DNA from: Microvirga sp. Mcv34
Lineage (GTDB): Bacteria; Pseudomonadota; Alphaproteobacteria; Rhizobiales; Beijerinckiaceae
Length of the DNA stretch: 64,000 nt
Assembly (NCBI RefSeq): GCF_024519725.1
Contig: NZ_JALJRK010000016.1
Coordinates: 1-64,000, forward strand
Direction of reading: 5' to 3'
Numbering within the stretch: the stretch's first letter is position 1; each line of letters begins with the position of its first letter. Both the position numbers and the translations under genes were made by a program. Below are positions 1-64,000 of this stretch, piece by piece. The notes under the pieces are model-generated. The model did not search any database. It saw only the letters and a list, made by a program, of their open reading frames with translations, and was not told where the DNA came from.

Positions 1-91
1 CCCGCCACCGCAACCTCATCTTTACCAGACAAGGCGCCACTCAAGTTACAAGGATGAGGGCTATGTATGGCATCCTTTAGCGGAATGGACC

Positions 92-1183
<1,092 letters not shown>

Positions 1184-1208
1184 CGCGATCAATTCCAACC
1201 ATGAGCCG

Positions 1209-2057
1209 TCACTTCACCGCGCCGGCCGTGAGGCCGCGCACGAGATAACGCGAGAAGACGAGATAAAGGACGAGCACGGGCGCGATCGCCAGGGTGAGCG
1301 AGGCGAGAACGGCATTCCAGTCCGTCACGTACTGGCCGATGAATTGCTGCACGCCCAGGGTGATCGTCTGCTTGCCGTCGCCAGGTGCCAGGATCAGCGG
1401 GAACCAGAGATCGTTCCAGACCGGCACCATGGTGAACACGGCGACCGTCGCGATGGCCGGGCTGATGAGCGGCAGGATGATGCTGAAGAAGATCCGGTAC
1501 TCGCTCACCCCGTCGCATCGGGCCGCATCGCGCAGGTCCTTCGGGATCTGCTGGATGAACTCGCCGAGGATCAGGATGGCGAGCGGCAAGCCTTGCGCCA
1601 CATAGACGAGGATCAGCGCCGTAAGCGTGTTGACGAGGTTCAGCTCCACCATCATGCGCAGGATGCTGACGCTGCCGAGGCGGATCGGCACCATGATGCC
1701 GATGGCGAGATAGAGGCTGAGCAGGGTGTTGCCGGGGAACCTGTATTCCGTCAGCGCCCAGGCGGCCATGGCGCCGATGAGCACGATCAGCACGAGGGAG
1801 ACCAGGGTCACCGTCATGCTGTTGAAGAAATAGAGCCCGAAATCCGCGTTGGCGAAAACCCTGTCGAACCCGATGGTCGTGAAGGTCTGGCCGTTGGGCA
1901 GCCCGAGCGGATCGGCGAAGATCGCGCGCCGCGTCTTGAAGGCGTTGACCAGGATGAGGAGGATCGGGCCGAGCGCCAGGATCGTGTAGAGGATCAGGGC
2001 GATGTGGACGGCGATGCGGCCAGGTCTGGCGGTCGTTCCTCTGACGGTTGGTCCCAT
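1209..2057 (-). CDS. Carbohydrate ABC importer permease, MalG type
   Basis: A 282-residue inner-membrane permease with about six hydrophobic segments, the first near residues 15-38. The cytoplasmic coupling loop (EAA-like motif) is visible around residues 176-195, with RDAARCDG followed by the characteristic LPL turn. It pairs with the MalF-type permease 7 bp upstream to form the translocation pore. Size and topology are normal for this family. It lies between the other permease and the ATPase, so the importer is complete. Confidence 0.92.
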
Positions 2058-2064
2058 GGCGCCC

Positions 2065-3027
2065 TCAGAACGTATGCCGCTGCAGCCGCCGCTGCACGCC
2101 GAAGAGATAGATCAGCACGCCGATCAGGATGATGACGAGCATGGCGGTCGCCACTGCGGCCCCCATGGTCGGGCTGCCGACCTGGAGCTGGAAGCCGAAG
2201 AAGGTGCGGTAGAAGAACGTGCCGAGAATGTCGGTGGAGAAGTTCGGTCCCGCGAGCGCGCCCTTGATCGCGTAGATCAGGTCGAACGCGTTGAAGTTGG
2301 CCACGAAGGTCAGGATCGACACCACGCCGAGCGTCGGCAGGATGAGCGGCAGGCGCACGAACCAGAACACGCTGAAAGGCCCCGCCCCGTCGACGGTCGC
2401 GGCATCCAGCAGGTCGTCGGGAATGTTCAAAAGCGCCGCATAGATGAGCATCATGGGAATGCCGACGAACTGCCAGACCGAGATGAGCGAGACCGTGAGC
2501 AGCGCCGTCGATTCCTGGCCGAGCCAGGGGCCGAAGAGGCTTCTCAGGCCCACGGCGTCGAGAAGGCTCGGCGCGATGCCCCAGAGCGGATTGAGGATGA
2601 GCTGCCAGATGAAGCCGATGATGACCACGGACAGCATGGTCGGCAGGAAGATGAGCGTGCGATAGACGCTGCCGCCGGTGAGCCGCGGCAGGCTGAGCAG
2701 CATGGCAAGCCCGAGGCCGATGCCGTTCTGCACCACCATGTGGATGGCGAAGAAGATCAGGTTGTTGCGCAGCGCGTTCCAGAACTGGCCCGACCAGTTG
2801 GGGTCCGCCAGGAGGGTTCGAAAGTTCTGCAGGCCCACGAAGCTGCGCAGACCGGTCTCGTCACCCGCGTAGAGGCTCAGGCGGATCGTATCGATCAGCG
2901 GATAGATCGAGAACAGCGTGTAGATCGCCACCGCCGGCGCGAGAAAGACCGCGATATGGACCGGAAAGCGCGACCGGGCCCGCACCGCGTCCGTCGACTG
3001 AACCTGTGAAGCCGTGAGATCGGTCAT
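2065..3027 (-). CDS. Carbohydrate ABC importer permease, MalF type
   Basis: A 320-residue inner-membrane permease with a short cytoplasmic N-terminus, a first membrane span near residues 25-47 and a coupling-loop EAA-like motif (NIPDDLLDAATVDGAG) near residue 205. It is the first permease after the binding protein and would dimerise with the MalG-type protein. The ATG at 3027 is 73 bp beyond the binding-protein stop, and that gap contains a perfect GC-rich hairpin. Family assignment is firm. Specificity for GlcNAc, chitobiose or another amino sugar is inference from the divergent nag genes. Confidence 0.92.
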   Translation of the reverse strand: MTDLTASQVQSTDAVRARSRFPVHIAVFLAPAVAIYTLFSIYPLIDTIRLSLYAGDETGLRSFVGLQNFRTLLADPNWSGQFWNALRNNLIFFAIHMVVQNGIGLGLAMLLSLPRLTGGSVYRTLIFLPTMLSVVIIGFIWQLILNPLWGIAPSLLDAVGLRSLFGPWLGQESTALLTVSLISVWQFVGIPMMLIYAALLNIPDDLLDAATVDGAGPFSVFWFVRLPLILPTLGVVSILTFVANFNAFDLIYAIKGALAGPNFSTDILGTFFYRTFFGFQLQVGSPTMGAAVATAMLVIILIGVLIYLFGVQRRLQRHTF

Positions 3028-3054
3028 GCTGCTCCGGGCCGAAGGAGAAGGAAA

Positions 3055-3083
3055 GGCGGGCCGCTTTTGGGAAGCGGCCCGCC
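3055..3083 (-). terminator. Intercistronic hairpin between binding protein and permeases
   Basis: A perfect 12-bp inverted repeat (GGCGGGCCGCTT, 5-nt loop, AAGCGGCCCGCC) fills the gap between the binding-protein stop and the first permease. Read in the direction of transcription it is followed by only a short T-rich stretch (TTTCC). It therefore looks like a leaky terminator or 3'-end stabiliser that would give more binding protein than permease mRNA. Confidence 0.7.
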
Positions 3084-3100
3084 CCGTCGCGCGTCGGCGC

Positions 3101-4390
3101 TTACTTCTTGTGCGGCTCGTACCAGCTGGCGAGGCCGTCCTCGGCCTTCTTGGCGGCCTCTTCCGGCTTCATGCTGCCGTTCATCACCTGGGCGCTCACG
3201 TTCCAAAGCTCGTTCTCGAGGTTCGGCGTGCCGCGCGACAGGATCTGATAGGAGTTGCGGATCGAGCTCTCGCAGGTGCCGCGCCAGCCGACGAACTTCG
3301 CAGCGACCGGGTCCTTCACCTCGACCTTCGCCTTGGAGAGCGGGAAGAAGCCCGGCAGCTCGTTGGCGTAGATGTCGGCGAATTCAGGTGAGGCCACCCA
3401 CGACAGGAAGGTCTTGGCCGCATCCATGTTCTTAGACTTGGCGTTGATGCCGATCGCGATGTCCGTGTGGTCGCTGATGTAGCACTTGTCGCCGTCCTTC
3501 ACGACCGGCGGCGCGAAGGCGTCGAACTGGAAGTCGGCCTGCTTGCGGAAGATCGGCACGTCCCAGGAGCCGGCCGGATAGATCGCCGCGCGGCCGAGCG
3601 TGAACAGGTTCTGCGTGTCGGGATATTTCTGCGACTTGTAACCGTCGCCCATATAGGGCGCCCAACTCGCCAGTTCCTTGAACACGTCCACATAGGCCGG
3701 ATCGGTGAATTTCTGCTTGCCCTCGATGAGCGCCTTGCGGCCCTCCTCGCCCTTCCAGTAGTTCACGCCGATGTTCTGGAAGCCCATGGTGGCGGCCTCC
3801 CATTGATCGGCCGTGCCCATGGCGATCGGCGTGTATTTGCCGTCGGCCTTGATCTTGTCGAGCACCGCGTGGAACTCGGCCATGGTCTTGGGCGGCGTGA
3901 GCTTCAGTTCGTCGAAGATTTCCTTGTTGAAGACGAAGCCGTGGATCACCGAGGCCATCGGCATGCAGAAGGTGGTCTTGCCGTCGTCCGTGGACCAGGC
4001 GCTCTTGGCCACGTCGGAAAAGTTCTCGATGCCCTTCACGTCGTTGACGGAGACCAGGTTGCCCTTCTTGAACAGGTCGAGGGAGGCGTCGAACGGACGG
4101 CAGGTGATGAGGTCGCCCGCCGTGCCGCCGGCGAGACGCGCGTTGAGGGCGGCATTGTATTCAGTCGGCGGATCGGCCTTGAACTGTACCTTGATGTCGG
4201 GGTGCTTCTTGTTGAAGGCCGGAATGATCTTGGTGTTCCAGACATCCGCGTCGTCGTTGCGCCAGCTCTCGATGGTGAGCGTCTGGGCCGACGCGGCATG
4301 GGCGAAAGCAAGGGCCGACGCGGCCACCGAGGCGCCCGCGAGCAGCCGTCCTGCGCGACGCAGGAAAGCTTTCGAGTGGAGTTTCGTCAT
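3101..4390 (-). CDS. Extracellular sugar-binding protein of ABC importer
   Basis: A 429-residue periplasmic solute-binding protein (SBP family 1 fold). The N-terminus has twin basic residues, a hydrophobic core and an A-S-A cleavage site near residue 35, after which the mature protein begins QTLTIESW. I chose the ATG at 4390 because a GGAGG Shine-Dalgarno lies about 9 nt upstream; the reading frame stays open for 41 codons further but has no better start. It is the first gene of the minus-strand importer operon and is divergent from the amino-sugar operon at 4756. The probable ligand is GlcNAc, a chitooligosaccharide or another wall sugar, by context only. Confidence 0.9.
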   Translation of the reverse strand: MTKLHSKAFLRRAGRLLAGASVAASALAFAHAASAQTLTIESWRNDDADVWNTKIIPAFNKKHPDIKVQFKADPPTEYNAALNARLAGGTAGDLITCRPFDASLDLFKKGNLVSVNDVKGIENFSDVAKSAWSTDDGKTTFCMPMASVIHGFVFNKEIFDELKLTPPKTMAEFHAVLDKIKADGKYTPIAMGTADQWEAATMGFQNIGVNYWKGEEGRKALIEGKQKFTDPAYVDVFKELASWAPYMGDGYKSQKYPDTQNLFTLGRAAIYPAGSWDVPIFRKQADFQFDAFAPPVVKDGDKCYISDHTDIAIGINAKSKNMDAAKTFLSWVASPEFADIYANELPGFFPLSKAKVEVKDPVAAKFVGWRGTCESSIRNSYQILSRGTPNLENELWNVSAQVMNGSMKPEEAAKKAEDGLASWYEPHKK

Positions 4391-4755
4391 CGTCTTCGTC
4401 CTCCGTGACCGAGAGGCGCTCCTGACGCCCTCGATGATGATGGCCCTCTGATTGTCCCGTGCCGGTTTTATTGCATTCTTATGCTTTTCGACGGACCAGC
4501 CTGACTGTTCCACCGGAAAGCCCTTTGGACAAGTGACCTCATATTGGTATCGGCAAAATTCAAAGACAACTCCTCTTTGTGGACGCCGCGTACAATTTGC
4601 CGGCGCTCTTATTTCGACGCTTCACCCTCTTGTCCGATGACCACCGTCAGAGCTGTGGACAACGCGACTGGAGTTTCCATCCCGGCGCCTCTTCCCGAAC
4701 TGGACATTAAGTGGCATGGTGCCTGTCCGTAAGATCCTTTCCGAGATCCCCCTGC
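4391..4755. promoter_or_regulatory. Divergent promoter region, importer / amino-sugar operon
   Basis: A 365-bp gene-free stretch separating the divergent binding-protein and kinase genes. It is visibly richer in A+T than its flanks between about 4440 and 4620, as expected for promoters in a GC-rich genome. A GGACCAG half-site at 4493-4499 matches the motif shared by the regions upstream of anmK and murQ. I see no further ORF or RNA gene here. Confidence 0.5.
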
Positions 4756-5637
4756 ATGACCGACCTTCTGTTCCTCGGCATTGACGGCGGCGGCACCAAG
4801 TGCCGGGCGCGGCTGCGCGATGCGAAGGGAACGCTTCTGGGCGAGGGAACTGGCGGCCCGTCCAACATCCGGCTCGAACCCGAACTGGTCTGGACCTCGC
4901 TCCTGACTGCCTGCCGCGAGGCGCTCGCGCAGGCGGGACTCCAGGAGAGCGATCTCGGGCGCATCCATGCAGGCATGGGGGCGGCCGGCGCCGGGCAGAC
5001 CAGCGCGGTCGAGCGCCTTCTGACGCGCCCGCATCCCTTCGCGTCCTTCGAGATCGAGACCGACGCCCACACGGCCTGGCTCGGCGCCTTCAAGGGCGGC
5101 GACGGCGCCATCCTGATCGTCGGCACGGGCTCCTGCGGCTATGGCGGCACCAGCGGCCAGTGCCATTACGTCGGCGGCTGGGGCTACGAGATTTCCGACG
5201 AGGGCAGCGGCGCCGCCATCGGGCGCGAGTTGCTGCGCCGCTGCATCTGGGCCCATGACGGCCGCATCGCCGCGACGCCGCTCTCCGATGCGGTGCTGGC
5301 CGAGTTCAAGAACGACCTCGAGATCCTGGTCGATTGGGTCGGAAAAGCCCGCCCGGCCGATTACGGACGCTACGCGCCGCTCGTCCTGCAGCACGCGGAA
5401 CGGCGCGACCCTCTCGGCATCGCCATCATCGAGGACGCGGCCGCTGGATTGAGTGCGATCGGCATGCGCCTCCTCGATCTCGGGGCTCCCGCGATCTGTC
5501 TGTTCGGCGGGTTGTCGGAGCCGCTCCGCCCCTGGCTGTCGCCGCCCGTGCAGCGCACCCTCGCGGACCCCATGGTCGACGCGCTCGACGGGGCCATCCT
5601 GCTCGCCCGTATGGCTCTCGGGGAGCCGCGGCCATGA
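4756..5637 (+). CDS. BadF/BadG-family amino-sugar kinase (GlcNAc kinase-like)
   Basis: A 293-residue cytoplasmic kinase of the ASKHA fold. The N-terminal phosphate-1 loop is GIDGGGTK, the second loop GTGSCGYG is near residue 120, and an SDEGSG segment follows, as in N-acetylglucosamine kinases. It would phosphorylate GlcNAc (or a related amino sugar) brought in by the divergent importer, feeding the nagA product downstream. The ATG at 4756 is preferred over a GTG 15 codons upstream because the motif-bearing domain starts right after it. Its stop overlaps the next start (ATGA), so it is translationally coupled to the regulator. Confidence 0.85.
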   Translation: MTDLLFLGIDGGGTKCRARLRDAKGTLLGEGTGGPSNIRLEPELVWTSLLTACREALAQAGLQESDLGRIHAGMGAAGAGQTSAVERLLTRPHPFASFEIETDAHTAWLGAFKGGDGAILIVGTGSCGYGGTSGQCHYVGGWGYEISDEGSGAAIGRELLRRCIWAHDGRIAATPLSDAVLAEFKNDLEILVDWVGKARPADYGRYAPLVLQHAERRDPLGIAIIEDAAAGLSAIGMRLLDLGAPAICLFGGLSEPLRPWLSPPVQRTLADPMVDALDGAILLARMALGEPRP

Positions 5638-6419
5638 ACGAGCAATCCAGCGAACCGCTCGCCTTCGTGCCCCTGGACGAAGGCAATCCCACGCCGCTCT
5701 ATCTCCAGCTCCAGCAATCCATCGAGGAGGCTGTCCGCAAGGGAGCCCTCAAGGCCGACGCGGCGCTGCCGGGCGAGCGGGACCTCGCCAAGCAGCTCGG
5801 CATTTCGCGCGTCACGGTGCGCAAGGCCATCACCGGCCTGGTGCAGAAGGGCGTGCTCGTCCAGCGCTGGGGTTCGGGCACCTTCATCGCCCCGCAGATG
5901 CGCCTCGAACAGCCCCTGTCCCGCCTGTCGAGCTTCACGGACGACATGTCGGCCCGGGGTCTGAACTCCTCGGCCGTGATGCTGAGCCGCTCGACCGGGC
6001 CGGCCTCCACGGACGAGCTGATGGCGCTCGGCCTCTCGCCGGGCGACCTCGTCAGCCGCGTCAACCGCCTGCGCCTCGCCAACGGCATTCCCATGGCGAT
6101 CGAGAACGCGGTCATTCCCTCGAAGGTCCTGCCCGATCCCTCCCTCGTCAAGCAGTCACTCTATGCGGTGCTGCACGAGCACGGCTTCATGCCGACCCGC
6201 GCCCTGCAGCGCCTGCATGCGGTTCTCCTGAACGAGGAACAGGCCTCGCTGCTGGGCGTTGCGCCTCGGAGTCCCGCGCTCTACATCGAACGTCGCTCGT
6301 TCACCGCCACGGGCGAAGTCGTCGAGTTCACCTCGTCCTACTACCGGGGCGATGCCTATGATTTCGTGGCCGAGCTGACCATCAGCCAGCCCGAACGGAT
6401 GCACAATGATGATACCTGA
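5634..6419 (+). CDS. GntR/HutC-family transcriptional regulator
   Basis: A 261-residue regulator with an N-terminal winged helix (about residues 18-85; PLYLQLQ opening, ERDLAKQLGISRVTVRKAI recognition region) and a C-terminal UTRA effector domain (about 100-250). Relatives such as NagR, YvoA and DasR sense GlcNAc-6-P or GlcN-6-P. It overlaps the kinase by 4 bp and sits within the amino-sugar operon, so it very likely controls this operon and perhaps the divergent importer, anmK and murQ. Candidate operators carrying TGGTC half-sites are described at 13686 and 15950. Confidence 0.9.
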   Translation: MNEQSSEPLAFVPLDEGNPTPLYLQLQQSIEEAVRKGALKADAALPGERDLAKQLGISRVTVRKAITGLVQKGVLVQRWGSGTFIAPQMRLEQPLSRLSSFTDDMSARGLNSSAVMLSRSTGPASTDELMALGLSPGDLVSRVNRLRLANGIPMAIENAVIPSKVLPDPSLVKQSLYAVLHEHGFMPTRALQRLHAVLLNEEQASLLGVAPRSPALYIERRSFTATGEVVEFTSSYYRGDAYDFVAELTISQPERMHNDDT

Positions 6420-6420
6420 C

Positions 6421-7455
6421 ATGAATGCTTCTTCCCCGACCGCCATGCTGCGCGAGGCGCAGGAGGCGCCGCAGGTCGTGGCGCGCCTGCTCGAGAGCAA
6501 CGCGCCCCTGTGCCGCGAGCTCGGCGAGCGCCTGCGCGCCTCGCCGCCGCCTTTCGCCGTCACCTGCGCGCGCGGCAGCTCGGACAACGCGGCGACCTTC
6601 GTCAAATACCTGCTCGAGATTCATTCCGGCCTCGTCACCGCCTCAGTCGGCCCGTCCGTGACCTCCGTCTACGAGGCGCGCCCGCGCATGCGCGACGCGC
6701 TGTTCCTCGCCGTGTCCCAATCGGGCCGCAGCCCCGACATCCTCAACCTCGCCCAGGCCGGTCGCGACGACGGCGCCCTGACGGTGGCGCTGGTCAACGA
6801 CACGACCTCGCCTCTCGCCTCCACTTGCGAAGTGGTGCTGCCGCTCCATGCCGGTGCCGAGAAGAGCGTCGCGGCCACCAAATCCTTCATCGCGGCGCTC
6901 GCCGCCGGCTTGCAGCTCGTCGCGCATTGGTCGCAGGATCAGGAGCTTCTGGCCGCGCTCGACACCTTGCCGGACGTGCTCGCGAAGGCCGCCGCCACCG
7001 ATTGGTCGGCGGCGCTGCCTGCGCTTTCCGACGCCGACAACCTGTTCGTCGTGGGGCGCGGCGTGGGCTTCGCCGTCGCGCAGGAAGCCGCCCTCAAGCT
7101 CAAGGAGACCTCCGGCGTGCACGCCGAGGCGATGAGCGCCGCCGAGCTGATGCACGGCCCGTGGACGCTCGCGGGCGATCACTTCCCGATCCTGGTGCTC
7201 AGCCAGCGCGACGAGACCCTGAGCGGCGTCAACGATCTCGTGACGAAGCTCGACGAGCAGGGCGTGCCCGTGATCGTGGCCGGGGCCGCCGAGGGCCGCG
7301 CCAGCGTCGCCCTGCCGGGCATCGAGGCGCATCCCTATCTCGCCCCCATCGCGCTCATCCAGAGCTTCTATCCCCTCGTGAATGCCATTGCGCTGGCGCG
7401 CGGCCGCAATCCCGACAGCCCGCCGCGCCTGCGCAAGGTGACGGAGACCGTCTGA
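6421..7455 (+). CDS. SIS-domain glucosamine-6-phosphate deaminase (NagB-II type)
   Basis: A 344-residue protein with two SIS domains, like the isomerase half of GlmS without the glutaminase domain. Visible features are ARGSSDNAA near residue 46, a phosphate-binding SQSGRSPD near 100, KSVAATKSF near 150 and a second SIS domain after about 190. It would convert glucosamine-6-P to fructose-6-P plus ammonia, completing the NagA pathway encoded next. An alternative ATG lies five codons upstream at 6406, overlapping the regulator; neither has a convincing Shine-Dalgarno. Its stop overlaps the nagA start by 1 bp (TGATG). Confidence 0.88.
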   Translation: MNASSPTAMLREAQEAPQVVARLLESNAPLCRELGERLRASPPPFAVTCARGSSDNAATFVKYLLEIHSGLVTASVGPSVTSVYEARPRMRDALFLAVSQSGRSPDILNLAQAGRDDGALTVALVNDTTSPLASTCEVVLPLHAGAEKSVAATKSFIAALAAGLQLVAHWSQDQELLAALDTLPDVLAKAAATDWSAALPALSDADNLFVVGRGVGFAVAQEAALKLKETSGVHAEAMSAAELMHGPWTLAGDHFPILVLSQRDETLSGVNDLVTKLDEQGVPVIVAGAAEGRASVALPGIEAHPYLAPIALIQSFYPLVNAIALARGRNPDSPPRLRKVTETV

Positions 7456-8588
7456 TGCCCATCGCCCTCGTGGGAGCCCGCGTCTTCGACGGCGCGCACA
7501 TGCTCGACGGCCGCGCCGTCGTGATCGAGAACGGCCGCATCCTCGACCTGCCGCCTGCGCAGGACCTGGGCGCCGGGATCGAGCGTCGCCGGATCGAGGG
7601 GCTGCTCGCGCCCGGCTTCATCGACGTGCAGGTCAATGGCGGCGGCGGCGTGCTCTACAACGACGTGCGCAGCCCCGACGGCATCCGGACCATTGCCGAG
7701 GCGCACCGCGCCTACGGCACCACGGGCCTTCTGCCGACCTTCATCACCGACACCCGCGAGACCATGGCCGAAGCCGTGGAGGCGATGCGCCAGGCCCTGG
7801 CCGCGCGCGTGCCCGGCGTGCTCGGCATCCATCTCGAGGGGCCCTTCATCAGCCCCGAGCGCAAGGGCGTGCACAACCCCGCCTTCATCCGCCCGATGGA
7901 GGAGGAGGACATCGCAATCCTGACCTCGCTCACCGAGGGCCGCACCCTCGTGACGCTGGCGCCCGAGCGCACCGGCATGGAGGCGATCGCGCGCCTCGCC
8001 GCGGCGGGCGTGCTGGTCTGCGCCGGCCACACGGCGAGCGACTATGCGACGATCATGGAAGCCGCGCGCCACGGCCTGCGCGGCTTCACCCATCTCTACA
8101 ACGCCATGCCGCCACTCGCCGGGCGCGATCCGGGCCCGGTGGGCGCGGCGCTCGACAGCCCGGACACCTGGTGCGGCCTCATCGTCGACGGGCACCATGT
8201 GAGCGATGCGGCATTGCGGGTCGCCGTCGCGGCCAAGGGGACCGAGCACATGATGCTCGTGACCGACGCCATGTCGGTGACCGGCACGGATCTCACCAGC
8301 TTCGACCTGCACGGCCGCACGATCTACCGCCGCGACGGCCGGCTCACCACGCAGGATGGAACGCTCGCGGGCTCCGATCTCGACATGGCGGGCGCCGTGC
8401 GCAACAGCGTGAAGCGGCTGGGCCTCGGCCTGCCGGACGTGCTGCGCATGGCCTCGCTGATCCCCGCCCGGTTCCTGCGCCTCGATCACGAACTGGGCCG
8501 CATTGCGCCGGGCTATCGCGCCGACCTCGTCCTCCTCGACGAGAGCCTACAGGTGCGGCAGACTTGGATCGGCGGCAACAGCAACTGA
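7455..8588 (+). CDS. nagA: N-acetylglucosamine-6-phosphate deacetylase
   Basis: A 377-residue amidohydrolase-fold enzyme that removes acetate from GlcNAc-6-P to give GlcN-6-P, the substrate of the preceding deaminase. The metal and catalytic signatures are in order: HLEGPFISPERKG, then AGHT, FTHLYNAM, and VTDAMSVTG carrying the catalytic aspartate. Length is normal. The ATG at 7455 shares its first base with the deaminase stop. This is the most confidently named gene in the amino-sugar operon and fixes the pathway's identity. Confidence 0.96.
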   Translation: MPIALVGARVFDGAHMLDGRAVVIENGRILDLPPAQDLGAGIERRRIEGLLAPGFIDVQVNGGGGVLYNDVRSPDGIRTIAEAHRAYGTTGLLPTFITDTRETMAEAVEAMRQALAARVPGVLGIHLEGPFISPERKGVHNPAFIRPMEEEDIAILTSLTEGRTLVTLAPERTGMEAIARLAAAGVLVCAGHTASDYATIMEAARHGLRGFTHLYNAMPPLAGRDPGPVGAALDSPDTWCGLIVDGHHVSDAALRVAVAAKGTEHMMLVTDAMSVTGTDLTSFDLHGRTIYRRDGRLTTQDGTLAGSDLDMAGAVRNSVKRLGLGLPDVLRMASLIPARFLRLDHELGRIAPGYRADLVLLDESLQVRQTWIGGNSN

Positions 8589-8602
8589 ACGGGATTCTTT
8601 CG

Positions 8603-9670
8603 ATGAGCGCACAACGGGTTCTCGTGGTCGGGCTCGGGAACATGGGCCTGTCCCATGCCCTCGCCTACAGCCGGATCGACGGCTACGAGATTGCGGGGCT
8701 CTGCACGCGCAATATCGATGGCCTGGACCTTCCGGCCGCCTTGCAGGGCGCACCGCGTTTTTCCGATTTCGAGGAAGCCCTTGAGGCCGTGAAACCTGAC
8801 GTCGTGTCGATCAACACCTGGTCCGACACCCATGCGCCCTATGCCATCCGTGCCATGGAGGCGGGCGCGCATGTCTTCGTGGAGAAGCCGCTCGCCGATA
8901 ATGTCGCGGATGCGGAACGCGTGGTTGAGACGGCGATGCGAACAGGACGCAAGCTCGTCATCGGCTACATCCTTCGCCACCATCCCTCCTGGATCAGGTT
9001 CATCGAGATTGCCAGGACGCTGGGCACGCCCCACGTGTTCCGCATGAACCTCAATCAGCAATCGAGCGGGACGGCCTGGGAGGCGCACAAGCGCCTGCTG
9101 CAATCCCTCTCCCCCATCGTCGATTGCGGCGTGCATTACGTGGACGTGATGTGCCAGATCACGAAGGCGAAGCCCGTGCAGGTCCATGGCGTCGGCACGC
9201 GCCTGACAGACGACATGCCGGCCGGCATGTACAATTACGGGCACCTCCACGTGACCTTCGACGACGGTTCGGTCGGCTGGTACGAGGCCGGATGGGGCCC
9301 GATGATGAGCGAGACGGCCTATTTCGTGAAGGACGTGATCGGCCCGAAGGGCAGCGTGAGCATCGTCATGGCCGAGACGGCCGGCGGGATCCGCTCGGAC
9401 GACGTCAACGCGCATACCAAGACCAACCAGATCCTGCTGCACCACGCGGCGCTCAAGGACGATGGCAGCTTCGCGAAAGCCGACGAGCGCATCAGCACCA
9501 CGGACGAGCCCGACCACGACGCCCTCTGCGAGCGCGAGCAGCGCTTCCTCCTACGGGCGATCCGCGAGGACCTGGACCTGACGGATCACATGAACGACGC
9601 CGTCCGCTCGCTGCGCATCGTCCTCGCCGCCGACGAGGCCGTGCGCACGGGACGAGTCATTTCGCTCTAA
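8603..9670 (+). CDS. Gfo/Idh/MocA-family oxidoreductase
   Basis: A 355-residue NAD(P)-dependent dehydrogenase of the Gfo/Idh/MocA superfamily. The Rossmann motif GLGNMG starts at about residue 9, the family's EKPLADN signature is near residue 94, and a C-terminal substrate domain with DCGVHYVD follows. It starts 14 bp after nagA in the same direction, so it probably acts on a sugar or amino sugar in this pathway. The exact substrate cannot be read from the sequence. A palindromic repeat follows the gene and may end the operon transcript. Confidence 0.85.
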   Translation: MSAQRVLVVGLGNMGLSHALAYSRIDGYEIAGLCTRNIDGLDLPAALQGAPRFSDFEEALEAVKPDVVSINTWSDTHAPYAIRAMEAGAHVFVEKPLADNVADAERVVETAMRTGRKLVIGYILRHHPSWIRFIEIARTLGTPHVFRMNLNQQSSGTAWEAHKRLLQSLSPIVDCGVHYVDVMCQITKAKPVQVHGVGTRLTDDMPAGMYNYGHLHVTFDDGSVGWYEAGWGPMMSETAYFVKDVIGPKGSVSIVMAETAGGIRSDDVNAHTKTNQILLHHAALKDDGSFAKADERISTTDEPDHDALCEREQRFLLRAIREDLDLTDHMNDAVRSLRIVLAADEAVRTGRVISL

Positions 9671-9693
9671 CAAACGCTAGAACTTACCTCCAC

Positions 9694-9796
9694 CCTCATC
9701 CTGAGGAGGATTGCGCGAGCAATCCGTCTCGAAGGAGGTTCCAGAGAGCACTGGATGCTCCTTCGAGACGGCGCTACGCGCCTCCTCAGGATGAGG
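9694..9796. repeat. Nested palindromic intergenic repeat (REP-like)
   Basis: Two nested perfect inverted repeats: an outer 16-bp pair (CCTCATCCTGAGGAGG at 9694-9709 with its complement at 9781-9796) and an inner 14-bp pair (CCGTCTCGAAGGAG at 9724-9737 with its complement at 9758-9771). The whole would fold into one long hairpin. Elements with this CCTCATCCTGAGGAG core are, from memory, dispersed in many Hyphomicrobiales genomes. It lies between two convergent genes and could also act as a bidirectional transcription stop. Confidence 0.85.
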
Positions 9797-9832
9797 TGAG
9801 TGAATGTAAGTGGCCTTGGTGCCGACTGTAGA

Positions 9833-10270
9833 TCAGCTTTTCTCATAGAGAACGAAGCTGCGGCTGCGGCCCGCGAATTCCCGCTCGTATTCCCGGGACA
9901 CCCGCCAGCCGTAGCGCTCGTAGAACCGGCGCGCGGCATGGTTGTCGCGGAAGCATTCGAGTCTTCTTGCGCCGCGTTCTTCCGCCTCGCGCAGCAGGAG
10001 CGCACCGCCGCCTTTACCACTCGCATTGGGATCCATGAACAGCATGTCGATATGGCCATCGGTCATGAGCAGGAACCCAGCCGGGCCGCCATCGGCGAGC
10101 GCGACCAGCATGCGCGGCCACGAGGCGGTGAACCGCTCGGCGAAGAAGGCGGCGTCGCGGCCTGCGAGCACGTCCTGCTCCAGGATGTCCGCGAAAGCGG
10201 TCCGGTAGGATCGCTCGGCGATGGCCGACAGGGCCGGGGTGTCCTCAGGCCTAGCCGGTCGCACGATCAC
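9833..10270 (-). CDS. GNAT-family N-acetyltransferase
   Basis: A 145-residue single-domain acetyltransferase. The acetyl-CoA-binding region is seen in IDMLFMDPNASGKGGGALL (about residues 75-95), followed by the typical N-H-A-A-R-R-F-Y-E-R-Y-G-W strand near residue 118. The start is a GTG at 10270 that overlaps the stop of the upstream permease (GTGA), so it is translationally coupled to the peptide importer. It may acetylate an imported peptide or amino sugar; the substrate is unknown. Confidence 0.85.
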   Translation of the reverse strand: MIVRPARPEDTPALSAIAERSYRTAFADILEQDVLAGRDAAFFAERFTASWPRMLVALADGGPAGFLLMTDGHIDMLFMDPNASGKGGGALLLREAEERGARRLECFRDNHAARRFYERYGWRVSREYEREFAGRSRSFVLYEKS

Positions 10271-11091
10271 GATTGGCCCCGCAGGCGCGGATCGAGCGTA
10301 TCGCGCAGGGCATCGCCCAGAAGATTGAACCCGAAGGACAGGAACAGGATCGCGAAGCCGGCGAAGATCGCGCTCCAGGGCGAGAGCATGAGGAAGTTGC
10401 GGCCTTCCGACAGCATCAGGCCGAGCGACGGCGTCGGCGGCTGCGTGCCGAGGCCGAGGAACGACAGTGAGGCCTCGACCAGGATGGCGGCTGACAGCAG
10501 AAGGCTCGTCTGGACCAGGATGACGGAGGCGAGGTTCGGCAGGATGTGCAGGAAGATGATGCGAGCATCCGAGGCCCCGATGGCTTTCGCGCCCGCCACG
10601 TATTCGCTCTCGCACAGGACGAGCGCCGGGCCGCGCAGGAGGCGTGCGAAGATCGGCGTGTAGACCACCGCGATGGCGGCGGCCGCACTGTAGGTGTGCG
10701 GACCCAGAACGGCGATGATGCCGATGGCGAGCAGCATCACCGGGAAGGCGAAGAGCACGTCCATGACGCGCATGATGATGCGGTCGAGCCAGCCGCGGTA
10801 ATACGCAGCGATGAGGCCGAGCGCGCCGCCGGCGAAGAGCGCGATGCCGACCGCGATCAGGCAGGCGATGAGCGAGGTGCGGTAGCCGTAGAGGATGCGC
10901 GTCAGCACGTCCCGGCCGAGCTGATCCGTGCCGAACCAGTTGAGCCAGGAGGGCGGGCGCAGGCGCCGCGCGACGCTCTGCGCCATGGGATCATAGGGCG
11001 CGAAGAGCGGCGCCCCGAGGGCGAGGATGAGCTGGATCGCCACCAGGACGACGGCGAAGGCGAGAAGCTTGTTCTTGGCCAGTTGCTTCAC
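10267..11091 (-). CDS. Peptide-type ABC importer permease, DppC family
   Basis: A 274-residue inner-membrane permease. An N-terminal DppC-type segment (first span about residues 10-32) is followed by FGTDQLGRDV near residue 54, the hallmark of OppC/DppC proteins, and a coupling loop around residues 170-200. The start codon is GTG, 3 bp after the DppB-type gene. It would form the pore with that protein to import oligopeptides or, given the context, muropeptides. No cognate ATPases are encoded nearby. Confidence 0.92.
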   Translation of the reverse strand: MKQLAKNKLLAFAVVLVAIQLILALGAPLFAPYDPMAQSVARRLRPPSWLNWFGTDQLGRDVLTRILYGYRTSLIACLIAVGIALFAGGALGLIAAYYRGWLDRIIMRVMDVLFAFPVMLLAIGIIAVLGPHTYSAAAAIAVVYTPIFARLLRGPALVLCESEYVAGAKAIGASDARIIFLHILPNLASVILVQTSLLLSAAILVEASLSFLGLGTQPPTPSLGLMLSEGRNFLMLSPWSAIFAGFAILFLSFGFNLLGDALRDTLDPRLRGQS

Positions 11092-11094
11092 GGC

Positions 11095-12042
11095 TCAGGC
11101 CCTCACGCGCGGATCGACGACGATGTAGAGGAAGTCGACGAGAAAGTTCACGAACACGAAGCCTGCCGTCACCACCAGGATGGTGGCCTGGATCAGCGGA
11201 TAATTGCGCTCGGCGATGGCGCCGAGGATCAGGCGGCCGAGCCCCGGGATGGCGAAGACCTGCTCGACCACGATGGCGCCGCCGAGCAGATAGCCGGTCA
11301 TGATGCCCACGCTGGTGAGAAACGGGATCAGCGCATTGCGCAGGGCGTGCTTGTAGACCACGCGGCGCTCCGGCAGGCCCTTGGCGCGGGCGGTGCGCAC
11401 GTAATCCTGCCCCAGCGCGTCGAGCATGGCCGAGCGCACGAGGCGCGAGAGATTGGCGAGGATCGGCAGCGCCAGGGCGAAGGCGGGCAGCATCATGCGC
11501 TGGAGATTGCCGACGGGATCCTCCGAGAACGGCACGTAGCCGAGCGACGCGAAGCCTGGCGCCCAGGCGGAGAGGAGCAGGATGAGCACGATGCCGAGCC
11601 AGAAGGAGGGAATCGTCAGGCCCGCGATGGCGGAGACGCGCATGGCCACATCGGCCGCGCCGCCGCGGGTCTGCGCCATCAGGCAGCCAACCGGCACGGC
11701 GAGAACCGCCCCGACGAGGAGCGCGAGAAAGGTGAGCTCCAGCGTCGGCCACAGGTGCAGGAGGATTTCGGTCGAGACCGGACGGCCAGTCCAGAGCGAG
11801 GTGCCGAAATCGCCGCGAAGCGCGGATCCGGCCCAGAGCAGGTATTGCTCGACAATCGGACGGTCGAGCCCGACGCGGCGGTTCAGCTCCGCCATGCGCT
11901 CGGGGGTGATCTCGGTGTTCGCGCCCAGCATGATCGCCACCGCGTCGCCGGGGATCATCCGGATCATCAGGAACACGATGATCGACACGCCGAAAAGGAC
12001 GATGACGAGGTCGATGAGGCGTGCGAGCAGGACGCGGTTCAT
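11095..12042 (-). CDS. Peptide-type ABC importer permease, DppB family
   Basis: A 315-residue inner-membrane permease with the N-terminal span and GDAVAIMLG segment typical of DppB/OppB, and a cytoplasmic coupling loop with RTARAKGLPERRV near residue 205. About six membrane spans are evident and length is normal. It lies between the binding protein, from which it is separated by a perfect 13-bp hairpin, and the DppC partner. Assignment to family is firm and substrate is contextual. Confidence 0.92.
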   Translation of the reverse strand: MNRVLLARLIDLVIVLFGVSIIVFLMIRMIPGDAVAIMLGANTEITPERMAELNRRVGLDRPIVEQYLLWAGSALRGDFGTSLWTGRPVSTEILLHLWPTLELTFLALLVGAVLAVPVGCLMAQTRGGAADVAMRVSAIAGLTIPSFWLGIVLILLLSAWAPGFASLGYVPFSEDPVGNLQRMMLPAFALALPILANLSRLVRSAMLDALGQDYVRTARAKGLPERRVVYKHALRNALIPFLTSVGIMTGYLLGGAIVVEQVFAIPGLGRLILGAIAERNYPLIQATILVVTAGFVFVNFLVDFLYIVVDPRVRA

Positions 12043-12067
12043 GCGGACGGGCTCTCTTCAAACAAAG

Positions 12068-12099
12068 ATCCCGGCGCCGCGCGAAGGCGGCGCCGGGAT
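12068..12099 (-). terminator. Intercistronic hairpin after peptide-binding protein
   Basis: A perfect 13-bp inverted repeat (ATCCCGGCGCCGC, 6-nt loop, GCGGCGCCGGGAT) lies between the binding-protein stop and the DppB-type gene. In the direction of transcription the stem is followed by CTTTGTTT and the loop contains TTCG. It probably terminates a share of transcripts, leaving the binding protein in excess over the permeases. Confidence 0.75.
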
Positions 12100-12112
12100 G
12101 ATGGCGGATGGA

Positions 12113-13612
12113 TCAGTAGGATGCGTTGCGCAGCATCAGGAGCGAGCGGTTCGGCATCGTCTCGAAGCCCTGCAGCTTGCTGTTCATGGCCGAGAACAGG
12201 GTGCCGTAGGTCAGGTGCGCCACCGGACCCGAGCAGGCGAGCTTCTGCTGCACCTTGTCGTAGGCGGCTTTGCGCGCGGCCTGGTCCTGCTGGGTGCGCG
12301 CCTGATCGAGCAGCCCGTCGATCTCAGCGTCCGAATACTTGAACACGTTGGTCGAGCCGCCGGTGCGGAACGTGCGATAGAAGTAATCGTCCGGATCGGG
12401 CTGGCCGGCATTGATCGAGGCGAACAGGTCGAAGTTGCTGTTGCGCCAATCCTGGATGAACTGGCCCTGCTCCTGGTTGACGAGCTCGACCTTGAAGCCC
12501 GCCTTGTTCAGCTGCTCCTGCACCACCTGGGCGATGTCCTTGATGTCCTGGCGCGGCAGGACCTTCATGGTGACGGAAACCGGCGTGGCGACGCCCGCTT
12601 CCTTCAACAGCGCCTGCGCCTTTGCAGGATCGGGCTTGTAGCAGGCGAACTTGCTCACATCGAGCGCCCAGTTCTTCAGGGCCGGCGACAGCGGGCCGCC
12701 GGGAACGCCGGCGCCGAAGAGCGCCGCGTCGACGATCTCCTGGCGGTTGATGGCGTAGTTCACGGCCTCGCGCACCTTCGGATTGTCGAAGGGGGGCTTC
12801 GACACGTTCATGCCGATGAGCGTGTAGGCGAGATCCATGGTCTCGGAGAGCTTCACGTTCGGCTTGCCCTTGAGCTGCAGGGCCGTGGCCGCGTCGATGT
12901 TGGGCAGGAGTGCGTATTGGCCGTTGGTCAGGCCGACCTGGCGGGTCGCCGATTCGGGCACGATGTTGAACTTGAGGCCTGCGAGCTTCGGCATGCCCTT
13001 GTCCCAATAGGCCTCGTTCTTCGTGAGAAGGATGAAGCCGTTGGGCTGCCATTCCTGGAACTTGAAGGGGCCGGTGCCGACGGGCGCCTTCTGCAGGGCG
13101 TCCTTGTTCGCCTCCATGCTGCCCGGCACGATAGCGATGGTGGCAAGCGAGCTCAGGAGCGCGGCTGACGGCTCCTTCAGCTTCAGCTCCACGGTCGTGG
13201 GATCGACCGCGTTGGCGCTCTCAATCGCCGAGAGGCGGCTCGCGAGCGGCGAGGCGATGTCCTTGCTCAGCACACGGTTGAGCGAAGCGACCACGTCCTT
13301 GGCCTCCATGGCGGAGCCGTCATGGAATTTCACGCCCTGGCGCAGCTTGAAGGTATAGCCCTTGCCGTCCGGCGCGGCGGTCCAGGATTCGGCCAGACCC
13401 GGGACGATCTTCAGGTCCTTGTCGACGGCCGTGAGGCCCTCGTAGATGTTGCCGTTCACCACCATGAAGCTCGGGAAAGCCGTGATGAGATGCGGATCGA
13501 GACCCGTGGGGCCGTTATCCGCTCCGATCTCCAGAACCTGAGCCGAGGCGGAGGCCATCGCCGCCACCATGAAACCTGCACCGATTGCGCTGCGCAGTGC
13601 TGACCTGACCAT
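12113..13612 (-). CDS. Peptide/muropeptide-binding protein (SBP family 5)
   Basis: A 499-residue periplasmic binding protein of the DppA/OppA family. A signal peptide occupies about residues 1-26 (ASASAQ cleavage region), and the mature part has the GLDPHL start and the KFHDGSAMEAKDVV segment typical of family 5. The ATG at 13612 has a GGGAG Shine-Dalgarno; the frame stays open 20 codons further without a better start. It is divergent from anmK, which suggests that wall-derived peptides or glycopeptides are the cargo. That substrate is inference. Confidence 0.9.
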   Translation of the reverse strand: MVRSALRSAIGAGFMVAAMASASAQVLEIGADNGPTGLDPHLITAFPSFMVVNGNIYEGLTAVDKDLKIVPGLAESWTAAPDGKGYTFKLRQGVKFHDGSAMEAKDVVASLNRVLSKDIASPLASRLSAIESANAVDPTTVELKLKEPSAALLSSLATIAIVPGSMEANKDALQKAPVGTGPFKFQEWQPNGFILLTKNEAYWDKGMPKLAGLKFNIVPESATRQVGLTNGQYALLPNIDAATALQLKGKPNVKLSETMDLAYTLIGMNVSKPPFDNPKVREAVNYAINRQEIVDAALFGAGVPGGPLSPALKNWALDVSKFACYKPDPAKAQALLKEAGVATPVSVTMKVLPRQDIKDIAQVVQEQLNKAGFKVELVNQEQGQFIQDWRNSNFDLFASINAGQPDPDDYFYRTFRTGGSTNVFKYSDAEIDGLLDQARTQQDQAARKAAYDKVQQKLACSGPVAHLTYGTLFSAMNSKLQGFETMPNRSLLMLRNASY

Positions 13613-13685
13613 GCGTCTTTTCTCCCTTGGAAGCCGCCGGGGATTTATAGGCCATCGGCGGGAGCCTGTCATGGTCCAATCTCAT

Positions 13686-13701
13686 ACCACTCTGGACCAG
13701 T
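13686..13701. promoter_or_regulatory. Candidate GntR-type operator upstream of anmK
   Basis: On the minus strand this reads ACTGGTCCAGAGTGGT, two TGGT-type half-sites. The first eight bases also occur upstream of murQ at 15950. NagR/DasR-type regulators recognise TGGTC-containing palindromes. The site lies between the divergent binding-protein and anmK genes. It is a motif match by eye, not a proven operator. Confidence 0.35.
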
Positions 13702-13752
13702 TCAGCGCCTGTGCTATGGTCGGGCGGTCATTCAGAGCATCCCGGAGCCCCC

Positions 13753-14850
13753 ATGTCGCAACGTCCCCTCGTCAAAGCCATCGGCGTGATCAGCGGCACG
13801 TCCATGGACGGCATCGACGTGTCCGTCGTGGACACGGACGGCGACACCGTCGTGAACCCGGGACCGGGACGGACCTTCTCCTATCCGGACGATCTGAGAA
13901 AAACCCTCCAGGCGCTCATCGCCCAGCCGGAGCGGGCGCAGAGCGAGCCGCTCGAGGAGCTCGAACGGGCGGTGACGGACGCGCATATCGCGGCGATCCG
14001 GCGCTTCATGTCGGAAACCGGCATCGCCTCCGGCGACGTAAGCCTGATCGGCTTTCACGGTCAGACCGTCTATCACCGGCCGGAGGTGCGCTTCACGCGC
14101 CAGCTCGGCCTCGGCGACCGGGTCGCGGCGACGCTCGGCATCGACACGGTCCACCGCTTCCGCCATGCGGACGTGGCCTCGGGCGGCGAAGGCGCGCCCT
14201 TCGTGCCGCTCTATCACCGGGCCCTGGCGAGCGGGCTTGCCCAGCCTCTCATGATCCTCAATCTCGGCGGCGTCGGAAACGTCACCTATATCGACCACGA
14301 TACGGTGATTGCCTTCGACACCGGCCCGGCGAGCGCGCTCCTCGACGATTTCATCCTGCGCCGCCGGGGCCTGAGCTTCGACGAGAACGGACAGCTCGCG
14401 GCCTCGGGCCGGGCGGATGCGAAGCTCGTCATGGAGTTCATGCTCAATCCGTTCTTCGACCGCCCGGCCCCGAAATCCCTCGATCGTCAGGATTTTCATG
14501 CCCGCGCCAAGGGCGTGGAGGCCTTGTCCGACGCGGATGGCGCCGCGACCCTGGCGGAGTTCACGATCCAGTCCGTCATCGCGTCCCTGCGCCACGTTCC
14601 CCGCGCGCCGCAACGCTGGCTCGTCACCGGCGGCGGACGGCGCAACGCGCATTTCATGAAGCGCCTGCACGCGGAACTCGGCGTGCCCGTCGCCCCGGTC
14701 GAGGCTGTGGGATGGGACGGCGATTTCCTGGAGGCGCAGGCCTTCGGCTATCTGGCCGTGCGCTCCACCCTCGGCCTGCCGCTCAGCCTTCCCACCACGA
14801 CGGGCGTGCCGCATCCCATGCCCGGCGGTGAACTGAACCGCGCGGCGTGA
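13753..14850 (+). CDS. anmK: Anhydro-N-acetylmuramic acid kinase
   Basis: A 365-residue cytoplasmic ASKHA kinase that opens and phosphorylates 1,6-anhydroMurNAc to MurNAc-6-P, the substrate of MurQ encoded two genes downstream. Diagnostic segments are GVISGTSMDGIDV at about residues 11-23, GFHGQTVYHRP near 100, LNLGGVGNVTY near 175 and FDTGPASALLDDF near 195. Length is standard. I chose the ATG at 13753; an in-frame TTG start 14 codons upstream is less likely. It is divergent from the peptide importer, 141 bp away. Confidence 0.96.
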   Translation: MSQRPLVKAIGVISGTSMDGIDVSVVDTDGDTVVNPGPGRTFSYPDDLRKTLQALIAQPERAQSEPLEELERAVTDAHIAAIRRFMSETGIASGDVSLIGFHGQTVYHRPEVRFTRQLGLGDRVAATLGIDTVHRFRHADVASGGEGAPFVPLYHRALASGLAQPLMILNLGGVGNVTYIDHDTVIAFDTGPASALLDDFILRRRGLSFDENGQLAASGRADAKLVMEFMLNPFFDRPAPKSLDRQDFHARAKGVEALSDADGAATLAEFTIQSVIASLRHVPRAPQRWLVTGGGRRNAHFMKRLHAELGVPVAPVEAVGWDGDFLEAQAFGYLAVRSTLGLPLSLPTTTGVPHPMPGGELNRAA

Positions 14851-14857
14851 ACGCATC

Positions 14858-15877
14858 ATGGCTCTGACGTCCCTGATCGACCGGGCCTTCGCGCCCGCCG
14901 CCGCGTCCGTTCGCGACGGCAGGATCCCCGGCGCCGTGCTCGGCCTCGTCACGGCCGACGGCGAGCGGGCCGTGCAATGGGCAGGCCACGCGCAGATCGA
15001 GCCGGAGCGCCACGATGTTTCCCGTGAAACATGGTTCGACCTCGCGTCCCTCACCAAGGTCATCTTCACCACGACACGCATCCTGCATCTGGTGGAAGCG
15101 GGCCGGATCGCGCTCGACGATCCGCTCGTGACGGTCATTCCCGACCTACGCCAATACGACGTGAACGCGGCGGAGCGGCGGCTCACCTTCCGCCAATGCC
15201 TCGCGCATCAGACGCATCTGCCCGCCGTCGAGCCGCTCTACACCTACGGTCAGGACCCGAATACCCTGCGCGCCTTCATCCTGCAGCGCGTCTGGCAAAG
15301 CGGACCTCCGGTCTATTCCGACATCAACTTCATGCTGCTCGGCATCGCCATCGAGCGCATCACCGGACAGGCGCTGATCGACCAGCCCCTGCCCGAGCGT
15401 TTCTCCTTCCGGCCGGACCCGAAGCTGTGCGCCGCGACCGAGAAGGACACGTGGCGCGGACGCATCGTCCGCGGCGAGGTGCATGACGAGAACGCTTTCG
15501 CCCTCGGCGGCGCCTCGGGCCATGCGGGACTGTTCGGCACCATCGACGGCGTGCTCGATTTCGCCCATTCGCTTCTCGACGGCTCAGTCCTTTCGCCCGA
15601 ATCCATCAAGGCCATCCGCACGCGCGAATCGGAGAAGCGCACGGTCGGATGGGAGGGCTTCCATCCGGGCTGGCACGGGGGCGATTCCTGCTCCTCAGAC
15701 ACTATCGGTCACACGGGCTTCACGGGCACCGGTCTATGGCTCGATTTCGAGCGTGGCCTCGCCTGGTCGCTGCTCACCAACCGCGTCCATCCGAGCCGTC
15801 ACACGGACAGTGGGATCCTCCCCTTGCGCCGTGCAACGGCCGAGCAGGTAATCGCGTTGTTCGACCGAACCGCATGA
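14858..15877 (+). CDS. Beta-lactamase-fold serine hydrolase, cytoplasmic
   Basis: A 339-residue member of the class C beta-lactamase/PBP-like hydrolases. The catalytic SxxK motif is S64-LT-K67, the second motif Y153-S-D155 replaces the usual YxN, and H285-TG is the KTG-box equivalent. There is no signal peptide, so it is predicted to be cytoplasmic. It starts 7 bp after anmK and precedes murQ. In Bacillus a beta-lactamase-fold amidase (AmiE) accompanies MurQ, so an anhydroMurNAc-peptide or ester hydrolase role is plausible; an esterase of unrelated role is the alternative. Confidence 0.82.
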   Translation: MALTSLIDRAFAPAAASVRDGRIPGAVLGLVTADGERAVQWAGHAQIEPERHDVSRETWFDLASLTKVIFTTTRILHLVEAGRIALDDPLVTVIPDLRQYDVNAAERRLTFRQCLAHQTHLPAVEPLYTYGQDPNTLRAFILQRVWQSGPPVYSDINFMLLGIAIERITGQALIDQPLPERFSFRPDPKLCAATEKDTWRGRIVRGEVHDENAFALGGASGHAGLFGTIDGVLDFAHSLLDGSVLSPESIKAIRTRESEKRTVGWEGFHPGWHGGDSCSSDTIGHTGFTGTGLWLDFERGLAWSLLTNRVHPSRHTDSGILPLRRATAEQVIALFDRTA

Positions 15878-15949
15878 CTTTAAGGATGCCGACAGAAAGT
15901 TGATCGCAGCCCCGTCTGGGCTCGTTCAAACCGTTGTGAAGGATCGCCA

Positions 15950-15968
15950 ACTGGTCCTATATTGGTCT
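15950..15968 (+). promoter_or_regulatory. Candidate GntR-type operator upstream of murQ
   Basis: ACTGGTCC followed after four bases by TTGGTCT, ending 17 bp before the murQ start. The first eight bases match the motif on the minus strand at 13694-13701. The two half-sites are direct rather than inverted, which weakens the case for a classical GntR palindrome. It would be positioned to block the murQ promoter or translation start. Confidence 0.3.
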
Positions 15969-15985
15969 GGAAGAAAGTTGGCACA

Positions 15986-16876
15986 ATGGCGACAGAACAT
16001 TTCAGCACCCGCTACCAGGATCTCGACACCTGGCCGAGCCTCGACGTCCTCTCGGCTTTCTATGAAGGCCAGCTTGCAGCGGTAGCCGCCGTCAGGCCCT
16101 CCCTCCCGGCCATCGCGGCCGCGGCGGAAGAGGCGGTGAAGCGCCTGCGCCGGGGCGGGCGGCTCGTCTATGCGGGCGCCGGCACCTCGGGCCGCATCGG
16201 CGTCCAGGACGGAACGGAACTGCCTCCGACCTTCAACTGGCCCGACGACCGGGTGGTCTATCTCATCGCCGGCGGCCAGGGCGCCATCATGCAGGCGGTC
16301 GAGAACGCGGAGGATTCGGTCGAGGAAGGCATCGCGGGAATCCGCAATAATAATATCGGCCCGGACGACGTGGTGATCGGCGTCGCGGCCAGCGGCCGGA
16401 CACCCTTCACCATCGCGGCGCTCAAGGAAGCGGCCTCGCGCGGCGCGCAGACCATCGGCATCTCCAACAATCCCGACACGCCCATTCTGGATGCCTGTTC
16501 GCACCCGATTCTCGCCGATACGGGCGAGGAGGTGATCGCAGGCTCGACCCGCATGAAGGCGGGCACGGCGCAGAAGATCATTCTCAATCTCCTGTCCACC
16601 CTGATCATGGTCCGCATGGACCGGGTCTATCGCGGCCTCATGGTCAACATGCGGGCGACGAACGCGAAGCTGCGCCGCCGCAGCGAGATCATGGTGTCGC
16701 AGATCACCGATTGCGACGACGACACGGCCATCGAGGCGATCCGGCAATCGGACGGCGACCTGAAGACCGCCGTTCTCATCGCGCTCGGCGCGAGCCTGGA
16801 GGATGCGCGCGGCGCGCTCGCGCGAAACGGTGGCAATCTGCGCAAAGCCCTGGCAGACTTCGGCAAGACTGCATAA
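15986..16876 (+). CDS. murQ: N-acetylmuramic acid 6-phosphate etherase
   Basis: A 296-residue SIS-domain lyase that splits MurNAc-6-P into GlcNAc-6-P and D-lactate, linking AnmK to NagA. Visible features are YAGAGTSGRIGVQDGTE near residue 58, ENAEDSVEEG with a catalytic glutamate near 107, GVAASGRTPF near 130 and the GSTRMKAGTAQK segment near 185. A helical C-terminal domain follows. The start ATG at 15986 is preferred over a GTG eight codons upstream. It is followed 41 bp later by a kinase that probably belongs to the same unit. Confidence 0.96.
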   Translation: MATEHFSTRYQDLDTWPSLDVLSAFYEGQLAAVAAVRPSLPAIAAAAEEAVKRLRRGGRLVYAGAGTSGRIGVQDGTELPPTFNWPDDRVVYLIAGGQGAIMQAVENAEDSVEEGIAGIRNNNIGPDDVVIGVAASGRTPFTIAALKEAASRGAQTIGISNNPDTPILDACSHPILADTGEEVIAGSTRMKAGTAQKIILNLLSTLIMVRMDRVYRGLMVNMRATNAKLRRRSEIMVSQITDCDDDTAIEAIRQSDGDLKTAVLIALGASLEDARGALARNGGNLRKALADFGKTA

Positions 16877-16917
16877 GGGCCGGCCGGTCACCCGGCTGAA
16901 ACAAGAGGCGACAGGTC

Positions 16918-17826
16918 ATGGGGCTGGGGCTTGGCATCGACGCGGGTGGCACCGCCACGCGCTGGCGGCTGGCGGATATGGGCGGCCAATGCGTGGCCCA
17001 GGGCTCCGTCGCTCCCCTGACCGGCCATCTCTTCTCCGCCGCCGCCGAGGAGCGCGCCCGCCAGATCGTCCTCGACATGGCCCAGGCGGTGATGAAGCAG
17101 GGCCGGCCGCTCGGCATCATCGCGGGCATCACGGGGCTGACCCGCGACACCCCCGCCGAGGCGACCATGCGTTCCATGTTCGCGGAAACATTCGAGCTCG
17201 CGCCCGACAAGGTCTTCGTCGCGGAGGACATGTGGATCGCCTACCTGTCCTATTTCGCCCTGGGCGAAGGCATCCTGGTCTATAGCGGCACCGGCTCCAT
17301 CGGCTATTACCTGTCGGACGACAAGGAGGTCATCCGGGTCGGCGGACGCGGCAACCTGATCGACGACGGCGGCTCCGGCTTCTGGATCGCCCGAGAGGCC
17401 CTCAAGGCGGTCCTGCGCGCCGAGGAGGAGAGCCCAGGAGCGGGTTGGACGATGATCCTCGGCACCTGCCTCGCCAAGGCGCTGGGCGGCACGGATTGGA
17501 ACATCGTGCGCTCCTTCGTCTATGGCGGCGATCGCGGCAAGATCGGCTCCCTCGCCCGCGCCGTGGGCGAGGCGGCCCAGGCCGGTGATGAAACCGCGCT
17601 GCGGATCCTGAAAGACGCAGGCGAGGAGCTGGCCCGCCTCGCCAATGCGCTGATCAAGCGCCTCGGCCCCCGGCCCGTGGCTCTGGTGGGCGGCTCGGCG
17701 CGCCTTCACCCGGTCCTGTCGAACGCCTTCCGGAAGCGGCTGGTGGCGCCGGTCGAGTTCATCGCCACCGACCTGGACGCCGCCCTTACGGCCGCCCGGC
17801 TGGCGGCCACGCTCAACAAGGTGTGA
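16918..17826 (+). CDS. BadF/BadG-family kinase (GlcNAc/MurNAc kinase-like)
   Basis: A 302-residue ASKHA-fold kinase and paralogue of the one at 4756. The N-terminal loop is GIDAGGTATRW, GTGSIGYYL is near residue 122 and DDGGSGFWIARE near residue 148, as in N-acetylglucosamine kinases. Clostridial MurK, which phosphorylates both MurNAc and GlcNAc, belongs to this family, and the position right after murQ favours such a role. It would supply MurNAc-6-P from free MurNAc, complementing AnmK. The substrate is inferred from position. Confidence 0.83.
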   Translation: MGLGLGIDAGGTATRWRLADMGGQCVAQGSVAPLTGHLFSAAAEERARQIVLDMAQAVMKQGRPLGIIAGITGLTRDTPAEATMRSMFAETFELAPDKVFVAEDMWIAYLSYFALGEGILVYSGTGSIGYYLSDDKEVIRVGGRGNLIDDGGSGFWIAREALKAVLRAEEESPGAGWTMILGTCLAKALGGTDWNIVRSFVYGGDRGKIGSLARAVGEAAQAGDETALRILKDAGEELARLANALIKRLGPRPVALVGGSARLHPVLSNAFRKRLVAPVEFIATDLDAALTAARLAATLNKV

Positions 17827-18158
17827 TGCAGGATCGAGACCGCCCCGTGCGGCTGCCGTAGGCCAGGCCGGGGATCCACGATCAAGTGCAACGCCATGGA
17901 TCCCCTGCCCGCATTGTGTGCGCCGGAGATGACGCCCTCCACGTCATGGCCGTCCCCGGACTGGATCCGGGGATCAGTCCCGGCTATCCCGATCCGGTGA
18001 GGCTCGCCGCTTCAATCCATCGGGATCACCGGCACGAGGCCGGTGATGACATGGGAGGGCGCGCGTCGCCCAACCCACGAGCCTGGAAGAGCTTGCCTAA
18101 TCGGCCCTGCTCGTCCAAGACTTCCGGCATCGTATCCAGATCCGAGACGATTTCAGCG
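17827..18158. repeat. Gene-free stretch with degenerate palindromic repeats
   Basis: A 332-bp stretch without a credible gene. It contains a 9-bp perfect hairpin (ATCACCGGC at 18025-18033 with GCCGGTGAT at 18039-18047) and a smaller one (CCCCGG at 17954-17959 with CCGGGG at 17967-17972). The surrounding sequence repeats GATCC/GGGGATC-type words. These look like decayed REP-type elements. The promoter of the downstream kinase must lie in the last 100 bp. Confidence 0.55.
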
Positions 18159-19061
18159 ATGCATGCTCTCTTCGTGGGCCAGACCTATATCGACGTGACC
18201 TTCCTGGCGGACGAGCTTCCGACCGGGGACGAGAAAACCGTGGCGCGGGATTATGCGATCTCGTTCGGCGGCAACGCGGTCACGGCCGCCTTCGCGTGCG
18301 CCAAGCTCGGAATCGCCCCCGACCTGCTGACCTCCATCGCGGACGACTGGCTCGGCCGCATGTTCATCGACATGGCGGCGAAATACGGGATCTCGGTGCA
18401 CCACCGTAAGGTCCACGAATCGTCCCTGTCCTTCATCATGCCCCGGGGCGGCAAGCGCGCCATCGTCCGCTGCCGCGACGACCATTACCTGCATCCGGTA
18501 CCGCCGCTGAACCTCCAGGGCTGCAAGGCCCTGCATCTCGACGGCCACCAGGCGGATGCGGCCATGCACTACGCCAGGATCTGCCGCGAATCCGGCATTC
18601 TCACCTCCCTCGACGGCGGCGGCCTGCGCTCCAACACCCATGAGCTCCTGGAGTTCATCGACGTGGCCATCGTGGCCGAGCGTCTGTGCGAGCAGATGGA
18701 CCTGAGCCCGTCCGGGATGCTGGACTACCTCAAGAGCCGCGGCTGCAAGATCGGCGGCGTGACCCTCGGCGAGCGCGGCCTCGTCTGGTACGACGAGACC
18801 GGGCAGGAAAGCGTCCTGCCGGCCCTGAACGTTCCCGGCGAGGCGGTGGTCGACACCAACGGCGCCGGCGACATCTTCCACGGTGCCTATGTCTATTCCG
18901 CCATGGCCCGTCCCGACCTGCCCTGGCGTGAGCACTTCATCTTCGCCCGCGCGGCGTCCGCCCACGCGATCCAGCATCTCGGCAACGAAGCGAGCCTTCC
19001 GTCCATCGAGGACATTGCCCAGGTGCAGGAGCGTTACACGGAGCGCAAGCTGGCCGCCTGA
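18159..19061 (+). CDS. PfkB-family carbohydrate kinase
   Basis: A 300-residue ribokinase-fold kinase. The N-terminal DEKTVARDY and SFGGNAVTAAFACAKLG segment (about residues 26-47) is the first PfkB signature, and DTNGAGDIFHGAY near residue 233 carries the anion hole and catalytic aspartate. I chose the ATG at 18159 because the fold begins there, although the frame is open upstream. It ends three bases before the convergent ABC-F gene. The sugar substrate is not evident, and it is separated from the amino-sugar genes by a repeat-bearing gap. Confidence 0.87.
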   Translation: MHALFVGQTYIDVTFLADELPTGDEKTVARDYAISFGGNAVTAAFACAKLGIAPDLLTSIADDWLGRMFIDMAAKYGISVHHRKVHESSLSFIMPRGGKRAIVRCRDDHYLHPVPPLNLQGCKALHLDGHQADAAMHYARICRESGILTSLDGGGLRSNTHELLEFIDVAIVAERLCEQMDLSPSGMLDYLKSRGCKIGGVTLGERGLVWYDETGQESVLPALNVPGEAVVDTNGAGDIFHGAYVYSAMARPDLPWREHFIFARAASAHAIQHLGNEASLPSIEDIAQVQERYTERKLAA

Positions 19062-19064
19062 GCC

Positions 19065-20672
19065 TTAACGGCCTCCGCCGTTCGAGGCGTCGGTGGCCAG
19101 ATCCCACCGTCGCGTGATCCCGACGGCTTCCAGGAACGCTTCGTCGTGGCTAACGATCAGCAGCGCGCCGTCATAGGCCCGCAGCCCCGCCTCGACGGCC
19201 TCGATGGAATCGATATCGAGATGGTTCGTCGGCTCGTCGAGAATCAGGAAGGCGGGCGGCGTCGGCCCACCCAGCACGCAGGCGAGGCCGGCGCGCAGCA
19301 ATTGCCCGCCGCTCAAGGTTGAGACGGGCTGCAAAGCCGCGTCGGCGCGGAACATGAACCGGGCCAGGGCCGACCGGCACGCATTCTCGCTCGTCTCCGG
19401 GTTGATGCGGCGGAAATTGTCGCGGATCGACAGGGAGGCTTCGAGCAGGCTCACCTGCTGGTCGAACAGCGCGAACTCCGTCATGACCCGCACACTCCCG
19501 CTCCAGGGCTGGCGATGCCCGGCGATCAATGCCAGCAACGTGGTCTTGCCCGAACCGTTCGGCCCGGTGATGGCGACGCGCTCCGGCCCGACGAGCGCGA
19601 ACGAGACATCGCGCAGGATCGGCCGCCCCGGCCCGTAGCCGACACTTGCGCCTTCGATGGCGAGCACCGTCCGGCCGGCCGGCAGACGCGTCGGCGGCAG
19701 CACGACGGAGAACGGCTGCAGGATTTCGATGCGCTCACGCGCGGACGCGGCCTCCTCGTGGGCCTGCACGCGGCGGCGTTCGGCCAACCGGGCATTGCTG
19801 GCGCTCGTCTCCTCGCTGCGGTTCTTCAACCCGTTCATGAGGATGCGCGGCATGTCGCCCTTGGCACGCTTTCGCTTGCCCGCGCCGTCCTTGCGCGCCT
19901 TCTTCTCGGCGGTCTCCTGTGCTTTCCGGTCGATCTCGGCCACGCGTTTTTCCGCATCGGCCAGGTCGCGCCGAGCGGCTGCGAGTTCCAGCGCCTTGCG
20001 CTCCCGGTAGCGGCTCCAGTTGCCGCCGTAGCGCGTCGCCGCGAGCGAGGTCAGCTCGACGATGGCATCCATCACGTCGAGCAGGTCCCGATCATGGCTG
20101 ACCACGATGGCCCCTCCCCGCCAGCCGGCGAGAAGGCCGAGCACAGCGTCGCGCCCGTCCCGGTCGAGGTTGTTCGTCGGCTCGTCGAGGAGCAGGAAGT
20201 CGGGCTCCGCGAAGACGAGCGCCGCGAGACGGGCCCGGGTGTTCTGTCCGCCCGACAGGCTCCAGAGCAACGTGTCGGGCGGCGCATCGAGACCGAGCTT
20301 CGCAAGGGCGGAGGCCATGCGGGCCTCCAGCGTCCAGTCGGCATGGGCCAAATCCTCGGCCGAGGCGTCGCCGGTTTCGGCGCGCCGCAGGAGCGCCAGC
20401 GCATCGACGGCGCCGAAGAGGGACGCGATGGTCCCGCGCGTCTCAGCCTGCACCGTCTGGCGGAGGAGCCCCAGGCTGCCATGAACGGTGACGTGGCCCG
20501 CATGGGGCTGCAGCGCGCCGGAGATCAGATTGATGAGCGTGGTCTTGCCGACACCGTTGCGGCCAACGAGCCCGGTCCGCTCGGGACCGAAGTTCAGATC
20601 GATGTCGGAAAGAAGGGAGCGGCCGTCAGGCGCGGTCCAGGACAGATGGGAGAGCGTAATCGAGGCAGGCAT
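19065..20672 (-). CDS. ABC-F family ATPase (soluble, two nucleotide-binding domains)
   Basis: A 535-residue protein with two ABC domains and no membrane spans, the ABC-F pattern of ribosome-associated factors. The first domain has GRNGVGKTT near residue 38 and LSGGQ followed by LLLDEPTNNLD. A charged, lysine/arginine-rich linker spans about 230-290. The second domain has GPNGSGKTT near residue 350 and LSGGQLLRAG with LDEPTNHLD. I chose the ATG at 20672; an upstream extension is possible but unlike the family. Likely role is translation quality control or antibiotic target protection; which is undecided. Confidence 0.88.
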   Translation of the reverse strand: MPASITLSHLSWTAPDGRSLLSDIDLNFGPERTGLVGRNGVGKTTLINLISGALQPHAGHVTVHGSLGLLRQTVQAETRGTIASLFGAVDALALLRRAETGDASAEDLAHADWTLEARMASALAKLGLDAPPDTLLWSLSGGQNTRARLAALVFAEPDFLLLDEPTNNLDRDGRDAVLGLLAGWRGGAIVVSHDRDLLDVMDAIVELTSLAATRYGGNWSRYRERKALELAAARRDLADAEKRVAEIDRKAQETAEKKARKDGAGKRKRAKGDMPRILMNGLKNRSEETSASNARLAERRRVQAHEEAASARERIEILQPFSVVLPPTRLPAGRTVLAIEGASVGYGPGRPILRDVSFALVGPERVAITGPNGSGKTTLLALIAGHRQPWSGSVRVMTEFALFDQQVSLLEASLSIRDNFRRINPETSENACRSALARFMFRADAALQPVSTLSGGQLLRAGLACVLGGPTPPAFLILDEPTNHLDIDSIEAVEAGLRAYDGALLIVSHDEAFLEAVGITRRWDLATDASNGGGR

Positions 20673-20842
20673 GGCGATGGATGTTCCCGGTGGCAAGGCA
20701 GATCGGCATTGCTGTCCGGTTGAAATCCATTGCGGGGCACATCCTCTTGAAAGCGACGCCTCTCGGGCGTCCGGCATCCTCTATAAAGGGGCCTGCGCCC
20801 GGCGGCAAGTTCGCGGCCGGGCGCCTCGTCGTCACGACGCCG

Positions 20843-22426
20843 TCAGGCGGCTTTCTTCTGGTAATCCTTCACGTCCGAGAACCGGATCGCCTTGTAGCGG
20901 TCGACCTCGTATTGAAGGTTGAACATGTTCGGCGCCATGAAGACCGGCGCGTCATCGAGATCCCGCGCCATGGACGACAGATGGCCCTCGATGAACTTGT
21001 CGAGTTCGCGCGGATCGTCCGCTGTGATCCAGCGGCAGATGGAGAAGCGGGTCGGCTCGTAATCGATGGGCAGGCCGTATTCGGCCGCGAGCCGCTCCTT
21101 CAGCACGTCGAGCTGCAGCGCGCCGACCACGCCGACGATGGCGCCGGAGCCGTCCTGCGGCACGAAGAGCTGCACGACGCCTTCCTCGGCCATCTGCTGC
21201 AGGGCCTCGCGCAGCTTCTTCGCCTTCATGGCATCCTGCAGCTTGATGCGGCGCAGGATTTCCGGCGCGAAGCTCGGCACGCCGCGGAACACGATGTCCT
21301 CGCCTTCCGTGAGCGTATCGCCGATGCGCAGGGTCCCGTGGTTCGGAATGCCGACCACGTCGCCGGCCCAGGCCTCGTCCGCAATGGCGCGATCCTGGGC
21401 GAAGAAGAATTGCGGCGAGTTCAGGCTCATGGGCTTGCCCGTGCGCACGAGCTTCACCTTCATGCCGCGCTGGAGTTTCCCTGAGCAGATGCGCATGAAG
21501 GCGATGCGGTCGCGGTGGTTCGGATCCATGTTGGCCTGGATCTTGAACACGAAGCCCGACATCTTGGGCTCGCCCGCTTCGACAAGGCGCTTGTCGGCCT
21601 CCTGGCCGCGCGGCGGCGGCGCATAGGCGGCCAGCGCGTCGATGAGGTCGCGCACGCCGAAATTGCGCAGGGCGCTGCCGAAGAACACGGGCGTGAGATG
21701 GCCTTCGCGGAAAGCCTGCAGGTCGAAGGGCTTGCAGGCTTCTTGCGCCAGCATGACCTCCTCCTGCCACGCATCCGCCTCTTCCGGTGGCAGCAGGCTC
21801 ATCAGCTTCGGATCCTCCGGGCCCGCGACCTCCGTCGGCTCCTCGTCCGTATCGATGCGGCGGACCATGTTGCGGCGCAGGTCGAAGGTGCCGGCGAAGC
21901 TCTTGCCCTGGCTGATCGGCCAGGTGACGGGTGCGGTGTCCAGCGCCAGGGTCTTCTCGATCTCATCGAGGAGGTCGAAGGGGCTGCGCGCCTCGCGGTC
22001 CATTTTGTTGATGAAGGTCACGATCGGGATGTCGCGCATGCGGCACACTTCGAAGAGCTTGCGCGTGCGCGCCTCGATGCCCTTCGCGGCGTCGATCACC
22101 ATGATGGCGGAATCCACCGCCGTCAGGGTCCGGTAGGTATCCTCCGAGAAGTCCTCGTGGCCCGGCGTGTCGAGCAGGTTGAAGACGCAGCCGCCATACT
22201 CGAAGGTCATGACCGAGGTCACGACCGAGATGCCGCGCTCCTTCTCGATGCCCATCCAGTCGGACCGGGTGGACACGCGGTTCTTCTTGGCCTTCACCTC
22301 GCCGGCGAGCTGGATCGCGCCGCCGAACAGCAGGAGCTTTTCGGTCAGCGTGGTCTTACCCGCGTCCGGGTGGGAGATGATCGCAAAGGTGCGGCGGCGG
22401 CCCACGGGGGCCGGAAGATCGGTCAT
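20843..22426 (-). CDS. prfC: Peptide chain release factor 3
   Basis: A 527-residue translational GTPase that recycles class I release factors from the ribosome. The G1 loop SHPDAGKTT is at about residues 18-26, the ERGIS switch near 63, DTPGHEDF (G3) near 87 and NKMD (G4) near 141; EF-Tu-like domain II and a C-terminal domain III follow. Length is typical for RF3. It is transcribed alone, with a 9-bp GC hairpin (20795-20824) downstream that lacks a clear T-tract. Confidence 0.97.
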   Translation of the reverse strand: MTDLPAPVGRRRTFAIISHPDAGKTTLTEKLLLFGGAIQLAGEVKAKKNRVSTRSDWMGIEKERGISVVTSVMTFEYGGCVFNLLDTPGHEDFSEDTYRTLTAVDSAIMVIDAAKGIEARTRKLFEVCRMRDIPIVTFINKMDREARSPFDLLDEIEKTLALDTAPVTWPISQGKSFAGTFDLRRNMVRRIDTDEEPTEVAGPEDPKLMSLLPPEEADAWQEEVMLAQEACKPFDLQAFREGHLTPVFFGSALRNFGVRDLIDALAAYAPPPRGQEADKRLVEAGEPKMSGFVFKIQANMDPNHRDRIAFMRICSGKLQRGMKVKLVRTGKPMSLNSPQFFFAQDRAIADEAWAGDVVGIPNHGTLRIGDTLTEGEDIVFRGVPSFAPEILRRIKLQDAMKAKKLREALQQMAEEGVVQLFVPQDGSGAIVGVVGALQLDVLKERLAAEYGLPIDYEPTRFSICRWITADDPRELDKFIEGHLSSMARDLDDAPVFMAPNMFNLQYEVDRYKAIRFSDVKDYQKKAA

Positions 22427-22548
22427 GGCGGTCTAAAATTCTCTGGGAACGACGGTGAAGGACAGAACGCCGCAGCGCCCCGCCCTTTTGCTGGGCTCTT
22501 CTCACCCCATATGGGGGTTTCCCGTCAACAGCGAAAGGAGGTGATCCA

Positions 22549-22623
22549 GTGTCTCATTGTCATACCCTACGGTCCCCGGTTGCCGTGACCTGGATCTTGG
22601 CCTCTGCCGAGATTGGTGCGTAA
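22549..22623 (+). CDS. 24-residue peptide with perfect Shine-Dalgarno
   Basis: A GTG-initiated small ORF whose peptide begins MSHCHTLRSPVAVTW and ends ILASAEIGA. The AGGAGG core ends 7 nt before the start, ideal spacing, and the complementarity to 16S rRNA extends through GATCC. There is no run of a single amino acid that would mark it as a classical attenuator leader, and no gene follows on the same strand before the terminator at 22669. I do not recognise a family. It may be a regulatory peptide, a dual-function RNA, or a ribosome-binding decoy whose translation is incidental. Confidence 0.55.
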   Translation: MSHCHTLRSPVAVTWILASAEIGA

Positions 22624-22668
22624 CGCACGTCAAGGAGCGGCTCCTTCAGGGCCGTGGAACCGACAATG

Positions 22669-22701
22669 GAAAGGCCGCCTCTCGGGGCGGCCTTTCTTTT
22701 T
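22669..22701 (+). terminator. Strong intrinsic terminator of the small transcript
   Basis: A perfect 11-bp stem (GAAAGGCCGCC at 22669-22679, GGCGGCCTTTC at 22686-22696) with a 6-nt loop and a following run of five T on the plus strand. On the minus strand there is no T-run, so it does not serve the M14 gene that ends at 22716. Its orientation supports a real plus-strand transcript here. Confidence 0.85.
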
Positions 22702-22715
22702 GGTTCAACGGATAC

Positions 22716-23831
22716 CTACGCCCCGAGCAGCTTGCCCGTCCGCTTCGCCGTGGTGCCGGCCACCTTGGCGATCCGCATGCCTTTGGTGGCGAAGCGCACG
22801 GCGACGCGGGCGAACATCACGCCGTCGGTGGGTGCCTTGGCCGGGGTCACGGCGCCGGTGAGCGGGTCGATCACCTCCGCCAGGACGTCGCCCTCCTTCA
22901 CGGTCGCGCCGATCTCAGCTCTGAACACCAGGATGCCGTTCTCGGGGGCCTGCGTCGGCTCGGAGGCCGCCAGGGGCGTGGCCCGGCACAGGGCCTCGGG
23001 AACCTGAGGCATCTCGCCGGCGATGGCGCCGCGCAGGATCAGGTAATCGATCAGGGCGGCCGCATCGGCTTGGCCGGTTTCATGGGTCACGTCGCGCTCG
23101 CCCCGGAACTCCAGCGTGGTGGAATGGCAGGAGAACGGGATCGGGTGATCCGGGAAGCGGTCGGCCAGCTCCGCCCAGGGGCGGCTGCAAGCCTCGTCGA
23201 AGGGCTCGTCGCCCGACTCGTCGGCGAGCAGATAAGCATGGGAGCCGATGAGCGCCGAGAGCGGGGCGAATTCCTCCGCCGAGCGGGTATGGGTGTAGAG
23301 ATGCACCACGGCTTCGGAGTCGCAATGCAGGTCGAGCACGATGTCCGCCTCCTGGGCGAGGCCCAGCAGGGCCTTCTTCATGACCTCGGCGGCGTTCGAC
23401 GGCTGCCAGGCCTCCAGCTCGGCCCGCAGGGCCTCGCGGATCAGGCGGACATTCGCCTCCCCGTCCTGCGTGAGCCGGCTCGCGATCCGCTCGGCCACCT
23501 TCGGGACGAGGTGCGGATAGCCCCGGTTGAAATTGACTCCGTCGGCGAGGTGAAAGCGCCCGATATGGTCTCCCATGACCCGCTGGGCGAGGCCGATGGG
23601 ATTGGCGGCGGGCACGAGGACGATCTCGCCCTTGATCCTTCCCTCCGCTTCGAGCGCGGTCAGGCGCTCGCGCAGGTGGTGGGCCGCGATCATGCCGGGG
23701 ATCTCGTCGGCATGGAGCGAGGCCTGGACGTAGATGCGAGGGCGGGCCCCTTCCTGTCCGAAGCGCTGAACCGTCAGGGACAGGTTCGCCCCGGGGGCGA
23801 GCGGCGAAAGAGCAATCTGTTCTGTTTTCAT
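22716..23831 (-). CDS. Succinylglutamate desuccinylase/aspartoacylase-family (M14) protein
   Basis: A 371-residue zinc-dependent deacylase or carboxypeptidase-like protein. Zinc ligands appear as SLHADE near residue 43 and the DLHCD motif near residue 168; a beta-rich C-terminal part (about 295-370) resembles the biotinyl-like domain found in this family. Members remove acyl groups from amino acids or small molecules. It is downstream of glk on the same strand, 66 bp away, and probably cotranscribed with it. The substrate is not evident. Confidence 0.84.
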   Translation of the reverse strand: MKTEQIALSPLAPGANLSLTVQRFGQEGARPRIYVQASLHADEIPGMIAAHHLRERLTALEAEGRIKGEIVLVPAANPIGLAQRVMGDHIGRFHLADGVNFNRGYPHLVPKVAERIASRLTQDGEANVRLIREALRAELEAWQPSNAAEVMKKALLGLAQEADIVLDLHCDSEAVVHLYTHTRSAEEFAPLSALIGSHAYLLADESGDEPFDEACSRPWAELADRFPDHPIPFSCHSTTLEFRGERDVTHETGQADAAALIDYLILRGAIAGEMPQVPEALCRATPLAASEPTQAPENGILVFRAEIGATVKEGDVLAEVIDPLTGAVTPAKAPTDGVMFARVAVRFATKGMRIAKVAGTTAKRTGKLLGA

Positions 23832-23897
23832 AGGTAACCAAAAGGGTTCCGACGCGGGAGACGGCCAAGCCGTCCCGGTGCGTTGTCAGCAGTGCCT

Positions 23898-24896
23898 TCA
23901 GGTAGCCTGCCACCCTTGCGATTGGAAGATGAAACGCTGCGGATTCGACACGATGGCGGCCAGCCCCTCCAGGGCCGGCTCCGGATTGACGATGGCGTAG
24001 ACCGGAACCTTCCGGGCCCAGGCATCGTGCGGCGCCTTGCGGTCGAACGCCTCCCGGAAGTCGCCCGCCTGCAGGATGTCGATCATGCGCGGCGCGATGC
24101 CGCCGGCGATGAAGACGCCGCCGGAGGATTCGAAGGTCAGCGCCAGATCGCCGGCGAAGCGTCCGAGGAAGCGCGCGAAATGCCTCAGCGCATCCATCGC
24201 CAGCGCGTCGCCCTCACGGGCCGCCGCCAGCACGTCGTTGGGGATCGTGAAGGGGCAATCCACGCACCGATGGGCAGCCAGCGCCTTGGCGATGCGGAAG
24301 AGCCCGGGACCGGACAGCACGACCTCTCCCGAGACCCGCCCGCCGACCCGCTCCAGATGCGGCCAGATGGCGGTCTCCTCGTCGTTCGTCGGACCGAATT
24401 CGATATGCCCCGCCTCGGTCGCAAGGATCGCCAGGCGATCCTCCACTGGGACCAGGGCCCCTGCCCCGAGCCCCGTGCCTGGGCCGAGCACGACCCGGGC
24501 GCCGTGCTTCGGCGGCGGGAACGTGCCGATGGGGGCAAGATCGCCCTTGGCTTCGTCGAGTACCGCCACGGAGGCGGCGACCGGCGTGTAGTCGTTGACG
24601 AGGGTGACGCGTTCGAGGTTCAGCGCCTTGCCGATGGCCTGGGCGTCGATCACCCAGCTCGCATTGGTGAGGCGGATCGCGGGCGCGTCCACGCGGGTCG
24701 CCACCGCGATGATGGCCGAGCGGGGCGCGGGCCCGTCATAGGCTTCGAGCGCGATCCTGATCGCTCCGGCCGGATCGGGCGTCTGAGCCGTCAGCTTGCG
24801 CGGCAGGAGTTTGACGGCCGCTCCGGGCGCGGAGAGCACGGCGAAGCGGGCATTGGTCCCGCCGATATCCCCGAGCAGAACAGGAAATGCAAACAT
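23898..24896 (-). CDS. glk: Glucokinase
   Basis: A 332-residue cytoplasmic kinase of the bacterial Glk family. The phosphate loop GDIGGTNARF is at residues 9-18, a GPGTGLGAG segment near 138 and EAGHIEFGP near 160, with FIAGGIAPRM near 265. It would convert free glucose to glucose-6-P. The ATG at 24896 is preferred over a TTG one codon earlier. It lies 44 bp after the GH15 enzyme, whose product would be glucose, so the pair is metabolically coherent with the otsAB genes upstream. Confidence 0.93.
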   Translation of the reverse strand: MFAFPVLLGDIGGTNARFAVLSAPGAAVKLLPRKLTAQTPDPAGAIRIALEAYDGPAPRSAIIAVATRVDAPAIRLTNASWVIDAQAIGKALNLERVTLVNDYTPVAASVAVLDEAKGDLAPIGTFPPPKHGARVVLGPGTGLGAGALVPVEDRLAILATEAGHIEFGPTNDEETAIWPHLERVGGRVSGEVVLSGPGLFRIAKALAAHRCVDCPFTIPNDVLAAAREGDALAMDALRHFARFLGRFAGDLALTFESSGGVFIAGGIAPRMIDILQAGDFREAFDRKAPHDAWARKVPVYAIVNPEPALEGLAAIVSNPQRFIFQSQGWQAT

Positions 24897-24940
24897 CAAA
24901 GCCTATCGTCCTTTCTGCCCCTTACGCCAAACGACCCCGA

Positions 24941-26749
24941 TCAGAACGCCTCCTCCCAGCTCCGGCTCAGGCGCACGGCGGAGTTGATGAGACCGACCAT
25001 GGAATAAGTCTGCGGGAAGTTGCCCCACAATTCCCCGGTCGTGAAATCCGCATCCTCCGAGAAGAGCCCGAAGGAATTGCGCAAGCTCAGGATGTGCTCG
25101 AACAATTCCTTCGCCTCGTCCTTGCGCCCGATGGCGTTCAGCGCATCCACGTACCAGAAGCCGCAGATCATGAAAGCCGTATGCATGAGGCCGAAATCGT
25201 CTTCCACATCATAACGAAGAAGAAGATCGCCGCGCCGCAGCTTCGCGCCGACGGCTTCCACGGTCGCGATGAAGCGCGGATCCTCCGCCTTCACGAAATC
25301 GAGTTCCGCCAGGAGCAGGAGCGTCGCGTCGAGATCGGCGCCGCCGAAGGACGAGACGAAAGTCCCCGTCTCGGCATTGTAGGAACGCTCGTTGATGACC
25401 CTGTGCATATGGTCTGCATTCTCCCGCCAGAACGCGGCCCGGTCCTCGCGCCCCATGGCTTCGGCGATCTTGACGAGACGATCGCAGGCCGCCCAGCACA
25501 TCACGCTCGGAAACGTATGAACGGCCGCCTTGGTGCGCAGTTCCCAAGGTCCGGCATCAGGCTGGTCGAAAACCTCGATGGCGCGGTGGCCCAGCTTTTC
25601 CAGATGCGCGAACAGGGCCCGATTGCCGGTGCGGATCAGCCGCCTGTCGAGGAAGGCGTGCACGGAGGCCAGCACGACGCTGCCGTAGGCGTCGTTCTGG
25701 ATCTGCGTATAGGCCGCGTTGCCCACGCGCACGGGCCCCATGCCGCGATAGCCGGCCAGCGCCGTCGCCTCACGCTCCTCGAGGTCGGGCGAGCGCGTGA
25801 TGCTGAAGAGCGGCGGCATGTCCTTCTGGTCGGGGATCGCCTCCATGTCGTCGACGATGTTCGTGATGTAGGTGAGGTATTCCTCCATCGTCTTGGTGGT
25901 GCCGAGCCGGTTCAGGGCCTGGATGACGAAATAAGCGTCGCGCAGCCAGCAATAGCGGTAGTCCCAGTTGCGCTGCGTATGCGGCGCCTCCGGCACCGAG
26001 GTGGTGAGCGCCGCCACGATGGCGCCCGTCTCCTCGTAGTTGCAGAGCTTGAGCGTGATGGCGGCGCGGATCACCGCTTCCTGCCAGTCGAACGGGATGG
26101 AGAGCGAGCGCACCCAGTCGCGCCAGAAATCGACCGTGCTGTCCAGGAAGGCCCGGGCCGTGGAATCCGTCTCGGAGCGGAGCGGCTCGTCCTCGCCGAA
26201 GAAGAACGACAGGGGCCGGTCGACCACGAAGGGCCGCTCATCCTGCACGTAGGACACGGAGGCGTCGGTGGTGAGACGCAGCGAATAGGCCGGTCCGACG
26301 AAGCGCAGATGGTTGCTGCCGCGGGTCAGGCTGGGCGGGCAGCCGCCCCAGTCGTAATGGGGCCGCAGGCGCACGCGGATGCGCGGGCGGCCCTTCACCG
26401 GATAGACCCGGCGGATCAGCATCGGCGGGCGGAAGGTACGGTCGTAATGCTTGAAGCGCGGGGCGAAATCCGTGACCTCGAGAATGTTGCCGAACGAATC
26501 CGTCATGCGCGACACGAGCACGGCCGTGTTCTCGAGATAGGTCTGCTCGCAGCTCACCATGCCGACCATGTCGATGGCGAAGATTCCCTTCTGCTCCGCG
26601 TCGGTCTGGCCCTCCGGGCTGTCGAGCAGGGCGGAAAACACCGGGTCGCCGTCGAAGCGGGGAAAGCAGCTCCAGACGATCTGCGCACGGCGGTCCACAA
26701 GGGCCGAGATCGTGCAGTTGCCGATGACGGCAAGATCTAGCGAACTCAT
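24941..26749 (-). CDS. Glycoside hydrolase family 15 (glucoamylase/trehalase-like)
   Basis: A 602-residue cytoplasmic protein: an N-terminal beta-sandwich (about 1-250) then an (alpha/alpha)6 catalytic barrel. The barrel shows NWDYRYCWLRDAYF near residue 290, the general-acid region GPWELR with HTFPSVMCWAACDR near 400, and GNFPQTYSMVGLINSA near the end. Bacterial GH15 members hydrolyse alpha-glucosides, and several act on trehalose. The ATG at 26749 falls 1 bp after the otsB stop with AAAGGGG 12 bp upstream; an ATG four codons earlier overlaps otsB. Trehalose as substrate is inferred from the operon. Confidence 0.87.
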   Translation of the reverse strand: MSSLDLAVIGNCTISALVDRRAQIVWSCFPRFDGDPVFSALLDSPEGQTDAEQKGIFAIDMVGMVSCEQTYLENTAVLVSRMTDSFGNILEVTDFAPRFKHYDRTFRPPMLIRRVYPVKGRPRIRVRLRPHYDWGGCPPSLTRGSNHLRFVGPAYSLRLTTDASVSYVQDERPFVVDRPLSFFFGEDEPLRSETDSTARAFLDSTVDFWRDWVRSLSIPFDWQEAVIRAAITLKLCNYEETGAIVAALTTSVPEAPHTQRNWDYRYCWLRDAYFVIQALNRLGTTKTMEEYLTYITNIVDDMEAIPDQKDMPPLFSITRSPDLEEREATALAGYRGMGPVRVGNAAYTQIQNDAYGSVVLASVHAFLDRRLIRTGNRALFAHLEKLGHRAIEVFDQPDAGPWELRTKAAVHTFPSVMCWAACDRLVKIAEAMGREDRAAFWRENADHMHRVINERSYNAETGTFVSSFGGADLDATLLLLAELDFVKAEDPRFIATVEAVGAKLRRGDLLLRYDVEDDFGLMHTAFMICGFWYVDALNAIGRKDEAKELFEHILSLRNSFGLFSEDADFTTGELWGNFPQTYSMVGLINSAVRLSRSWEEAF

Positions 26750-26750
26750 A

Positions 26751-27503
26751 TCAGCAATCATCCCCTTTGAAAGGCAGCGTCCCTTCGTAAGCCCACGTGG
26801 ACAGGCAATGTCGCAGATCCGCAGGCGTTCCCAGGCGGACCCTGGCAATGGTGTCTCCCTGGCCGATGCGCACGGACAGGCCGTCATGCGCATTGACGGT
26901 CTTGAACCCGTGCTCGTCGGTGAGATCGTCGCCGATGAAGATCGGGCGCCGACCCTTGTAGGGAGCCTCCTGGAGGAATCGCTCGATCACCTTGCCCTTC
27001 CCGGCCGCCGAGGGAAGGATTTCTGCCACAGCTTTTCCGTGTTGAACACGGTAATCCGCGCCCAGTGCCTCGACGGCCGCCCGGGCGGTGGCGAGGGCGA
27101 AATCCTTCTCGTGCGGAGCAAGGCGCCAATGAATGGCGACAGAGCAGCCCTTGTCTTCGATCAGGACGCCCTCCTTGTCGGCAACGACCCGGGACAGGCG
27201 CTCGACCGCCTCCCGCAGGGCGGGGTGCTCGTCGGGATCGCACATGGAGAGCTGCCCGGCGATGCGGTGCTCGAGCCCGTGAAGGCCGGCCATGTCGAAC
27301 ACATGGGGCACGAAGCGCGCATCCAGAAACGCGACGGGGCGTCCGCTGATGATTGCGAGCGCACCGCCGAGCCGCTCATGCAGCCGGGTAAGAATGTCCG
27401 GCAGACCCGGGTCCACGGCCACCGCGTCGGGCCGTTCGACGATGTCGACGAGGGTTCCGTCGAAATCGAGGAAGAGCGCATAGTCCTTGTTCACGTCAGG
27501 CAT
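26751..27503 (-). CDS. otsB: Trehalose-6-phosphate phosphatase
   Basis: A 250-residue HAD-superfamily phosphatase that dephosphorylates trehalose-6-P made by OtsA. The nucleophile motif is DFDGTLVD near residue 13; SGR and the later GDDLTDEHGF metal-binding motif (about residue 185) follow. Two ATGs are possible: 27503, used here, and 27533, which would overlap otsA by 8 bp; neither has a strong Shine-Dalgarno. It is sandwiched between otsA and the GH15 gene with almost no spacing, so the three are one operon. Confidence 0.92.
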   Translation of the reverse strand: MPDVNKDYALFLDFDGTLVDIVERPDAVAVDPGLPDILTRLHERLGGALAIISGRPVAFLDARFVPHVFDMAGLHGLEHRIAGQLSMCDPDEHPALREAVERLSRVVADKEGVLIEDKGCSVAIHWRLAPHEKDFALATARAAVEALGADYRVQHGKAVAEILPSAAGKGKVIERFLQEAPYKGRRPIFIGDDLTDEHGFKTVNAHDGLSVRIGQGDTIARVRLGTPADLRHCLSTWAYEGTLPFKGDDC

Positions 27504-27525
27504 CGAATCGGGTCTCGCAAGAGTT

Positions 27526-29760
27526 TCACGCATTGGCCGGTGCAAGCTTCCGCCCCCTGGCGATCAACCGCCTGATCCGCTGCTGCTTGCGCAGGCGGGA
27601 GGCGGCCAGCAGCATCTGGCCCGCCCACCGATAGACGTTTCTCTCCTTGACCTGATCGCGCATCAGCCGCATCCGCTCCCGTTGCTCGGGCTGCGGCATG
27701 GTCAGTGCGCGGTTGATGGCCTCGCCCATGGCGTGGGCGTTATAGGGATTCACGATCAATGCTTCGGACAGCTCGCGGGATGCGCCGGCAAAGGCCGACA
27801 GGATGAGCACGCCCTGTTCGTCGTCGCGCGCGGCCACGAACTCCTTGGCGACGAGGTTCATGCCGTCGTGCAGGCTCGACACGATGCACAGATCCGCCGC
27901 CCGGAAGAGCTCGAAGACCTGGTCTGGCTCGTGATGGCGGACGAGCAGCTTGATGGGCTCGTATCCGTTGCCGCCATGCCTCTCGTTGATGTCGCGCGCC
28001 AAGGCTTCGGCCTCTTCCTGGAGCTGGCGGTAGTTCGAAAGCTTGCTTCTGGTAGGCGCCGCCACCTGAACGAAAGCAAAATTACCGTGCCATTCCGGGT
28101 GCTCCGTCAGCAGCGCGTCGATGGCCTGCATGCGGTCGAGAATGCCCTTCGTGTAGTCGAAGCGCTCGATGCCGACGCCGATGCGCATGTCGGGGGACAG
28201 GCCCAGGCGCTCGCGCACGATCCTGCGGCATTCCTCCACGGGCTTCTGGCCCTCCATGGCGGTCGGCGGCCACTCGATCGAGATCGGATAGGGCCGGATC
28301 AGGGTTTCCTCGCCGCCGAAGAACACCGAATCCTTTTCCCGGTCGATGCGGCTCTCCACATAGGAATCGACCGCGTCCATGAAGTTGTTGCAATGGGCCT
28401 GGGTGTGGAAGCCGAGGATCGAGGAGCCCAGGAGCCCGTCGATGATCTCCTCGCGCCAGGGGCAGATGCCGAAGGTCTCCGCGTTCGGCCACGGGATGTG
28501 CCAGAAGGTCACGATGGTGGCCCGGGGCAGCCGGTCGCGGATCATGCGCGGCAGCAGGGCGAAATGGTAATCCTGCACGAGGATGATCGGATCCTCGCGC
28601 TTGGCCTCGGCCACGATCGCCTCGGCGAATTTTTCGTTCACGGATCGGTAGTACTGCCAGTCCGCCTCCCGGAAGATCGGCCGCACGAAGGCGATGTGGC
28701 ACAGGGGCCAGAGCCCCTCGTTGGCCGCGCCGTAATAATACCCGTCCTGCTCCTCGTCGGTGAGCCAGACGCGACGCAGGGTATAGGAGGGGTGATTCGG
28801 CGGCACGGGCACCCGGTCGCTGGCGTCGACCGTCTCCCGGTCCGCCGTGCCGCTGCCATGGGCGACCCAGGTGCCGCCGCAGGCGCGCACCACCGGCTCC
28901 AGGGCCGACACGAGGCCACTGGCCGGGATCTGCAGGGAAATCTCGCCGCTCTCCGTCCGGTTGTGGATGTAGGGCTCGCGGTTCGACACCACGATGACCT
29001 CCGAGCCCGACAGCTCGTTGGAGAGCGCGGCCCTCAGGGTCTCGGGGCTCCAGTCCGTATGGGCGGCGTCGATGGTCCGCCGCGAGGCTTCCAGCTCCTG
29101 GAGCACGTCGCGGATCTCCTGCCCGAGCGGGATGATGTTCTCCTCGACGGGCGGGTTGGCGTTGCCCGCGCGGGCGCTTTCGAGGGCCTGGCGGATCGAG
29201 GCCAGCCAGCGGCGCATGATGATGGCCGCGATCATGGCCGCCAGGGCCGCGGCCCCAAAGGCGACGCCGGCGAGAGCCAGGAAGAGATAATTCCTCGCCT
29301 CCCCGCCGCGCTGGTCGGCATAGCTCAGATCGTGCAGGACCACGAGATGACCGGTCCGCCCCCCGACATTCAGCGGGAAGGAGCTGACCAGGATGTTGTG
29401 ATCCTGGTTCCTGACGACGGAGAAGCTTTCCGCGTCGGACCGCGAGGCCTCCCGGCAGGAAAAGGACGGGGGCATGTTGCTGGTGGGGAAGCGCAGTTCC
29501 TGCCCGTCGCAATAGCCGATGGCGAGAACGCGCTCGTCGGTAGCGATGCGCTCGAACAGGATGCCGGCCTGCTGGATGTCGTTGCGGGCCAGGAGACCGC
29601 TCACCTGATCCCGGACGGAGTTGAAGACGAGGCGGGATCGCAGCTCGACGTCGCGGCGCGACCATTGTTCCACGAAGGATGTAGCAAAGGGCAGCACGGC
29701 CAGGATGACGATGGCCGCGACGAGCATTGCGATACCGCCAAAGCGGAAGATGATCCTCAA
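27526..29760 (-). CDS. otsA: Membrane-anchored trehalose-6-phosphate synthase with N-terminal sensor-like module
   Basis: A 744-residue fusion. TM1 (about 8-28), a periplasmic domain of about 130 residues with two cysteines (C84, C102), TM2 (about 158-182) and a short charged helical linker resemble a sensor-kinase front end. From about 254 a GT20 synthase follows: [30 protein letters not shown] and [10 protein letters not shown]. It would join UDP-glucose and glucose-6-P into trehalose-6-P at the inner membrane. The start is TTG with AAGGGA 9 nt upstream. Classical OtsA is about 470 residues and soluble, so the N-terminal 250 residues are extra. Confidence 0.9.
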
Positions 29761-29977
29761 AACGCTAAGTCCCTTAAGAATACCAAGACCGTCATCGAGG
29801 CGGGCCGGTCCGATCCTGCGACGGAACCGCGGATTTTGCCTTCGATGGAGGAGCGCAGGAGAACCCAGCCCTCGCCCCTGTTATGGGTTCCCGCGCGGAA
29901 CTTTCCAGGCTTGGCAGGTCTGCGGTTGAATCTCTTACGCCTTGTTCGGCACGGACAACGCTCCCGGGGGCTCAAAC

Positions 29978-30018
29978 GAAAACCGCGGCCGAGGCTCATG
30001 GCCTCGACCGCGGTTTTC
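29978..30018 (-). terminator. Terminator of the type I secretion operon
   Basis: An 18-bp stem with one mismatch (outer GAAAACCGCGG pairing with CCGCGGTTTTC, inner CGAGGC with GCCTCG, 5-nt loop) lying 24 bp after the adaptor stop. Read on the minus strand it ends in GGTTTTCGTTT, a usable T-tract. It separates the secretion genes from the otsA operon, whose promoter must lie in 29761-29977. Confidence 0.8.
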
Positions 30019-30041
30019 GATATTTGTCCGGACTGGAGGGA

Positions 30042-31364
30042 TCAGTGCTCGCGGAAGGCGCGGGCGATCTGCTCCTCCATGGGCTTGAAGAAGTACTCGA
30101 ACGGGGTGCGCTGGTTCACCTCGACGAAGACCTCGGCCTGCATGCCGGCGATCAGATGAAGGTTCTCGAGCTTCTTGATCTCGTCCTGGGGCAGCTCGAC
30201 GCGGATCGTGTAGAAGGTCGCGCCCGTCTGCTGATCGCGCGATACGTCGGCCGAGATCCGGGCGACGGTGCCGTGCAGATCCGGGATCATGCGCGCATTC
30301 GAGGCATGGACCTTCACGGTCGCCTTCTGGCCGATCTTCACCTGGTCGATCTCGTTGGGCAGCACCTTGGCTTCGAGTTCGAGCTTGTCGTTCACCGGAA
30401 CGATGTTCATCACCGGCTCGGCCGGGGAGATCACGCCGCCGATGGTGTGAACGTTCAGCTGGTGGACATAGCCGTCGCTCGGCGCGCGGATGTCGATGCG
30501 CTTCAGCTGGTCCTCGGCCGCCACGCGCCGCTCGGTGTATTCCGCGATCTTGCCCTGGATCTCGCGCAGCTCCTGCATCGCCTCGGCGCGCATCTGCTCG
30601 TCGATCTGGATGATCTGGAACTTGGTCTCGGCGATACGGCTCTCGGCCTGCGCGACGGCGGCGATGAGCTGGCCGCGCTGGCCTTCGATGCTCGCGGCGT
30701 CACGCTCGAGGGCGTTCAGGCGCGTGATCGGGACCAGATTCTTCTCGTAGAGATCGCGAACGCCCTTGAGTTCCGCCACGATCAGCTCGGCCTCACGGGC
30801 CTTGGCCGTCTGCTGGGCCTTCAAGCCCACGATCTCGTCCTCGGACTGCGCAATGCGCTTGCGGAGCTGGTCCTTCTGCGCGTCGCGCGAGGCGCCCCGC
30901 GCGGTGAAGAGCGTGCGCTCGGACGACATGATCTTGATGACGGCCGGCTCGTTGGTGCGGCTGGCGAATTCATCGGGCGTCCTGACTTCGGTCGCTCCAT
31001 CGCGCTCGGCTTCCAGGCGCGCCTGGCGGCCGAGATACTCATCGAGCTGCTTGGACACCACCTGCAGGTTGGCGCGGGTCAGGGTCTCGTCCAGGCGGAC
31101 CAGGAGATCGCCCTGGGACACCCGGTCACCTTCCTTGACCTTCAGCTCGCCGACGATGCCCCCGGTCGAGTGCTGGACCTTCTTCACGCTGGTATCGACC
31201 ACGAACTGGCCGCCGGCAACAACCGCGCCGGAAAGGGTCGACGTGGCCGCCCAGAGGCCGATGGTTCCGGCGAAGAGGGCGATCATGGCCACGCCGCCGA
31301 TCGTCGATTGCCGCAGCATCCGCTGGTGGGCGGAGGGTTTCTTGGGAGCTTGAATGACCAACAT
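30042..31364 (-). CDS. Type I secretion periplasmic adaptor (HlyD/PrtE family)
   Basis: A 440-residue membrane fusion protein. One N-terminal membrane span (about residues 25-47) is followed by a lipoyl-like segment (VKKVQHSTGGIVGEL), a long coiled coil (about 100-290, rich in E, R, Q and A) and a beta-barrel part with the VNEVKVGQKATVKV-like region. It would bridge the inner-membrane ABC exporter and a TolC-type outer-membrane channel. Its ATG directly follows the exporter stop (TAA-ATG). No TolC gene is in the window. Confidence 0.93.
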   Translation of the reverse strand: MLVIQAPKKPSAHQRMLRQSTIGGVAMIALFAGTIGLWAATSTLSGAVVAGGQFVVDTSVKKVQHSTGGIVGELKVKEGDRVSQGDLLVRLDETLTRANLQVVSKQLDEYLGRQARLEAERDGATEVRTPDEFASRTNEPAVIKIMSSERTLFTARGASRDAQKDQLRKRIAQSEDEIVGLKAQQTAKAREAELIVAELKGVRDLYEKNLVPITRLNALERDAASIEGQRGQLIAAVAQAESRIAETKFQIIQIDEQMRAEAMQELREIQGKIAEYTERRVAAEDQLKRIDIRAPSDGYVHQLNVHTIGGVISPAEPVMNIVPVNDKLELEAKVLPNEIDQVKIGQKATVKVHASNARMIPDLHGTVARISADVSRDQQTGATFYTIRVELPQDEIKKLENLHLIAGMQAEVFVEVNQRTPFEYFFKPMEEQIARAFREH

Positions 31365-33140
31365 TTAACCAACCTCTCGCAGGTTCGCAGCCTGGGCTGC
31401 CGGCGCCTGCTGCGGCCGCACCGGGGCCGGTGCCGGCGTCGCATTGCGTTTCATGACGGACTGCAGAACCTCGTCGCGCGGTCCGACAGCCTTGATGCGG
31501 CCCTCTTCCATGATGGCGACCTGATCGACCTGGCCGAGAGCCGCCGGACGGTGCGTGATCACGATCACGACGCCGCCGCGCTTGCGAACTGCCAGGATGG
31601 CTTGGTTCAGAGCCTCGTCGCCGGCGCCGTCGAGGCTGGCATTCGGCTCGTCGAGCACGACCAGGAACGGGTTGCCGTAGAGGGCGCGGGCGAGGGCCAC
31701 GCGCTGGCGCTGGCCACCCGACAGGGAGGCGCCGCTCTCGCCGATGCGGGTATCGTAGCCGTCGGGCAGGTTGAGGATGAGCTCATGCGCACCGGCGGTC
31801 TGAGCCGCGGCGATGATATCCTCCGGGTTGGGCTTCGGCTGGAAGCGGGCGATGTTCTCGGCGACCGTGCCCTCGAACAGCTCCACGTCCTGCGGGAGAT
31901 AGCCCACGTGGCGGCCGAGAGAATCCGGCTCCCACTGGTCGAGCGCCGCGCCGTCGAGGCGGATCTCGCCGCGCAGGGTCGGCCACACGCCGACGAGGGC
32001 GCGGGCGAGGGTCGACTTGCCCGAGGCGCTGGGGCCGATGAGGCCGAGGCCCTGACCGGCCTGGAGTTTGAGCGAGGCGGCCTGGACGATCGGCAGCGAG
32101 GCGCCGGGAGCCCCGACATAGACCTCTTCCACCGACAGGGCGGCCTTCGGGGCGGGCAGCGGCATGCGCTGGCCCTGGGCCGGCACGAGCGACATGATGT
32201 GCTGCAGGCGGCGATAGGCCTGGCGGGAGGCGGTGAAGCCCTTCCAGTGCGCGACCGCGATTTCGATCGGGGCGAGAGCGCGGGACATCAGGATCGAGCC
32301 CGCGATCATGAGGCCGCCCGACATCTGTCCCTGGATCACGTAATAGGCGCCGAGACCGAGGACGGCCGACTGGATGACCATGCGGAAGACCTTGGCGAAG
32401 GCGCTGATGCCGGCCGAGGATTCGCTGGCGAGCAGGCCGTCATTGACGTGACGGACATGCACTTCGTCGTAGCGCTTGGCCAGGAAGCCGAGCATGCCGT
32501 TGGCGCGGATGGCCTCCGCGTTGCGGCGGCTCGTCTCGGCCATGGCATGGCGCTCGGCGCCGCTCTTGGTCACCTCATAGGACGGGGCCTTGCTCTTGGC
32601 GTCCGTGTAGAGGGTCAGGATGATGATGACCACGCCGCCGACCACGGACAGGACGCCGATGCCGGGGTGGATCATGAAGCAGCCGATGAGGAAGATCGGC
32701 ATGAAGGGCATGTCGAACAGGGCTGTCGGACCCAGGCTCGACAGGAAGCCGCGGATCGTGTCGACATCGCGGATCGGCTGCATGCTCTCGGCCTGCTTGG
32801 CGCCCTTGAGGGGCATCGTGGCCACGAGATCGAAGACCCGGTGGGAGAGCAGCTCGTCGAAGCGGGCGCCGATGCGGGCCAGCATGCGGCCGCGCAGCAT
32901 GTCGAGGCCGCCCGATAGGGAATACGCCGCGAGCGTGATCAGCGACAGGCCGATCAGGGTGGGGATGCTCCGGCTCGACAGCACGCGGTCATAGACCTGG
33001 AGCATATAGAGGGAGCCGGTGAGGGCCAGAAGGTTGACCACTGCCGAGAACACGGCAACCCCGGTGAAGGAGGGAAGACAGGACTTCAGAGCGTCTTGGA
33101 CCTCTGTGCTTTCTTCCCGATTTCTCGATGCCTGCTTCAT
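31365..33140 (-). CDS. Type I secretion ABC exporter (PrtD/HlyB family)
   Basis: A 591-residue fused exporter: membrane domain about residues 25-310, then an ATPase domain with Walker A GPSASGKST near 375, LSGGQRQR near 475 and LDEPNASLD near 500. There is no N-terminal C39 peptidase domain, which points to the PrtD branch that exports RTX proteins and proteases. I chose the ATG at 33140 because GGAAAC precedes it and the hydrophobic domain follows closely. Upstream lies a 395-bp regulatory region with two large inverted repeats. The RTX/CHRD protein at 46277 is a possible cargo. Confidence 0.93.
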   Translation of the reverse strand: MKQASRNREESTEVQDALKSCLPSFTGVAVFSAVVNLLALTGSLYMLQVYDRVLSSRSIPTLIGLSLITLAAYSLSGGLDMLRGRMLARIGARFDELLSHRVFDLVATMPLKGAKQAESMQPIRDVDTIRGFLSSLGPTALFDMPFMPIFLIGCFMIHPGIGVLSVVGGVVIIILTLYTDAKSKAPSYEVTKSGAERHAMAETSRRNAEAIRANGMLGFLAKRYDEVHVRHVNDGLLASESSAGISAFAKVFRMVIQSAVLGLGAYYVIQGQMSGGLMIAGSILMSRALAPIEIAVAHWKGFTASRQAYRRLQHIMSLVPAQGQRMPLPAPKAALSVEEVYVGAPGASLPIVQAASLKLQAGQGLGLIGPSASGKSTLARALVGVWPTLRGEIRLDGAALDQWEPDSLGRHVGYLPQDVELFEGTVAENIARFQPKPNPEDIIAAAQTAGAHELILNLPDGYDTRIGESGASLSGGQRQRVALARALYGNPFLVVLDEPNASLDGAGDEALNQAILAVRKRGGVVIVITHRPAALGQVDQVAIMEEGRIKAVGPRDEVLQSVMKRNATPAPAPVRPQQAPAAQAANLREVG

Positions 33141-33192
33141 AATCTGTTTCCATCGGCCGACCGGCAATCCGGTGCCTTCGTGGTGGTAGAGC

Positions 33193-33222
33193 CATTGTGT
33201 AAGGTTATACCTTACCACAATG
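33193..33222 (-). promoter_or_regulatory. Large imperfect palindrome upstream of the type I secretion operon
   Basis: A 30-bp palindrome: CATTGTG-TAAGGT on the left, ACCTTA-CCACAATG on the right, with a TAT centre and a single bulged base. The inner GTAAGGT/ACCTTAC arms are perfect over 7 bp. It ends 53 bp before the exporter start, so it could be a repressor operator or, if transcribed, an RNA hairpin in the leader. Confidence 0.6.
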
Positions 33223-33260
33223 TTCGCCATCTGGCGATGGCTGCGATGTCGGGCTGTGGC

Positions 33261-33322
33261 CCCACAAGAGTATCCCGTTATGGTTAGGCCCGGAAGGGCC
33301 GGTTTCTCAGTACTCTTATGGG
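33261..33322. other. Candidate structured RNA / long stem in secretion-operon leader
   Basis: Outer arms CCCACAAGAGTA (33261-33272) and TACTCTTATGGG (33311-33322) pair over 12 bp with one G-T type mismatch. Inside lies GGCCC-GGAA-GGGCC (33287-33300), a 5-bp stem capped on the plus strand by a GNRA-type tetraloop. A two-tier fold like this is more than expected by chance. I do not recognise a known riboswitch family. A TATAAT at 33376-33381 and TTGACA at 33390-33395, both read on the minus strand, lie upstream but too close together to be one promoter. Confidence 0.45.
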
Positions 33323-33477
33323 AATTGGAGGTGCCCCAAGATGGTCGCTTTCCGTTACGCCATCTTTGTAACCCTATTATATGTAACTATGTCAACAAAA
33401 AGTTCGATTCAGATATAAATTATTGATGTTCCTACCGATTTAGGGAGGCACGTAACGCAATTACCGAATTGTAAAGA

Positions 33478-33504
33478 TAACCCTTTGGTAAACTTTCAGG
33501 GTTA
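33478..33504 (+). promoter_or_regulatory. 7-bp inverted repeat upstream of the coiled-coil gene
   Basis: TAACCCT (33478-33484) and AGGGTTA (33498-33504) form a perfect inverted repeat with a 13-nt spacer, ending 31 bp before the start at 33536. Centre spacing of two helical half-turns fits a dimeric regulator site. The whole stretch 33350-33500 is strikingly AT-rich relative to the rest of the window, which marks the promoter zone of this divergent pair. Confidence 0.4.
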
Positions 33505-33535
33505 ATGCTCTCTGACCTGGAAATGAGGTCGGAAT

Positions 33536-34414
33536 ATGGACATCAACATACGTTCTCAGGCCCCCAGCGGAGCCGCCGAACAGGCCGGCGCAGCACCCGT
33601 TCACCCGACCCGGCTCGACCCCATGGCCAGTGCGGCCCTGGAAGAGGCCATCCGGAGCGCGAAGCTCGGCCTGAAGCCAGCGCCCTCCCCCGCGGCTGGA
33701 ACAAGCGAAGCAGCGGCAGCGGGGCATCGACCCTCTCGCGCGAGGTACCTGGGACAAGCCGCCATGGCTCTTCTCCTGGTCGGAGCCGGCTGGACCGCCT
33801 CCTACATGGGAACATTGGCCAACCAGGAGGCCATCCGGCGCCTCGAAACCGAGACGACCCGCAGCCGGGATATCCTCGCCCGGCTGAGCACCGACCTGGA
33901 CACCCTTCGAGAGACGGTCGTCGCGTTCAAGGATGTCGAGCACACCGCGTCCACATCGTCGGCGTCCGAACGGACGGAACTGTCGGACAAGGTCGAGCGC
34001 CTGACCGTCAGCCTGGAAGAGCCGGGCAAGAAGTTCTCCTCCCTCGAGGAAAGGTTCGGGCGGATGGAAAGCCAGATCATGACGGCTCTTGCGGAGCTGA
34101 ACGCCAAGCCGGCGGCTCCGGCCGCACCTCCGGTGACGGAGGCGGTCCTGCGCGAGGAAGTCCCCGCGCCCAAGGAAGCTCCTGCTCCTAAGGAAGCTCC
34201 TGCCCCCAAGCCGCTGAAAAGCGAACCGGTCGACGGATGGGTACTCCGGGAGGTCTATGACGGCGCGGCCCTCGTCGAGAACCGCAGCCGCCGCCTCTAC
34301 GAGGTCATGCCCGGCGGTCTCTTGCCCGGCGTCGGCCGCATCGAGGCCATCGAGCGCCGCGGCGCCCGCTGGGTGGTGGTCACCGACAAGGGCTTCATCG
34401 GCACCTACCGTTAA
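33536..34414 (+). CDS. Hypothetical membrane protein with coiled coil and Pro/Ala/Lys-rich linker
   Basis: A 292-residue protein I do not recognise. A 70-residue Ala/Pro-rich cytoplasmic N-terminus leads to one membrane span (about 73-92), then a periplasmic coiled coil (about 95-190), a repetitive Pro-Ala-Pro-Lys-Glu-Ala linker (about 210-228, three near-identical copies) and a small C-terminal beta-rich domain (about 233-292). The design resembles wall- or division-associated bitopic proteins. It is divergent from the type I secretion operon across a structured promoter region. Its stop overlaps the convergent DUF2474 stop by 4 bp. Confidence 0.75.
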   Translation: MDINIRSQAPSGAAEQAGAAPVHPTRLDPMASAALEEAIRSAKLGLKPAPSPAAGTSEAAAAGHRPSRARYLGQAAMALLLVGAGWTASYMGTLANQEAIRRLETETTRSRDILARLSTDLDTLRETVVAFKDVEHTASTSSASERTELSDKVERLTVSLEEPGKKFSSLEERFGRMESQIMTALAELNAKPAAPAAPPVTEAVLREEVPAPKEAPAPKEAPAPKPLKSEPVDGWVLREVYDGAALVENRSRRLYEVMPGGLLPGVGRIEAIERRGARWVVVTDKGFIGTYR

Positions 34415-34542
34415 CGGGGAATGATGCCCCTCAGGCCGTAGACGAGCCCCGCGAAGACCGCGAGGCTCGCCACATAGATCAGGACGAACCAGAGAAGGCG
34501 TTTCGCGCGCGATCCCGGCGGGCGATCCATGTCAGTCCGCAT
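34411..34542 (-). CDS. DUF2474-type small subunit of bd-type oxidase
   Basis: A 43-residue peptide with one membrane span (about residues 17-38) after a basic N-terminus (MRTDMDRPPGSRAKR). Its ATG shares a base with the cioB stop (TGATG), so it is translationally coupled. Small single-span proteins in this position (CydX, CydS, DUF2474) stabilise the haem site of bd oxidases. The sequence and location fit DUF2474 better than CydX. An internal ATG four codons later is also possible. Confidence 0.8.
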   Translation of the reverse strand: MRTDMDRPPGSRAKRLLWFVLIYVASLAVFAGLVYGLRGIIPR

Positions 34543-35591
34543 CAATGATACCCGTAGCCGCCGCCCGAGATCTCCTCGGCGACCTTGCCGCGGAAGACGT
34601 AATAGGCATAGGCCGTGTAGGCAAAGGTGATCGGCAGCACGATGGCGAAGCCGACCAGGGCGAAAAGCTGCGAACTGACCGTGTTGGCGGTGTCCCAGAT
34701 CGTGAGGCTCGGCGGCACGATGAAGGGAAAGAGGCTGACGCCGAGGCCGAGATAGCCCAGCAGGAACAGGGCAATCGTCAGGAAAAACGGCCTCACGTGC
34801 CGCCCCTCCTCCAGGTCGCGGAAGAGCCGGTAGGCGACATAGGCCGTGACCAGCGGGATCGGCGCGAGGAAGGCGATATTCGGCCAGGTGAACCAGCGCG
34901 TCTCGATCTGCCGCCCCAGGAACGGCACCCATACCGACACGATCGCCATGGCGAGAATGGTGGCGAGGAGAAAGCGCACCGCCATGCGGCGCGCCCAGAT
35001 TTCCAGTTCGCCCGTGGTCTTCATCACGCACCAGGTCGCGCCGAGAAGCCCATAGCCGCAGATGAGGCTGATGCCGGTGAGCACGCTGAAGGGCGTCAGG
35101 AAATCGAAGGTGCCGCCGGTGAACTGGCGACCGTCGGTGGGAAAGCCCTGCACGAAGGCGCCCAGCACCATGCCCTGGAAGAACGTCGCCAGGAGCGAGC
35201 CGAAGAAGAAGGCGTTGTCCCACACGAATTTCGAGCGATCCGCCTTGAAGCGGAACTCGAAAGCGACGCCGCGGAAGATCAGCGCGATCAGCATGAGGAT
35301 GATCGGCACGTAGAGCGCCGGCATGAGGACCGCATAGGCGATGTGAAACACCGCGAAGAGACCGCCGCCGCCGAGGATGAGCCAGGTCTCGTTGCCGTCC
35401 CAGATCGGCGCCACCGAAAACATCATCCGGTCGCGCCAGTTCTCGCTGCCGGCCGCCTTGAAGAGGATGCCGACGCCGAGATCGAACCCATCGACAATCA
35501 CGTACATGGCGACGGCGACCGCGATCAGCCCCGCCCAGATCAGCGGCAGCCAGAAGGCCAATCCTTCGTGTTCCATACCGAAACCGAACAT
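34542..35591 (-). CDS. cioB: Cytochrome bd-type quinol oxidase subunit II (CioB-like)
   Basis: A 349-residue membrane protein with about eight or nine spans. The N-terminal segment with YVIVDGFDLGVGILF near residues 31-45 is characteristic of CydB/CioB. It is the structural partner of subunit I, needed for a functional quinol oxidase. It starts 11 bp after the subunit I stop and is followed without gap by the DUF2474 peptide. Length is somewhat short relative to E. coli CydB, as in CIO-type enzymes. Confidence 0.94.
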   Translation of the reverse strand: MFGFGMEHEGLAFWLPLIWAGLIAVAVAMYVIVDGFDLGVGILFKAAGSENWRDRMMFSVAPIWDGNETWLILGGGGLFAVFHIAYAVLMPALYVPIILMLIALIFRGVAFEFRFKADRSKFVWDNAFFFGSLLATFFQGMVLGAFVQGFPTDGRQFTGGTFDFLTPFSVLTGISLICGYGLLGATWCVMKTTGELEIWARRMAVRFLLATILAMAIVSVWVPFLGRQIETRWFTWPNIAFLAPIPLVTAYVAYRLFRDLEEGRHVRPFFLTIALFLLGYLGLGVSLFPFIVPPSLTIWDTANTVSSQLFALVGFAIVLPITFAYTAYAYYVFRGKVAEEISGGGYGYH

Positions 35592-35602
35592 GCCCTGCCC
35601 TC

Positions 35603-37039
35603 CTATTCCGCCGGCTGCGCGCGATGGCCCGGCCGTCCCTCGATCGCCTCATCCGGCACCGAGAACGGACGTTTCGGCCTCCTCCCGAGACCGTCTCCGG
35701 GGATATCCTCGACCGGGTCGGGCCCGCGCCGCAGGAGCTTGGCGAGGTAATAGGAGCCGAAGCCGAACACGAAGGCATAGACGACGATGAAGATCAGGAG
35801 CGACGCGGTCACCGCTCCAGCCGCGATGGGAGAGACCGCATCGGCCGTGCGCAGCTGACCGTAGACCACGTAAGGCTGACGGCCGATCTCCGCGACGAAC
35901 CAACCGAAGAGCACGGCGCCGAAACCAGACGGCGTCATGATCATGGCGGCGGTCAGGAAGGTTCTGTTGGTGAAGAGCGTACCCTTCCAGCGCAGATAGA
36001 GGCTCCACAGCCCGATGCCGAGCATGGCGAACCCGATGGCGACCATGATGCGGAAGGAGAAGAACACGGGCCAGACCGGAGGACGCTCGTCCGGCGGCAC
36101 TTCCTTCAGGCCGGGCACGACGCCGTCGAAGGCATGGGTCAGGACCCAGCTGCCGATCTTCGGGATGGCGATCTCGTAATGGTTCGTTTCCGCCACCTCG
36201 TCCGGAAGGGCGAACAGACGAAGCGGCATATTCGCCATCTTGTCCCAGTTGCCCTCGATGGCCGCCAGCTTCGTCGGCTGGTATTTGAGCACGCCGAGGC
36301 CATGGAGGTCGCCGATCAGGATCTGCACCGGCACGAAGATGGTGGCGAACCACAGCGCCATGGACAGGGAGCGCCGCGAGGCTTGCAGCTTCGCGGGCGG
36401 CGCGTCGTGGGGATGCCGGAGCAGCATCCAGGCCGACATGCCGGCGACCGCGAAAGCCGTTGTCAGATAGCAGCCCATCACCATATGGGCGTAGCGAAGC
36501 GGGAAGGACGGGTTGAAGACGACCTTGAACCAATCGACCGGCACCGCCTTGCCGTTCTCGATGGCGAACCCGTCGGGCGTCTGCATCCAGGAATTGGCGG
36601 ACAGGATCCAGAAAGCCGAGATCAGCGTTCCCAGCGCCACCATGCAGGTGGCGAAGAAATGCAGGCGGTCGCCGACCTTTTCCCAGCCGAAGAGCATGAT
36701 GCCCAGGAAGGCCGCCTCCAGGAAGAAGGCGGTGATCACCTCGTAGGCGATGACGGGTCCGAGCACGTTGCCGGTGAATTCGGAATATCGCGACCAGTTC
36801 GTCCCGAACTGGTAGCTCATCACGATCCCGGATACGACGCCGAGCCCGAAGGAGACGGCGAAGACCTTGACCCAGAAGCGGAAGAGGTTGCGATAGAGCG
36901 GGTCGCCCGTGCGCAGCCAGTTGAATTCCAGCGCCGCGAGCCAGCTGGCTAGACCGATGGTGAAGGCCGGGAAGATGATGTGAAAGGCGACCGTGAACCC
37001 GAACTGGATGCGCGAGAGCAACAGGGCATCGAATTCCAT
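35603..37039 (-). CDS. cioA: Cytochrome bd-type quinol oxidase subunit I (CioA-like)
   Basis: A 478-residue membrane protein carrying the haem ligands and quinol site. The N-terminal SRIQFGFTVAFHIIFPAF segment supplies the haem-b595 histidine, and GRQPYVVYGQLRTADAVS (near 390) is the conserved GRQPW-like stretch. The region between about 230 and 300 (Q-loop) is short, which is the feature of the cyanide-insensitive CIO branch. It would reduce oxygen without proton pumping at high affinity. It is first in the cioA-cioB-DUF2474 operon. Confidence 0.94.
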   Translation of the reverse strand: MEFDALLLSRIQFGFTVAFHIIFPAFTIGLASWLAALEFNWLRTGDPLYRNLFRFWVKVFAVSFGLGVVSGIVMSYQFGTNWSRYSEFTGNVLGPVIAYEVITAFFLEAAFLGIMLFGWEKVGDRLHFFATCMVALGTLISAFWILSANSWMQTPDGFAIENGKAVPVDWFKVVFNPSFPLRYAHMVMGCYLTTAFAVAGMSAWMLLRHPHDAPPAKLQASRRSLSMALWFATIFVPVQILIGDLHGLGVLKYQPTKLAAIEGNWDKMANMPLRLFALPDEVAETNHYEIAIPKIGSWVLTHAFDGVVPGLKEVPPDERPPVWPVFFSFRIMVAIGFAMLGIGLWSLYLRWKGTLFTNRTFLTAAMIMTPSGFGAVLFGWFVAEIGRQPYVVYGQLRTADAVSPIAAGAVTASLLIFIVVYAFVFGFGSYYLAKLLRRGPDPVEDIPGDGLGRRPKRPFSVPDEAIEGRPGHRAQPAE

Positions 37040-37201
37040 TTTCCGCTTCCCCTCATCGGCCTACCTGCCTGCTTTTAGGGCGACAGCCGGCAGCGACCAG
37101 AGGGCGGGACTGTTTCCAGCTCCGAGGGAACGGCTCCTTTCCTGACCTGCCGCCCTCTCAACGGCGAACCGGGGTGCCTTCGCGGATCACGCTCCCGCGG
37201 C

Positions 37202-38080
37202 TCAATGGGCCCGCAGATGGGGATCGTGCCGCATGGAAATCGGCCGCCATCCCGTGCTCAGGCGCTGCAGCGCCTCGAGCTCGATCGGGTCATGGCTGCA
37301 GAAGATCCTCACATTGTCGCGTTCGTCGTTGGCCAGGACACGCAGCCGCTCCTGGTTGTGGAGGCGAAGCGGCCGGTCCTCCTCCATCAGGGTCTGATAG
37401 GCGCGCAGCCCCGGCGTGCAGGAGGGGTCCTCGTCCATCTCGTGCCGGTGGAAATAGGCATCGCCGGCGTTGAGCAGCCAACCCTCCGGCGTGTCGATGG
37501 CGATGCCGGCATGGCCCATGGTGTGGCCCGGAAGCGGGATCATCAGAATCTCGGGCGGCACCCCGTCGAGGTCGCGGACGGAGCGGAAGCCGAACCACCC
37601 CTCGCCCGTCGGATCATAGAAACGCCAGTCCCGCACCTCGTCCCATTGCCGGGGGCTGTAGCGGCGGCGGTGGATGAAGCCCTGCCTCACCTCCGCCTCT
37701 TCGATCTCCGCACGCAGGACATGAACGGTCGCTTCCGGAAAATCCTCAAGGCCGCCCGCATGGTCGAAATCGAGATGGGTCAGCACGATGTGGCGCACGT
37801 CGCGCGGCGAGAAGCCGTGACTCCGCACCTGCTCCAGCGCCGTATAGCGGTGTTCCAGCTGGATCCGATTCGTGTGGATGAAGAGCGGGCTGATCCGCCC
37901 ATAGGGATCTTCCACGTCCCTGGAGCCGAAGCCCGTATCGACTAGGACGAGGCCATTGTTGTCCGTCTCCACGAGCAGGCAATGGCAGATCAGATGGCCC
38001 GTCAGGCCAGGGCTCGCACCATCCCAAAGCTTGCCCCCGACGGGACACATGCAGCCGCAATTGAGATGGTGAATCCGCAT
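37202..38080 (-). CDS. Metallo-beta-lactamase-fold hydrolase (AHL-lactonase-like)
   Basis: A 292-residue MBL-fold protein. The metal motif is THLDFDHAGG near residue 111, where the usual HxHxDH appears as HxDxDH; later ligands are GHTMGHAG near 192 and a terminal H (CSHDP) near 265. The N-terminal HHLNCGCMCP segment is typical of the N-acyl-homoserine-lactonase-like subgroup. The ATG at 38080 is chosen because the conserved fold starts there. No luxI or luxR gene is nearby, so quorum quenching is only one possibility. Confidence 0.83.
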   Translation of the reverse strand: MRIHHLNCGCMCPVGGKLWDGASPGLTGHLICHCLLVETDNNGLVLVDTGFGSRDVEDPYGRISPLFIHTNRIQLEHRYTALEQVRSHGFSPRDVRHIVLTHLDFDHAGGLEDFPEATVHVLRAEIEEAEVRQGFIHRRRYSPRQWDEVRDWRFYDPTGEGWFGFRSVRDLDGVPPEILMIPLPGHTMGHAGIAIDTPEGWLLNAGDAYFHRHEMDEDPSCTPGLRAYQTLMEEDRPLRLHNQERLRVLANDERDNVRIFCSHDPIELEALQRLSTGWRPISMRHDPHLRAH

Positions 38081-38168
38081 GACGAGGCCTCGCTGAAATC
38101 GTGGTGGCGAAGCCCTAACGGACGAGACAGGGAAATGTTCGCGCCGCTCGTCGAAGACGGACGGTCCA

Positions 38169-38507
38169 TCACCTACGGCAAGCGAAGGGCGGAAACGTGC
38201 TCGCCGTTCCGGCATTCATGGCGGCGACCACCATCATGTTGGCGAGGTCGAGTTCCTCAGCCGAGCGCGGGCACACATCGCCCTTGATCGTGCAGCCCGA
38301 AGCCAGGAAGGCATCGTGACGCTCGATGAAGTCTCGGCTCAGGCCCGTCATGCCGCGATGGGCAAGGGCGTCCGACCACGCCTTCCTGTAGCGGGCGCAC
38401 TTCACCTCGGGCCAGCTTTGAGGCTGCGCCTCCTGCGCGACCGAGGGTGCGGCGAGGCAGGCGAGAAGGGCCGCGACGGCGGCAATCGAGGACGGTGAAC
38501 GGCTCAT
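38169..38507 (-). CDS. Small secreted cysteine-containing protein of unknown function
   Basis: A 112-residue protein with a signal peptide (about residues 1-24, cleavage near PSVAQ). The mature part has four cysteines (KCARYRKAW, SGCTIKGDVCP, FACRR), enough for two disulfides, and the basic helix WSDALAHRGM. The ATG at 38507 is chosen for the signal sequence. I do not recognise a named family. It stands alone between the MBL hydrolase and topoisomerase IB, both on the same strand with gaps of about 90-105 bp. Confidence 0.7.
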   Translation of the reverse strand: MSRSPSSIAAVAALLACLAAPSVAQEAQPQSWPEVKCARYRKAWSDALAHRGMTGLSRDFIERHDAFLASGCTIKGDVCPRSAEELDLANMMVVAAMNAGTASTFPPFACRR

Positions 38508-38612
38508 CTCGCCTGGTTCCGGTTGACCGGATTGGATGACCACGCGGGAGGTGCGAGGTCAAGGCGCCTCGGCATCTCCTCTCTCATCAGCGGCCTCGGG
38601 CCGCCCCGTTCA

Positions 38613-39779
38613 TCAAACCCGCATCTCGGGCTGATGCTTGTGCTTTCGACCCGCCGACGCACGACGCTTCTTCGCGGGTTTCTTCTCCGCCTTCTTCTCG
38701 ACCTCACGGGAGAGGCGCTGCTCCAGCAGGGCCAGCACGGCGGCCTCTTCGGGCTTCAGGCTGGCGAGGTCCTCGCGCAGCTCCGTCTCGATCTCCTCCT
38801 TGATGTCCAGCAGCAGGCCTCCGTCGAGATAGGACGCGAAGATCTCCGGGTGCACGTAGCATTTGCGGCAGATGCTCGGCGTGTTGCCGAGGCGCGAGGA
38901 AACCCTCTCGATGGCCGCGCGGATGTTCTTCTTCGCCTTCGCGTCGCTGTCGAATTCCTCGAATTCCGCGAGAGCGAGCGCCGCGAGCACGGTCCCGGCC
39001 CAGGTGCGGAAATCCTTCGCCGTGATGTCGCGTCCGGTGATTTCCTTCAGATAGGCGTTCACGTCGGCCGAGGCGATCGATTGCTGCTCACCTGTCTCGT
39101 CGAGGTACTGGAACAGGTCCTGTCCCGGCAGGTCCTGGCACGCCTTCACGATACGGGCGATGCGCCGGTCCTTGACCTGCAGGCGCCACGTCTTGCCGCT
39201 CTTGCCCTTGAACTGGAAGCGCAGCTCGCTGCCGTCTACCTTCACATGCGGATCGCGCAAAGTGGTGAGGCCATAGCTCTTGTTTTGCTTGACGTAATCC
39301 GAATTGCCCACGCGAATGAGCGTGTTCTCCAGGAGATGCACGACCGTCGCCAGCACCTTCTCGCGCGGCAGGCCGCGCAAGCTCATATGCTCGTCGATGG
39401 TCTCGCGGATCGCCGGCAGCCCCTTGGCGAATTCGAGCATGTGCTCGTATTTCGTACTCTCGCGAACCTCGCGGAAAGCAGGATGATAGCGATATTGCTT
39501 ACGGCCCTTGGCGTCGCGGCCCGTCGCCTGGATGTGGCCGTTCGCCCTGGCGCAGATCCAAACATCCGTGTAGGCGGGCGGGATCGCAAGCGACCTGATG
39601 CGCTCGAGCGTCGCCTTATCCTCGACCCTTCCGCCGCCTGGCTTGGTGTAGGTGAAACCCTTGCCCGACTTTTTGCGCCGAATTCCGGGCTCCTCGTCGG
39701 AGACGTAGAGCAGTCCCGCCGTCTCGGCGGCATCGCGAGGATCGACGATGTTCTCGGTGGTGGCGTTCGGGTCCAGCAT
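38613..39779 (-). CDS. DNA topoisomerase IB (poxvirus/bacterial type)
   Basis: A 388-residue type IB topoisomerase that relaxes supercoils through a transient 3'-phosphotyrosyl bond. The catalytic tyrosine is Y308 in SICRKCYVHPEI; the conserved active-site segment around RVGNSDY (about 156-162) and KDFRTWAGT (255-263) supplies the catalytic arginines and histidine-equivalent region. A lysine-rich tail of about 30 residues probably binds DNA. Bacterial homologues are scattered and often chromosomal in alphaproteobacteria. It is not part of a clear operon. Confidence 0.93.
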   Translation of the reverse strand: MLDPNATTENIVDPRDAAETAGLLYVSDEEPGIRRKKSGKGFTYTKPGGGRVEDKATLERIRSLAIPPAYTDVWICARANGHIQATGRDAKGRKQYRYHPAFREVRESTKYEHMLEFAKGLPAIRETIDEHMSLRGLPREKVLATVVHLLENTLIRVGNSDYVKQNKSYGLTTLRDPHVKVDGSELRFQFKGKSGKTWRLQVKDRRIARIVKACQDLPGQDLFQYLDETGEQQSIASADVNAYLKEITGRDITAKDFRTWAGTVLAALALAEFEEFDSDAKAKKNIRAAIERVSSRLGNTPSICRKCYVHPEIFASYLDGGLLLDIKEEIETELREDLASLKPEEAAVLALLEQRLSREVEKKAEKKPAKKRRASAGRKHKHQPEMRV

Positions 39780-39806
39780 GGCAAGCCTTGATTGAGGTGC
39801 AAGACG

Positions 39807-40124
39807 TCAACCGGGCCGCGCCAGTCCGGGTTCCCTGGAGGATTGTGCTCCGCGGGATCTGCGACTGTCGTTGCGGATCTTGAAGACCAGGATGGTGGCG
39901 CTCAACCCTAAGCTCAGCAGGTTGAAGATCATCACGGGCCAGCTGCCGATCAGGTACCCGTAGGCCGACCACAGCACGAAAGCGGTGACGGTGACCATGT
40001 ACATGTGCTTCGAGATCGCCTTGGTATCCCGCTCGCGCCACGCCTTGATCACCTGCGGGACGAAGCTCGATGTCGAGAGGATGCCCGCAATCGTCGCCAG
40101 GACGGTCGGCAGCCAATCCGCCAT
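39807..40124 (-). CDS. SemiSWEET sugar transporter (PQ-loop family)
   Basis: A 105-residue membrane protein with three spans forming one triple-helix bundle; SemiSWEETs function as dimers that move sugars by facilitated diffusion. The PQ motif SSFVPQVIKAW is near residues 19-29. A charged C-terminal tail (about 85-105) is somewhat longer than usual. It is the first gene of a minus-strand pair with topoisomerase IB but functionally unrelated to it. Confidence 0.88.
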   Translation of the reverse strand: MADWLPTVLATIAGILSTSSFVPQVIKAWRERDTKAISKHMYMVTVTAFVLWSAYGYLIGSWPVMIFNLLSLGLSATILVFKIRNDSRRSRGAQSSREPGLARPG

Positions 40125-40148
40125 GTCTGTTCTCTCCCTCTTTCAAGA

Positions 40149-41387
40149 ATGACGGCAACGGGTCCCGATCGAGGGAGTTCCCTTTTGCCCCTTGCGGAGG
40201 GTAGAAGGGCGAAACCGTTTCATCTGGATTGTTCCTTGTCTTCCTTGTCCCAGCCTGACGTTCGGGGCCGCAAGCTCGTCTTCGTGATCACCGAGGACTG
40301 GTTCTTCGCCTCCCACTTTCTGCCCATGGCCAGGGCCGCGCGCGAGCTGGGCCTCGACGTCACGGTCGTGACCCGCGTACGCTCGCACCGGGACGTGATC
40401 GAGGCCACGGGCGCCAAGGTGATCCCGCTCGAAGCCGAGCGTCGTAGCCTGAATCCCATAGCGGCGGGCTATGCCGCCGGGCAGCTGGCGGCGATCCTGA
40501 AAGGCGAGAAGGCGGACCTCGTTCATTGCATCGCCCTTAAGGGAATCCTGGTTGGAGGCTTTGCCGCCGCCATGGCGGGCATCCCCCGCCGGGTCTATGC
40601 GCTGACCGGCTCCGGTTTCCTGGGCGCGCGCAAGGACATGGTCGCGCGCCTGTCGCAGCGCGCCGTGCGCCTGCTCGTGCGTGGCTTGGAGACGAACAAG
40701 ACCCGCTACGTTTTCGAGAACACGGACGACCCTAGGCTTCTCGGCCTCGACCCGGCCAGCGATCGGGTGACGATCCTCGGCGGCGCCGGCATCGATCCGG
40801 ATCTTCTCAGGCCGAGCCCCCTGCCCCCGTGCCTACCGCTCAAGGTCGCCCTGGTGGCCCGCATGCTCTGGTCCAAGGGAATCGACGTAGCCGTGGAGGC
40901 CGTGCAAACCGCAAGGGCGCAGGGCGCGGCCGTCGAGCTGTCTCTCTACGGCGCCCCCGATCCCTCCAATCCGAAGGCGATCCCGGAGGAGACCCTGAAA
41001 ACGTGGAGCGCCGATCCCGGGATCTCCTGGTATGGGGCGACCAGGGACGTGGGCGCCGTCTGGCGCGAGCACCATGTCGCGTGCCTGCCCTCGCGCGGCG
41101 GCGAGGGCCTGCCTCGGACGCTGCTGGAAGCCGCCGCCTGCGGCCGCGCCATCGTCACCACGGACGTTCCGGGATGCCGCACCCTGGTGCGGGACGGCAT
41201 CGAGGGCCTCCTCGTCCCTCCCGGGGATGCGACGGGCCTCGCCGCAGCGCTCGTCGCCCTGTCGCGCGAGCCCGAACGCGTGGCGCGCATGGGAGAGGCC
41301 GCCCGCGCCCGGGTTCTCAACGGTTTTACCGAGCGGGACGTCATCGAGAGCGTCAAACGGCTCTACCGCTCCATGCTGGCGTCATGA
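40149..41387 (+). CDS. Glycosyltransferase family 4
   Basis: A 412-residue GT-B fold glycosyltransferase. The N-terminal domain has FVITEDWFFASHFLPMARAA near residues 40-60 and the C-terminal domain has the donor-binding VARMLWSKGID near 240 and SRGGEGLPRTLLEAAACG near 318, with the EX7E-type glutamates. It most likely adds a sugar to a lipid-linked polysaccharide or LPS precursor. The ATG at 40149 lacks a Shine-Dalgarno, and a TTG start further in is possible, since the fold begins about 36 residues later. Its stop overlaps the next start (ATGA). Confidence 0.85.
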   Translation: MTATGPDRGSSLLPLAEGRRAKPFHLDCSLSSLSQPDVRGRKLVFVITEDWFFASHFLPMARAARELGLDVTVVTRVRSHRDVIEATGAKVIPLEAERRSLNPIAAGYAAGQLAAILKGEKADLVHCIALKGILVGGFAAAMAGIPRRVYALTGSGFLGARKDMVARLSQRAVRLLVRGLETNKTRYVFENTDDPRLLGLDPASDRVTILGGAGIDPDLLRPSPLPPCLPLKVALVARMLWSKGIDVAVEAVQTARAQGAAVELSLYGAPDPSNPKAIPEETLKTWSADPGISWYGATRDVGAVWREHHVACLPSRGGEGLPRTLLEAAACGRAIVTTDVPGCRTLVRDGIEGLLVPPGDATGLAAALVALSREPERVARMGEAARARVLNGFTERDVIESVKRLYRSMLAS

Positions 41388-42034
41388 TTTCCGATCCCGT
41401 GGCCTTCATCCGGTCCGAAACCCGCCTTCGCCCCGTGCCCCATGCGCCGGAAATCTCCCTGCATGTGGCCGACGAAGCGACGGAGCTTTGGCAGAAAACC
41501 GAGGAGGAGCTGGGCGAGATCGGTCTGCCGCCTCCTTTCTGGGCCTTCGCCTGGGCGGGCGGGCAGGCGCTCGCCCGCTACATCCTCGATCATCCGGAAA
41601 CGGTACACGGACGGCGCGTGCTGGATTTCGCCTCGGGTTCGGGGCTCGTCGCCATCGCGGCCATGAAGGCGGGCGCCGCCGAGGTCACCGCCTGCGACAT
41701 CGATTCCTTCGCCATTGCGGCCATGGGCCTCAATGCCGCGGCCAACGGCGTTTCCATCACCCCGCTTCAGGAGGACATCGTCGGTCGGGACGGAGGCTGG
41801 GATACGGTGCTGGCCGGCGATATCTGCTACGAGCGCGATCTCGCCGAGCGTGTCATCCAATGGCTGTTCTCCTTGAGCGAGAGGGGCGCCACGGTGCTGA
41901 TCGGCGACCCGGGACGCAGTTATCTGCCCAAGGACCGGCTGGAGATTCTCGCCGCCTACGAGGTTCCGGTGACTCGCACCCTCGAAGACGCTGACATCAA
42001 GAAATCCAACGTCTGGCGCTTCCGGCAACCCTGA
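41384..42034 (+). CDS. ETF-beta lysine methyltransferase homologue (METTL20-like)
   Basis: A 216-residue class I SAM methyltransferase. PPPFWAFAWAGGQALARY (about residues 46-63) precedes the SAM-binding DFASGSGLVAIAA, then CDIDSFA, and the C-terminal IGDPGRSYLPKDRLE is highly characteristic of METTL20 and its alphaproteobacterial homologues, which methylate lysines of the electron-transfer flavoprotein beta subunit. It overlaps the glycosyltransferase by 4 bp, though no functional link is obvious. Older annotation of this family as nicotinamide N-methyltransferase is probably wrong. Confidence 0.82.
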   Translation: MISDPVAFIRSETRLRPVPHAPEISLHVADEATELWQKTEEELGEIGLPPPFWAFAWAGGQALARYILDHPETVHGRRVLDFASGSGLVAIAAMKAGAAEVTACDIDSFAIAAMGLNAAANGVSITPLQEDIVGRDGGWDTVLAGDICYERDLAERVIQWLFSLSERGATVLIGDPGRSYLPKDRLEILAAYEVPVTRTLEDADIKKSNVWRFRQP

Positions 42035-42177
42035 TCGGCCGCCAGAGGGCCGATCTCGTCGCCGGGCGGTCCTCGAAGGGGCCCTTCCGGTCCGCTGCTC
42101 CAGGCCGCGCTTGACGAAGAGGGCTTTTGGCATCAGCTAAACGGCGGCAGCCCGGAGCTGCCGTCGTGGATTGCAGC

Positions 42178-43464
42178 ATGTCCCTCACCTCGTCTCCCGA
42201 GACCTCCTCCGCTCCTGAGAGCCTCGCCGGTCCCGCCCCGCGCCACCGCACGGTGGGCGTGCGCGTGGGCTCCGTCATGGTCGGAGGCGGCGCGCCGATC
42301 GTCGTTCAGTCGATGACCAACACCGATACGGCGGACGTGGACGCGACCGTGAAGCAGGTCGCCGCCCTCGCCCAAACGGGATCGGAGATCGTGCGCATCA
42401 CCGTGGACCGGGACGAGGCCGCCGCCGCGGTGCCGAAGATCCGCGAGAGGCTCGACCGGCTCGGGATCGACGTGCCGCTTGTCGGCGACTTCCACTATAT
42501 CGGCCACCAGCTTCTCGCCGACCATCCCGCCTGCGCCGAGGCGCTGGCCAAGTACCGAATCAATCCCGGCAATGTGGGCTTCAAGGAGAAGAAGGACCGG
42601 CAGTTCGGGGCCATCGTCGAGCAGGCGATCCGCTACGGCAAGGCGGTGCGCATCGGGGCCAATTGGGGGTCGCTCGACCAGGAACTGCTGACCCATCTCA
42701 TGAACGACAACGCGGCCTCGGCGAACCCTCGCGACATGCGCTGGGTCACCCGCGAGGCCATGATCCAGTCCGCCCTGCTCTCCGCCGCCCGTGCGGAGGA
42801 GATCGGACTGGGGAAGGACCGCATCATCCTGTCGGCGAAGGTTTCGGCCGTGCAGGACCTGATCGCCGTCTACCAGGATCTCGCCCGCCGGTCCGATTAC
42901 GCGATTCACCTCGGCCTCACCGAGGCCGGCATGGGGACCAAGGGCATCGTGGCCTCGTCGGCCGCCATGGGGATCCTGCTCCAGCAGGGCATCGGCGACA
43001 CGATTCGTTACTCCCTGACCCCGGAACCGGGCGGAGACCGGACCGTAGAGGTCAAGACGGCCCAGGAACTGCTCCAGACCATGGGCTTCCGCACCTTCGT
43101 ACCGCTCGTCGCCGCCTGCCCGGGCTGCGGACGCACCACCTCGTCGGTGTTCCAGGAACTGGCGCGGGACATCCAGAACTGGATCTCCACCTCCATGCCC
43201 GAGTGGCGCCGGACCTATCCCGGCGTCGAGAACCTGAACGTGGCCGTAATGGGCTGCATCGTGAACGGGCCGGGCGAGTCGAAGCACGCCCATATCGGCA
43301 TTTCGCTCCCCGGCACCGGCGAGCAGCCCGCCGCCCCGGTCTTCATCGACGGCCGCAAGGCCATGACCCTGCGCGGCCCGACCCTGGCCCAGGACTTCCA
43401 AAAAATCGTTCTCGGCTACATTGAGAAGAACTACGGCCAGCCTGGGCGCGATGCTGCCGAATGA
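42178..43464 (+). CDS. ispG: 4-hydroxy-3-methylbut-2-enyl diphosphate synthase
   Basis: A 428-residue iron-sulfur enzyme of the MEP pathway, making HMBPP for isoprenoids. [13 protein letters not shown] is near residue 45, and the 4Fe-4S cysteines lie in ACPGCGRT near residue 319 and in [12 protein letters not shown] near 361, with the catalytic glutamate in the latter. I chose the ATG at 42178; a TTG start 17 codons upstream would extend it into unconserved sequence. Length fits the two-domain bacterial form. It is monocistronic here, with kup 198 bp downstream; ispA at 47947 uses its products. Confidence 0.96.
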
Positions 43465-43662
43465 AGCGGCAACCGTGGCCATGGAACCTCTGGCGAAATT
43501 CCGTTTTTAAGCTAAGGCGCGATGTGCTAGAGAGCGCGCCGCGACGGCAATGACGGCCGCTGCGCTCTTTGGAAAATGGGGCGGAGACCAAGCCGCCCTT
43601 CGTCGTTTGCAGGGTGTTTCAACAAGGGCCGTCTGCGGGCACGTCCGCGAAGAAAAGCACAT

Positions 43663-45609
43663 ATGGCAGAACAGCACGCCGTTGCCCCGGGACATGCCGA
43701 TTCCGCAGCCCCCGAGGCCACCTTACCGGACAGCCACTCAAAGGCGAGTTTCTGGACCCTGACCCTGGGCGCCATCGGCGTCGTTTACGGGGATATCGGC
43801 ACCAGCCCTCTCTACGCCATGCGTGAAACCGTTATGGCAGCTACCGGCGGCCACCATGGAACGCCAGTCCCCCTCACCCGCGAACTGGTGATCAGCATCC
43901 TTTCACTCCTGCTATGGGCGCTGATCCTCACGGTTTCCGTCAAGTACGTGGGCCTGCTGCTGCGGGCCGACAACAAGGGCGAGGGCGGTTCGCTGACCCT
44001 AGTCGCCCTGGCGCAGCGCGCACTCGGGCGGCGTAGCCTGCCGGTGCTCATGATGGGCATGGCGGGAGCAGCCCTGTTCTATGGCGATGCCGCCATCACG
44101 CCGGCAATCTCGGTGCTGTCGGCCCTCGAAGGCCTCAAGCTCGTCGCGCCTTCCTTCGATGCCTATGTCCTGCCCGGCGCCCTGGTCATCCTTATCGCCC
44201 TGTTCACTGTACAAAGCCGCGGCACCGGCAAAGTGGCGGCCTTCTTCGGCCCGCTCACGCTCCTGTGGTTCATCTCCATGGCGGGCCTCGGCCTGATCCA
44301 TATCGCCGACGACTGGGAAGTGCTGCTGGCCTTCAATCCCTATCACGGCGTGTCGTTCCTCCTGACGCATCCGGGTACCGCCTTCGCCATCCTCGGCAGC
44401 GTCTGCCTGGCCGTGACCGGAGCCGAGGCGCTCTATGCGGATCTCGGCCATTTCGGCCGCAACCCGATCCGCGTGGCCTGGGGTACCGTCGTCTTCCCGG
44501 CGCTGGCGCTGAACTATCTCGGCCAGGGCGCCCTCGTCCTGTCGAATCCCGAAGCCATCACCAACCCCTTCTTCCTACTGGCCCCGCCCTGGCTGCTCCT
44601 GCCTCTCGTGATCCTCGCGACACTCGCGACCATCGTGGCGAGCCAAGCCGTGATCACCGGCGCCTATTCCCTGACCCGGCAGGCCGTTCAGCTCGGCCTG
44701 CTGCCGCGCCTGGAGGTTCGCTTCACCTCGGAAACGCACCAGGGGCAGATCTACCTGCCGCGGGTGAACTGGCTTCTCCTGGCCGCCGTCGTCGGCCTCG
44801 TGCTGCTCTTCGGCTCCTCGAGCAGCCTCGCCAGCGCCTACGGCATCGCGGTCTTCGGCACCATGGTGGTCACCACCCTGCTCGCCTGCCTGGTGATGAG
44901 CCGGAGCTGGGGCTGGGGTCCGGTGAAGACCGGGCTCATCATGATCCCCCTGTTGCTGATCGACCTGACCTTCCTGTCTTCGAACCTAGTCAAGCTTCTC
45001 GACGGCGGCTATGTACCCCTGATCATCGCGGGCGTCTTCTTCGTGGTCATGTGGACCTGGGTGAAGGGAACCCGGATCCTGTTCGAGAAGACCCGCAAGA
45101 TCGACGTGCCGTTCCTCGAACTGGTGCAGATGCTGGAGAAGAGCCCGCCGCACCGGGTGAAGGGCACGGCCGTGTTCCTGACCAGCGACCCGGACACGGC
45201 GCCCGCCGCCCTCCTTCACAACCTCAAGCACAACAAGGTGCTGCACGAAAAGAACGTGATCCTCACGGTCAACAGTGCGGACGTTCCCCGGGTCGAGGAC
45301 GAGGACCGCGTGGCCCTCGAGCATGTGGGCGATTCGTTTTGGCGTATCCGCCTGAGCTACGGCTACATGGAGACGCCCAATATCCCGCGCGGCCTCGCGA
45401 TCCTGCGCAAGCAGGGCTTCAAGTTCGACATCATGGCGACGTCGTTCTTCCTGTCCCGCCGCTCGATCCGCCCCGCCAGCCAGTCGGGCATGCCGCTCTG
45501 GCAGGACAAGCTCTTCATCAGCCTGGCGAAATCGGCAAGCGACGCCACGGACTTCTTCCAGATCCCCACCGGGCGCGTGGTGGAGGTCGGCACGCAGGTG
45601 ACTGTATAG
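43663..45609 (+). CDS. kup: Potassium uptake protein, Kup family
   Basis: A 648-residue inner-membrane K+/H+ symporter. After a polar 30-residue N-terminus come about twelve spans; the first contains [14 protein letters not shown] and the loop [16 protein letters not shown], both Kup hallmarks. A cytoplasmic C-terminal domain spans about 480-648. The ATG at 43663 is preferred over an upstream in-frame GTG because homologues start near this point. It is flanked by 198 bp on the ispG side and 43 bp on the GNAT side. Length is normal. Confidence 0.95.
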
Positions 45610-45652
45610 GCCTGTTGCCCTTGGGATCGGGCGGTGTCAGTCTGGTCGGTCC

Positions 45653-46210
45653 ATGACCGACGCCATCGCCGACATCGCCCTCGTTCGCCCGAGCCTGGAC
45701 TGGCTCCCCCTCTACGCCGATGCCCTCGCGCGGGGCTGGTCGCCCAACACGGACCAGGACGTCAGCCGCGATCAGCTTCGCCAATTCCGGCGCAACCCCG
45801 AGCGCTTCCTGCGCGACCTCTACCACAGCCCCATGGTGCTGCTGCCGGACGGGCGCGAGGTTCCGCGTCTCCCGGCGCACGATTTCTGGATCGGCGACGG
45901 GGATTTCTGCGGCCGCATCGGCTTTCGCTTCCAGCGCGGCACGGAGGACCTGCCGGTCGCCCTCTACGGCCATATCGGCTACACCGTCGTGCCCTGGAAG
46001 CAGCGGCGCGGCTATGCCACGCAGGCGCTCCGCATGATCCTGCCGGTCTGCCGCTCGGAAGGCTTCTCGCGGGTGCTGATCACCTGCGACGACGACAACG
46101 AGGCGTCGCGGAAGGTCATCCTCGCCAATGGCGGCGTGCCAGCAGGCTCCCTCCCGCATAACCGCCGCCCCGGTCACGCCAAGCTGAAGTTCTGGGTGCC
46201 GACGGGCTGA
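45653..46210 (+). CDS. GNAT-family N-acetyltransferase
   Basis: A 185-residue acetyltransferase. The acetyl-CoA pocket is seen in HIGYTVVPWKQRRGYATQALRM (about 105-127), with the Q/R-x-x-G-x-A pattern, and CDDDNEASRKVILANGG near 145 is the following helix. The N-terminal 70 residues, with an LRQFRRNPERFL stretch, are longer than in minimal GNATs. It follows kup by 43 bp and could be cotranscribed. The substrate is unknown. Confidence 0.85.
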   Translation: MTDAIADIALVRPSLDWLPLYADALARGWSPNTDQDVSRDQLRQFRRNPERFLRDLYHSPMVLLPDGREVPRLPAHDFWIGDGDFCGRIGFRFQRGTEDLPVALYGHIGYTVVPWKQRRGYATQALRMILPVCRSEGFSRVLITCDDDNEASRKVILANGGVPAGSLPHNRRPGHAKLKFWVPTG

Positions 46211-46276
46211 GCCTGAGCCCCGCCCGCTCCCGGCTGCGGAGTCGAGACGACCCCGCGGCCCCTCTCGCTTGCCGGT

Positions 46277-47347
46277 TCAGACGATGAAGAAATCGTTATA
46301 GGTCAGCGCCTGCGCCCCCGCCATGACGGCGAATTGGACCGGCGCGAAGGCCGTCCCAATGCCGTCGGCATCGTAGGAGAGCGATCCCGTCGTATTGTCG
46401 TAGATGATCCTGTCGTTGGCATCGGCGGCGGCCGTTCCGACATGGAAGGCATCCTCCGTCAGGGCGCCCTTCGGCAGCGCCGCGAAGATGGCACTGTCCA
46501 GCTGGATCTTATCGGTCCCGGGGGTGTAGCCCCGAACGGTGTCGACGTTGTCGCTGCCCGGGGCGGTGTTGAAGAGGAAGGTATCGGCACCGCTGCCGCC
46601 AGTCAGCACGTCGTTGCCGAGACCGCCGTTGAGGATGTCGCGGCCGGTGCCTCCGGAAAGGCTGTCATTGCCGATCCCTCCGTCGAGACGATCGTTCCCC
46701 CGACCGCCGATCACCGTGTCGTTGCCGCTTTCGCCGAACAGCCGGTCGTTGCCCGATCCGCCGTCGAGCCGATCGTTCCCTGCCCCGCCGAAGATGCGGT
46801 CGTTGCCGCCGAGCCCAGGCAGGAAGTCGGCATCGGCCGTGCCTCTGATCGTATTGCTGCGGTCATTCGCAATCGTGAGCCATTGCCCCCGGATCGCGCC
46901 TTCCGGAGAACCCGACGTCGTGGCGTCCGTATAGAAGGGTGCATCGACTCCGGGAATACTCAGGTTGAGGATGCTGGCGAACCCCACGATCCAGACGCTG
47001 GCCGGATCCGCCGGATCCCAAGCGCCGCTCAAGGTCCAGGATCCGTCGCTATTGGGGGTGATCTGCAGACTGGGGTCCTGGTCGGGATTGATCTGACCGA
47101 AAACGAGCTCGCCGACATAGCCTGCCGTAGCGAAATGGAAATGGAAGCCCGTGACGTCGTCACTGGGATCGGCCGTCTGAGGCCCGGTGCCCGTCACGGC
47201 CCCGAAATCGAGTCCCTTCACATTGAACGTGTAGGCGGCCGTGACGGCAATGCTGTCGTAGACGATCGTCCCGACGGCTGTCGCTGGCGAGTTCGTCGAC
47301 GGCACGACTTGACTTCCGGTCATGTTTACACGGAACGCTGTGGCCAT
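46277..47347 (-). CDS. CHRD-domain protein with RTX calcium-binding repeats
   Basis: A 356-residue protein without a Sec signal. Residues 3-152 form a CHRD (chordin-like) domain with FHFHFATAGYVGELVFGQI; residues about 157-260 are glycine/aspartate nonapeptides (GGxGxDxLx type, roughly ten copies), which bind calcium and mark type I secretion substrates. The C-terminal 95 residues end NDFFIV, a hydrophobic tail as in RTX secretion signals. The only type I exporter in view is at 30042-33140, so it is a possible route. The function outside the cell is unknown. Confidence 0.88.
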   Translation of the reverse strand: MATAFRVNMTGSQVVPSTNSPATAVGTIVYDSIAVTAAYTFNVKGLDFGAVTGTGPQTADPSDDVTGFHFHFATAGYVGELVFGQINPDQDPSLQITPNSDGSWTLSGAWDPADPASVWIVGFASILNLSIPGVDAPFYTDATTSGSPEGAIRGQWLTIANDRSNTIRGTADADFLPGLGGNDRIFGGAGNDRLDGGSGNDRLFGESGNDTVIGGRGNDRLDGGIGNDSLSGGTGRDILNGGLGNDVLTGGSGADTFLFNTAPGSDNVDTVRGYTPGTDKIQLDSAIFAALPKGALTEDAFHVGTAAADANDRIIYDNTTGSLSYDADGIGTAFAPVQFAVMAGAQALTYNDFFIV

Positions 47348-47946
47348 CTATTCCTCCCGTGATCCAAGCCCCCGGGTAAGAAGCCCTGCCATCGGCTCCG
47401 GTCGACACGCCTTGTCGACCATCGGATGCTCTTCGTGACTGCATCATGCGTTGATGCCGGGCTGACAAAAGCTTGAACCAAATCGGACGATTTTTACAGG
47501 TTCAATGAGCCCCGCAGCTTTCGGGTTACGCCTTCATCGCATGTAACCGGGTAGCGCTATTTTGAGACCCAAATCCGTAGGATTCCGGCTGCGTCCATGG
47601 GCCGGAACGGCTTTGTCCGGAACGTTCGGTGATCACGCTCCGCGAGCGGAAGTCGCTCATTGCACAAGCGATTTTTGTAGATCCAACGATTTCATGGCGC
47701 CTCTCGCATGCCTGGGCAGCCCCCGCGACCCCCGGGAGAGGCCTGCGGCCCCGTCGCGTCCATGATGTCTGTTGCGAAGGCAACGCTTTCAGCGGGCGAA
47801 TGCGTGATTATCCATAATAGTACAATGGCTTAGCTTCCATCGGACGCGTGACGGATTTCTGCACGCGAACGACGCGATGGATGATGGGCGAATCCCGTTG
47901 CCACCGGATTCACCGAGAGGAAACCTCGTAAAACGGGATGTCAGAC
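47348..47946. other. Gene-free intergenic stretch
   Basis: About 600 bp between the RTX protein and ispA. Short open frames exist on both strands but have no Shine-Dalgarno, no recognisable protein and no favourable codon use. I see no tRNA, terminator or strong palindrome. The first 150 bp probably hold the RTX gene promoter. A lower-GC patch at about 47800-47850 (TTATCCATAATAG) is the only other notable feature. Confidence 0.5.
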
Positions 47947-48873
47947 TCAGACCTGCCGCTCGACCACGAAGCGCACGGCTTCCCGCAACGTCTGGGCTTG
48001 CGGGCCGAACCCGTCGAGAGCGCCCTCAGCCTGCTCCACGAGCTGTCGGCACTCGCGCTGGGCGCCTTCCATCCCGAGCAGGTCCACGAGGGTGGCCTTG
48101 CCCTTCTCCTGGTCCTTGCCCGTGCGTTTTCCGAGAGCTTCCGGGGTGGCCTCCCGGTCGAGAATATCGTCCGCGACCTGGAAGGCGGCGCCGAGCGCCC
48201 GTCCGTATGCGACGAGCTTTTCGCGCGCCCGCGCATCGGCCTGTCCCAGGATCGCGCCCGCCTCCACCGAGAAGGTGAGGATCGCGCCGGTCTTCATCAT
48301 CTGGAGCAGCCGCACATCGGCCTCGCCCATGGTGACGGTCCCGTAGCGCCCCTCCGCGGTCAGGTCGAGAAGCTGCCCTCCGACCATGCCGCCCAGCCCC
48401 GATGCGCGCGCGAGGCCGAGCACGAGGTCGGAACGAATGCCCGCATCCACGGCCGTCGCCGGATCGGCGAGGACCTCGAAGGCGAGGGTCTGCAGGGCGT
48501 CGCCCACCAGGATGGCGGTCGCCTCGTCATAGGCCTTATGCACGGTCGGACGCCCCCGGCGCAGGTCGTCGTCGTCCATGGACGGCAGATCATCATGCAC
48601 CAGGGAATAGCAATGCAGGAGCTCGACCGCGCAGCCCGCCCTGAGCGCCCCCTGCCCTTGCACTCCGAGGAGGCGCGCCGCCTCGATGGTCAGGAAGGGG
48701 CGCAGGCGCTTGCCGCCTCCGAGGACCGCGTGACGCATGGCGGCCATGAGGCGGGGCGGGCGGGCAAGCTCGCCCGGAGCGGCTTTGTCTGATAGCAAGG
48801 CTTCGAGACTTGCTTCGACAACCTTCGCGGCGTCGGAGAGCCGTGTGGTGAAAGAGCTGGTGGATGGCGTCAT
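47947..48873 (-). CDS. ispA: Farnesyl diphosphate synthase (short-chain polyprenyl synthetase)
   Basis: A 308-residue all-helical prenyltransferase condensing IPP with DMAPP and GPP. GGGKRLRPFL is near residue 54, the first aspartate-rich motif DDLPSMDDDDLRRGRP near 97 and the second DDILD near 235. The spacing inside the first motif (DDxxxxD-type) is that of bacterial FPP synthases. The ATG at 48873 is chosen, with the family's N-terminus following; the open frame further upstream is unconserved. It is divergent from mtgA. Confidence 0.93.
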   Translation of the reverse strand: MTPSTSSFTTRLSDAAKVVEASLEALLSDKAAPGELARPPRLMAAMRHAVLGGGKRLRPFLTIEAARLLGVQGQGALRAGCAVELLHCYSLVHDDLPSMDDDDLRRGRPTVHKAYDEATAILVGDALQTLAFEVLADPATAVDAGIRSDLVLGLARASGLGGMVGGQLLDLTAEGRYGTVTMGEADVRLLQMMKTGAILTFSVEAGAILGQADARAREKLVAYGRALGAAFQVADDILDREATPEALGKRTGKDQEKGKATLVDLLGMEGAQRECRQLVEQAEGALDGFGPQAQTLREAVRFVVERQV

Positions 48874-48976
48874 GATGAGCCTGGATTCGGATGGAGCCGC
48901 CGCTCCACCCGAGGGGAGCGTTGATGAACGAGCGAGGCCGAGATGGACGCTGCGGTCGGGGCGGCCGCGGACGCCG

Positions 48977-49663
48977 ATGACGGTCGCCCGCTTTATCCGC
49001 CGACTCGTCCGGATCGGCCTTGGTCTCATTCTCTTATGGGTCGGGGTGGTCTTTTGGCTAGGCCTTTTGTACTGGACCGTGCCGCCGGTCTCGACCCTGA
49101 TGCTCGGCCGCTGGCTCACCCTGCAGCCCGTCGAGAGAACCTATGTAGCTCTGGACGAGATCTCGCCGAACCTGCCACTCGCCGTCATGACGTCCGAGGA
49201 CAGCCGCTTCTGCGAGCATGGCGGGGTGGACTGGGACGCGCTCTGGGACGTGGTGGAGGCCGCCGACGGAGACGGCCCGTCCCGTGGCGCCTCGACCATT
49301 CCCATGCAGGTGGCGAAGAACCTCTTCCTGTGGCCGAGCCGTTCCTATCTCCGCAAGGGGCTGGAGATCCCGGTGGCCCTCTATCTCGACCTGATCTGGT
49401 CGAAGCGGAAGATGATGGAGGTCTATCTCAACGTGGCCGAATGGGGCGACGGCGTCTTCGGAGCCGAGGCGGCCGCCCAGAAGTATTTCCGCAAGCCCGC
49501 CAGGAACCTGACCCGCCAGGAGGCCGCCCTGCTGGCGCGGGCCCTGCCCAACCCCCTGGTGCGCAATCCGGCCCGGCCGCGGCCCGGTCACCGGGCCCTG
49601 GCGGGCCAGCTCCAGTCGCGCATGGCACGGGCCGCGCCCTTCAGCGACTGCCTCAGGCCCTAA
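48977..49663 (+). CDS. mtgA: Monofunctional biosynthetic peptidoglycan transglycosylase
   Basis: A 228-residue GT51 enzyme that polymerises lipid II into glycan strands. One N-terminal span (about 11-33) anchors it, then TSEDSRFCEHGGVDWDAL (catalytic glutamate, residue about 73), GASTIPMQVAKNLFLW and KRKMMEVYLNVAEWGDGVFGA appear in order. There is no transpeptidase domain. The ATG at 48977 gives the usual family length; an ATG at 48875 would add 34 residues and abut the divergent ispA start. It is transcribed alone. Confidence 0.94.
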   Translation: MTVARFIRRLVRIGLGLILLWVGVVFWLGLLYWTVPPVSTLMLGRWLTLQPVERTYVALDEISPNLPLAVMTSEDSRFCEHGGVDWDALWDVVEAADGDGPSRGASTIPMQVAKNLFLWPSRSYLRKGLEIPVALYLDLIWSKRKMMEVYLNVAEWGDGVFGAEAAAQKYFRKPARNLTRQEAALLARALPNPLVRNPARPRPGHRALAGQLQSRMARAAPFSDCLRP

Positions 49664-49810
49664 CCCCTGCGGCAATGAAAAACCCTCGGAATGCGTCGAG
49701 GGGCTAGATATTTCCCCAAAGACCTTGTATGAGGCGCAACCTCATCAAGTTTGAGATGTGAGCGTTCCCCGGTTGAGCGGGCGCTCCGCTATTTTAACCG
49801 GAGACGAGAT

Positions 49811-49996
49811 ATGGCCGTTCCAAAAAGAAAAACGTCGCCTTCGCGGCGCGGAATGCGTCGCTCCGCCGATGCCTTGCAGGCCCCGACCTACATCGAGGAC
49901 AAGGATTCCGGCGAGCTGCGCCGCCCCCACCATGTTGACCTGAAGACCGGCATGTACCGTGGCCGTCAGGTTCTCAAGGTGAAGACCGACGCTTGA
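49811..49996 (+). CDS. rpmF: 50S ribosomal protein L32
   Basis: A 61-residue basic ribosomal protein beginning [18 protein letters not shown], the invariant L32 start. The zinc-binding cysteines present in some L32 proteins are absent, as in many alphaproteobacteria. A GGAG Shine-Dalgarno lies just upstream of the ATG at 49811. The gene is followed by a strong intrinsic terminator, so it is a monocistron, rather than linked to plsX as in many bacteria. Confidence 0.97.
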
Positions 49997-50019
49997 TCGA
50001 CGCGATATGCGACGATCCG

Positions 50020-50047
50020 AACCGGCGCCCCAGGCGCCGGTTTTTTT
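50020..50047 (+). terminator. Intrinsic terminator of rpmF
   Basis: A perfect 10-bp stem (AACCGGCGCC, loop CCA, GGCGCCGGTT) followed by T to 50047, 24 bp after the rpmF stop. It is one of the clearest intrinsic terminators in the window. Confidence 0.92.
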
Positions 50048-50202
50048 ATGCCCGCAATCCCCAAGGGGCCTGATTTCGCTTTGCTTTTTACCCTTCATTA
50101 AGCCTGGGGGCGGATCCTGCATCCCTTGATATTCCGGGCGGTCAGGCGTGCGAAGGCGCTCTTGGCCCGCCCCGGATCGTGCGAATTTCGAGGGTGAGTG
50201 TG

Positions 50203-51834
50203 ATGGCGACGAAGGGGCAGGGCCGGACCGGGCTGTTCAAGGGCGTTTCCCGGCCGCGGCGCCAGGCCTCCCGGAGCCACCTGCCTCCGGCCGCGAGCGT
50301 CACCTATGCCTGGGACATGATGTCCGACGTCCTGACCTGGGGCCCCGGCGCGGCCGAAACCCTCGGTCTGCCGGCGAAAGACCTACCGAAGACCGGCCAG
50401 GCCTTCTCCCACCTGATCGAACCCGGTTGCGGCCTGCCCCGCCAGGATGCCATCGCGGTCACCGCGGATTCGGGCGGCGCCTACGAGACCCGCTATGCCC
50501 TGCGCTTCGAGCCCGACCGGGTGGTCATGGTCGAGGATGCGGGCCGCTGTCAGCCCGACATCCAAGGGCTCCCCTCCTTCGCTCGCGGCCAGTTGCGCCT
50601 TGATCTGGCTCCGGCGGCCCGGGACCTGCTGCCCGCGATGCTGAAACAGCGCTCCGATCTTCTGTGCGGCATCCAGAACGGCATCAACGAGGCCCTGAGG
50701 GTCTCCCAGACCTGCACCCTGATCGTTGGTGCCCTCGAAGACGAAGGCGCCGACGCGATGGCGGAAATCGCCCGGAAGGTGCGCCCGATGATGCGCCGCC
50801 ACGATCTCTTCACCGTCCTCGGTCCACATCGCTTCGCCCTGACGCTGACGTGTTGCCCGGCCGCCGATGCCCCGAGCGCCATGAGGCGCCTCGCCGGTCT
50901 CATCAAGGATCACCCGGCTGTCGCCTCGCTGAATCTCGGGGCGTCCTGCGCGCCGGACCATACCTTCAAGGCCATCAAGCTGCTGCGTTTCGCCGAACAG
51001 GCCTTGGCCTCGGGGCTCGAGCGCGGGGAAGCCTGCAGGCTCTACGACGCGCACCCGAAGGCCCCCCCGCCGGATGCCGAGCAGGCCCCATTCGACTGGA
51101 TCGCCGCTCTCAACGACCGGAGCTTGGCCCTGGCCTGCCGGCCGGTGGTGGAGGCTCAAAGCCGCGCCCCGGCCCTGATGCAGGCCTGCACCTCCCTGGC
51201 ACTCCCCGGGGGCCACGCGCTCCCGCTCGGCCCGGTTCCGAAGCTCAAGGACACGAACCTCGCCCTCCTGGTCGATGCTCGCATGCTGGAGCAGGCAGCC
51301 GACCATCTGAACGACCATCCGGGGATGCGCCTGGCGCTGCCGGTCTCCGCCAGGACCCTGAAGGATAGCGAATGGCTGCCCATGCTGGCGGCCCATCTCG
51401 GCGCCCGGCCTGGCATCGAGTCGCGGCTCATCGTCGAGGTTCCCGAGATCGCCCTGGCCGAGTGCCGGACGATCCTGGGCCGCCTCCACGCCATGAAGGC
51501 CTTGGGAATGGGCCTTGCGCTCACCGGCTTCGGAGCGGGCCATGTGACGCCGGACCAGCTGCGAATGCTGCCCATCGACCTTCTCAAGATCGATGGCGTC
51601 TTCATTCAGCCGCTCAAGCGTTCGACCGACGACCGCCTCACCGTCAGGACCCTGATCGACAGGGCCCAGCATCTCGGCATCGCGACCGCGGCCGAATGGG
51701 TGGATGACGAAGCCACCGCCCGCCTGCTGACATCCTGGGGCGTGGACTACATGGAGGGGGCCCTGTTCGGCGAGCCCGAGATGCTCCCGCAGGCCTCGAG
51801 CCTGCAGCGGATGCTGAAGAAGGCGCGCGGCTGA
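50203..51834 (+). CDS. Degenerate GGDEF-EAL protein (likely c-di-GMP pseudoenzyme)
   Basis: A 543-residue protein with a PAS-like N-terminus (about 30-115), a GGDEF-like middle (about 145-275) and an EAL-like C-terminus (about 295-530). The GGDEF site reads GPHRF, the EALxR motif is replaced (QACTSL), and the metal-binding DD before FG is missing (LTGFGAGHVTPDQL). The scaffold helix LPIDLLKIDGVFIQ is preserved. Neither synthesis nor hydrolysis of c-di-GMP is expected, so it may bind a ligand or a protein partner. The ATG at 50203 is chosen; no membrane spans are evident. Confidence 0.82.
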   Translation: MATKGQGRTGLFKGVSRPRRQASRSHLPPAASVTYAWDMMSDVLTWGPGAAETLGLPAKDLPKTGQAFSHLIEPGCGLPRQDAIAVTADSGGAYETRYALRFEPDRVVMVEDAGRCQPDIQGLPSFARGQLRLDLAPAARDLLPAMLKQRSDLLCGIQNGINEALRVSQTCTLIVGALEDEGADAMAEIARKVRPMMRRHDLFTVLGPHRFALTLTCCPAADAPSAMRRLAGLIKDHPAVASLNLGASCAPDHTFKAIKLLRFAEQALASGLERGEACRLYDAHPKAPPPDAEQAPFDWIAALNDRSLALACRPVVEAQSRAPALMQACTSLALPGGHALPLGPVPKLKDTNLALLVDARMLEQAADHLNDHPGMRLALPVSARTLKDSEWLPMLAAHLGARPGIESRLIVEVPEIALAECRTILGRLHAMKALGMGLALTGFGAGHVTPDQLRMLPIDLLKIDGVFIQPLKRSTDDRLTVRTLIDRAQHLGIATAAEWVDDEATARLLTSWGVDYMEGALFGEPEMLPQASSLQRMLKKARG

Positions 51835-51841
51835 TATCGGG

Positions 51842-52417
51842 CTACTTGCTCGACAGCTTGTCGAGCTTCGCCTGCATATCGGCCATCTGCTGCTTCAGGC
51901 GATCGAGGTCGTTCGCCTCCTCGCCCTTGGCCGCCGGCTTCGTCTCGGGCGTCCCCGACGCGGCTTGAGGGAAGGGCGAGAACATGCGCATGGCTTCCGT
52001 GAAGAAGCCCATGTTCTTGCGCACCTGCTCCTCCATCGCCTGGAAGGCCCCCGGACCGAAGGTCTGCGCCATCTGTTCCCGTAGCTTCTGCTGCTCCTGG
52101 GACAGGTTGTTCATGGAAAATTCGAGGTAGCTCGGCACCAGGGCCTGCATGCTGTCGCCGTAGAAGCGGATGAGCTGGCGGAGCACCGTGACCGGCAGGA
52201 GGTTCGGCCCTTCCTTGTTCTCCTGCTCGAAGATGATCTGCGCCAGGACCGAGCGGGTGATCTCCTCGCCGGACTTCGCGTCATAGACCACGAAATCCTC
52301 GCCTTTGCGCACCATGCCGGCCAGATCTTCCAGCGTCACGTAGGTGGATGTGCCCGTGTGGTAGAGGCGGCGGTTGGCATATTTCTTGATGACCGTCGGT
52401 TGTTTGTCCGTCGCCAT
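51842..52417 (-). CDS. phaR: Polyhydroxyalkanoate synthesis repressor PhaR
   Basis: A 191-residue regulator that senses PHB granules and represses phasin and PHA genes. The N-terminal DNA-binding domain has the signature KKYANRRLYHTGTSTYVTLEDLA (about residues 11-33), followed by the PHB accumulation regulatory domain (about 60-150) with NLLPVTVLRQLIRFYGD, and a C-terminal coiled tail rich in K, Q and D. It is divergent from phaA, 234 bp away, as is common in Hyphomicrobiales, so it may control that promoter. Confidence 0.95.
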   Translation of the reverse strand: MATDKQPTVIKKYANRRLYHTGTSTYVTLEDLAGMVRKGEDFVVYDAKSGEEITRSVLAQIIFEQENKEGPNLLPVTVLRQLIRFYGDSMQALVPSYLEFSMNNLSQEQQKLREQMAQTFGPGAFQAMEEQVRKNMGFFTEAMRMFSPFPQAASGTPETKPAAKGEEANDLDRLKQQMADMQAKLDKLSSK

Positions 52418-52651
52418 TTCGCCCGATACGCTCCCGGGAAAACTAACATGGCCGAAATCCCGATCCCGATCCGCAGGATACCGGCCGTTAATGATTATAA
52501 GTCTTATGCCGGCCGATCAAAGCGCCAAAAGTCTAAGGCGCGTCGGAGCAGGGTTGCACGATCCGGTCCTTGACATCCCACCCTCTGGGGATTTGATCGA
52601 GCCGGCACTACATTCATTCTGCGACCAGACAATCAGCATGAGGAGAGAGGA

Positions 52652-53830
52652 ATGGCCGGAGACAGGATCGTCATCGTCGGCGCGGCGCGCACCCCCGTCG
52701 GCTCGTTCAACGGCGCCTTCGCCAATACCCCGGCTCATGAGCTCGGCGCCATCGCCATCAAGGCGGCCCTCGAACGCGCCAAGGTCGAAGGCGGAGAGGT
52801 GGACGAGGTGATCCTCGGCCAGATCCTCACCGCGGCCCAGGGCCAGAACCCGGCCCGTCAGGCCGCCATGGCGGCGGGCGTACCGCAGGAAAAGACCGCC
52901 TGGGGCCTCAACCAGCTCTGCGGCTCCGGCCTGCGCACGGTCGCCATCGGCATGCAGCAGATCGCCAATGGTGACGCCAACATCATCGTGGCGGGCGGCC
53001 AGGAATCCATGTCGCTGGCGCCCCATGCCGCCCATATGCGGTCCGGCACCAAGATGGGCGATTTCAAGCTCATGGACACCATGCTCAAGGACGGCCTGAT
53101 GGACGCCTTCCACGGCTATCACATGGGCAACACCGCCGAGAACGTGGCCCAGCGCTGGCAGCTCACCCGTGAGGAGCAGGACCAGTTCGCCACCGGCTCC
53201 CAGAACAAGGCCGAGGCCGCCCAAAAGGAAGGCCGTTTCAAGGACGAGATCATCCCCGTGACGATTTCCTCCCGCAAGGGCGACATCGTCGTGGACCAGG
53301 ACGAGTACATCCGCGCCGGCACCACGATCGAGTCGCTCGCCAAGCTGCGCCCTGCCTTCTCGAAGGAAGGCACGGTTACGGCGGGCAACGCCTCGGGCAT
53401 CAATGACGGCGCGGCCGCCATCGTGCTGATGACGGAGGCCGAGGCGGAGAAGCGCGGCCTGACCCCGCTCGCCCGCATTGCCTCCTGGGCGACCGCCGGC
53501 GTCGATCCGGCCATCATGGGCACGGGCCCGATCCCGTCCTCGCGCAAGGCCCTGGAGAAAGCCGGCTGGAAGGTGGCCGACCTCGAGCTCGTGGAAGCCA
53601 ACGAGGCGTTCGCCGCCCAGGCACTCGCGGTCAACAAGGACATGGGCTGGGATCCGTCCATCGTGAACGTGAACGGCGGCGCCATCGCCATCGGCCACCC
53701 GATCGGCGCATCAGGCGCCCGTGTGCTCGTGACTCTTCTCCACGAGATGGGCCGGCGCAACGCCAAGAAGGGTCTCGCGACCCTCTGCATCGGCGGCGGC
53801 ATGGGCGTGGCCATGTGCCTCGAGCGCTGA
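52652..53830 (+). CDS. phaA: Acetyl-CoA acetyltransferase (beta-ketothiolase)
   Basis: A 392-residue thiolase that condenses two acetyl-CoA to acetoacetyl-CoA for PHB synthesis. The nucleophile is C90 in LNQLCGSG, with H349 in [16 protein letters not shown] and C379 in CIGGGMG completing the active site. An AGGAGAGAGGA Shine-Dalgarno precedes the ATG at 52652. It is followed by a terminator before phaB, so the two may be separately transcribed. Length and all motifs are normal. Confidence 0.97.
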
Positions 53831-53864
53831 ACGGCCTGACGCACCAAGACTGCTAAAACGTCAT

Positions 53865-53889
53865 GAAGCTCCGGAAATTCCGGAGCTTC
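53865..53889 (+). terminator. Intrinsic terminator between phaA and phaB
   Basis: A near-perfect palindrome (GAAGCTCCGGAA, one central A, TTCCGGAGCTTC) followed by TCTCTTTCC, 34 bp after the phaA stop. The stem would be about 10 bp with a short loop. The T-tract is interrupted, so read-through into phaB is possible. Confidence 0.78.
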
Positions 53890-54008
53890 TCTCTTTCCCG
53901 TTCCGTCAAATATCCTAAGCTATGTTGTCAGGGGCTCGGATCGGGCCGCCTGACAGTGAATGGATCCGACAGAGATCCGAGCGGGAACGGTCTTGGGAAG
54001 GAAACAGC

Positions 54009-54734
54009 ATGGCGCGTGTTGCAGTGGTTACCGGCGGCACCCGCGGCATCGGTGCCGCGATTTCGAAGGGCTTGAAGGACGCGGGCTACAAGGTTGCGGC
54101 CAATTACGGTGGCAATGACGAAGCAGCCAACCGTTTCAAGCAGGAGACCGGCATCCCGGTCTTCAAGTTCGACGTTTCCGATGCGGCATCCTGCGAGAGC
54201 GGCATCAAGGCGGTCGAAGCCGAGCTCGGCCCCGTCGACATTTTGGTCAACAACGCGGGCATCACCCGCGACGGCATGTTCCACAAGATGACCTACGACC
54301 AGTGGTCTGCCGTCATCCGCACCAATCTCGATTCCATGTTCACCTGCACGCGCCCTGTGATCGAGGGCATGCGCGAACGCGGCTTCGGGCGCATCATCAT
54401 CATCTCGTCCATCAACGGCCAGAAAGGTCAGATGGGACAGGCGAACTATTCCGCTGCGAAAGCGGGCGTGATCGGCTTCGCCAAGGCCCTGGCGCAGGAG
54501 AACGCCAACAAGGGCGTCACGGTCAACGTGATCGCGCCCGGCTACATCGCCACGGAAATGGTGAAGGCCGTCCCCGAAGAGGTTCTCAAGTCGAAGATCC
54601 TGCCGCTCATCCCCGTCGGCCGCCTCGGCGAGGCGGAGGAGATCGCCCGCAGCGTGCTCTTCCTGGCCGCCGACGAGGCCGGCTTCGTCACCGGTTCGAC
54701 CCTGTCCGTCAACGGCGGCCAATACATGGCCTGA
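54009..54734 (+). CDS. phaB: Acetoacetyl-CoA reductase
   Basis: A 241-residue short-chain dehydrogenase that makes (R)-3-hydroxybutyryl-CoA with NADPH. The cofactor motif TGGTRGIG is at residues 8-15, NNAG at 81-84 and the catalytic triad S134, Y147, K151 is in SSINGQKGQMGQANYSAAK. A GGAAGGAAAC Shine-Dalgarno precedes the ATG at 54009. The PHA synthase gene phaC is not in the window. A 14-bp tandem repeat begins exactly after the stop. Confidence 0.96.
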   Translation: MARVAVVTGGTRGIGAAISKGLKDAGYKVAANYGGNDEAANRFKQETGIPVFKFDVSDAASCESGIKAVEAELGPVDILVNNAGITRDGMFHKMTYDQWSAVIRTNLDSMFTCTRPVIEGMRERGFGRIIIISSINGQKGQMGQANYSAAKAGVIGFAKALAQENANKGVTVNVIAPGYIATEMVKAVPEEVLKSKILPLIPVGRLGEAEEIARSVLFLAADEAGFVTGSTLSVNGGQYMA

Positions 54735-54790
54735 CCGACTTGGCCTGACCGACTTGGCCTGATTGACTTGGCCTGATCGACTTGACCTGA
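54735..54790 (+). repeat. Four tandem copies of a 14-bp unit after phaB
   Basis: CCGACTTGGCCTGA occurs at 54735-54748 and 54749-54762, then TTGACTTGGCCTGA at 54763-54776 and TCGACTTGACCTGA at 54777-54790. The last seven bases of phaB (GGCCTGA, including the stop) are the tail of the same unit, so the array seems to have grown by slippage from the end of the gene. Every copy carries TGA but in shifting frames. Confidence 0.9.
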
Positions 54791-54880
54791 CCCGCACGGC
54801 ATCGTTCCGGACCCGGCCTGTTCGCGCCGGGTTTCGGAACGACGCGCCCTATCCTGCCTGCAATACGGAGAATGTGACGA

Positions 54881-55627
54881 ATGAACCGCATCGACATGGC
54901 GGGCCGAACCGTCGTGATCACGGGAGGGGCTCGCGGCATCGGCTATGCGATCGGCGAGCGCCTCGTGCAATCGGGCGCTCGCGTCGCCATCTGGGATCTC
55001 CGCCTCGACGAAGCCCGGACCAGTGCCGCCGCGCTCTCGCAGAATTGCCTCGGCCTGAGCGTCGACGTCTCGGACGGCCTGTCGGTCGAGCACGCCGCGC
55101 AGCAGACCCACGCCGCCTTCGGGCGCATCGACGGCCTGGTGAACGGCGCCGGGATCACGGGACCGGTCAAGCCTCTGGCCGAGTATTCCGTCGAGGAGTG
55201 GCGCAGCGTCGTCGAGGTCAACCTGACCGGCACCTTCAATTGCTGCCGCTTCATCGTGCCGATCATGCAGGAGAACGATTACGGCCGCATCGTCAACATT
55301 TCCTCGGTCGCCGGCAAGGAGGGCAACCCGAACCTCGCCGCCTACAGCGCCGCGAAGGCGGGCATTATCGGCCTCACCAAGTCGCTCGGCAAGGAATTGG
55401 CCAAGACCGGCATCGCGGTGAACTGCATCACGCCGACCACGGCCAAGACGAAGATCCTCGATTCCCTGACGCCGGAATTCATCGAATACATGCGCGTGCG
55501 CATCCCGCGCGACCGCTTCGCCGAGCTGCACGAGATCGCCGCCATGGTGGCCTGGATGCTCTCCGAGGAGAACTCCTTCACCACGGCTGCCACCTTCGAT
55601 CTCAGCGGCGGGCGCACGACCTACTGA
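54881..55627 (+). CDS. SDR-family oxidoreductase
   Basis: A 248-residue short-chain dehydrogenase. TGGARGIG at residues 14-21 is the cofactor motif and D39 at the end of the second strand suggests NAD(H) rather than NADP(H). The catalytic residues are S142, Y155 and K159 (YSAAK). It shares the strand with phaB but is separated by a repeat array and carries a different cofactor signature, so a role in PHB synthesis is unlikely. Relatives oxidise sugar acids or hydroxyacids; the substrate is undetermined. Confidence 0.88.
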   Translation: MNRIDMAGRTVVITGGARGIGYAIGERLVQSGARVAIWDLRLDEARTSAAALSQNCLGLSVDVSDGLSVEHAAQQTHAAFGRIDGLVNGAGITGPVKPLAEYSVEEWRSVVEVNLTGTFNCCRFIVPIMQENDYGRIVNISSVAGKEGNPNLAAYSAAKAGIIGLTKSLGKELAKTGIAVNCITPTTAKTKILDSLTPEFIEYMRVRIPRDRFAELHEIAAMVAWMLSEENSFTTAATFDLSGGRTTY

Positions 55628-55690
55628 AATTTCTCCATCATCGTATCTCGGCCCTTCGCGTCATCGACGAAGACATGGTAGGTGGCGGCC

Positions 55691-56566
55691 ATGACGACTC
55701 GCACCGCCACCTCCATCGGCCTCATCGCCATCCTGCTCTGGTCCATGCTTGCCCTGTTCACGGCGGCGACGGGCACGATTCCGCCGTTCCAGCTCAACGC
55801 CATGACGTTCCTCGTCGGCGGGCTGGTGGGCGTGGGGAGCTGGATCGTGCGGCCTCAAGGGCTCAAGGCCCTGCACCAGAAGCCGGTCGTCTGGGCCTTG
55901 GGCATCGGCGGCCTGTTCGGCTACCACGCGCTCTATTTCGCCGCCCTGCGCTGGGCGCCGCCGGCCGAGTCGGGCCTGATCAACTACCTCTGGCCACTGC
56001 TGATCGTGCTGTTCTCCTCGCTCCTGCCCGGCGAGCATCTGCGGCGCTCGCATATCGTGGGAGCGCTGCTCGGATTCGCCGGCGTCATCGTGCTGATCGC
56101 CGGACGCGGCGCCTTCGATGCCCGCGCCGAATACATGCCCGGCTATATCTGCGCCTTCGTGGCCGCCTTCGTCTGGGCCGGCTATTCGGTGCTCTCCCGC
56201 CGTTTCGGCCAGGTGCCGACCGATGCGGTGGCGGGCTTCTGCCTCATGACCTCGCTCCTGAGCCTCGTCTGCCACCTCGCCTTCGAGACCACTGTCTGGC
56301 CCGAGACGACGACGCAATGGCTCGCCCTCCTGGCGCTTGGCCTTGGCCCCGTGGGCGCGGCTTTCTATGTGTGGGACATCGGCATGAAGCGTGGCGACAT
56401 CCGCTTTCTCGGAGTCGCCTCCTATGCGACGCCGGTGCTGTCGACCCTGCTGCTGGTGGTCGCCGGCTATGCGGAGCCGACCCTGACGCTCGTCCTCGCC
56501 TGCGGCCTCATCGTGGCCGGTGCTCTTATCGCTACTCTCACACCGAAGAAGACCGTCCCGGCATGA
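55691..56566 (+). CDS. DMT-superfamily exporter (EamA, YddG-like)
   Basis: A 291-residue inner-membrane transporter with ten predicted spans in two EamA repeats (about 5-135 and 145-285). PAESGLINYLWPLLIVLFSS near residue 94 closely resembles the aromatic amino acid exporter YddG. The ATG at 55691 is preferred over a GTG three codons earlier. It is 63 bp after the SDR gene. Its 3' end overlaps the convergent GNAT gene by 29 bp. Confidence 0.88.
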   Translation: MTTRTATSIGLIAILLWSMLALFTAATGTIPPFQLNAMTFLVGGLVGVGSWIVRPQGLKALHQKPVVWALGIGGLFGYHALYFAALRWAPPAESGLINYLWPLLIVLFSSLLPGEHLRRSHIVGALLGFAGVIVLIAGRGAFDARAEYMPGYICAFVAAFVWAGYSVLSRRFGQVPTDAVAGFCLMTSLLSLVCHLAFETTVWPETTTQWLALLALGLGPVGAAFYVWDIGMKRGDIRFLGVASYATPVLSTLLLVVAGYAEPTLTLVLACGLIVAGALIATLTPKKTVPA

Positions 56567-57302
56567 CCCGGTGAGTATAGCGGTAGGCGGTCTCGAAACC
56601 GAGCGTGCCGTAGAGAGCGCGGGCGATCTCGTTTTCCTCGCGCACCTGCAGATAGGCGGTATGCGCGCCCTCCCGGCAGCCCCAGGCCATGAGGCTCGCC
56701 ACCACGCGCCGGCCCAGGCCGATACCGCGCAGGTCCGGCGCGACCACGATGTCGTAGAGGCCGACATAGCCGCGCTCCACCACGCCGAGGCCCCAGGCCA
56801 CCGGCCTCTCGTCGAGGCTGAGCGTGGCATAGGCTGTCTTCTGGCGGATTCGGGACACGATCCTCATCAGGGTCTCGTCATCGGCCTTGTCGCCGCCGTA
56901 GGATTCCGCCGCCGCCCGCACCCAGCGCTTGGATGGCTGCGGATCGAGGTTGACTTCCGGGTCGCTCTCGCAATCGCCGATCTGGATCGGAGCCGTGAGC
57001 ACGTGCGTGGGCTCGATGTCCTTGAAGCCCCGCTCCTTCAGCAGCTCGTCCACCTGGGGCGCCTCCACGCCGTTGAGGCGGAAGGTGGGACGCACATTGG
57101 CCTCCACGAAACGCGCGACCATGTAATCGAGAAGCTCGTCGTCGAGGCCGATATCGGGCCGGAAGGGCGTCGCGGAATTAGCCCGCTTCGAGTAGCCGTT
57201 CGCAAGACGGAGGACCCAGGCGTCGTAGAGCTGATAATCGAACGAGGGCCATGCGTTCAGGAGGCGGCTCTCGAGTCCGATGATGAGGCTGTGGTCGTTC
57301 AT
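56538..57302 (-). CDS. GNAT-family N-acetyltransferase
   Basis: A 254-residue acetyltransferase, longer than a single GNAT domain. The N-terminal half (about 1-130) is a divergent GNAT-like fold with PSFDYQLYDAWVLRLANGYSKRAN, and the C-terminal half carries the acetyl-CoA pocket VAPDLRGIGLGRRVV (about 188-202) and YGTLGFETAYRYTHR. Two-domain proteins like this are widespread in Hyphomicrobiales without a known substrate. It is convergent with, and overlaps, the DMT gene. Confidence 0.85.
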   Translation of the reverse strand: MNDHSLIIGLESRLLNAWPSFDYQLYDAWVLRLANGYSKRANSATPFRPDIGLDDELLDYMVARFVEANVRPTFRLNGVEAPQVDELLKERGFKDIEPTHVLTAPIQIGDCESDPEVNLDPQPSKRWVRAAAESYGGDKADDETLMRIVSRIRQKTAYATLSLDERPVAWGLGVVERGYVGLYDIVVAPDLRGIGLGRRVVASLMAWGCREGAHTAYLQVREENEIARALYGTLGFETAYRYTHRVMPGRSSSV

Positions 57303-57335
57303 GAGGCTGTCGGCTCCCGCAAGGTCATGCCCTCA

Positions 57336-58103
57336 TCAGAACCTGTTCTTCCATTCGCGCAAGGCCTGAAACACCTCCACGGGCGAAGCCCCTTCCTTAT
57401 GAACGGATTTCGCGAGCGCAGGCTCCCCGGCCCGTAAGAACGGGTTGGTGGCCTTCTCCTGGCCGATGGTCGTCGGCACCAGGAAGCGGCCCTCCGTCTT
57501 GGCCATTTCCGCTCCCGCCGCCCGCGCCTTGAGGGCGTCGTTGTCCGGATCGGCGGCGAGCGCGAAACGCGCATTGGACAGCGTGTAATCGTGCCCGCAA
57601 TAGACCCGCGCCTCGTCCGGCAAGGAAGCGAGACGCAGCAGCGTGGCCCAGAATTCCGCGTAGGTTCCCTCGAACATCCGCCCGCAGCCTAGGGTGAAGA
57701 GGGTGTCGCCGGCGAACAGGGCCCGATCCGCCGCGAACCAGTAGGAGACATGGTCCAGGCAATGGCCCGGCGTTTCCCAGACATGAGCCTGAAGGCCGCC
57801 CACATGCACCGTGTCGCCCTCGCGCACATAGGCATCGGCGGACGGCACGGCCTCACGCGCCTTGACCGGAGCCACGACCCGGCAGCCCGTGCGGCGCTTC
57901 AGGGGCTCCACGGCCTGCACGTGATCGGCATGGCGGTGCGTGACCAGAATGTCGGTGAGCTGCCATCCTGTCTGAGCGAGAGCCGTCAGGATCGGCCCCT
58001 CCTCGGGCGCGTCGATGGCCGCGCAGGCTCCCGTATTGGGATCGTGGACCAGAACACCGATATTGTCCTGGAGGCAGAGAAAGGCGTGGATCTGGGCGGA
58101 CAT
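57336..58103 (-). CDS. gloB: Hydroxyacylglutathione hydrolase (glyoxalase II)
   Basis: A 255-residue metallo-beta-lactamase-fold enzyme that splits S-D-lactoylglutathione in methylglyoxal detoxification. The binuclear metal motif is T55-HRHADH-61, followed by GHCLDHVSY near 114, FAGDTLFTLGCGRMFEG near 135 and YCGHDYTLSNARFA near 170. The C-terminal substrate-binding helices (about 180-255) include the RAGEP/FQALREWKN segment typical of GloB. The ATG at 58103 gives the standard length. The next gene is divergent, 114 bp away. Confidence 0.94.
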   Translation of the reverse strand: MSAQIHAFLCLQDNIGVLVHDPNTGACAAIDAPEEGPILTALAQTGWQLTDILVTHRHADHVQAVEPLKRRTGCRVVAPVKAREAVPSADAYVREGDTVHVGGLQAHVWETPGHCLDHVSYWFAADRALFAGDTLFTLGCGRMFEGTYAEFWATLLRLASLPDEARVYCGHDYTLSNARFALAADPDNDALKARAAGAEMAKTEGRFLVPTTIGQEKATNPFLRAGEPALAKSVHKEGASPVEVFQALREWKNRF

Positions 58104-58217
58104 CGAGGCACCTTGTCTTGATGTGCTCTGAGCTATCATGGAACAGTCGGCCCGTGAAACCAGACCCGGAGCCCGTAATCGCCTGCGGGTCAGATCGAGA
58201 GGCATCCCGTTGAGGCC

Positions 58218-58970
58218 ATGAGCATCGACATCACCGATCTGCGAGGCTTCTACGCCAGTCCGCTGGGAGCCGTGACGCGCCGGTTCGTCGGACGCGCCAT
58301 CGACCGGTTCTGGGGACCGCTCACGGGCCTGCGCGTGCTCGGCCTCGGCTATGCGCCGCCCTATCTCTCCGCCGTGAAGGGCGACAGCGAGCGGACCCTG
58401 GCCTTCATGCCGGCGAACCAGGGCGTGGTGAACTGGCCCAGAAGCGGCGCCTCGGCGTCGGCGCTCGTCGATCCGCTGATGATGCCCCTGCCCGATGCCT
58501 CCATCGACCGCGTACTCGTGGTCCATGCCCTGGAAACGGTGGAGAGCCCGACCGAGCTCCTGCACGAGATCTGGCGTATCCTCACCCCCGGCGGACGGAT
58601 CATCCTGGTGGCCCCCAACCGTCGTGGCCTGTGGGCGCGCATGGACACGACCCCCTTCGGCTACGGGCAGCCTTACAGCCGCTCGCAGCTCAAGAGCCTG
58701 ATGCGCCAGACCTGGTTCTCCCCCGAAGGCTGGGCCGAAACCCTCTACGTCCCCCCCTTGCGCAACCGCCTCCTGCTCCAGAGCGCCCAAGCCTGGGAAC
58801 GGGTCGGCGCGGGGTTCTCGCTGCCCTTCGCGGGCCTGCACATCGTGGAGGCGACGAAGCAGCTCTACCGGCCCGGAGCCGTCCATGCGGTGCGCCGCTC
58901 CCGGCGCCTCTCGCCCGTTTTCGTCCCGGCTCCGGCCGCTCCGGCCTCCCGAATGACGCCGCTGTCTTGA
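58218..58970 (+). CDS. Class I SAM-dependent methyltransferase
   Basis: A 250-residue methyltransferase. The SAM region is weakly conserved (LRVLGLGYAPPYL near residues 38-50), but the later motifs MPLPDASIDRVLVVHALE, LLHEIWRILTPGGRIILVAPNRRG (about 115-140) are typical Methyltransf_11 features. The pairing next to gloB, divergently, is common in Hyphomicrobiales. The substrate is unknown. A proline/alanine-rich tail (about 230-250) ends the protein. Confidence 0.85.
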   Translation: MSIDITDLRGFYASPLGAVTRRFVGRAIDRFWGPLTGLRVLGLGYAPPYLSAVKGDSERTLAFMPANQGVVNWPRSGASASALVDPLMMPLPDASIDRVLVVHALETVESPTELLHEIWRILTPGGRIILVAPNRRGLWARMDTTPFGYGQPYSRSQLKSLMRQTWFSPEGWAETLYVPPLRNRLLLQSAQAWERVGAGFSLPFAGLHIVEATKQLYRPGAVHAVRRSRRLSPVFVPAPAAPASRMTPLS

Positions 58971-58999
58971 TTCCGCCGGGTTTTACGGGAGTAAGTCCA

Positions 59000-59109
59000 G
59001 CGCATCGTGCGGAAAAGTGGCCCCGGTTTTCCGACCTTGACGATGCGCGATTTAAAAACTGAGCATCGAATGGGTCCCAAAAGTGGGCCCACTTTTGGGT
59101 CCGATGCTC
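59000..59109. repeat. Palindromic intergenic repeat, copy 1
   Basis: Two adjacent hairpins: GCGCATCG (59000-59007) with CGATGCGC (59041-59048), and GAGCATCG (59061-59068) with CGATGCTC (59102-59109). Inside the second lies a perfect CCCAAAAGTGGG / CCCACTTTTGGG pair. The words GCATCGTGCGGAAAAGTGG and CCGGTTTTC are shared with copy 2. The layout is that of a dispersed REP-type element. Confidence 0.88.
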
Positions 59110-59199
59110 CAGGCTCAACTTGACTTGAGTCCTCCAAAACGCCAGTGTCCGGCCCGCTTCGGCAGGGCTATCCGGTCACGCCGGCCTTCATGTTCGTTG

Positions 59200-59309
59200 G
59201 AGCATCGTGCGGAAAAGTGGTCCCGGTTTTCTGCCTGAACGATGCTCTCATAAAGGAGAAAGCATCGGGTTAGTCCCAAAAGTGCAAATCCACTTTTGGG
59301 CCCGATGCT
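59200..59309. repeat. Palindromic intergenic repeat, copy 2
   Basis: Same design as copy 1: GAGCATCG (59200-59207) with CGATGCTC (59240-59247), then AGCATCGGG (59261-59269) with CCCGATGCT (59301-59309), enclosing CCAAAAGTG and CACTTTTGG. It ends only 10 bp before the accA start, so accA has no room for a promoter or Shine-Dalgarno downstream of the repeat. The gene-free stretch 58971-59319 is almost entirely these two copies plus a 90-bp spacer. Confidence 0.88.
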
Positions 59310-59319
59310 ATAGAGTCTG

Positions 59320-60273
59320 ATGCGCAGTTATCTCGATTTCGAAAAGCCCGTCGCCGAGCTGGAAGCCAAGGTCGAGGAGCTCCGGGCCCTCGGTGAGAAC
59401 CGGGACGCCGTCTCCATCACCGACGACATCTCGCGCCTGGAGGTCAAGGCCGCCGATGCCTTGAAGGAGCTCTATGCCAAGCTTACGCCCTGGCAGAAGA
59501 CCCTGGTCGCGCGCCATCCCCAGCGCCCGCATTTCATCGATTACTGCGCCGGACTCATCACCGAGTTCACCCCGCTCGCCGGGGACCGCAAGTTCGCCGA
59601 GGACGAGGCCATCGTCGGCGGCTTCGGCCGCTTCCGCGGCCAGCCGGTCTGCGTGATGGGGCAGGAGAAGGGCCACAACACCGAAACCCGTATCCGGCAC
59701 AATTTCGGCATGGCCCGCCCCGAGGGCTATCGCAAGGCCGTGCGCCTGATGGAAATGGCCGACCGGTTCGGGTTGCCCGTCCTCTCCTTCGTGGACACCG
59801 CCGGAGCCTATCCCGGCATCGAGGCGGAAGAGCGCGGTCAGGCCGAAGCCATCGCCCGCTCGACCGAGATGCAGCTGGCGCTCGGCGTGCCGAACGTCTC
59901 CCTCGTGATCGGCGAAGGTGGTTCGGGCGGCGCCATCGCCATCGCGACGGCCAACAAAGTGCTGATGCTGGAGCACGCCATCTACAGCGTGATCTCTCCG
60001 GAAGGCGCGGCCTCGATCCTCTGGCGCGACGCCGCCCGGGCCCAGGACGCGGCCACCAACATGAAGATCACGGCCCAGGACCTCCTGCGTCTCGGCATCA
60101 TCGACGGCATCGTCACGGAACCCGTGGGCGGCGCCCACCGGGACCCGGAGGCGACCATCCAGGCCGCCGGCAACGCCATCGAGGAAGCCCTGCAGGACCT
60201 CGGCAACATGGGTCCGGCCGAGATCCGCGACCATCGCGCCGAGAAGTTCCTCAATATCGGCCGCAAGCTCTAA
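59320..60273 (+). CDS. accA: Acetyl-CoA carboxylase carboxyltransferase subunit alpha
   Basis: A 317-residue subunit of the carboxyltransferase that makes malonyl-CoA for fatty acid synthesis. The family start [15 protein letters not shown], the [27 protein letters not shown] segment in overlapping parts (about 120-145), and [17 protein letters not shown] near 197 are diagnostic. Length is standard. There is no Shine-Dalgarno before the ATG, and a palindromic repeat ends 10 bp upstream. The transcript may therefore be leaderless or the repeat transcribed as its leader. Confidence 0.97.
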
Positions 60274-60294
60274 GTCGACTCGTTCGATTTCTTG

Positions 60295-60324
60295 CCCGCC
60301 CGCCATCTCGGGCGGGTTCCTCTT
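60295..60324 (+). terminator. Probable terminator of accA
   Basis: An 8-bp GC stem (CCCGCCCG at 60295-60302, CGGGCGGG at 60309-60316, 6-nt loop) followed by TTCCTCTT, 22 bp after the accA stop. The T-tract is weak. The remaining 200 bp to the next gene contain its promoter and show lower GC between 60395 and 60480. Confidence 0.6.
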
Positions 60325-60530
60325 GCGGCTCTCCATTACCCCGGAAGAGACATGCACCCCTCCGATGAGCGGTGCTGAAGCCCGTTTCAGCCCGATCTTT
60401 TACCTTCGATTCAGCATAACTCCGTTACGGCCCCGCTTGCAGTAATGACCAGTTAAGGCTAACGATTTAGGGGTTAAAGGGGAACTGAACGGCACAGACG
60501 TCGGGCAGATCAAAAATTGCGGGGTCCCCC

Positions 60531-61817
60531 ATGATGAAGCGTTTTGCATTGGCCGCGAGCCTGGTGCTCGCGCTTGCCGCCTGTCAGGACGACCAGCTTT
60601 CCCGTGGGTCCACACGACATCTCGTCCCGATTCCGCCGGCCACGATGGCGTTGATGTCCACGAAGGGCATGTCGAAGGACGATCCTATCCTGGTCCGGGC
60701 CTATAAGAAGGAATCGGAACTGGAGGTCTGGAAGCGCGGCTCCAACGGGAAATACGCGCTCCTCAAGACCTATCCCATCTGTCGCTGGTCAGGCCAGCTC
60801 GGGCCCAAGACCCGCGAAGGCGACCGTCAGGTGCCGGAAGGCTTCTACTCGGTCACCCCGGCCCAGATGAACCCGAACTCGGCCTATTACCTGTCGTTCG
60901 ATACGGGCTACCCGAACGCCTACGACCGGTCCTTCGGCCGTAACGGCGGCGACATCATGGTCCATGGCGCGTGCTCCTCGCGGGGCTGCTTCGCCATGAC
61001 GGACCAGAACATCGCCGAGATCTATGCCATCGCCCGCGAGGCTCTCGGCGCCGGTCAGCGCAGCTTCCAGTTCCAGTCCTATCCGTTCCGGATGACGGCC
61101 GAGAACCTGGCCAAGCACCGCCTCGACCCGAATATCGGCTTCTGGAAGAACCTGAAGGAAGGCTCCGACACCTTCGACGTGTCGAAGGAAGAGCTACGCG
61201 TGGCCGTCGCCAATCACCGCTACCTCTTCAACGCGGATGAAAGCACGGTCGCCGCCGTGGCGCAGAAGCAGCGTCATGACGAGCAGCAGGTGGCCGAGCT
61301 GGTCGCCAAGGGCGAGAAGCCGATCAAGCTCGTCTACAACGACGGCGATACGCACGAATCCTTCCGCGCCGCCCTGGCCAGCGCGTCGGGCGTATCCGAC
61401 AGCAAGCTCGGTTTCGTGAGCCGCACCGAAGGTATTTCCTCGGGCCCGCAGCAGATCGCTCTCGACGACAGCGGCCGCGAGAAGATCGACACGCCGTCGA
61501 CCGCGCTCGCCTTCGCGTCCATGAAGGAGGTTCCTGCCGCGCAGCCTGAGCCCCGCCAGGCGGCAAGCCGTGTGGCGGTAACCCAGCAGACCGCGCCGAT
61601 TGCAGCCGCTGCCGCGGCGTCCTCCTCGCAGGAGACGCCCTTCTACAAGAAGATGTTCAGCGGCATGACCGACCTGTTCAGCACCTCGGACGCGCAGCCC
61701 GTGGCCGAGACGGTCCAGGTCGCTCCGGCTCCCGTGAAGGCGGGCCCGGCTGTGAAGGCCGTGCCGCAGAAGCGGGCGCAGGGCTCCACGGGAGTCAATG
61801 TGGCGGCTGCCAACTGA
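60531..61817 (+). CDS. Lipoprotein L,D-transpeptidase (YkuD family)
   Basis: A 428-residue periplasmic lipoprotein: a signal sequence ending in the lipobox LALAAC with C18 as lipidation site. The YkuD catalytic domain spans about 50-185, with H145 and the nucleophile C153 in HGACSSRGC. A helical, then Ala/Pro/Gln-rich C-terminal half (about 260-428) is extra and probably flexible. Such enzymes make 3-3 crosslinks or attach proteins to peptidoglycan. Aspartate after C18 is absent at +2 as Q19, so outer-membrane sorting is expected. Monocistronic, with a strong terminator. Confidence 0.9.
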   Translation: MMKRFALAASLVLALAACQDDQLSRGSTRHLVPIPPATMALMSTKGMSKDDPILVRAYKKESELEVWKRGSNGKYALLKTYPICRWSGQLGPKTREGDRQVPEGFYSVTPAQMNPNSAYYLSFDTGYPNAYDRSFGRNGGDIMVHGACSSRGCFAMTDQNIAEIYAIAREALGAGQRSFQFQSYPFRMTAENLAKHRLDPNIGFWKNLKEGSDTFDVSKEELRVAVANHRYLFNADESTVAAVAQKQRHDEQQVAELVAKGEKPIKLVYNDGDTHESFRAALASASGVSDSKLGFVSRTEGISSGPQQIALDDSGREKIDTPSTALAFASMKEVPAAQPEPRQAASRVAVTQQTAPIAAAAAASSSQETPFYKKMFSGMTDLFSTSDAQPVAETVQVAPAPVKAGPAVKAVPQKRAQGSTGVNVAAAN

Positions 61818-61843
61818 ACCGTTTCCCTAAAAGCATACGACGC

Positions 61844-61872
61844 AAAAGCCCGCCTCACCGGCGGGCTTTTTT
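61844..61872 (+). terminator. Terminator of the L,D-transpeptidase gene
   Basis: A perfect 11-bp stem (AAAAGCCCGCC, loop TCACC, GGCGGGCTTTT) with T continuing to 61872, 27 bp after the stop. It stands back-to-back with the minus-strand terminator of the cheY-cheZ pair about 30 bp away. Confidence 0.92.
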
Positions 61873-61898
61873 GTTGCAGCGGCCGGTGTGGCGGCAGC

Positions 61899-61925
61899 AA
61901 AAAGCCCGGCATGAGAGCCGGGCTT
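61899..61925 (-). terminator. Terminator of cheY-cheZ
   Basis: On the minus strand AAGCCCGGC, a 6-nt loop, and GCCGGGCTT are followed by a T-run (TTTTTGCTGCC). It lies 27 bp after the cheZ stop. The distal part, GGCAGCAAAAAGCCCGGC on the plus strand, is also found in the terminator at 63174-63190, so the two terminators look related. Confidence 0.88.
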
Positions 61926-61951
61926 CGATGGTTTTTACGGCACAGGTCCGA

Positions 61952-62659
61952 TCAGCCGAACAAGGCGTCGATGGCATCCTGGGAGGTGCGGTTCGGATCG
62001 CCGTCGAGGGCCGGTCCGTTCAGCAGGGCATCATCCCCTTCCCGTCCTGGCATCTGGAAGGCGTCCACGTCGTTGAAGCTTTCGAGGCCGCCCCAGATAT
62101 GAGCCATCTGGGTCACTCGCTCCTCGATGAACTTCATCGAACCGACGACCTTGCTGATGCGCTGGCCGGTAATATCCTGGAAATTGCACGCCTCGAAGAT
62201 CGTGATGACCTTGTCGGAGATCCGCTGGGCCATCGCGGCGTCCTCGCCGGACAGGTGCGAGGACAGCGTCCCAGAAATCTCGTCGATCTCCTCGGCCGCC
62301 GCCAGGATGCTGTTGGTGGCCGCTTCCGTGCCGGAAACAACAGCCCCCAGTTCATCCGTGACGCTGGTCACCTGCCCGCCCGGCGTGTGCGAGTGCAGGG
62401 TCGCGATCTCCCGCTTGGTGCGCTGGATCGATTCCGTGATGGCGTCGAGCTCTTCCTTGAGCCTGAGCGCCTCGCGCAGGTCGGTGCGGATCTGGTCCAG
62501 GAGAGCCTTGGAGGCCCCGCTGTTGGGCTCGAGCGCCGCGTGGATGGCCGCCATGCCCCGCATGATCTCCGCATGCCGCCGGGCGGCGATGCTTTCGCGG
62601 GACTGAGCCAGGAGATCCAGGCTCAAGGGGTCGAAAGAGACGGGTGGCGGAAGGCGCAT
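61952..62659 (-). CDS. cheZ: CheZ-family CheY-P phosphatase
   Basis: A 235-residue, mostly helical protein. The catalytic segment CNFQDITGQRI carries D162 and Q166, matching in spacing the D143 and Q147 of E. coli CheZ. The C-terminal SQDAIDALFG corresponds to the CheY-binding tail. It would dephosphorylate CheY-P and reset flagellar switching. The ATG at 62659 lies 5 bp after the cheY stop, so the two are cotranscribed. No receptor, cheA or cheB gene is in the window. Confidence 0.9.
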   Translation of the reverse strand: MRLPPPVSFDPLSLDLLAQSRESIAARRHAEIMRGMAAIHAALEPNSGASKALLDQIRTDLREALRLKEELDAITESIQRTKREIATLHSHTPGGQVTSVTDELGAVVSGTEAATNSILAAAEEIDEISGTLSSHLSGEDAAMAQRISDKVITIFEACNFQDITGQRISKVVGSMKFIEERVTQMAHIWGGLESFNDVDAFQMPGREGDDALLNGPALDGDPNRTSQDAIDALFG

Positions 62660-62664
62660 CGTGG

Positions 62665-63048
62665 CTACTCGCCCAGCACCGCGGCGATCTTCGAGCGCAG
62701 GGTTTCCGCGTTGAAGGGCTTCACGATGTAGTTGTTCACGCCCGCCTGCTTGGCAGCCACCACGTTCTCGGTCTTGGCCTCGGCGGTGATCATGATGAAG
62801 GGGAGGGCATTCAGCTCCGCGTCGGCGCGGACCTTCTGGAGAAGCTCGAACCCGGTCATCGGGGCCATGTTCCAGTCGGAGATCACGAGCCCGTACTTCT
62901 TCTCCTTGAGCTTGCCCAGGGCTTCCGAACCGTCCTTGGCCTCGTCGACGTCGGTGAAGCCGATCTGCTTGAGGAGGTTGCGGATGATGCGCAGCATCGT
63001 TTGGTAATCGTCGACGATGAGCACCGGAAGGGAGGTATTCAATGCCAT
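62665..63048 (-). CDS. cheY: Chemotaxis response regulator CheY
   Basis: A 127-residue single receiver domain. The acidic pocket D13-D14, phosphorylation site D58 (VISDWNMAP), T88 (MITAE) and K110 (YIVKPF) all align with E. coli CheY. There is no output domain, so the phosphorylated form would act on the flagellar motor. The ATG at 63048 is chosen because it gives the exact family length, although the frame is open further upstream. It heads the cheY-cheZ pair. Confidence 0.94.
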   Translation of the reverse strand: MALNTSLPVLIVDDYQTMLRIIRNLLKQIGFTDVDEAKDGSEALGKLKEKKYGLVISDWNMAPMTGFELLQKVRADAELNALPFIMITAEAKTENVVAAKQAGVNNYIVKPFNAETLRSKIAAVLGE

Positions 63049-63173
63049 GATGTTTCGGCCCGAACTGAGAAAGGGTTGCGGATCGGGCCCTTCGGCAGGA
63101 CCCTGTTCCAAAAAGGGTTGATGTGTCCCTGCCTTATTCACGACGATGCTTGCCTCAAGCTGACCTCAGGACG

Positions 63174-63206
63174 GCAGCAAAAAGCCCGGCGCGGTGGCCG
63201 GGCTTT
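63174..63206 (-). terminator. Terminator of the ABC-F gene
   Basis: On the minus strand AAAGCCCGGCC-type stem: AAAGCCCGGC (63181-63190) pairs with GCCGGGCTTT (63197-63206), with a 6-nt loop and a following T-run. It lies 24 bp after the ABC-F stop. Sequence GGCAGCAAAAAGCCCGGC is the same as in the cheY-cheZ terminator. Confidence 0.88.
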
Positions 63207-63229
63207 CCGTTGATCAATTGGAGACCGTC

Positions 63230-64000
63230 TCAGTGGCGCAGGCCCGGGGCTTCCTGGCCGGTGCGCGCCACGTATTCGGTATAGCCGCCGCCATATTGGT
63301 GAATGCCGTCCGGGGTGAGCTCGAGAACCCGGTTGGACAGGGCGGCCAGGAAGTGGCGGTCGTGGGAGACGAAGAGCATGGTGCCCTCGTATTTCGACAG
63401 GGCCTCGATCAGCATCTCCTTCGTGGCCATGTCGAGATGGTTCGTGGGCTCGTCGAGCACCAGGAAGTTCGGCGGGTCGTAGAGCATCTTGGCCATGACG
63501 AGGCGCGCCTTCTCGCCGCCCGAGAGCACGCGGCACTTCTTCTCCGCGTCGTCGCCGGAGAAGCCGAAGCAGCCGGCGAGCGTGCGAAGGGAGCCCTGCC
63601 CGGCCTGCGGGAACGATTCTTCCAGGAACTCGAACACCGTGCGGTCGCCTTCCAGCACCTCCATGGCGTGCTGGGCGAAATAGCCCATCTTCACGCTCGC
63701 GCCGATCGTGACCGACCCATCATCCGGGGACGCCGAGCCCGCGACCAGCTTCAGCAGGGTCGACTTGCCGGCGCCGTTGACGCCCATGACGCACCAGCGC
63801 TCCTTGCGGCGCACGGCGAAATCCAGCCCCTCATAGATGCTGCGGCTGCCATAGCGCTTGTGCACGCCCTTCAGGCTCACCACGTCGTCTCCCGAGCGCG
63901 GAGCGGGCAGGAACTCGAAGGCTACCGCCTGACGGCGCTTCGGCGGCTCGACCCGGTCGATCTTCTCCAGCTTCTTGACCCGGCTCTGCACCTGGGCCGC
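63230..64000 (-). CDS. ABC-F family ATPase, C-terminal half (cut by window end)
   Basis: The frame runs through the window edge, so the N-terminal half is missing. The visible 257 residues hold a linker remnant (QSRVKKLEKIDRVEPPKRR) and the second ABC domain: GVNGAGKST, LSGGEKARL, LVLDEPTNHLD and a switch histidine in VSHDRHF. The linker and LSGGEKARLVMAKML wording resemble Uup/YheS/EttA-type housekeeping ABC-F proteins more than resistance factors. It differs clearly from the ABC-F protein at 19065. Confidence 0.88.
   Translation of the reverse strand, partial: AAQVQSRVKKLEKIDRVEPPKRRQAVAFEFLPAPRSGDDVVSLKGVHKRYGSRSIYEGLDFAVRRKERWCVMGVNGAGKSTLLKLVAGSASPDDGSVTIGASVKMGYFAQHAMEVLEGDRTVFEFLEESFPQAGQGSLRTLAGCFGFSGDDAEKKCRVLSGGEKARLVMAKMLYDPPNFLVLDEPTNHLDMATKEMLIEALSKYEGTMLFVSHDRHFLAALSNRVLELTPDGIHQYGGGYTEYVARTGQEAPGLRH

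Follow-up and report, generated by a model that had tools for sequence, protein, structure and literature searches.

A CC2171-family RNA gene between two minus-strand genes

The window analyzed here is a stretch of 64,000 nucleotides from Microvirga sp. Mcv34 (contig NZ_JALJRK010000016.1). It carries prfC (RF3; Pfam RF3_C) at positions 20843-22426 and an AstE/AspA-type gene at 22716-23831, both on the minus strand. Between them, on the plus strand, positions 22526-22694 match the Rfam family RF01867 (caulobacter sRNA CC2171). The score is 81.2 bits, against a gathering cut-off of 75, and the match spans the whole model (positions 1-159). The long-range helix and the terminator stem of the RF01867 consensus are both present in the window RNA, as seen in the alignment, the fold and the family covariation. 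The RNA is about 170 nt long and is encoded on its own between the two minus-strand genes. The family reportedly comes from Caulobacter array work.

A sequence-only reading of this DNA had proposed a discrete small RNA on the plus strand, and the full-length RF01867 match supports it. The elements that it listed are all present where it placed them, including the terminator downstream of the ORF. This intrinsic terminator (22668-22701) consists of a 13-pair hairpin, with G-T pairs allowed, at 22668-22697 and a T run; its stem covaries in the family. The catalogue identity of the RNA and the pairing of codons 2-9 with the segment before the terminator were absent from that reading. Other Rfam families (rnk_pseudo, STnc320, RNAI and others) were rejected for this region, with scores far below cut-off. 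The segment of 198 nt folds at -88.8 kcal/mol, compared with -71.8 kcal/mol for shuffled sequences (z -3.46, 0 of 200 as good).

By eye, a tentative promoter can be drawn from TTGCTG (22488-22493) and TATGGG (22510-22515), while a consensus scan upstream of the RNA detected no promoter. Among 100 cluster representatives, the region upstream of the ribosome site shows a mild T enrichment at -50 to -48 and A/T near -26. The TTG of the window lies 4 nt nearer the site than this T enrichment. The RNA begins with an A-rich 5' leader, CAACAGCG (22526-22533), in conserved upstream columns whose alignment consensus is CAACAACCG. A perfect 12-bp palindrome, CCCCATATGGGG, is found at 22505-22516. It overlaps the putative -10 region, recurs in the Microvirga loci L095, L116 and L131, and is a possible operator.

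The neighbors are not constant among relatives. With neighbor ORFs called by length only, the downstream neighbor lies on the same strand in 83 of 202 loci and on the opposite strand in 105, with 14 undetermined. The largest cluster of shared neighbors comprises 21 of the 202 loci, on the upstream side, and its listed members are Sphingomonadales.

Distribution in Alphaproteobacteria

RF01867 matches at E<=0.001 occur in 85 of 385 genomes of the class (14 above the cut-off) and, within the family to which the window belongs, in 85 of 149 (39 above the cut-off). The named control genome with a match is Caulobacter vibrioides. We also searched for a pattern made of the ribosome site and the start codon, AAAGGAGGTGRTCNNRTGTC. 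It is present in 79 of the 385 class genomes, at 80 places, and the reversed control pattern has no match in these genomes. In a draw of 299 genomes from the phylum it was found in 50. These all come from the 86 genomes of this class, and the other 213 genomes have no match. The feature in the window is not due to chance: it belongs to RF01867, its fold beats 200 of 200 shuffles, and its site and start recur in 79 of 385 genomes without reversed-control matches.

A scan of named genomes for the pattern gave at least 120 stretches. Judging by genus, we take them to belong to Sphingomonadales, Caulobacterales, Rhodospirillales, Acetobacterales and Hyphomicrobiales. A slightly shorter pattern with one mismatch allowed was found in 49 of 190 genomes, and its reversed control at 5 places. 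The loci fetched by pattern were preselected for the letters of the site and the TCTC, so they say nothing on the conservation of these letters.

At the RF01867 gathering cut-off, 12 of the 14 loci scanned gave no match, both MSHG-type Sphingomonas loci included. At E<=0.05, 19 of 20 divergent loci match RF01867 alone, two of them above its cut-off; the remaining one, L163, has no Rfam match at this threshold. In Sphingomonas sp. Leaf21, the CC2171-like MSHC form occurs together with the MSHG form (L121, L149). Since both occur in one genome, they are paralogues there. Another genome (G012) also has two sites. Locus L107 has the same form as L018, and its label, Candidatus Kuenenia stuttgartiensis, looks out of place.

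A start site complementary to the 16S tail

The extended ribosome site, GAAAGGAGGTGATCCAG (22533-22549, plus strand), is a 17-nt perfect complement of the 3' end of the 16S rRNA of the same genome (...GGCTGGATCACCTCCTTTCT), whose gene ends ...GGCTGGATCACCTCCTTTCTAAGG. The 14-nt match to the anti-SD that had been noticed before, AAAGGAGGTGATCC at 22534-22547, is confirmed and in fact longer. The GTG was said to follow seven nt later. It does when counted from GGAGG, but from the end of the 14-mer the distance is 1 nt. The predicted duplex with 16S has an energy of -35.2 kcal/mol, whereas a canonical site reaches -12.1 kcal/mol. AAAGGAGGTGATC is found twice in the 6.18-Mb genome assembly, at the window site and antisense to the 16S gene.

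The first 14 nt of the site, GAAAGGAGGUGAUC, are nearly invariant in the family. From 58 loci found with the RF01867 model, 46 distinct ones were counted; 2 scored poorly and 10 showed no differences in the 43 nt used for the comparison. Positions 1-14 carry 12 substitutions over the 46 loci, a conservation that is inflated because the model favors its own consensus. All 12 are A-to-G changes at positions 2 and 12, and every one keeps a G-U pair with 16S. This apparent restriction to G-U-keeping changes is a stronger point than the level of conservation itself. Positions 15-16 vary in the set of 202 loci (CA 98, CG 66, GA 12, CT 10, and others).

After helix 45, the 16S tail is given as GAUCACCUCCUUA in E. 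coli and GAUCACCUCCUUUCU in B. subtilis (PMC6107228). Taken with the conservation of positions 1-14, this known sequence makes the nearly invariant part the complement of 14 nt of the tail, beginning directly after helix 45. The comparison of relatives thus shows a start site under selection to pair with nearly the whole single-stranded 16S tail. The factor Era is described as contacting GAUCA and CCUCC of this tail (PMC10582724).

The mini-ORF is kept in start, frame and length

A GTG at 22549-22551 opens a 24-codon ORF, VSHCHTLRSPVAVTWILASAEIGA (22549-22623, plus strand), which ends with a TAA at 22621-22623. The same peptide is encoded in Microvirga arabica (L095) and M. guangxiensis (L116). 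The start, frame and length first read from the window alone are conserved in the family. The start and frame test was given 58 model-found loci, in 5 of which the site fell outside the segment inspected. All the other 53 have a start codon, GTG in 45 and ATG in 8. In the 202 distinct loci, a set preselected for RTG, GTG occurs 108 times and ATG 94 times. The one-mismatch search added TTG starts at 4 further places (G018, G029, G150, G160), each within an RF01867 match, and no CTG start.

We grouped 198 loci into 100 clusters with a crude ungapped cut at 60% identity. In 92 of them, the reading frame meets its first stop at codons 17-27, compared with 12 and 14 for the other two frames. TGA, TAA and TAG are all in use across the family. 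The ORF length is outside 17-27 codons in 14 of 202 loci, one of which (L041) is cut by the locus end. The conservation of RTG, and the stop placement compared with the other frames, indicate that the start and the start-to-stop distance are under selection. Exceptions to the short ORF are L085, L120 and L136 (Azospirillum) and L162, which have the same site and start followed by an ORF of 56-59 aa. These longer products resemble a small secreted protein (MSHGA..., with a hydrophobic stretch). Azospirillum oryzae L124 has a form with 26 codons.

The peptide behaves differently. Past codon 5, the single-change codons are 45 synonymous and 107 non-synonymous, a ratio of 0.98, close to the ratios of the wrong frames (1.03 and 0.94). 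This count used 197 ORFs of 14-35 codons in 46 disjoint equal-length pairs (152 codons); its power is modest, and the same letters are also constrained by RNA pairing. By group, the ratio was 1.60 in MSHG, 0.91 in MSH[CRS] and 0.73 in the remaining lineages ("other"). A similar count in seven neighboring gene groups, hand-picked from 22 listed clusters with one or two pairs each, gave 1357 synonymous versus 290 non-synonymous changes. So, the peptide past codon 5 looks neutral: start, frame and length are kept while most of the peptide seems to drift. The proposal of a micropeptide gene, as far as it implies a selected peptide, finds no support in these ratios. A sign to the contrary is that the TGG of the internal CTGGA motif described below is read in frame, as Trp, in 33 of 48 cases. 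A known peptide domain was also considered and rejected, given that neither the window peptide nor the 59-aa variant has a Pfam match.

An N-terminus of MSH followed by C or G is common, and its letters are those of a pairing strand, P1, read as codons. Where P1 differs, the N-terminus differs (MSHC, MSHG, MSNE, MSDE, MSRD). The second codon (22552-22554, and the same codon in relatives) is nearly always TCN, though its first two letters lie outside the P1 core. RNAalifold offers a weak pairing of this codon with the GGA of the ribosome site.

The coding start pairs with the segment before the terminator

Codons 2-9 form a duplex with a stretch of about 20 nt immediately upstream of the terminator. 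In the window, helix P1 joins CAUUGUC of codons 3-5 (22555-22561) to GACAAUGG (22662-22669), directly 5' of the terminator. Both strands are supported by the fold and by family swap tests, and the 3' strand also by RNAalifold. Helix P2 joins CUACGGUCC (22567-22575) to GGGCCGUGG (22649-22657), as indicated by the fold and the family duplex test.

The swap test covered 96 of the 100 clusters, since 4 had no called terminator, and some of the terminators used were miscalled (e.g., L008, L050, L147). Native duplexes have a mean energy of -19.2 kcal/mol, versus -14.6 kcal/mol with swapped partners, and the native duplex beats its own swapped mean in 86 of the 96 clusters. At least 6 contiguous P1 pairs are formed in 69 of 96 native combinations and in 31% of those with partners exchanged between dissimilar 5' strands. 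For at least 7 pairs, the values are 62 of 96 and 13%. Distinct P1 helices include CAUUGUC:GACAAUG, CAUUGCC:GGCAAUG, CAUCGUU:GACGAUG, CAUGGUU:GACCAUG, AUGAGAUU:AAUCUCAU, CGAGAUC:GAUCUCG, CACCAAA:UUUGGUG and CAUAGUU:GACUAUG.

We aligned 40 of the 58 CC2171-type transcripts with MAFFT (alignment A1). RNAalifold predicts P1 in these sequences, with a UA/CG exchange, and a covarying terminator; P2 is absent from the consensus of the 40 sequences. The strongly conserved parts of A1 are the site with the start and codons 2-4, the CTGG within the ORF, the 3' strand of P1, and the terminator. In 11 Sphingomonadales sequences an analogous P1 is predicted, without variation. A contiguous P1 of at least 6 pairs is kept in only 11 of 26 "other" lineages. 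Taken together, the comparison shows that the coding start lies in a predicted long-range helix, P1, with compensatory changes.

An internal anti-SD that changes with the site

Within the ORF, a putative anti-SD element (22590-22605, plus strand) is formed by CTGGATC (22590-22596) and CCTCT (22601-22605). CTGGATC is complementary to GATCCAG at 22543-22549. The A1 consensus at this place is GACCTGGATCnTCGCC, with G22593 invariant and C22590 kept in at least 90% of the sequences. CTGGA occurs in the ORF region of 30 of 58 MSH[CR] clusters, whereas shuffled sequences give a mean of 5.5 and a maximum of 13 in 200 rounds. The "other" clusters have it in 5 of 26 cases (shuffle mean 1.8), and the MSHG clusters in none of 11.

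The motif follows the letters of the site. CTGGA is present in 29 of 38 clusters with a site ending in CAG, versus 1 of 20 without it (Fisher p = 1.3e-7, ancestry ignored). The exchanges between site and anti-SD include CAG:CUGGAUC, CGG:CCGGAUC (L109), CGG:CCGGGUC (L056, L068), CUG:CAGGAUC (L032, L176), CCG:CGGGAUC (L028) and CAA:UUGGAUC (L033). Watson-Crick runs of at least 6 that reach the variable site letters are found in 25 of 96 native clusters, against 6% when the last three letters are taken from another cluster. With G-U pairs allowed, the values are 46 of 96 and 30%. At sites that do not end in CAG, there is a weak compensatory signal (9 of 52 versus 7% for Watson-Crick runs, and 46% versus 38% with G-U). 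The anti-SDs lie inside the ORF in 26 of 32 cases, modestly above the 61% share of the ORF in the body.

More generally, the site is more complementary to the body of the RNA than to dinucleotide shuffles of it, with a mean z of -0.80 and with p<0.05 in 16 of 100 clusters. In a stricter run with 94 clusters, the site had a mean z of -0.92. The corresponding mean for 24 permuted sites was -0.06 (sd 0.18, minimum -0.38), and the reversed site gave -0.39. By group, z was -1.57 in "other" (25 clusters), -0.78 in MSH[CR] (58) and -0.17 in MSHG (11). The lowest-energy internal partner of the window site is AGGAGCGGCTCCTTC (22633-22647, plus strand), with p = 0.09 against 200 shuffles, which is not significant alone.

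These results support the CTGGATC anti-SD as a family motif that changes with the site letters with which it would pair. The built-in anti-SD first proposed from the window therefore stands as a family motif with compensatory change, but it is not favored in the nested fold of the window. There, the CTGGATC:GATCCAG pairs have a probability of 0.000, and forcing them costs 7.8 kcal/mol (-72.2 versus -80.0 kcal/mol). Instead, the GGA of the site pairs weakly with its own UCC in a self-hairpin. In nested folds the site core is partly paired even without the anti-SD (mean unpaired 0.33 in 96 clusters). The folding method considers nested structures only and is blind to pseudoknots. The anti-SD and P1 pairings cross, so together they would form a pseudoknot. 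The ORF frame and the pairing are both kept in relatives, and the original idea thus survives the check that had been set for it, loss of both frame and pairing.

L080, from a Rhodospirillaceae MAG, additionally carries a perfect copy of the 16S tail, GGATCACCTCC, near the ribosome site. This copy is followed by CTACGGCTACCGTAGG, and by eye the two are reminiscent of the sequence near 16S helix 45.

A proposed ribosome-gated RNA and its alternatives

The comparisons of site, ORF, P1 and anti-SD among relatives support a masked switch and weaken the micropeptide. Our preferred reading, to which we give a probability of about 0.5, is that the CC2171-family RNA acts as a ribosome-gated structural switch whose output would be the RNA state and not the peptide. 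In the ribosome-free RNA, the anti-SD would mask the site. Anti-SD and P1 would close the start, either crossing as a pseudoknot or alternating. The tail of a 30S subunit would compete for the same site letters, and initiation and elongation would open both anti-SD and P1. With so short an ORF, the ribosome would be released ahead of the 3' domain, after which the RNA could close again. Its state, open and ribosome-loaded or closed and free, would be set by the supply of free 30S subunits. The retention of the ORF length, mostly without that of the peptide, suggests that what counts is reading by ribosomes. Against the gated switch, the anti-SD is almost absent in the MSHG form and P1 is patchy in the "other" lineages.

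A bolder reading is tentative, and we consider it possible rather than probable. The RNA might be an Alphaproteobacteria-specific sensor or decoy of the bare 16S tail on free or newly made 30S subunits. The tail-mimicking anti-SD would set the threshold, and the peptide-neutral mini-ORF would serve for release and reset. This reading fits how far the 16S match extends, and it also fits the Era contacts with GAUCA and CCUCC. If it is true, translation would be the signal with no need of a protein product, and the supply or maturation of small subunits could be coupled to the state of an RNA.

A simpler decoy seems unlikely to us. Here the RNA would just occupy the 16S tail on small subunits that are free or immature, and so titrate 30S or compete with factors such as Era that read these bases, while the ORF would merely let ribosomes leave. 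The nearly invariant complement of the tail up to helix 45 and the strong predicted duplex with 16S speak for it, as do the Era contacts at GAUCA and CCUCC (PMC10582724). However, titration requires a high copy number, and a pure decoy has no need of a fixed-length ORF, P1 or an anti-SD. The view that the locus is a gene for a functional micropeptide, mostly of 17-27 aa, under a masked start site is rather improbable. It accounts for the conserved start, stop and frame, the common MSH plus C/G N-terminus, the in-frame Trp codons and the ratios of 0.91 and 0.73 in two of the groups; some sRNAs do encode short peptides, e.g., rnTrpL (PMC10117765). Nevertheless, change past codon 5 is neutral overall, with a ratio of 1.60 for MSHG. 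The letters of the N-terminus belong to the P1 strand and differ with it, and Pfam recognizes neither peptide.

We consider it quite improbable that this is an ordinary trans-acting, base-pairing sRNA whose ORF and strong site serve just for ribosome loading and for protection of the RNA. Like many sRNAs, it is terminated, structured and stand-alone. Yet the conserved stretches of the 40-sequence alignment are the site and start, the CTGG, the P1 3' strand and the terminator, with no separate seed found among them, and the conserved site fits 16S. The RNA could also be read as the leader or attenuator of a neighboring gene, as attenuators often have leader peptides with internal pairing. This is hardly credible here, considering the terminator-like hairpin, the opposite strand of both flanking genes and the mixed strand of the neighbor in relatives. 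A leader-peptide attenuator was rejected on orientation, as the genes on either side of the RNA are both on the minus strand.

The comparisons suggest one ribosome-facing RNA design across several alphaproteobacterial orders. Its elements are complementarity to nearly the whole tail, a start in a covarying long-range helix, an internal mimic of the tail, and an ORF whose length is better conserved than its sequence. Should translation itself be the output of the gated switch, the RNA would be a simple natural case of coding in which the peptide is not needed, and a directly testable handle on the sensing of 30S supply by cells.

Relation to known RNAs

In the open-licence literature that could be searched, RF01867 is a catalogue entry only. 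We found neither the match to the 16S tail nor the neutral ORF nor the spread of the family across the class described there (subscription papers were outside the search). Queries on sRNAs that sequester ribosomes or bind the anti-SD, and on the site letters, returned nothing on point in the same literature. Rfam types the family as an sRNA, and its entry as covered in the Rfam 15 update gives no function, ORF or 16S match; the update lists one additional covarying pair for it (PMC11701678). In Mesorhizobium huakuii 7653R, MH_s33 is also annotated as RF01867, with a sequenced product of 215 nt. It is merely listed in the text consulted, where the nine candidates tested by Northern blot came from the unannotated ones (PMC5596092). 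The name CC2171 is absent from the consulted text of a Rhizobium etli survey. A Caulobacter atlas reports that two earlier ncRNAs are in fact translated, which are not named in its consulted part (PMC4117421).

Three known systems show some likeness. rnTrpL/peTrpL of Sinorhizobium meliloti is likewise a small RNA of an alphaproteobacterium, and its very short ORF is translated. It differs in being leaderless and tied to trpE, and its peptide is functional (PMC10117765), while the window RNA is stand-alone, has a 14-nt 16S match and encodes a mostly neutral peptide. The extended SD sites of Staphylococcus aureus likewise pair mRNA with 16S beyond the canonical SD. They aid start choice in mRNAs, whereas the window holds a stand-alone structured RNA that matches nearly the whole tail (PMC13009471). 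Finally, SisA-D of Caulobacter are alphaproteobacterial sRNAs with SD/anti-SD letters. Their polarity is the opposite, with a motif that looks like the anti-SD and presumably base-pairs with mRNAs (PMC12559287). Unlike SisA-D, the window RNA resembles an mRNA start and pairs with the letters of 16S.
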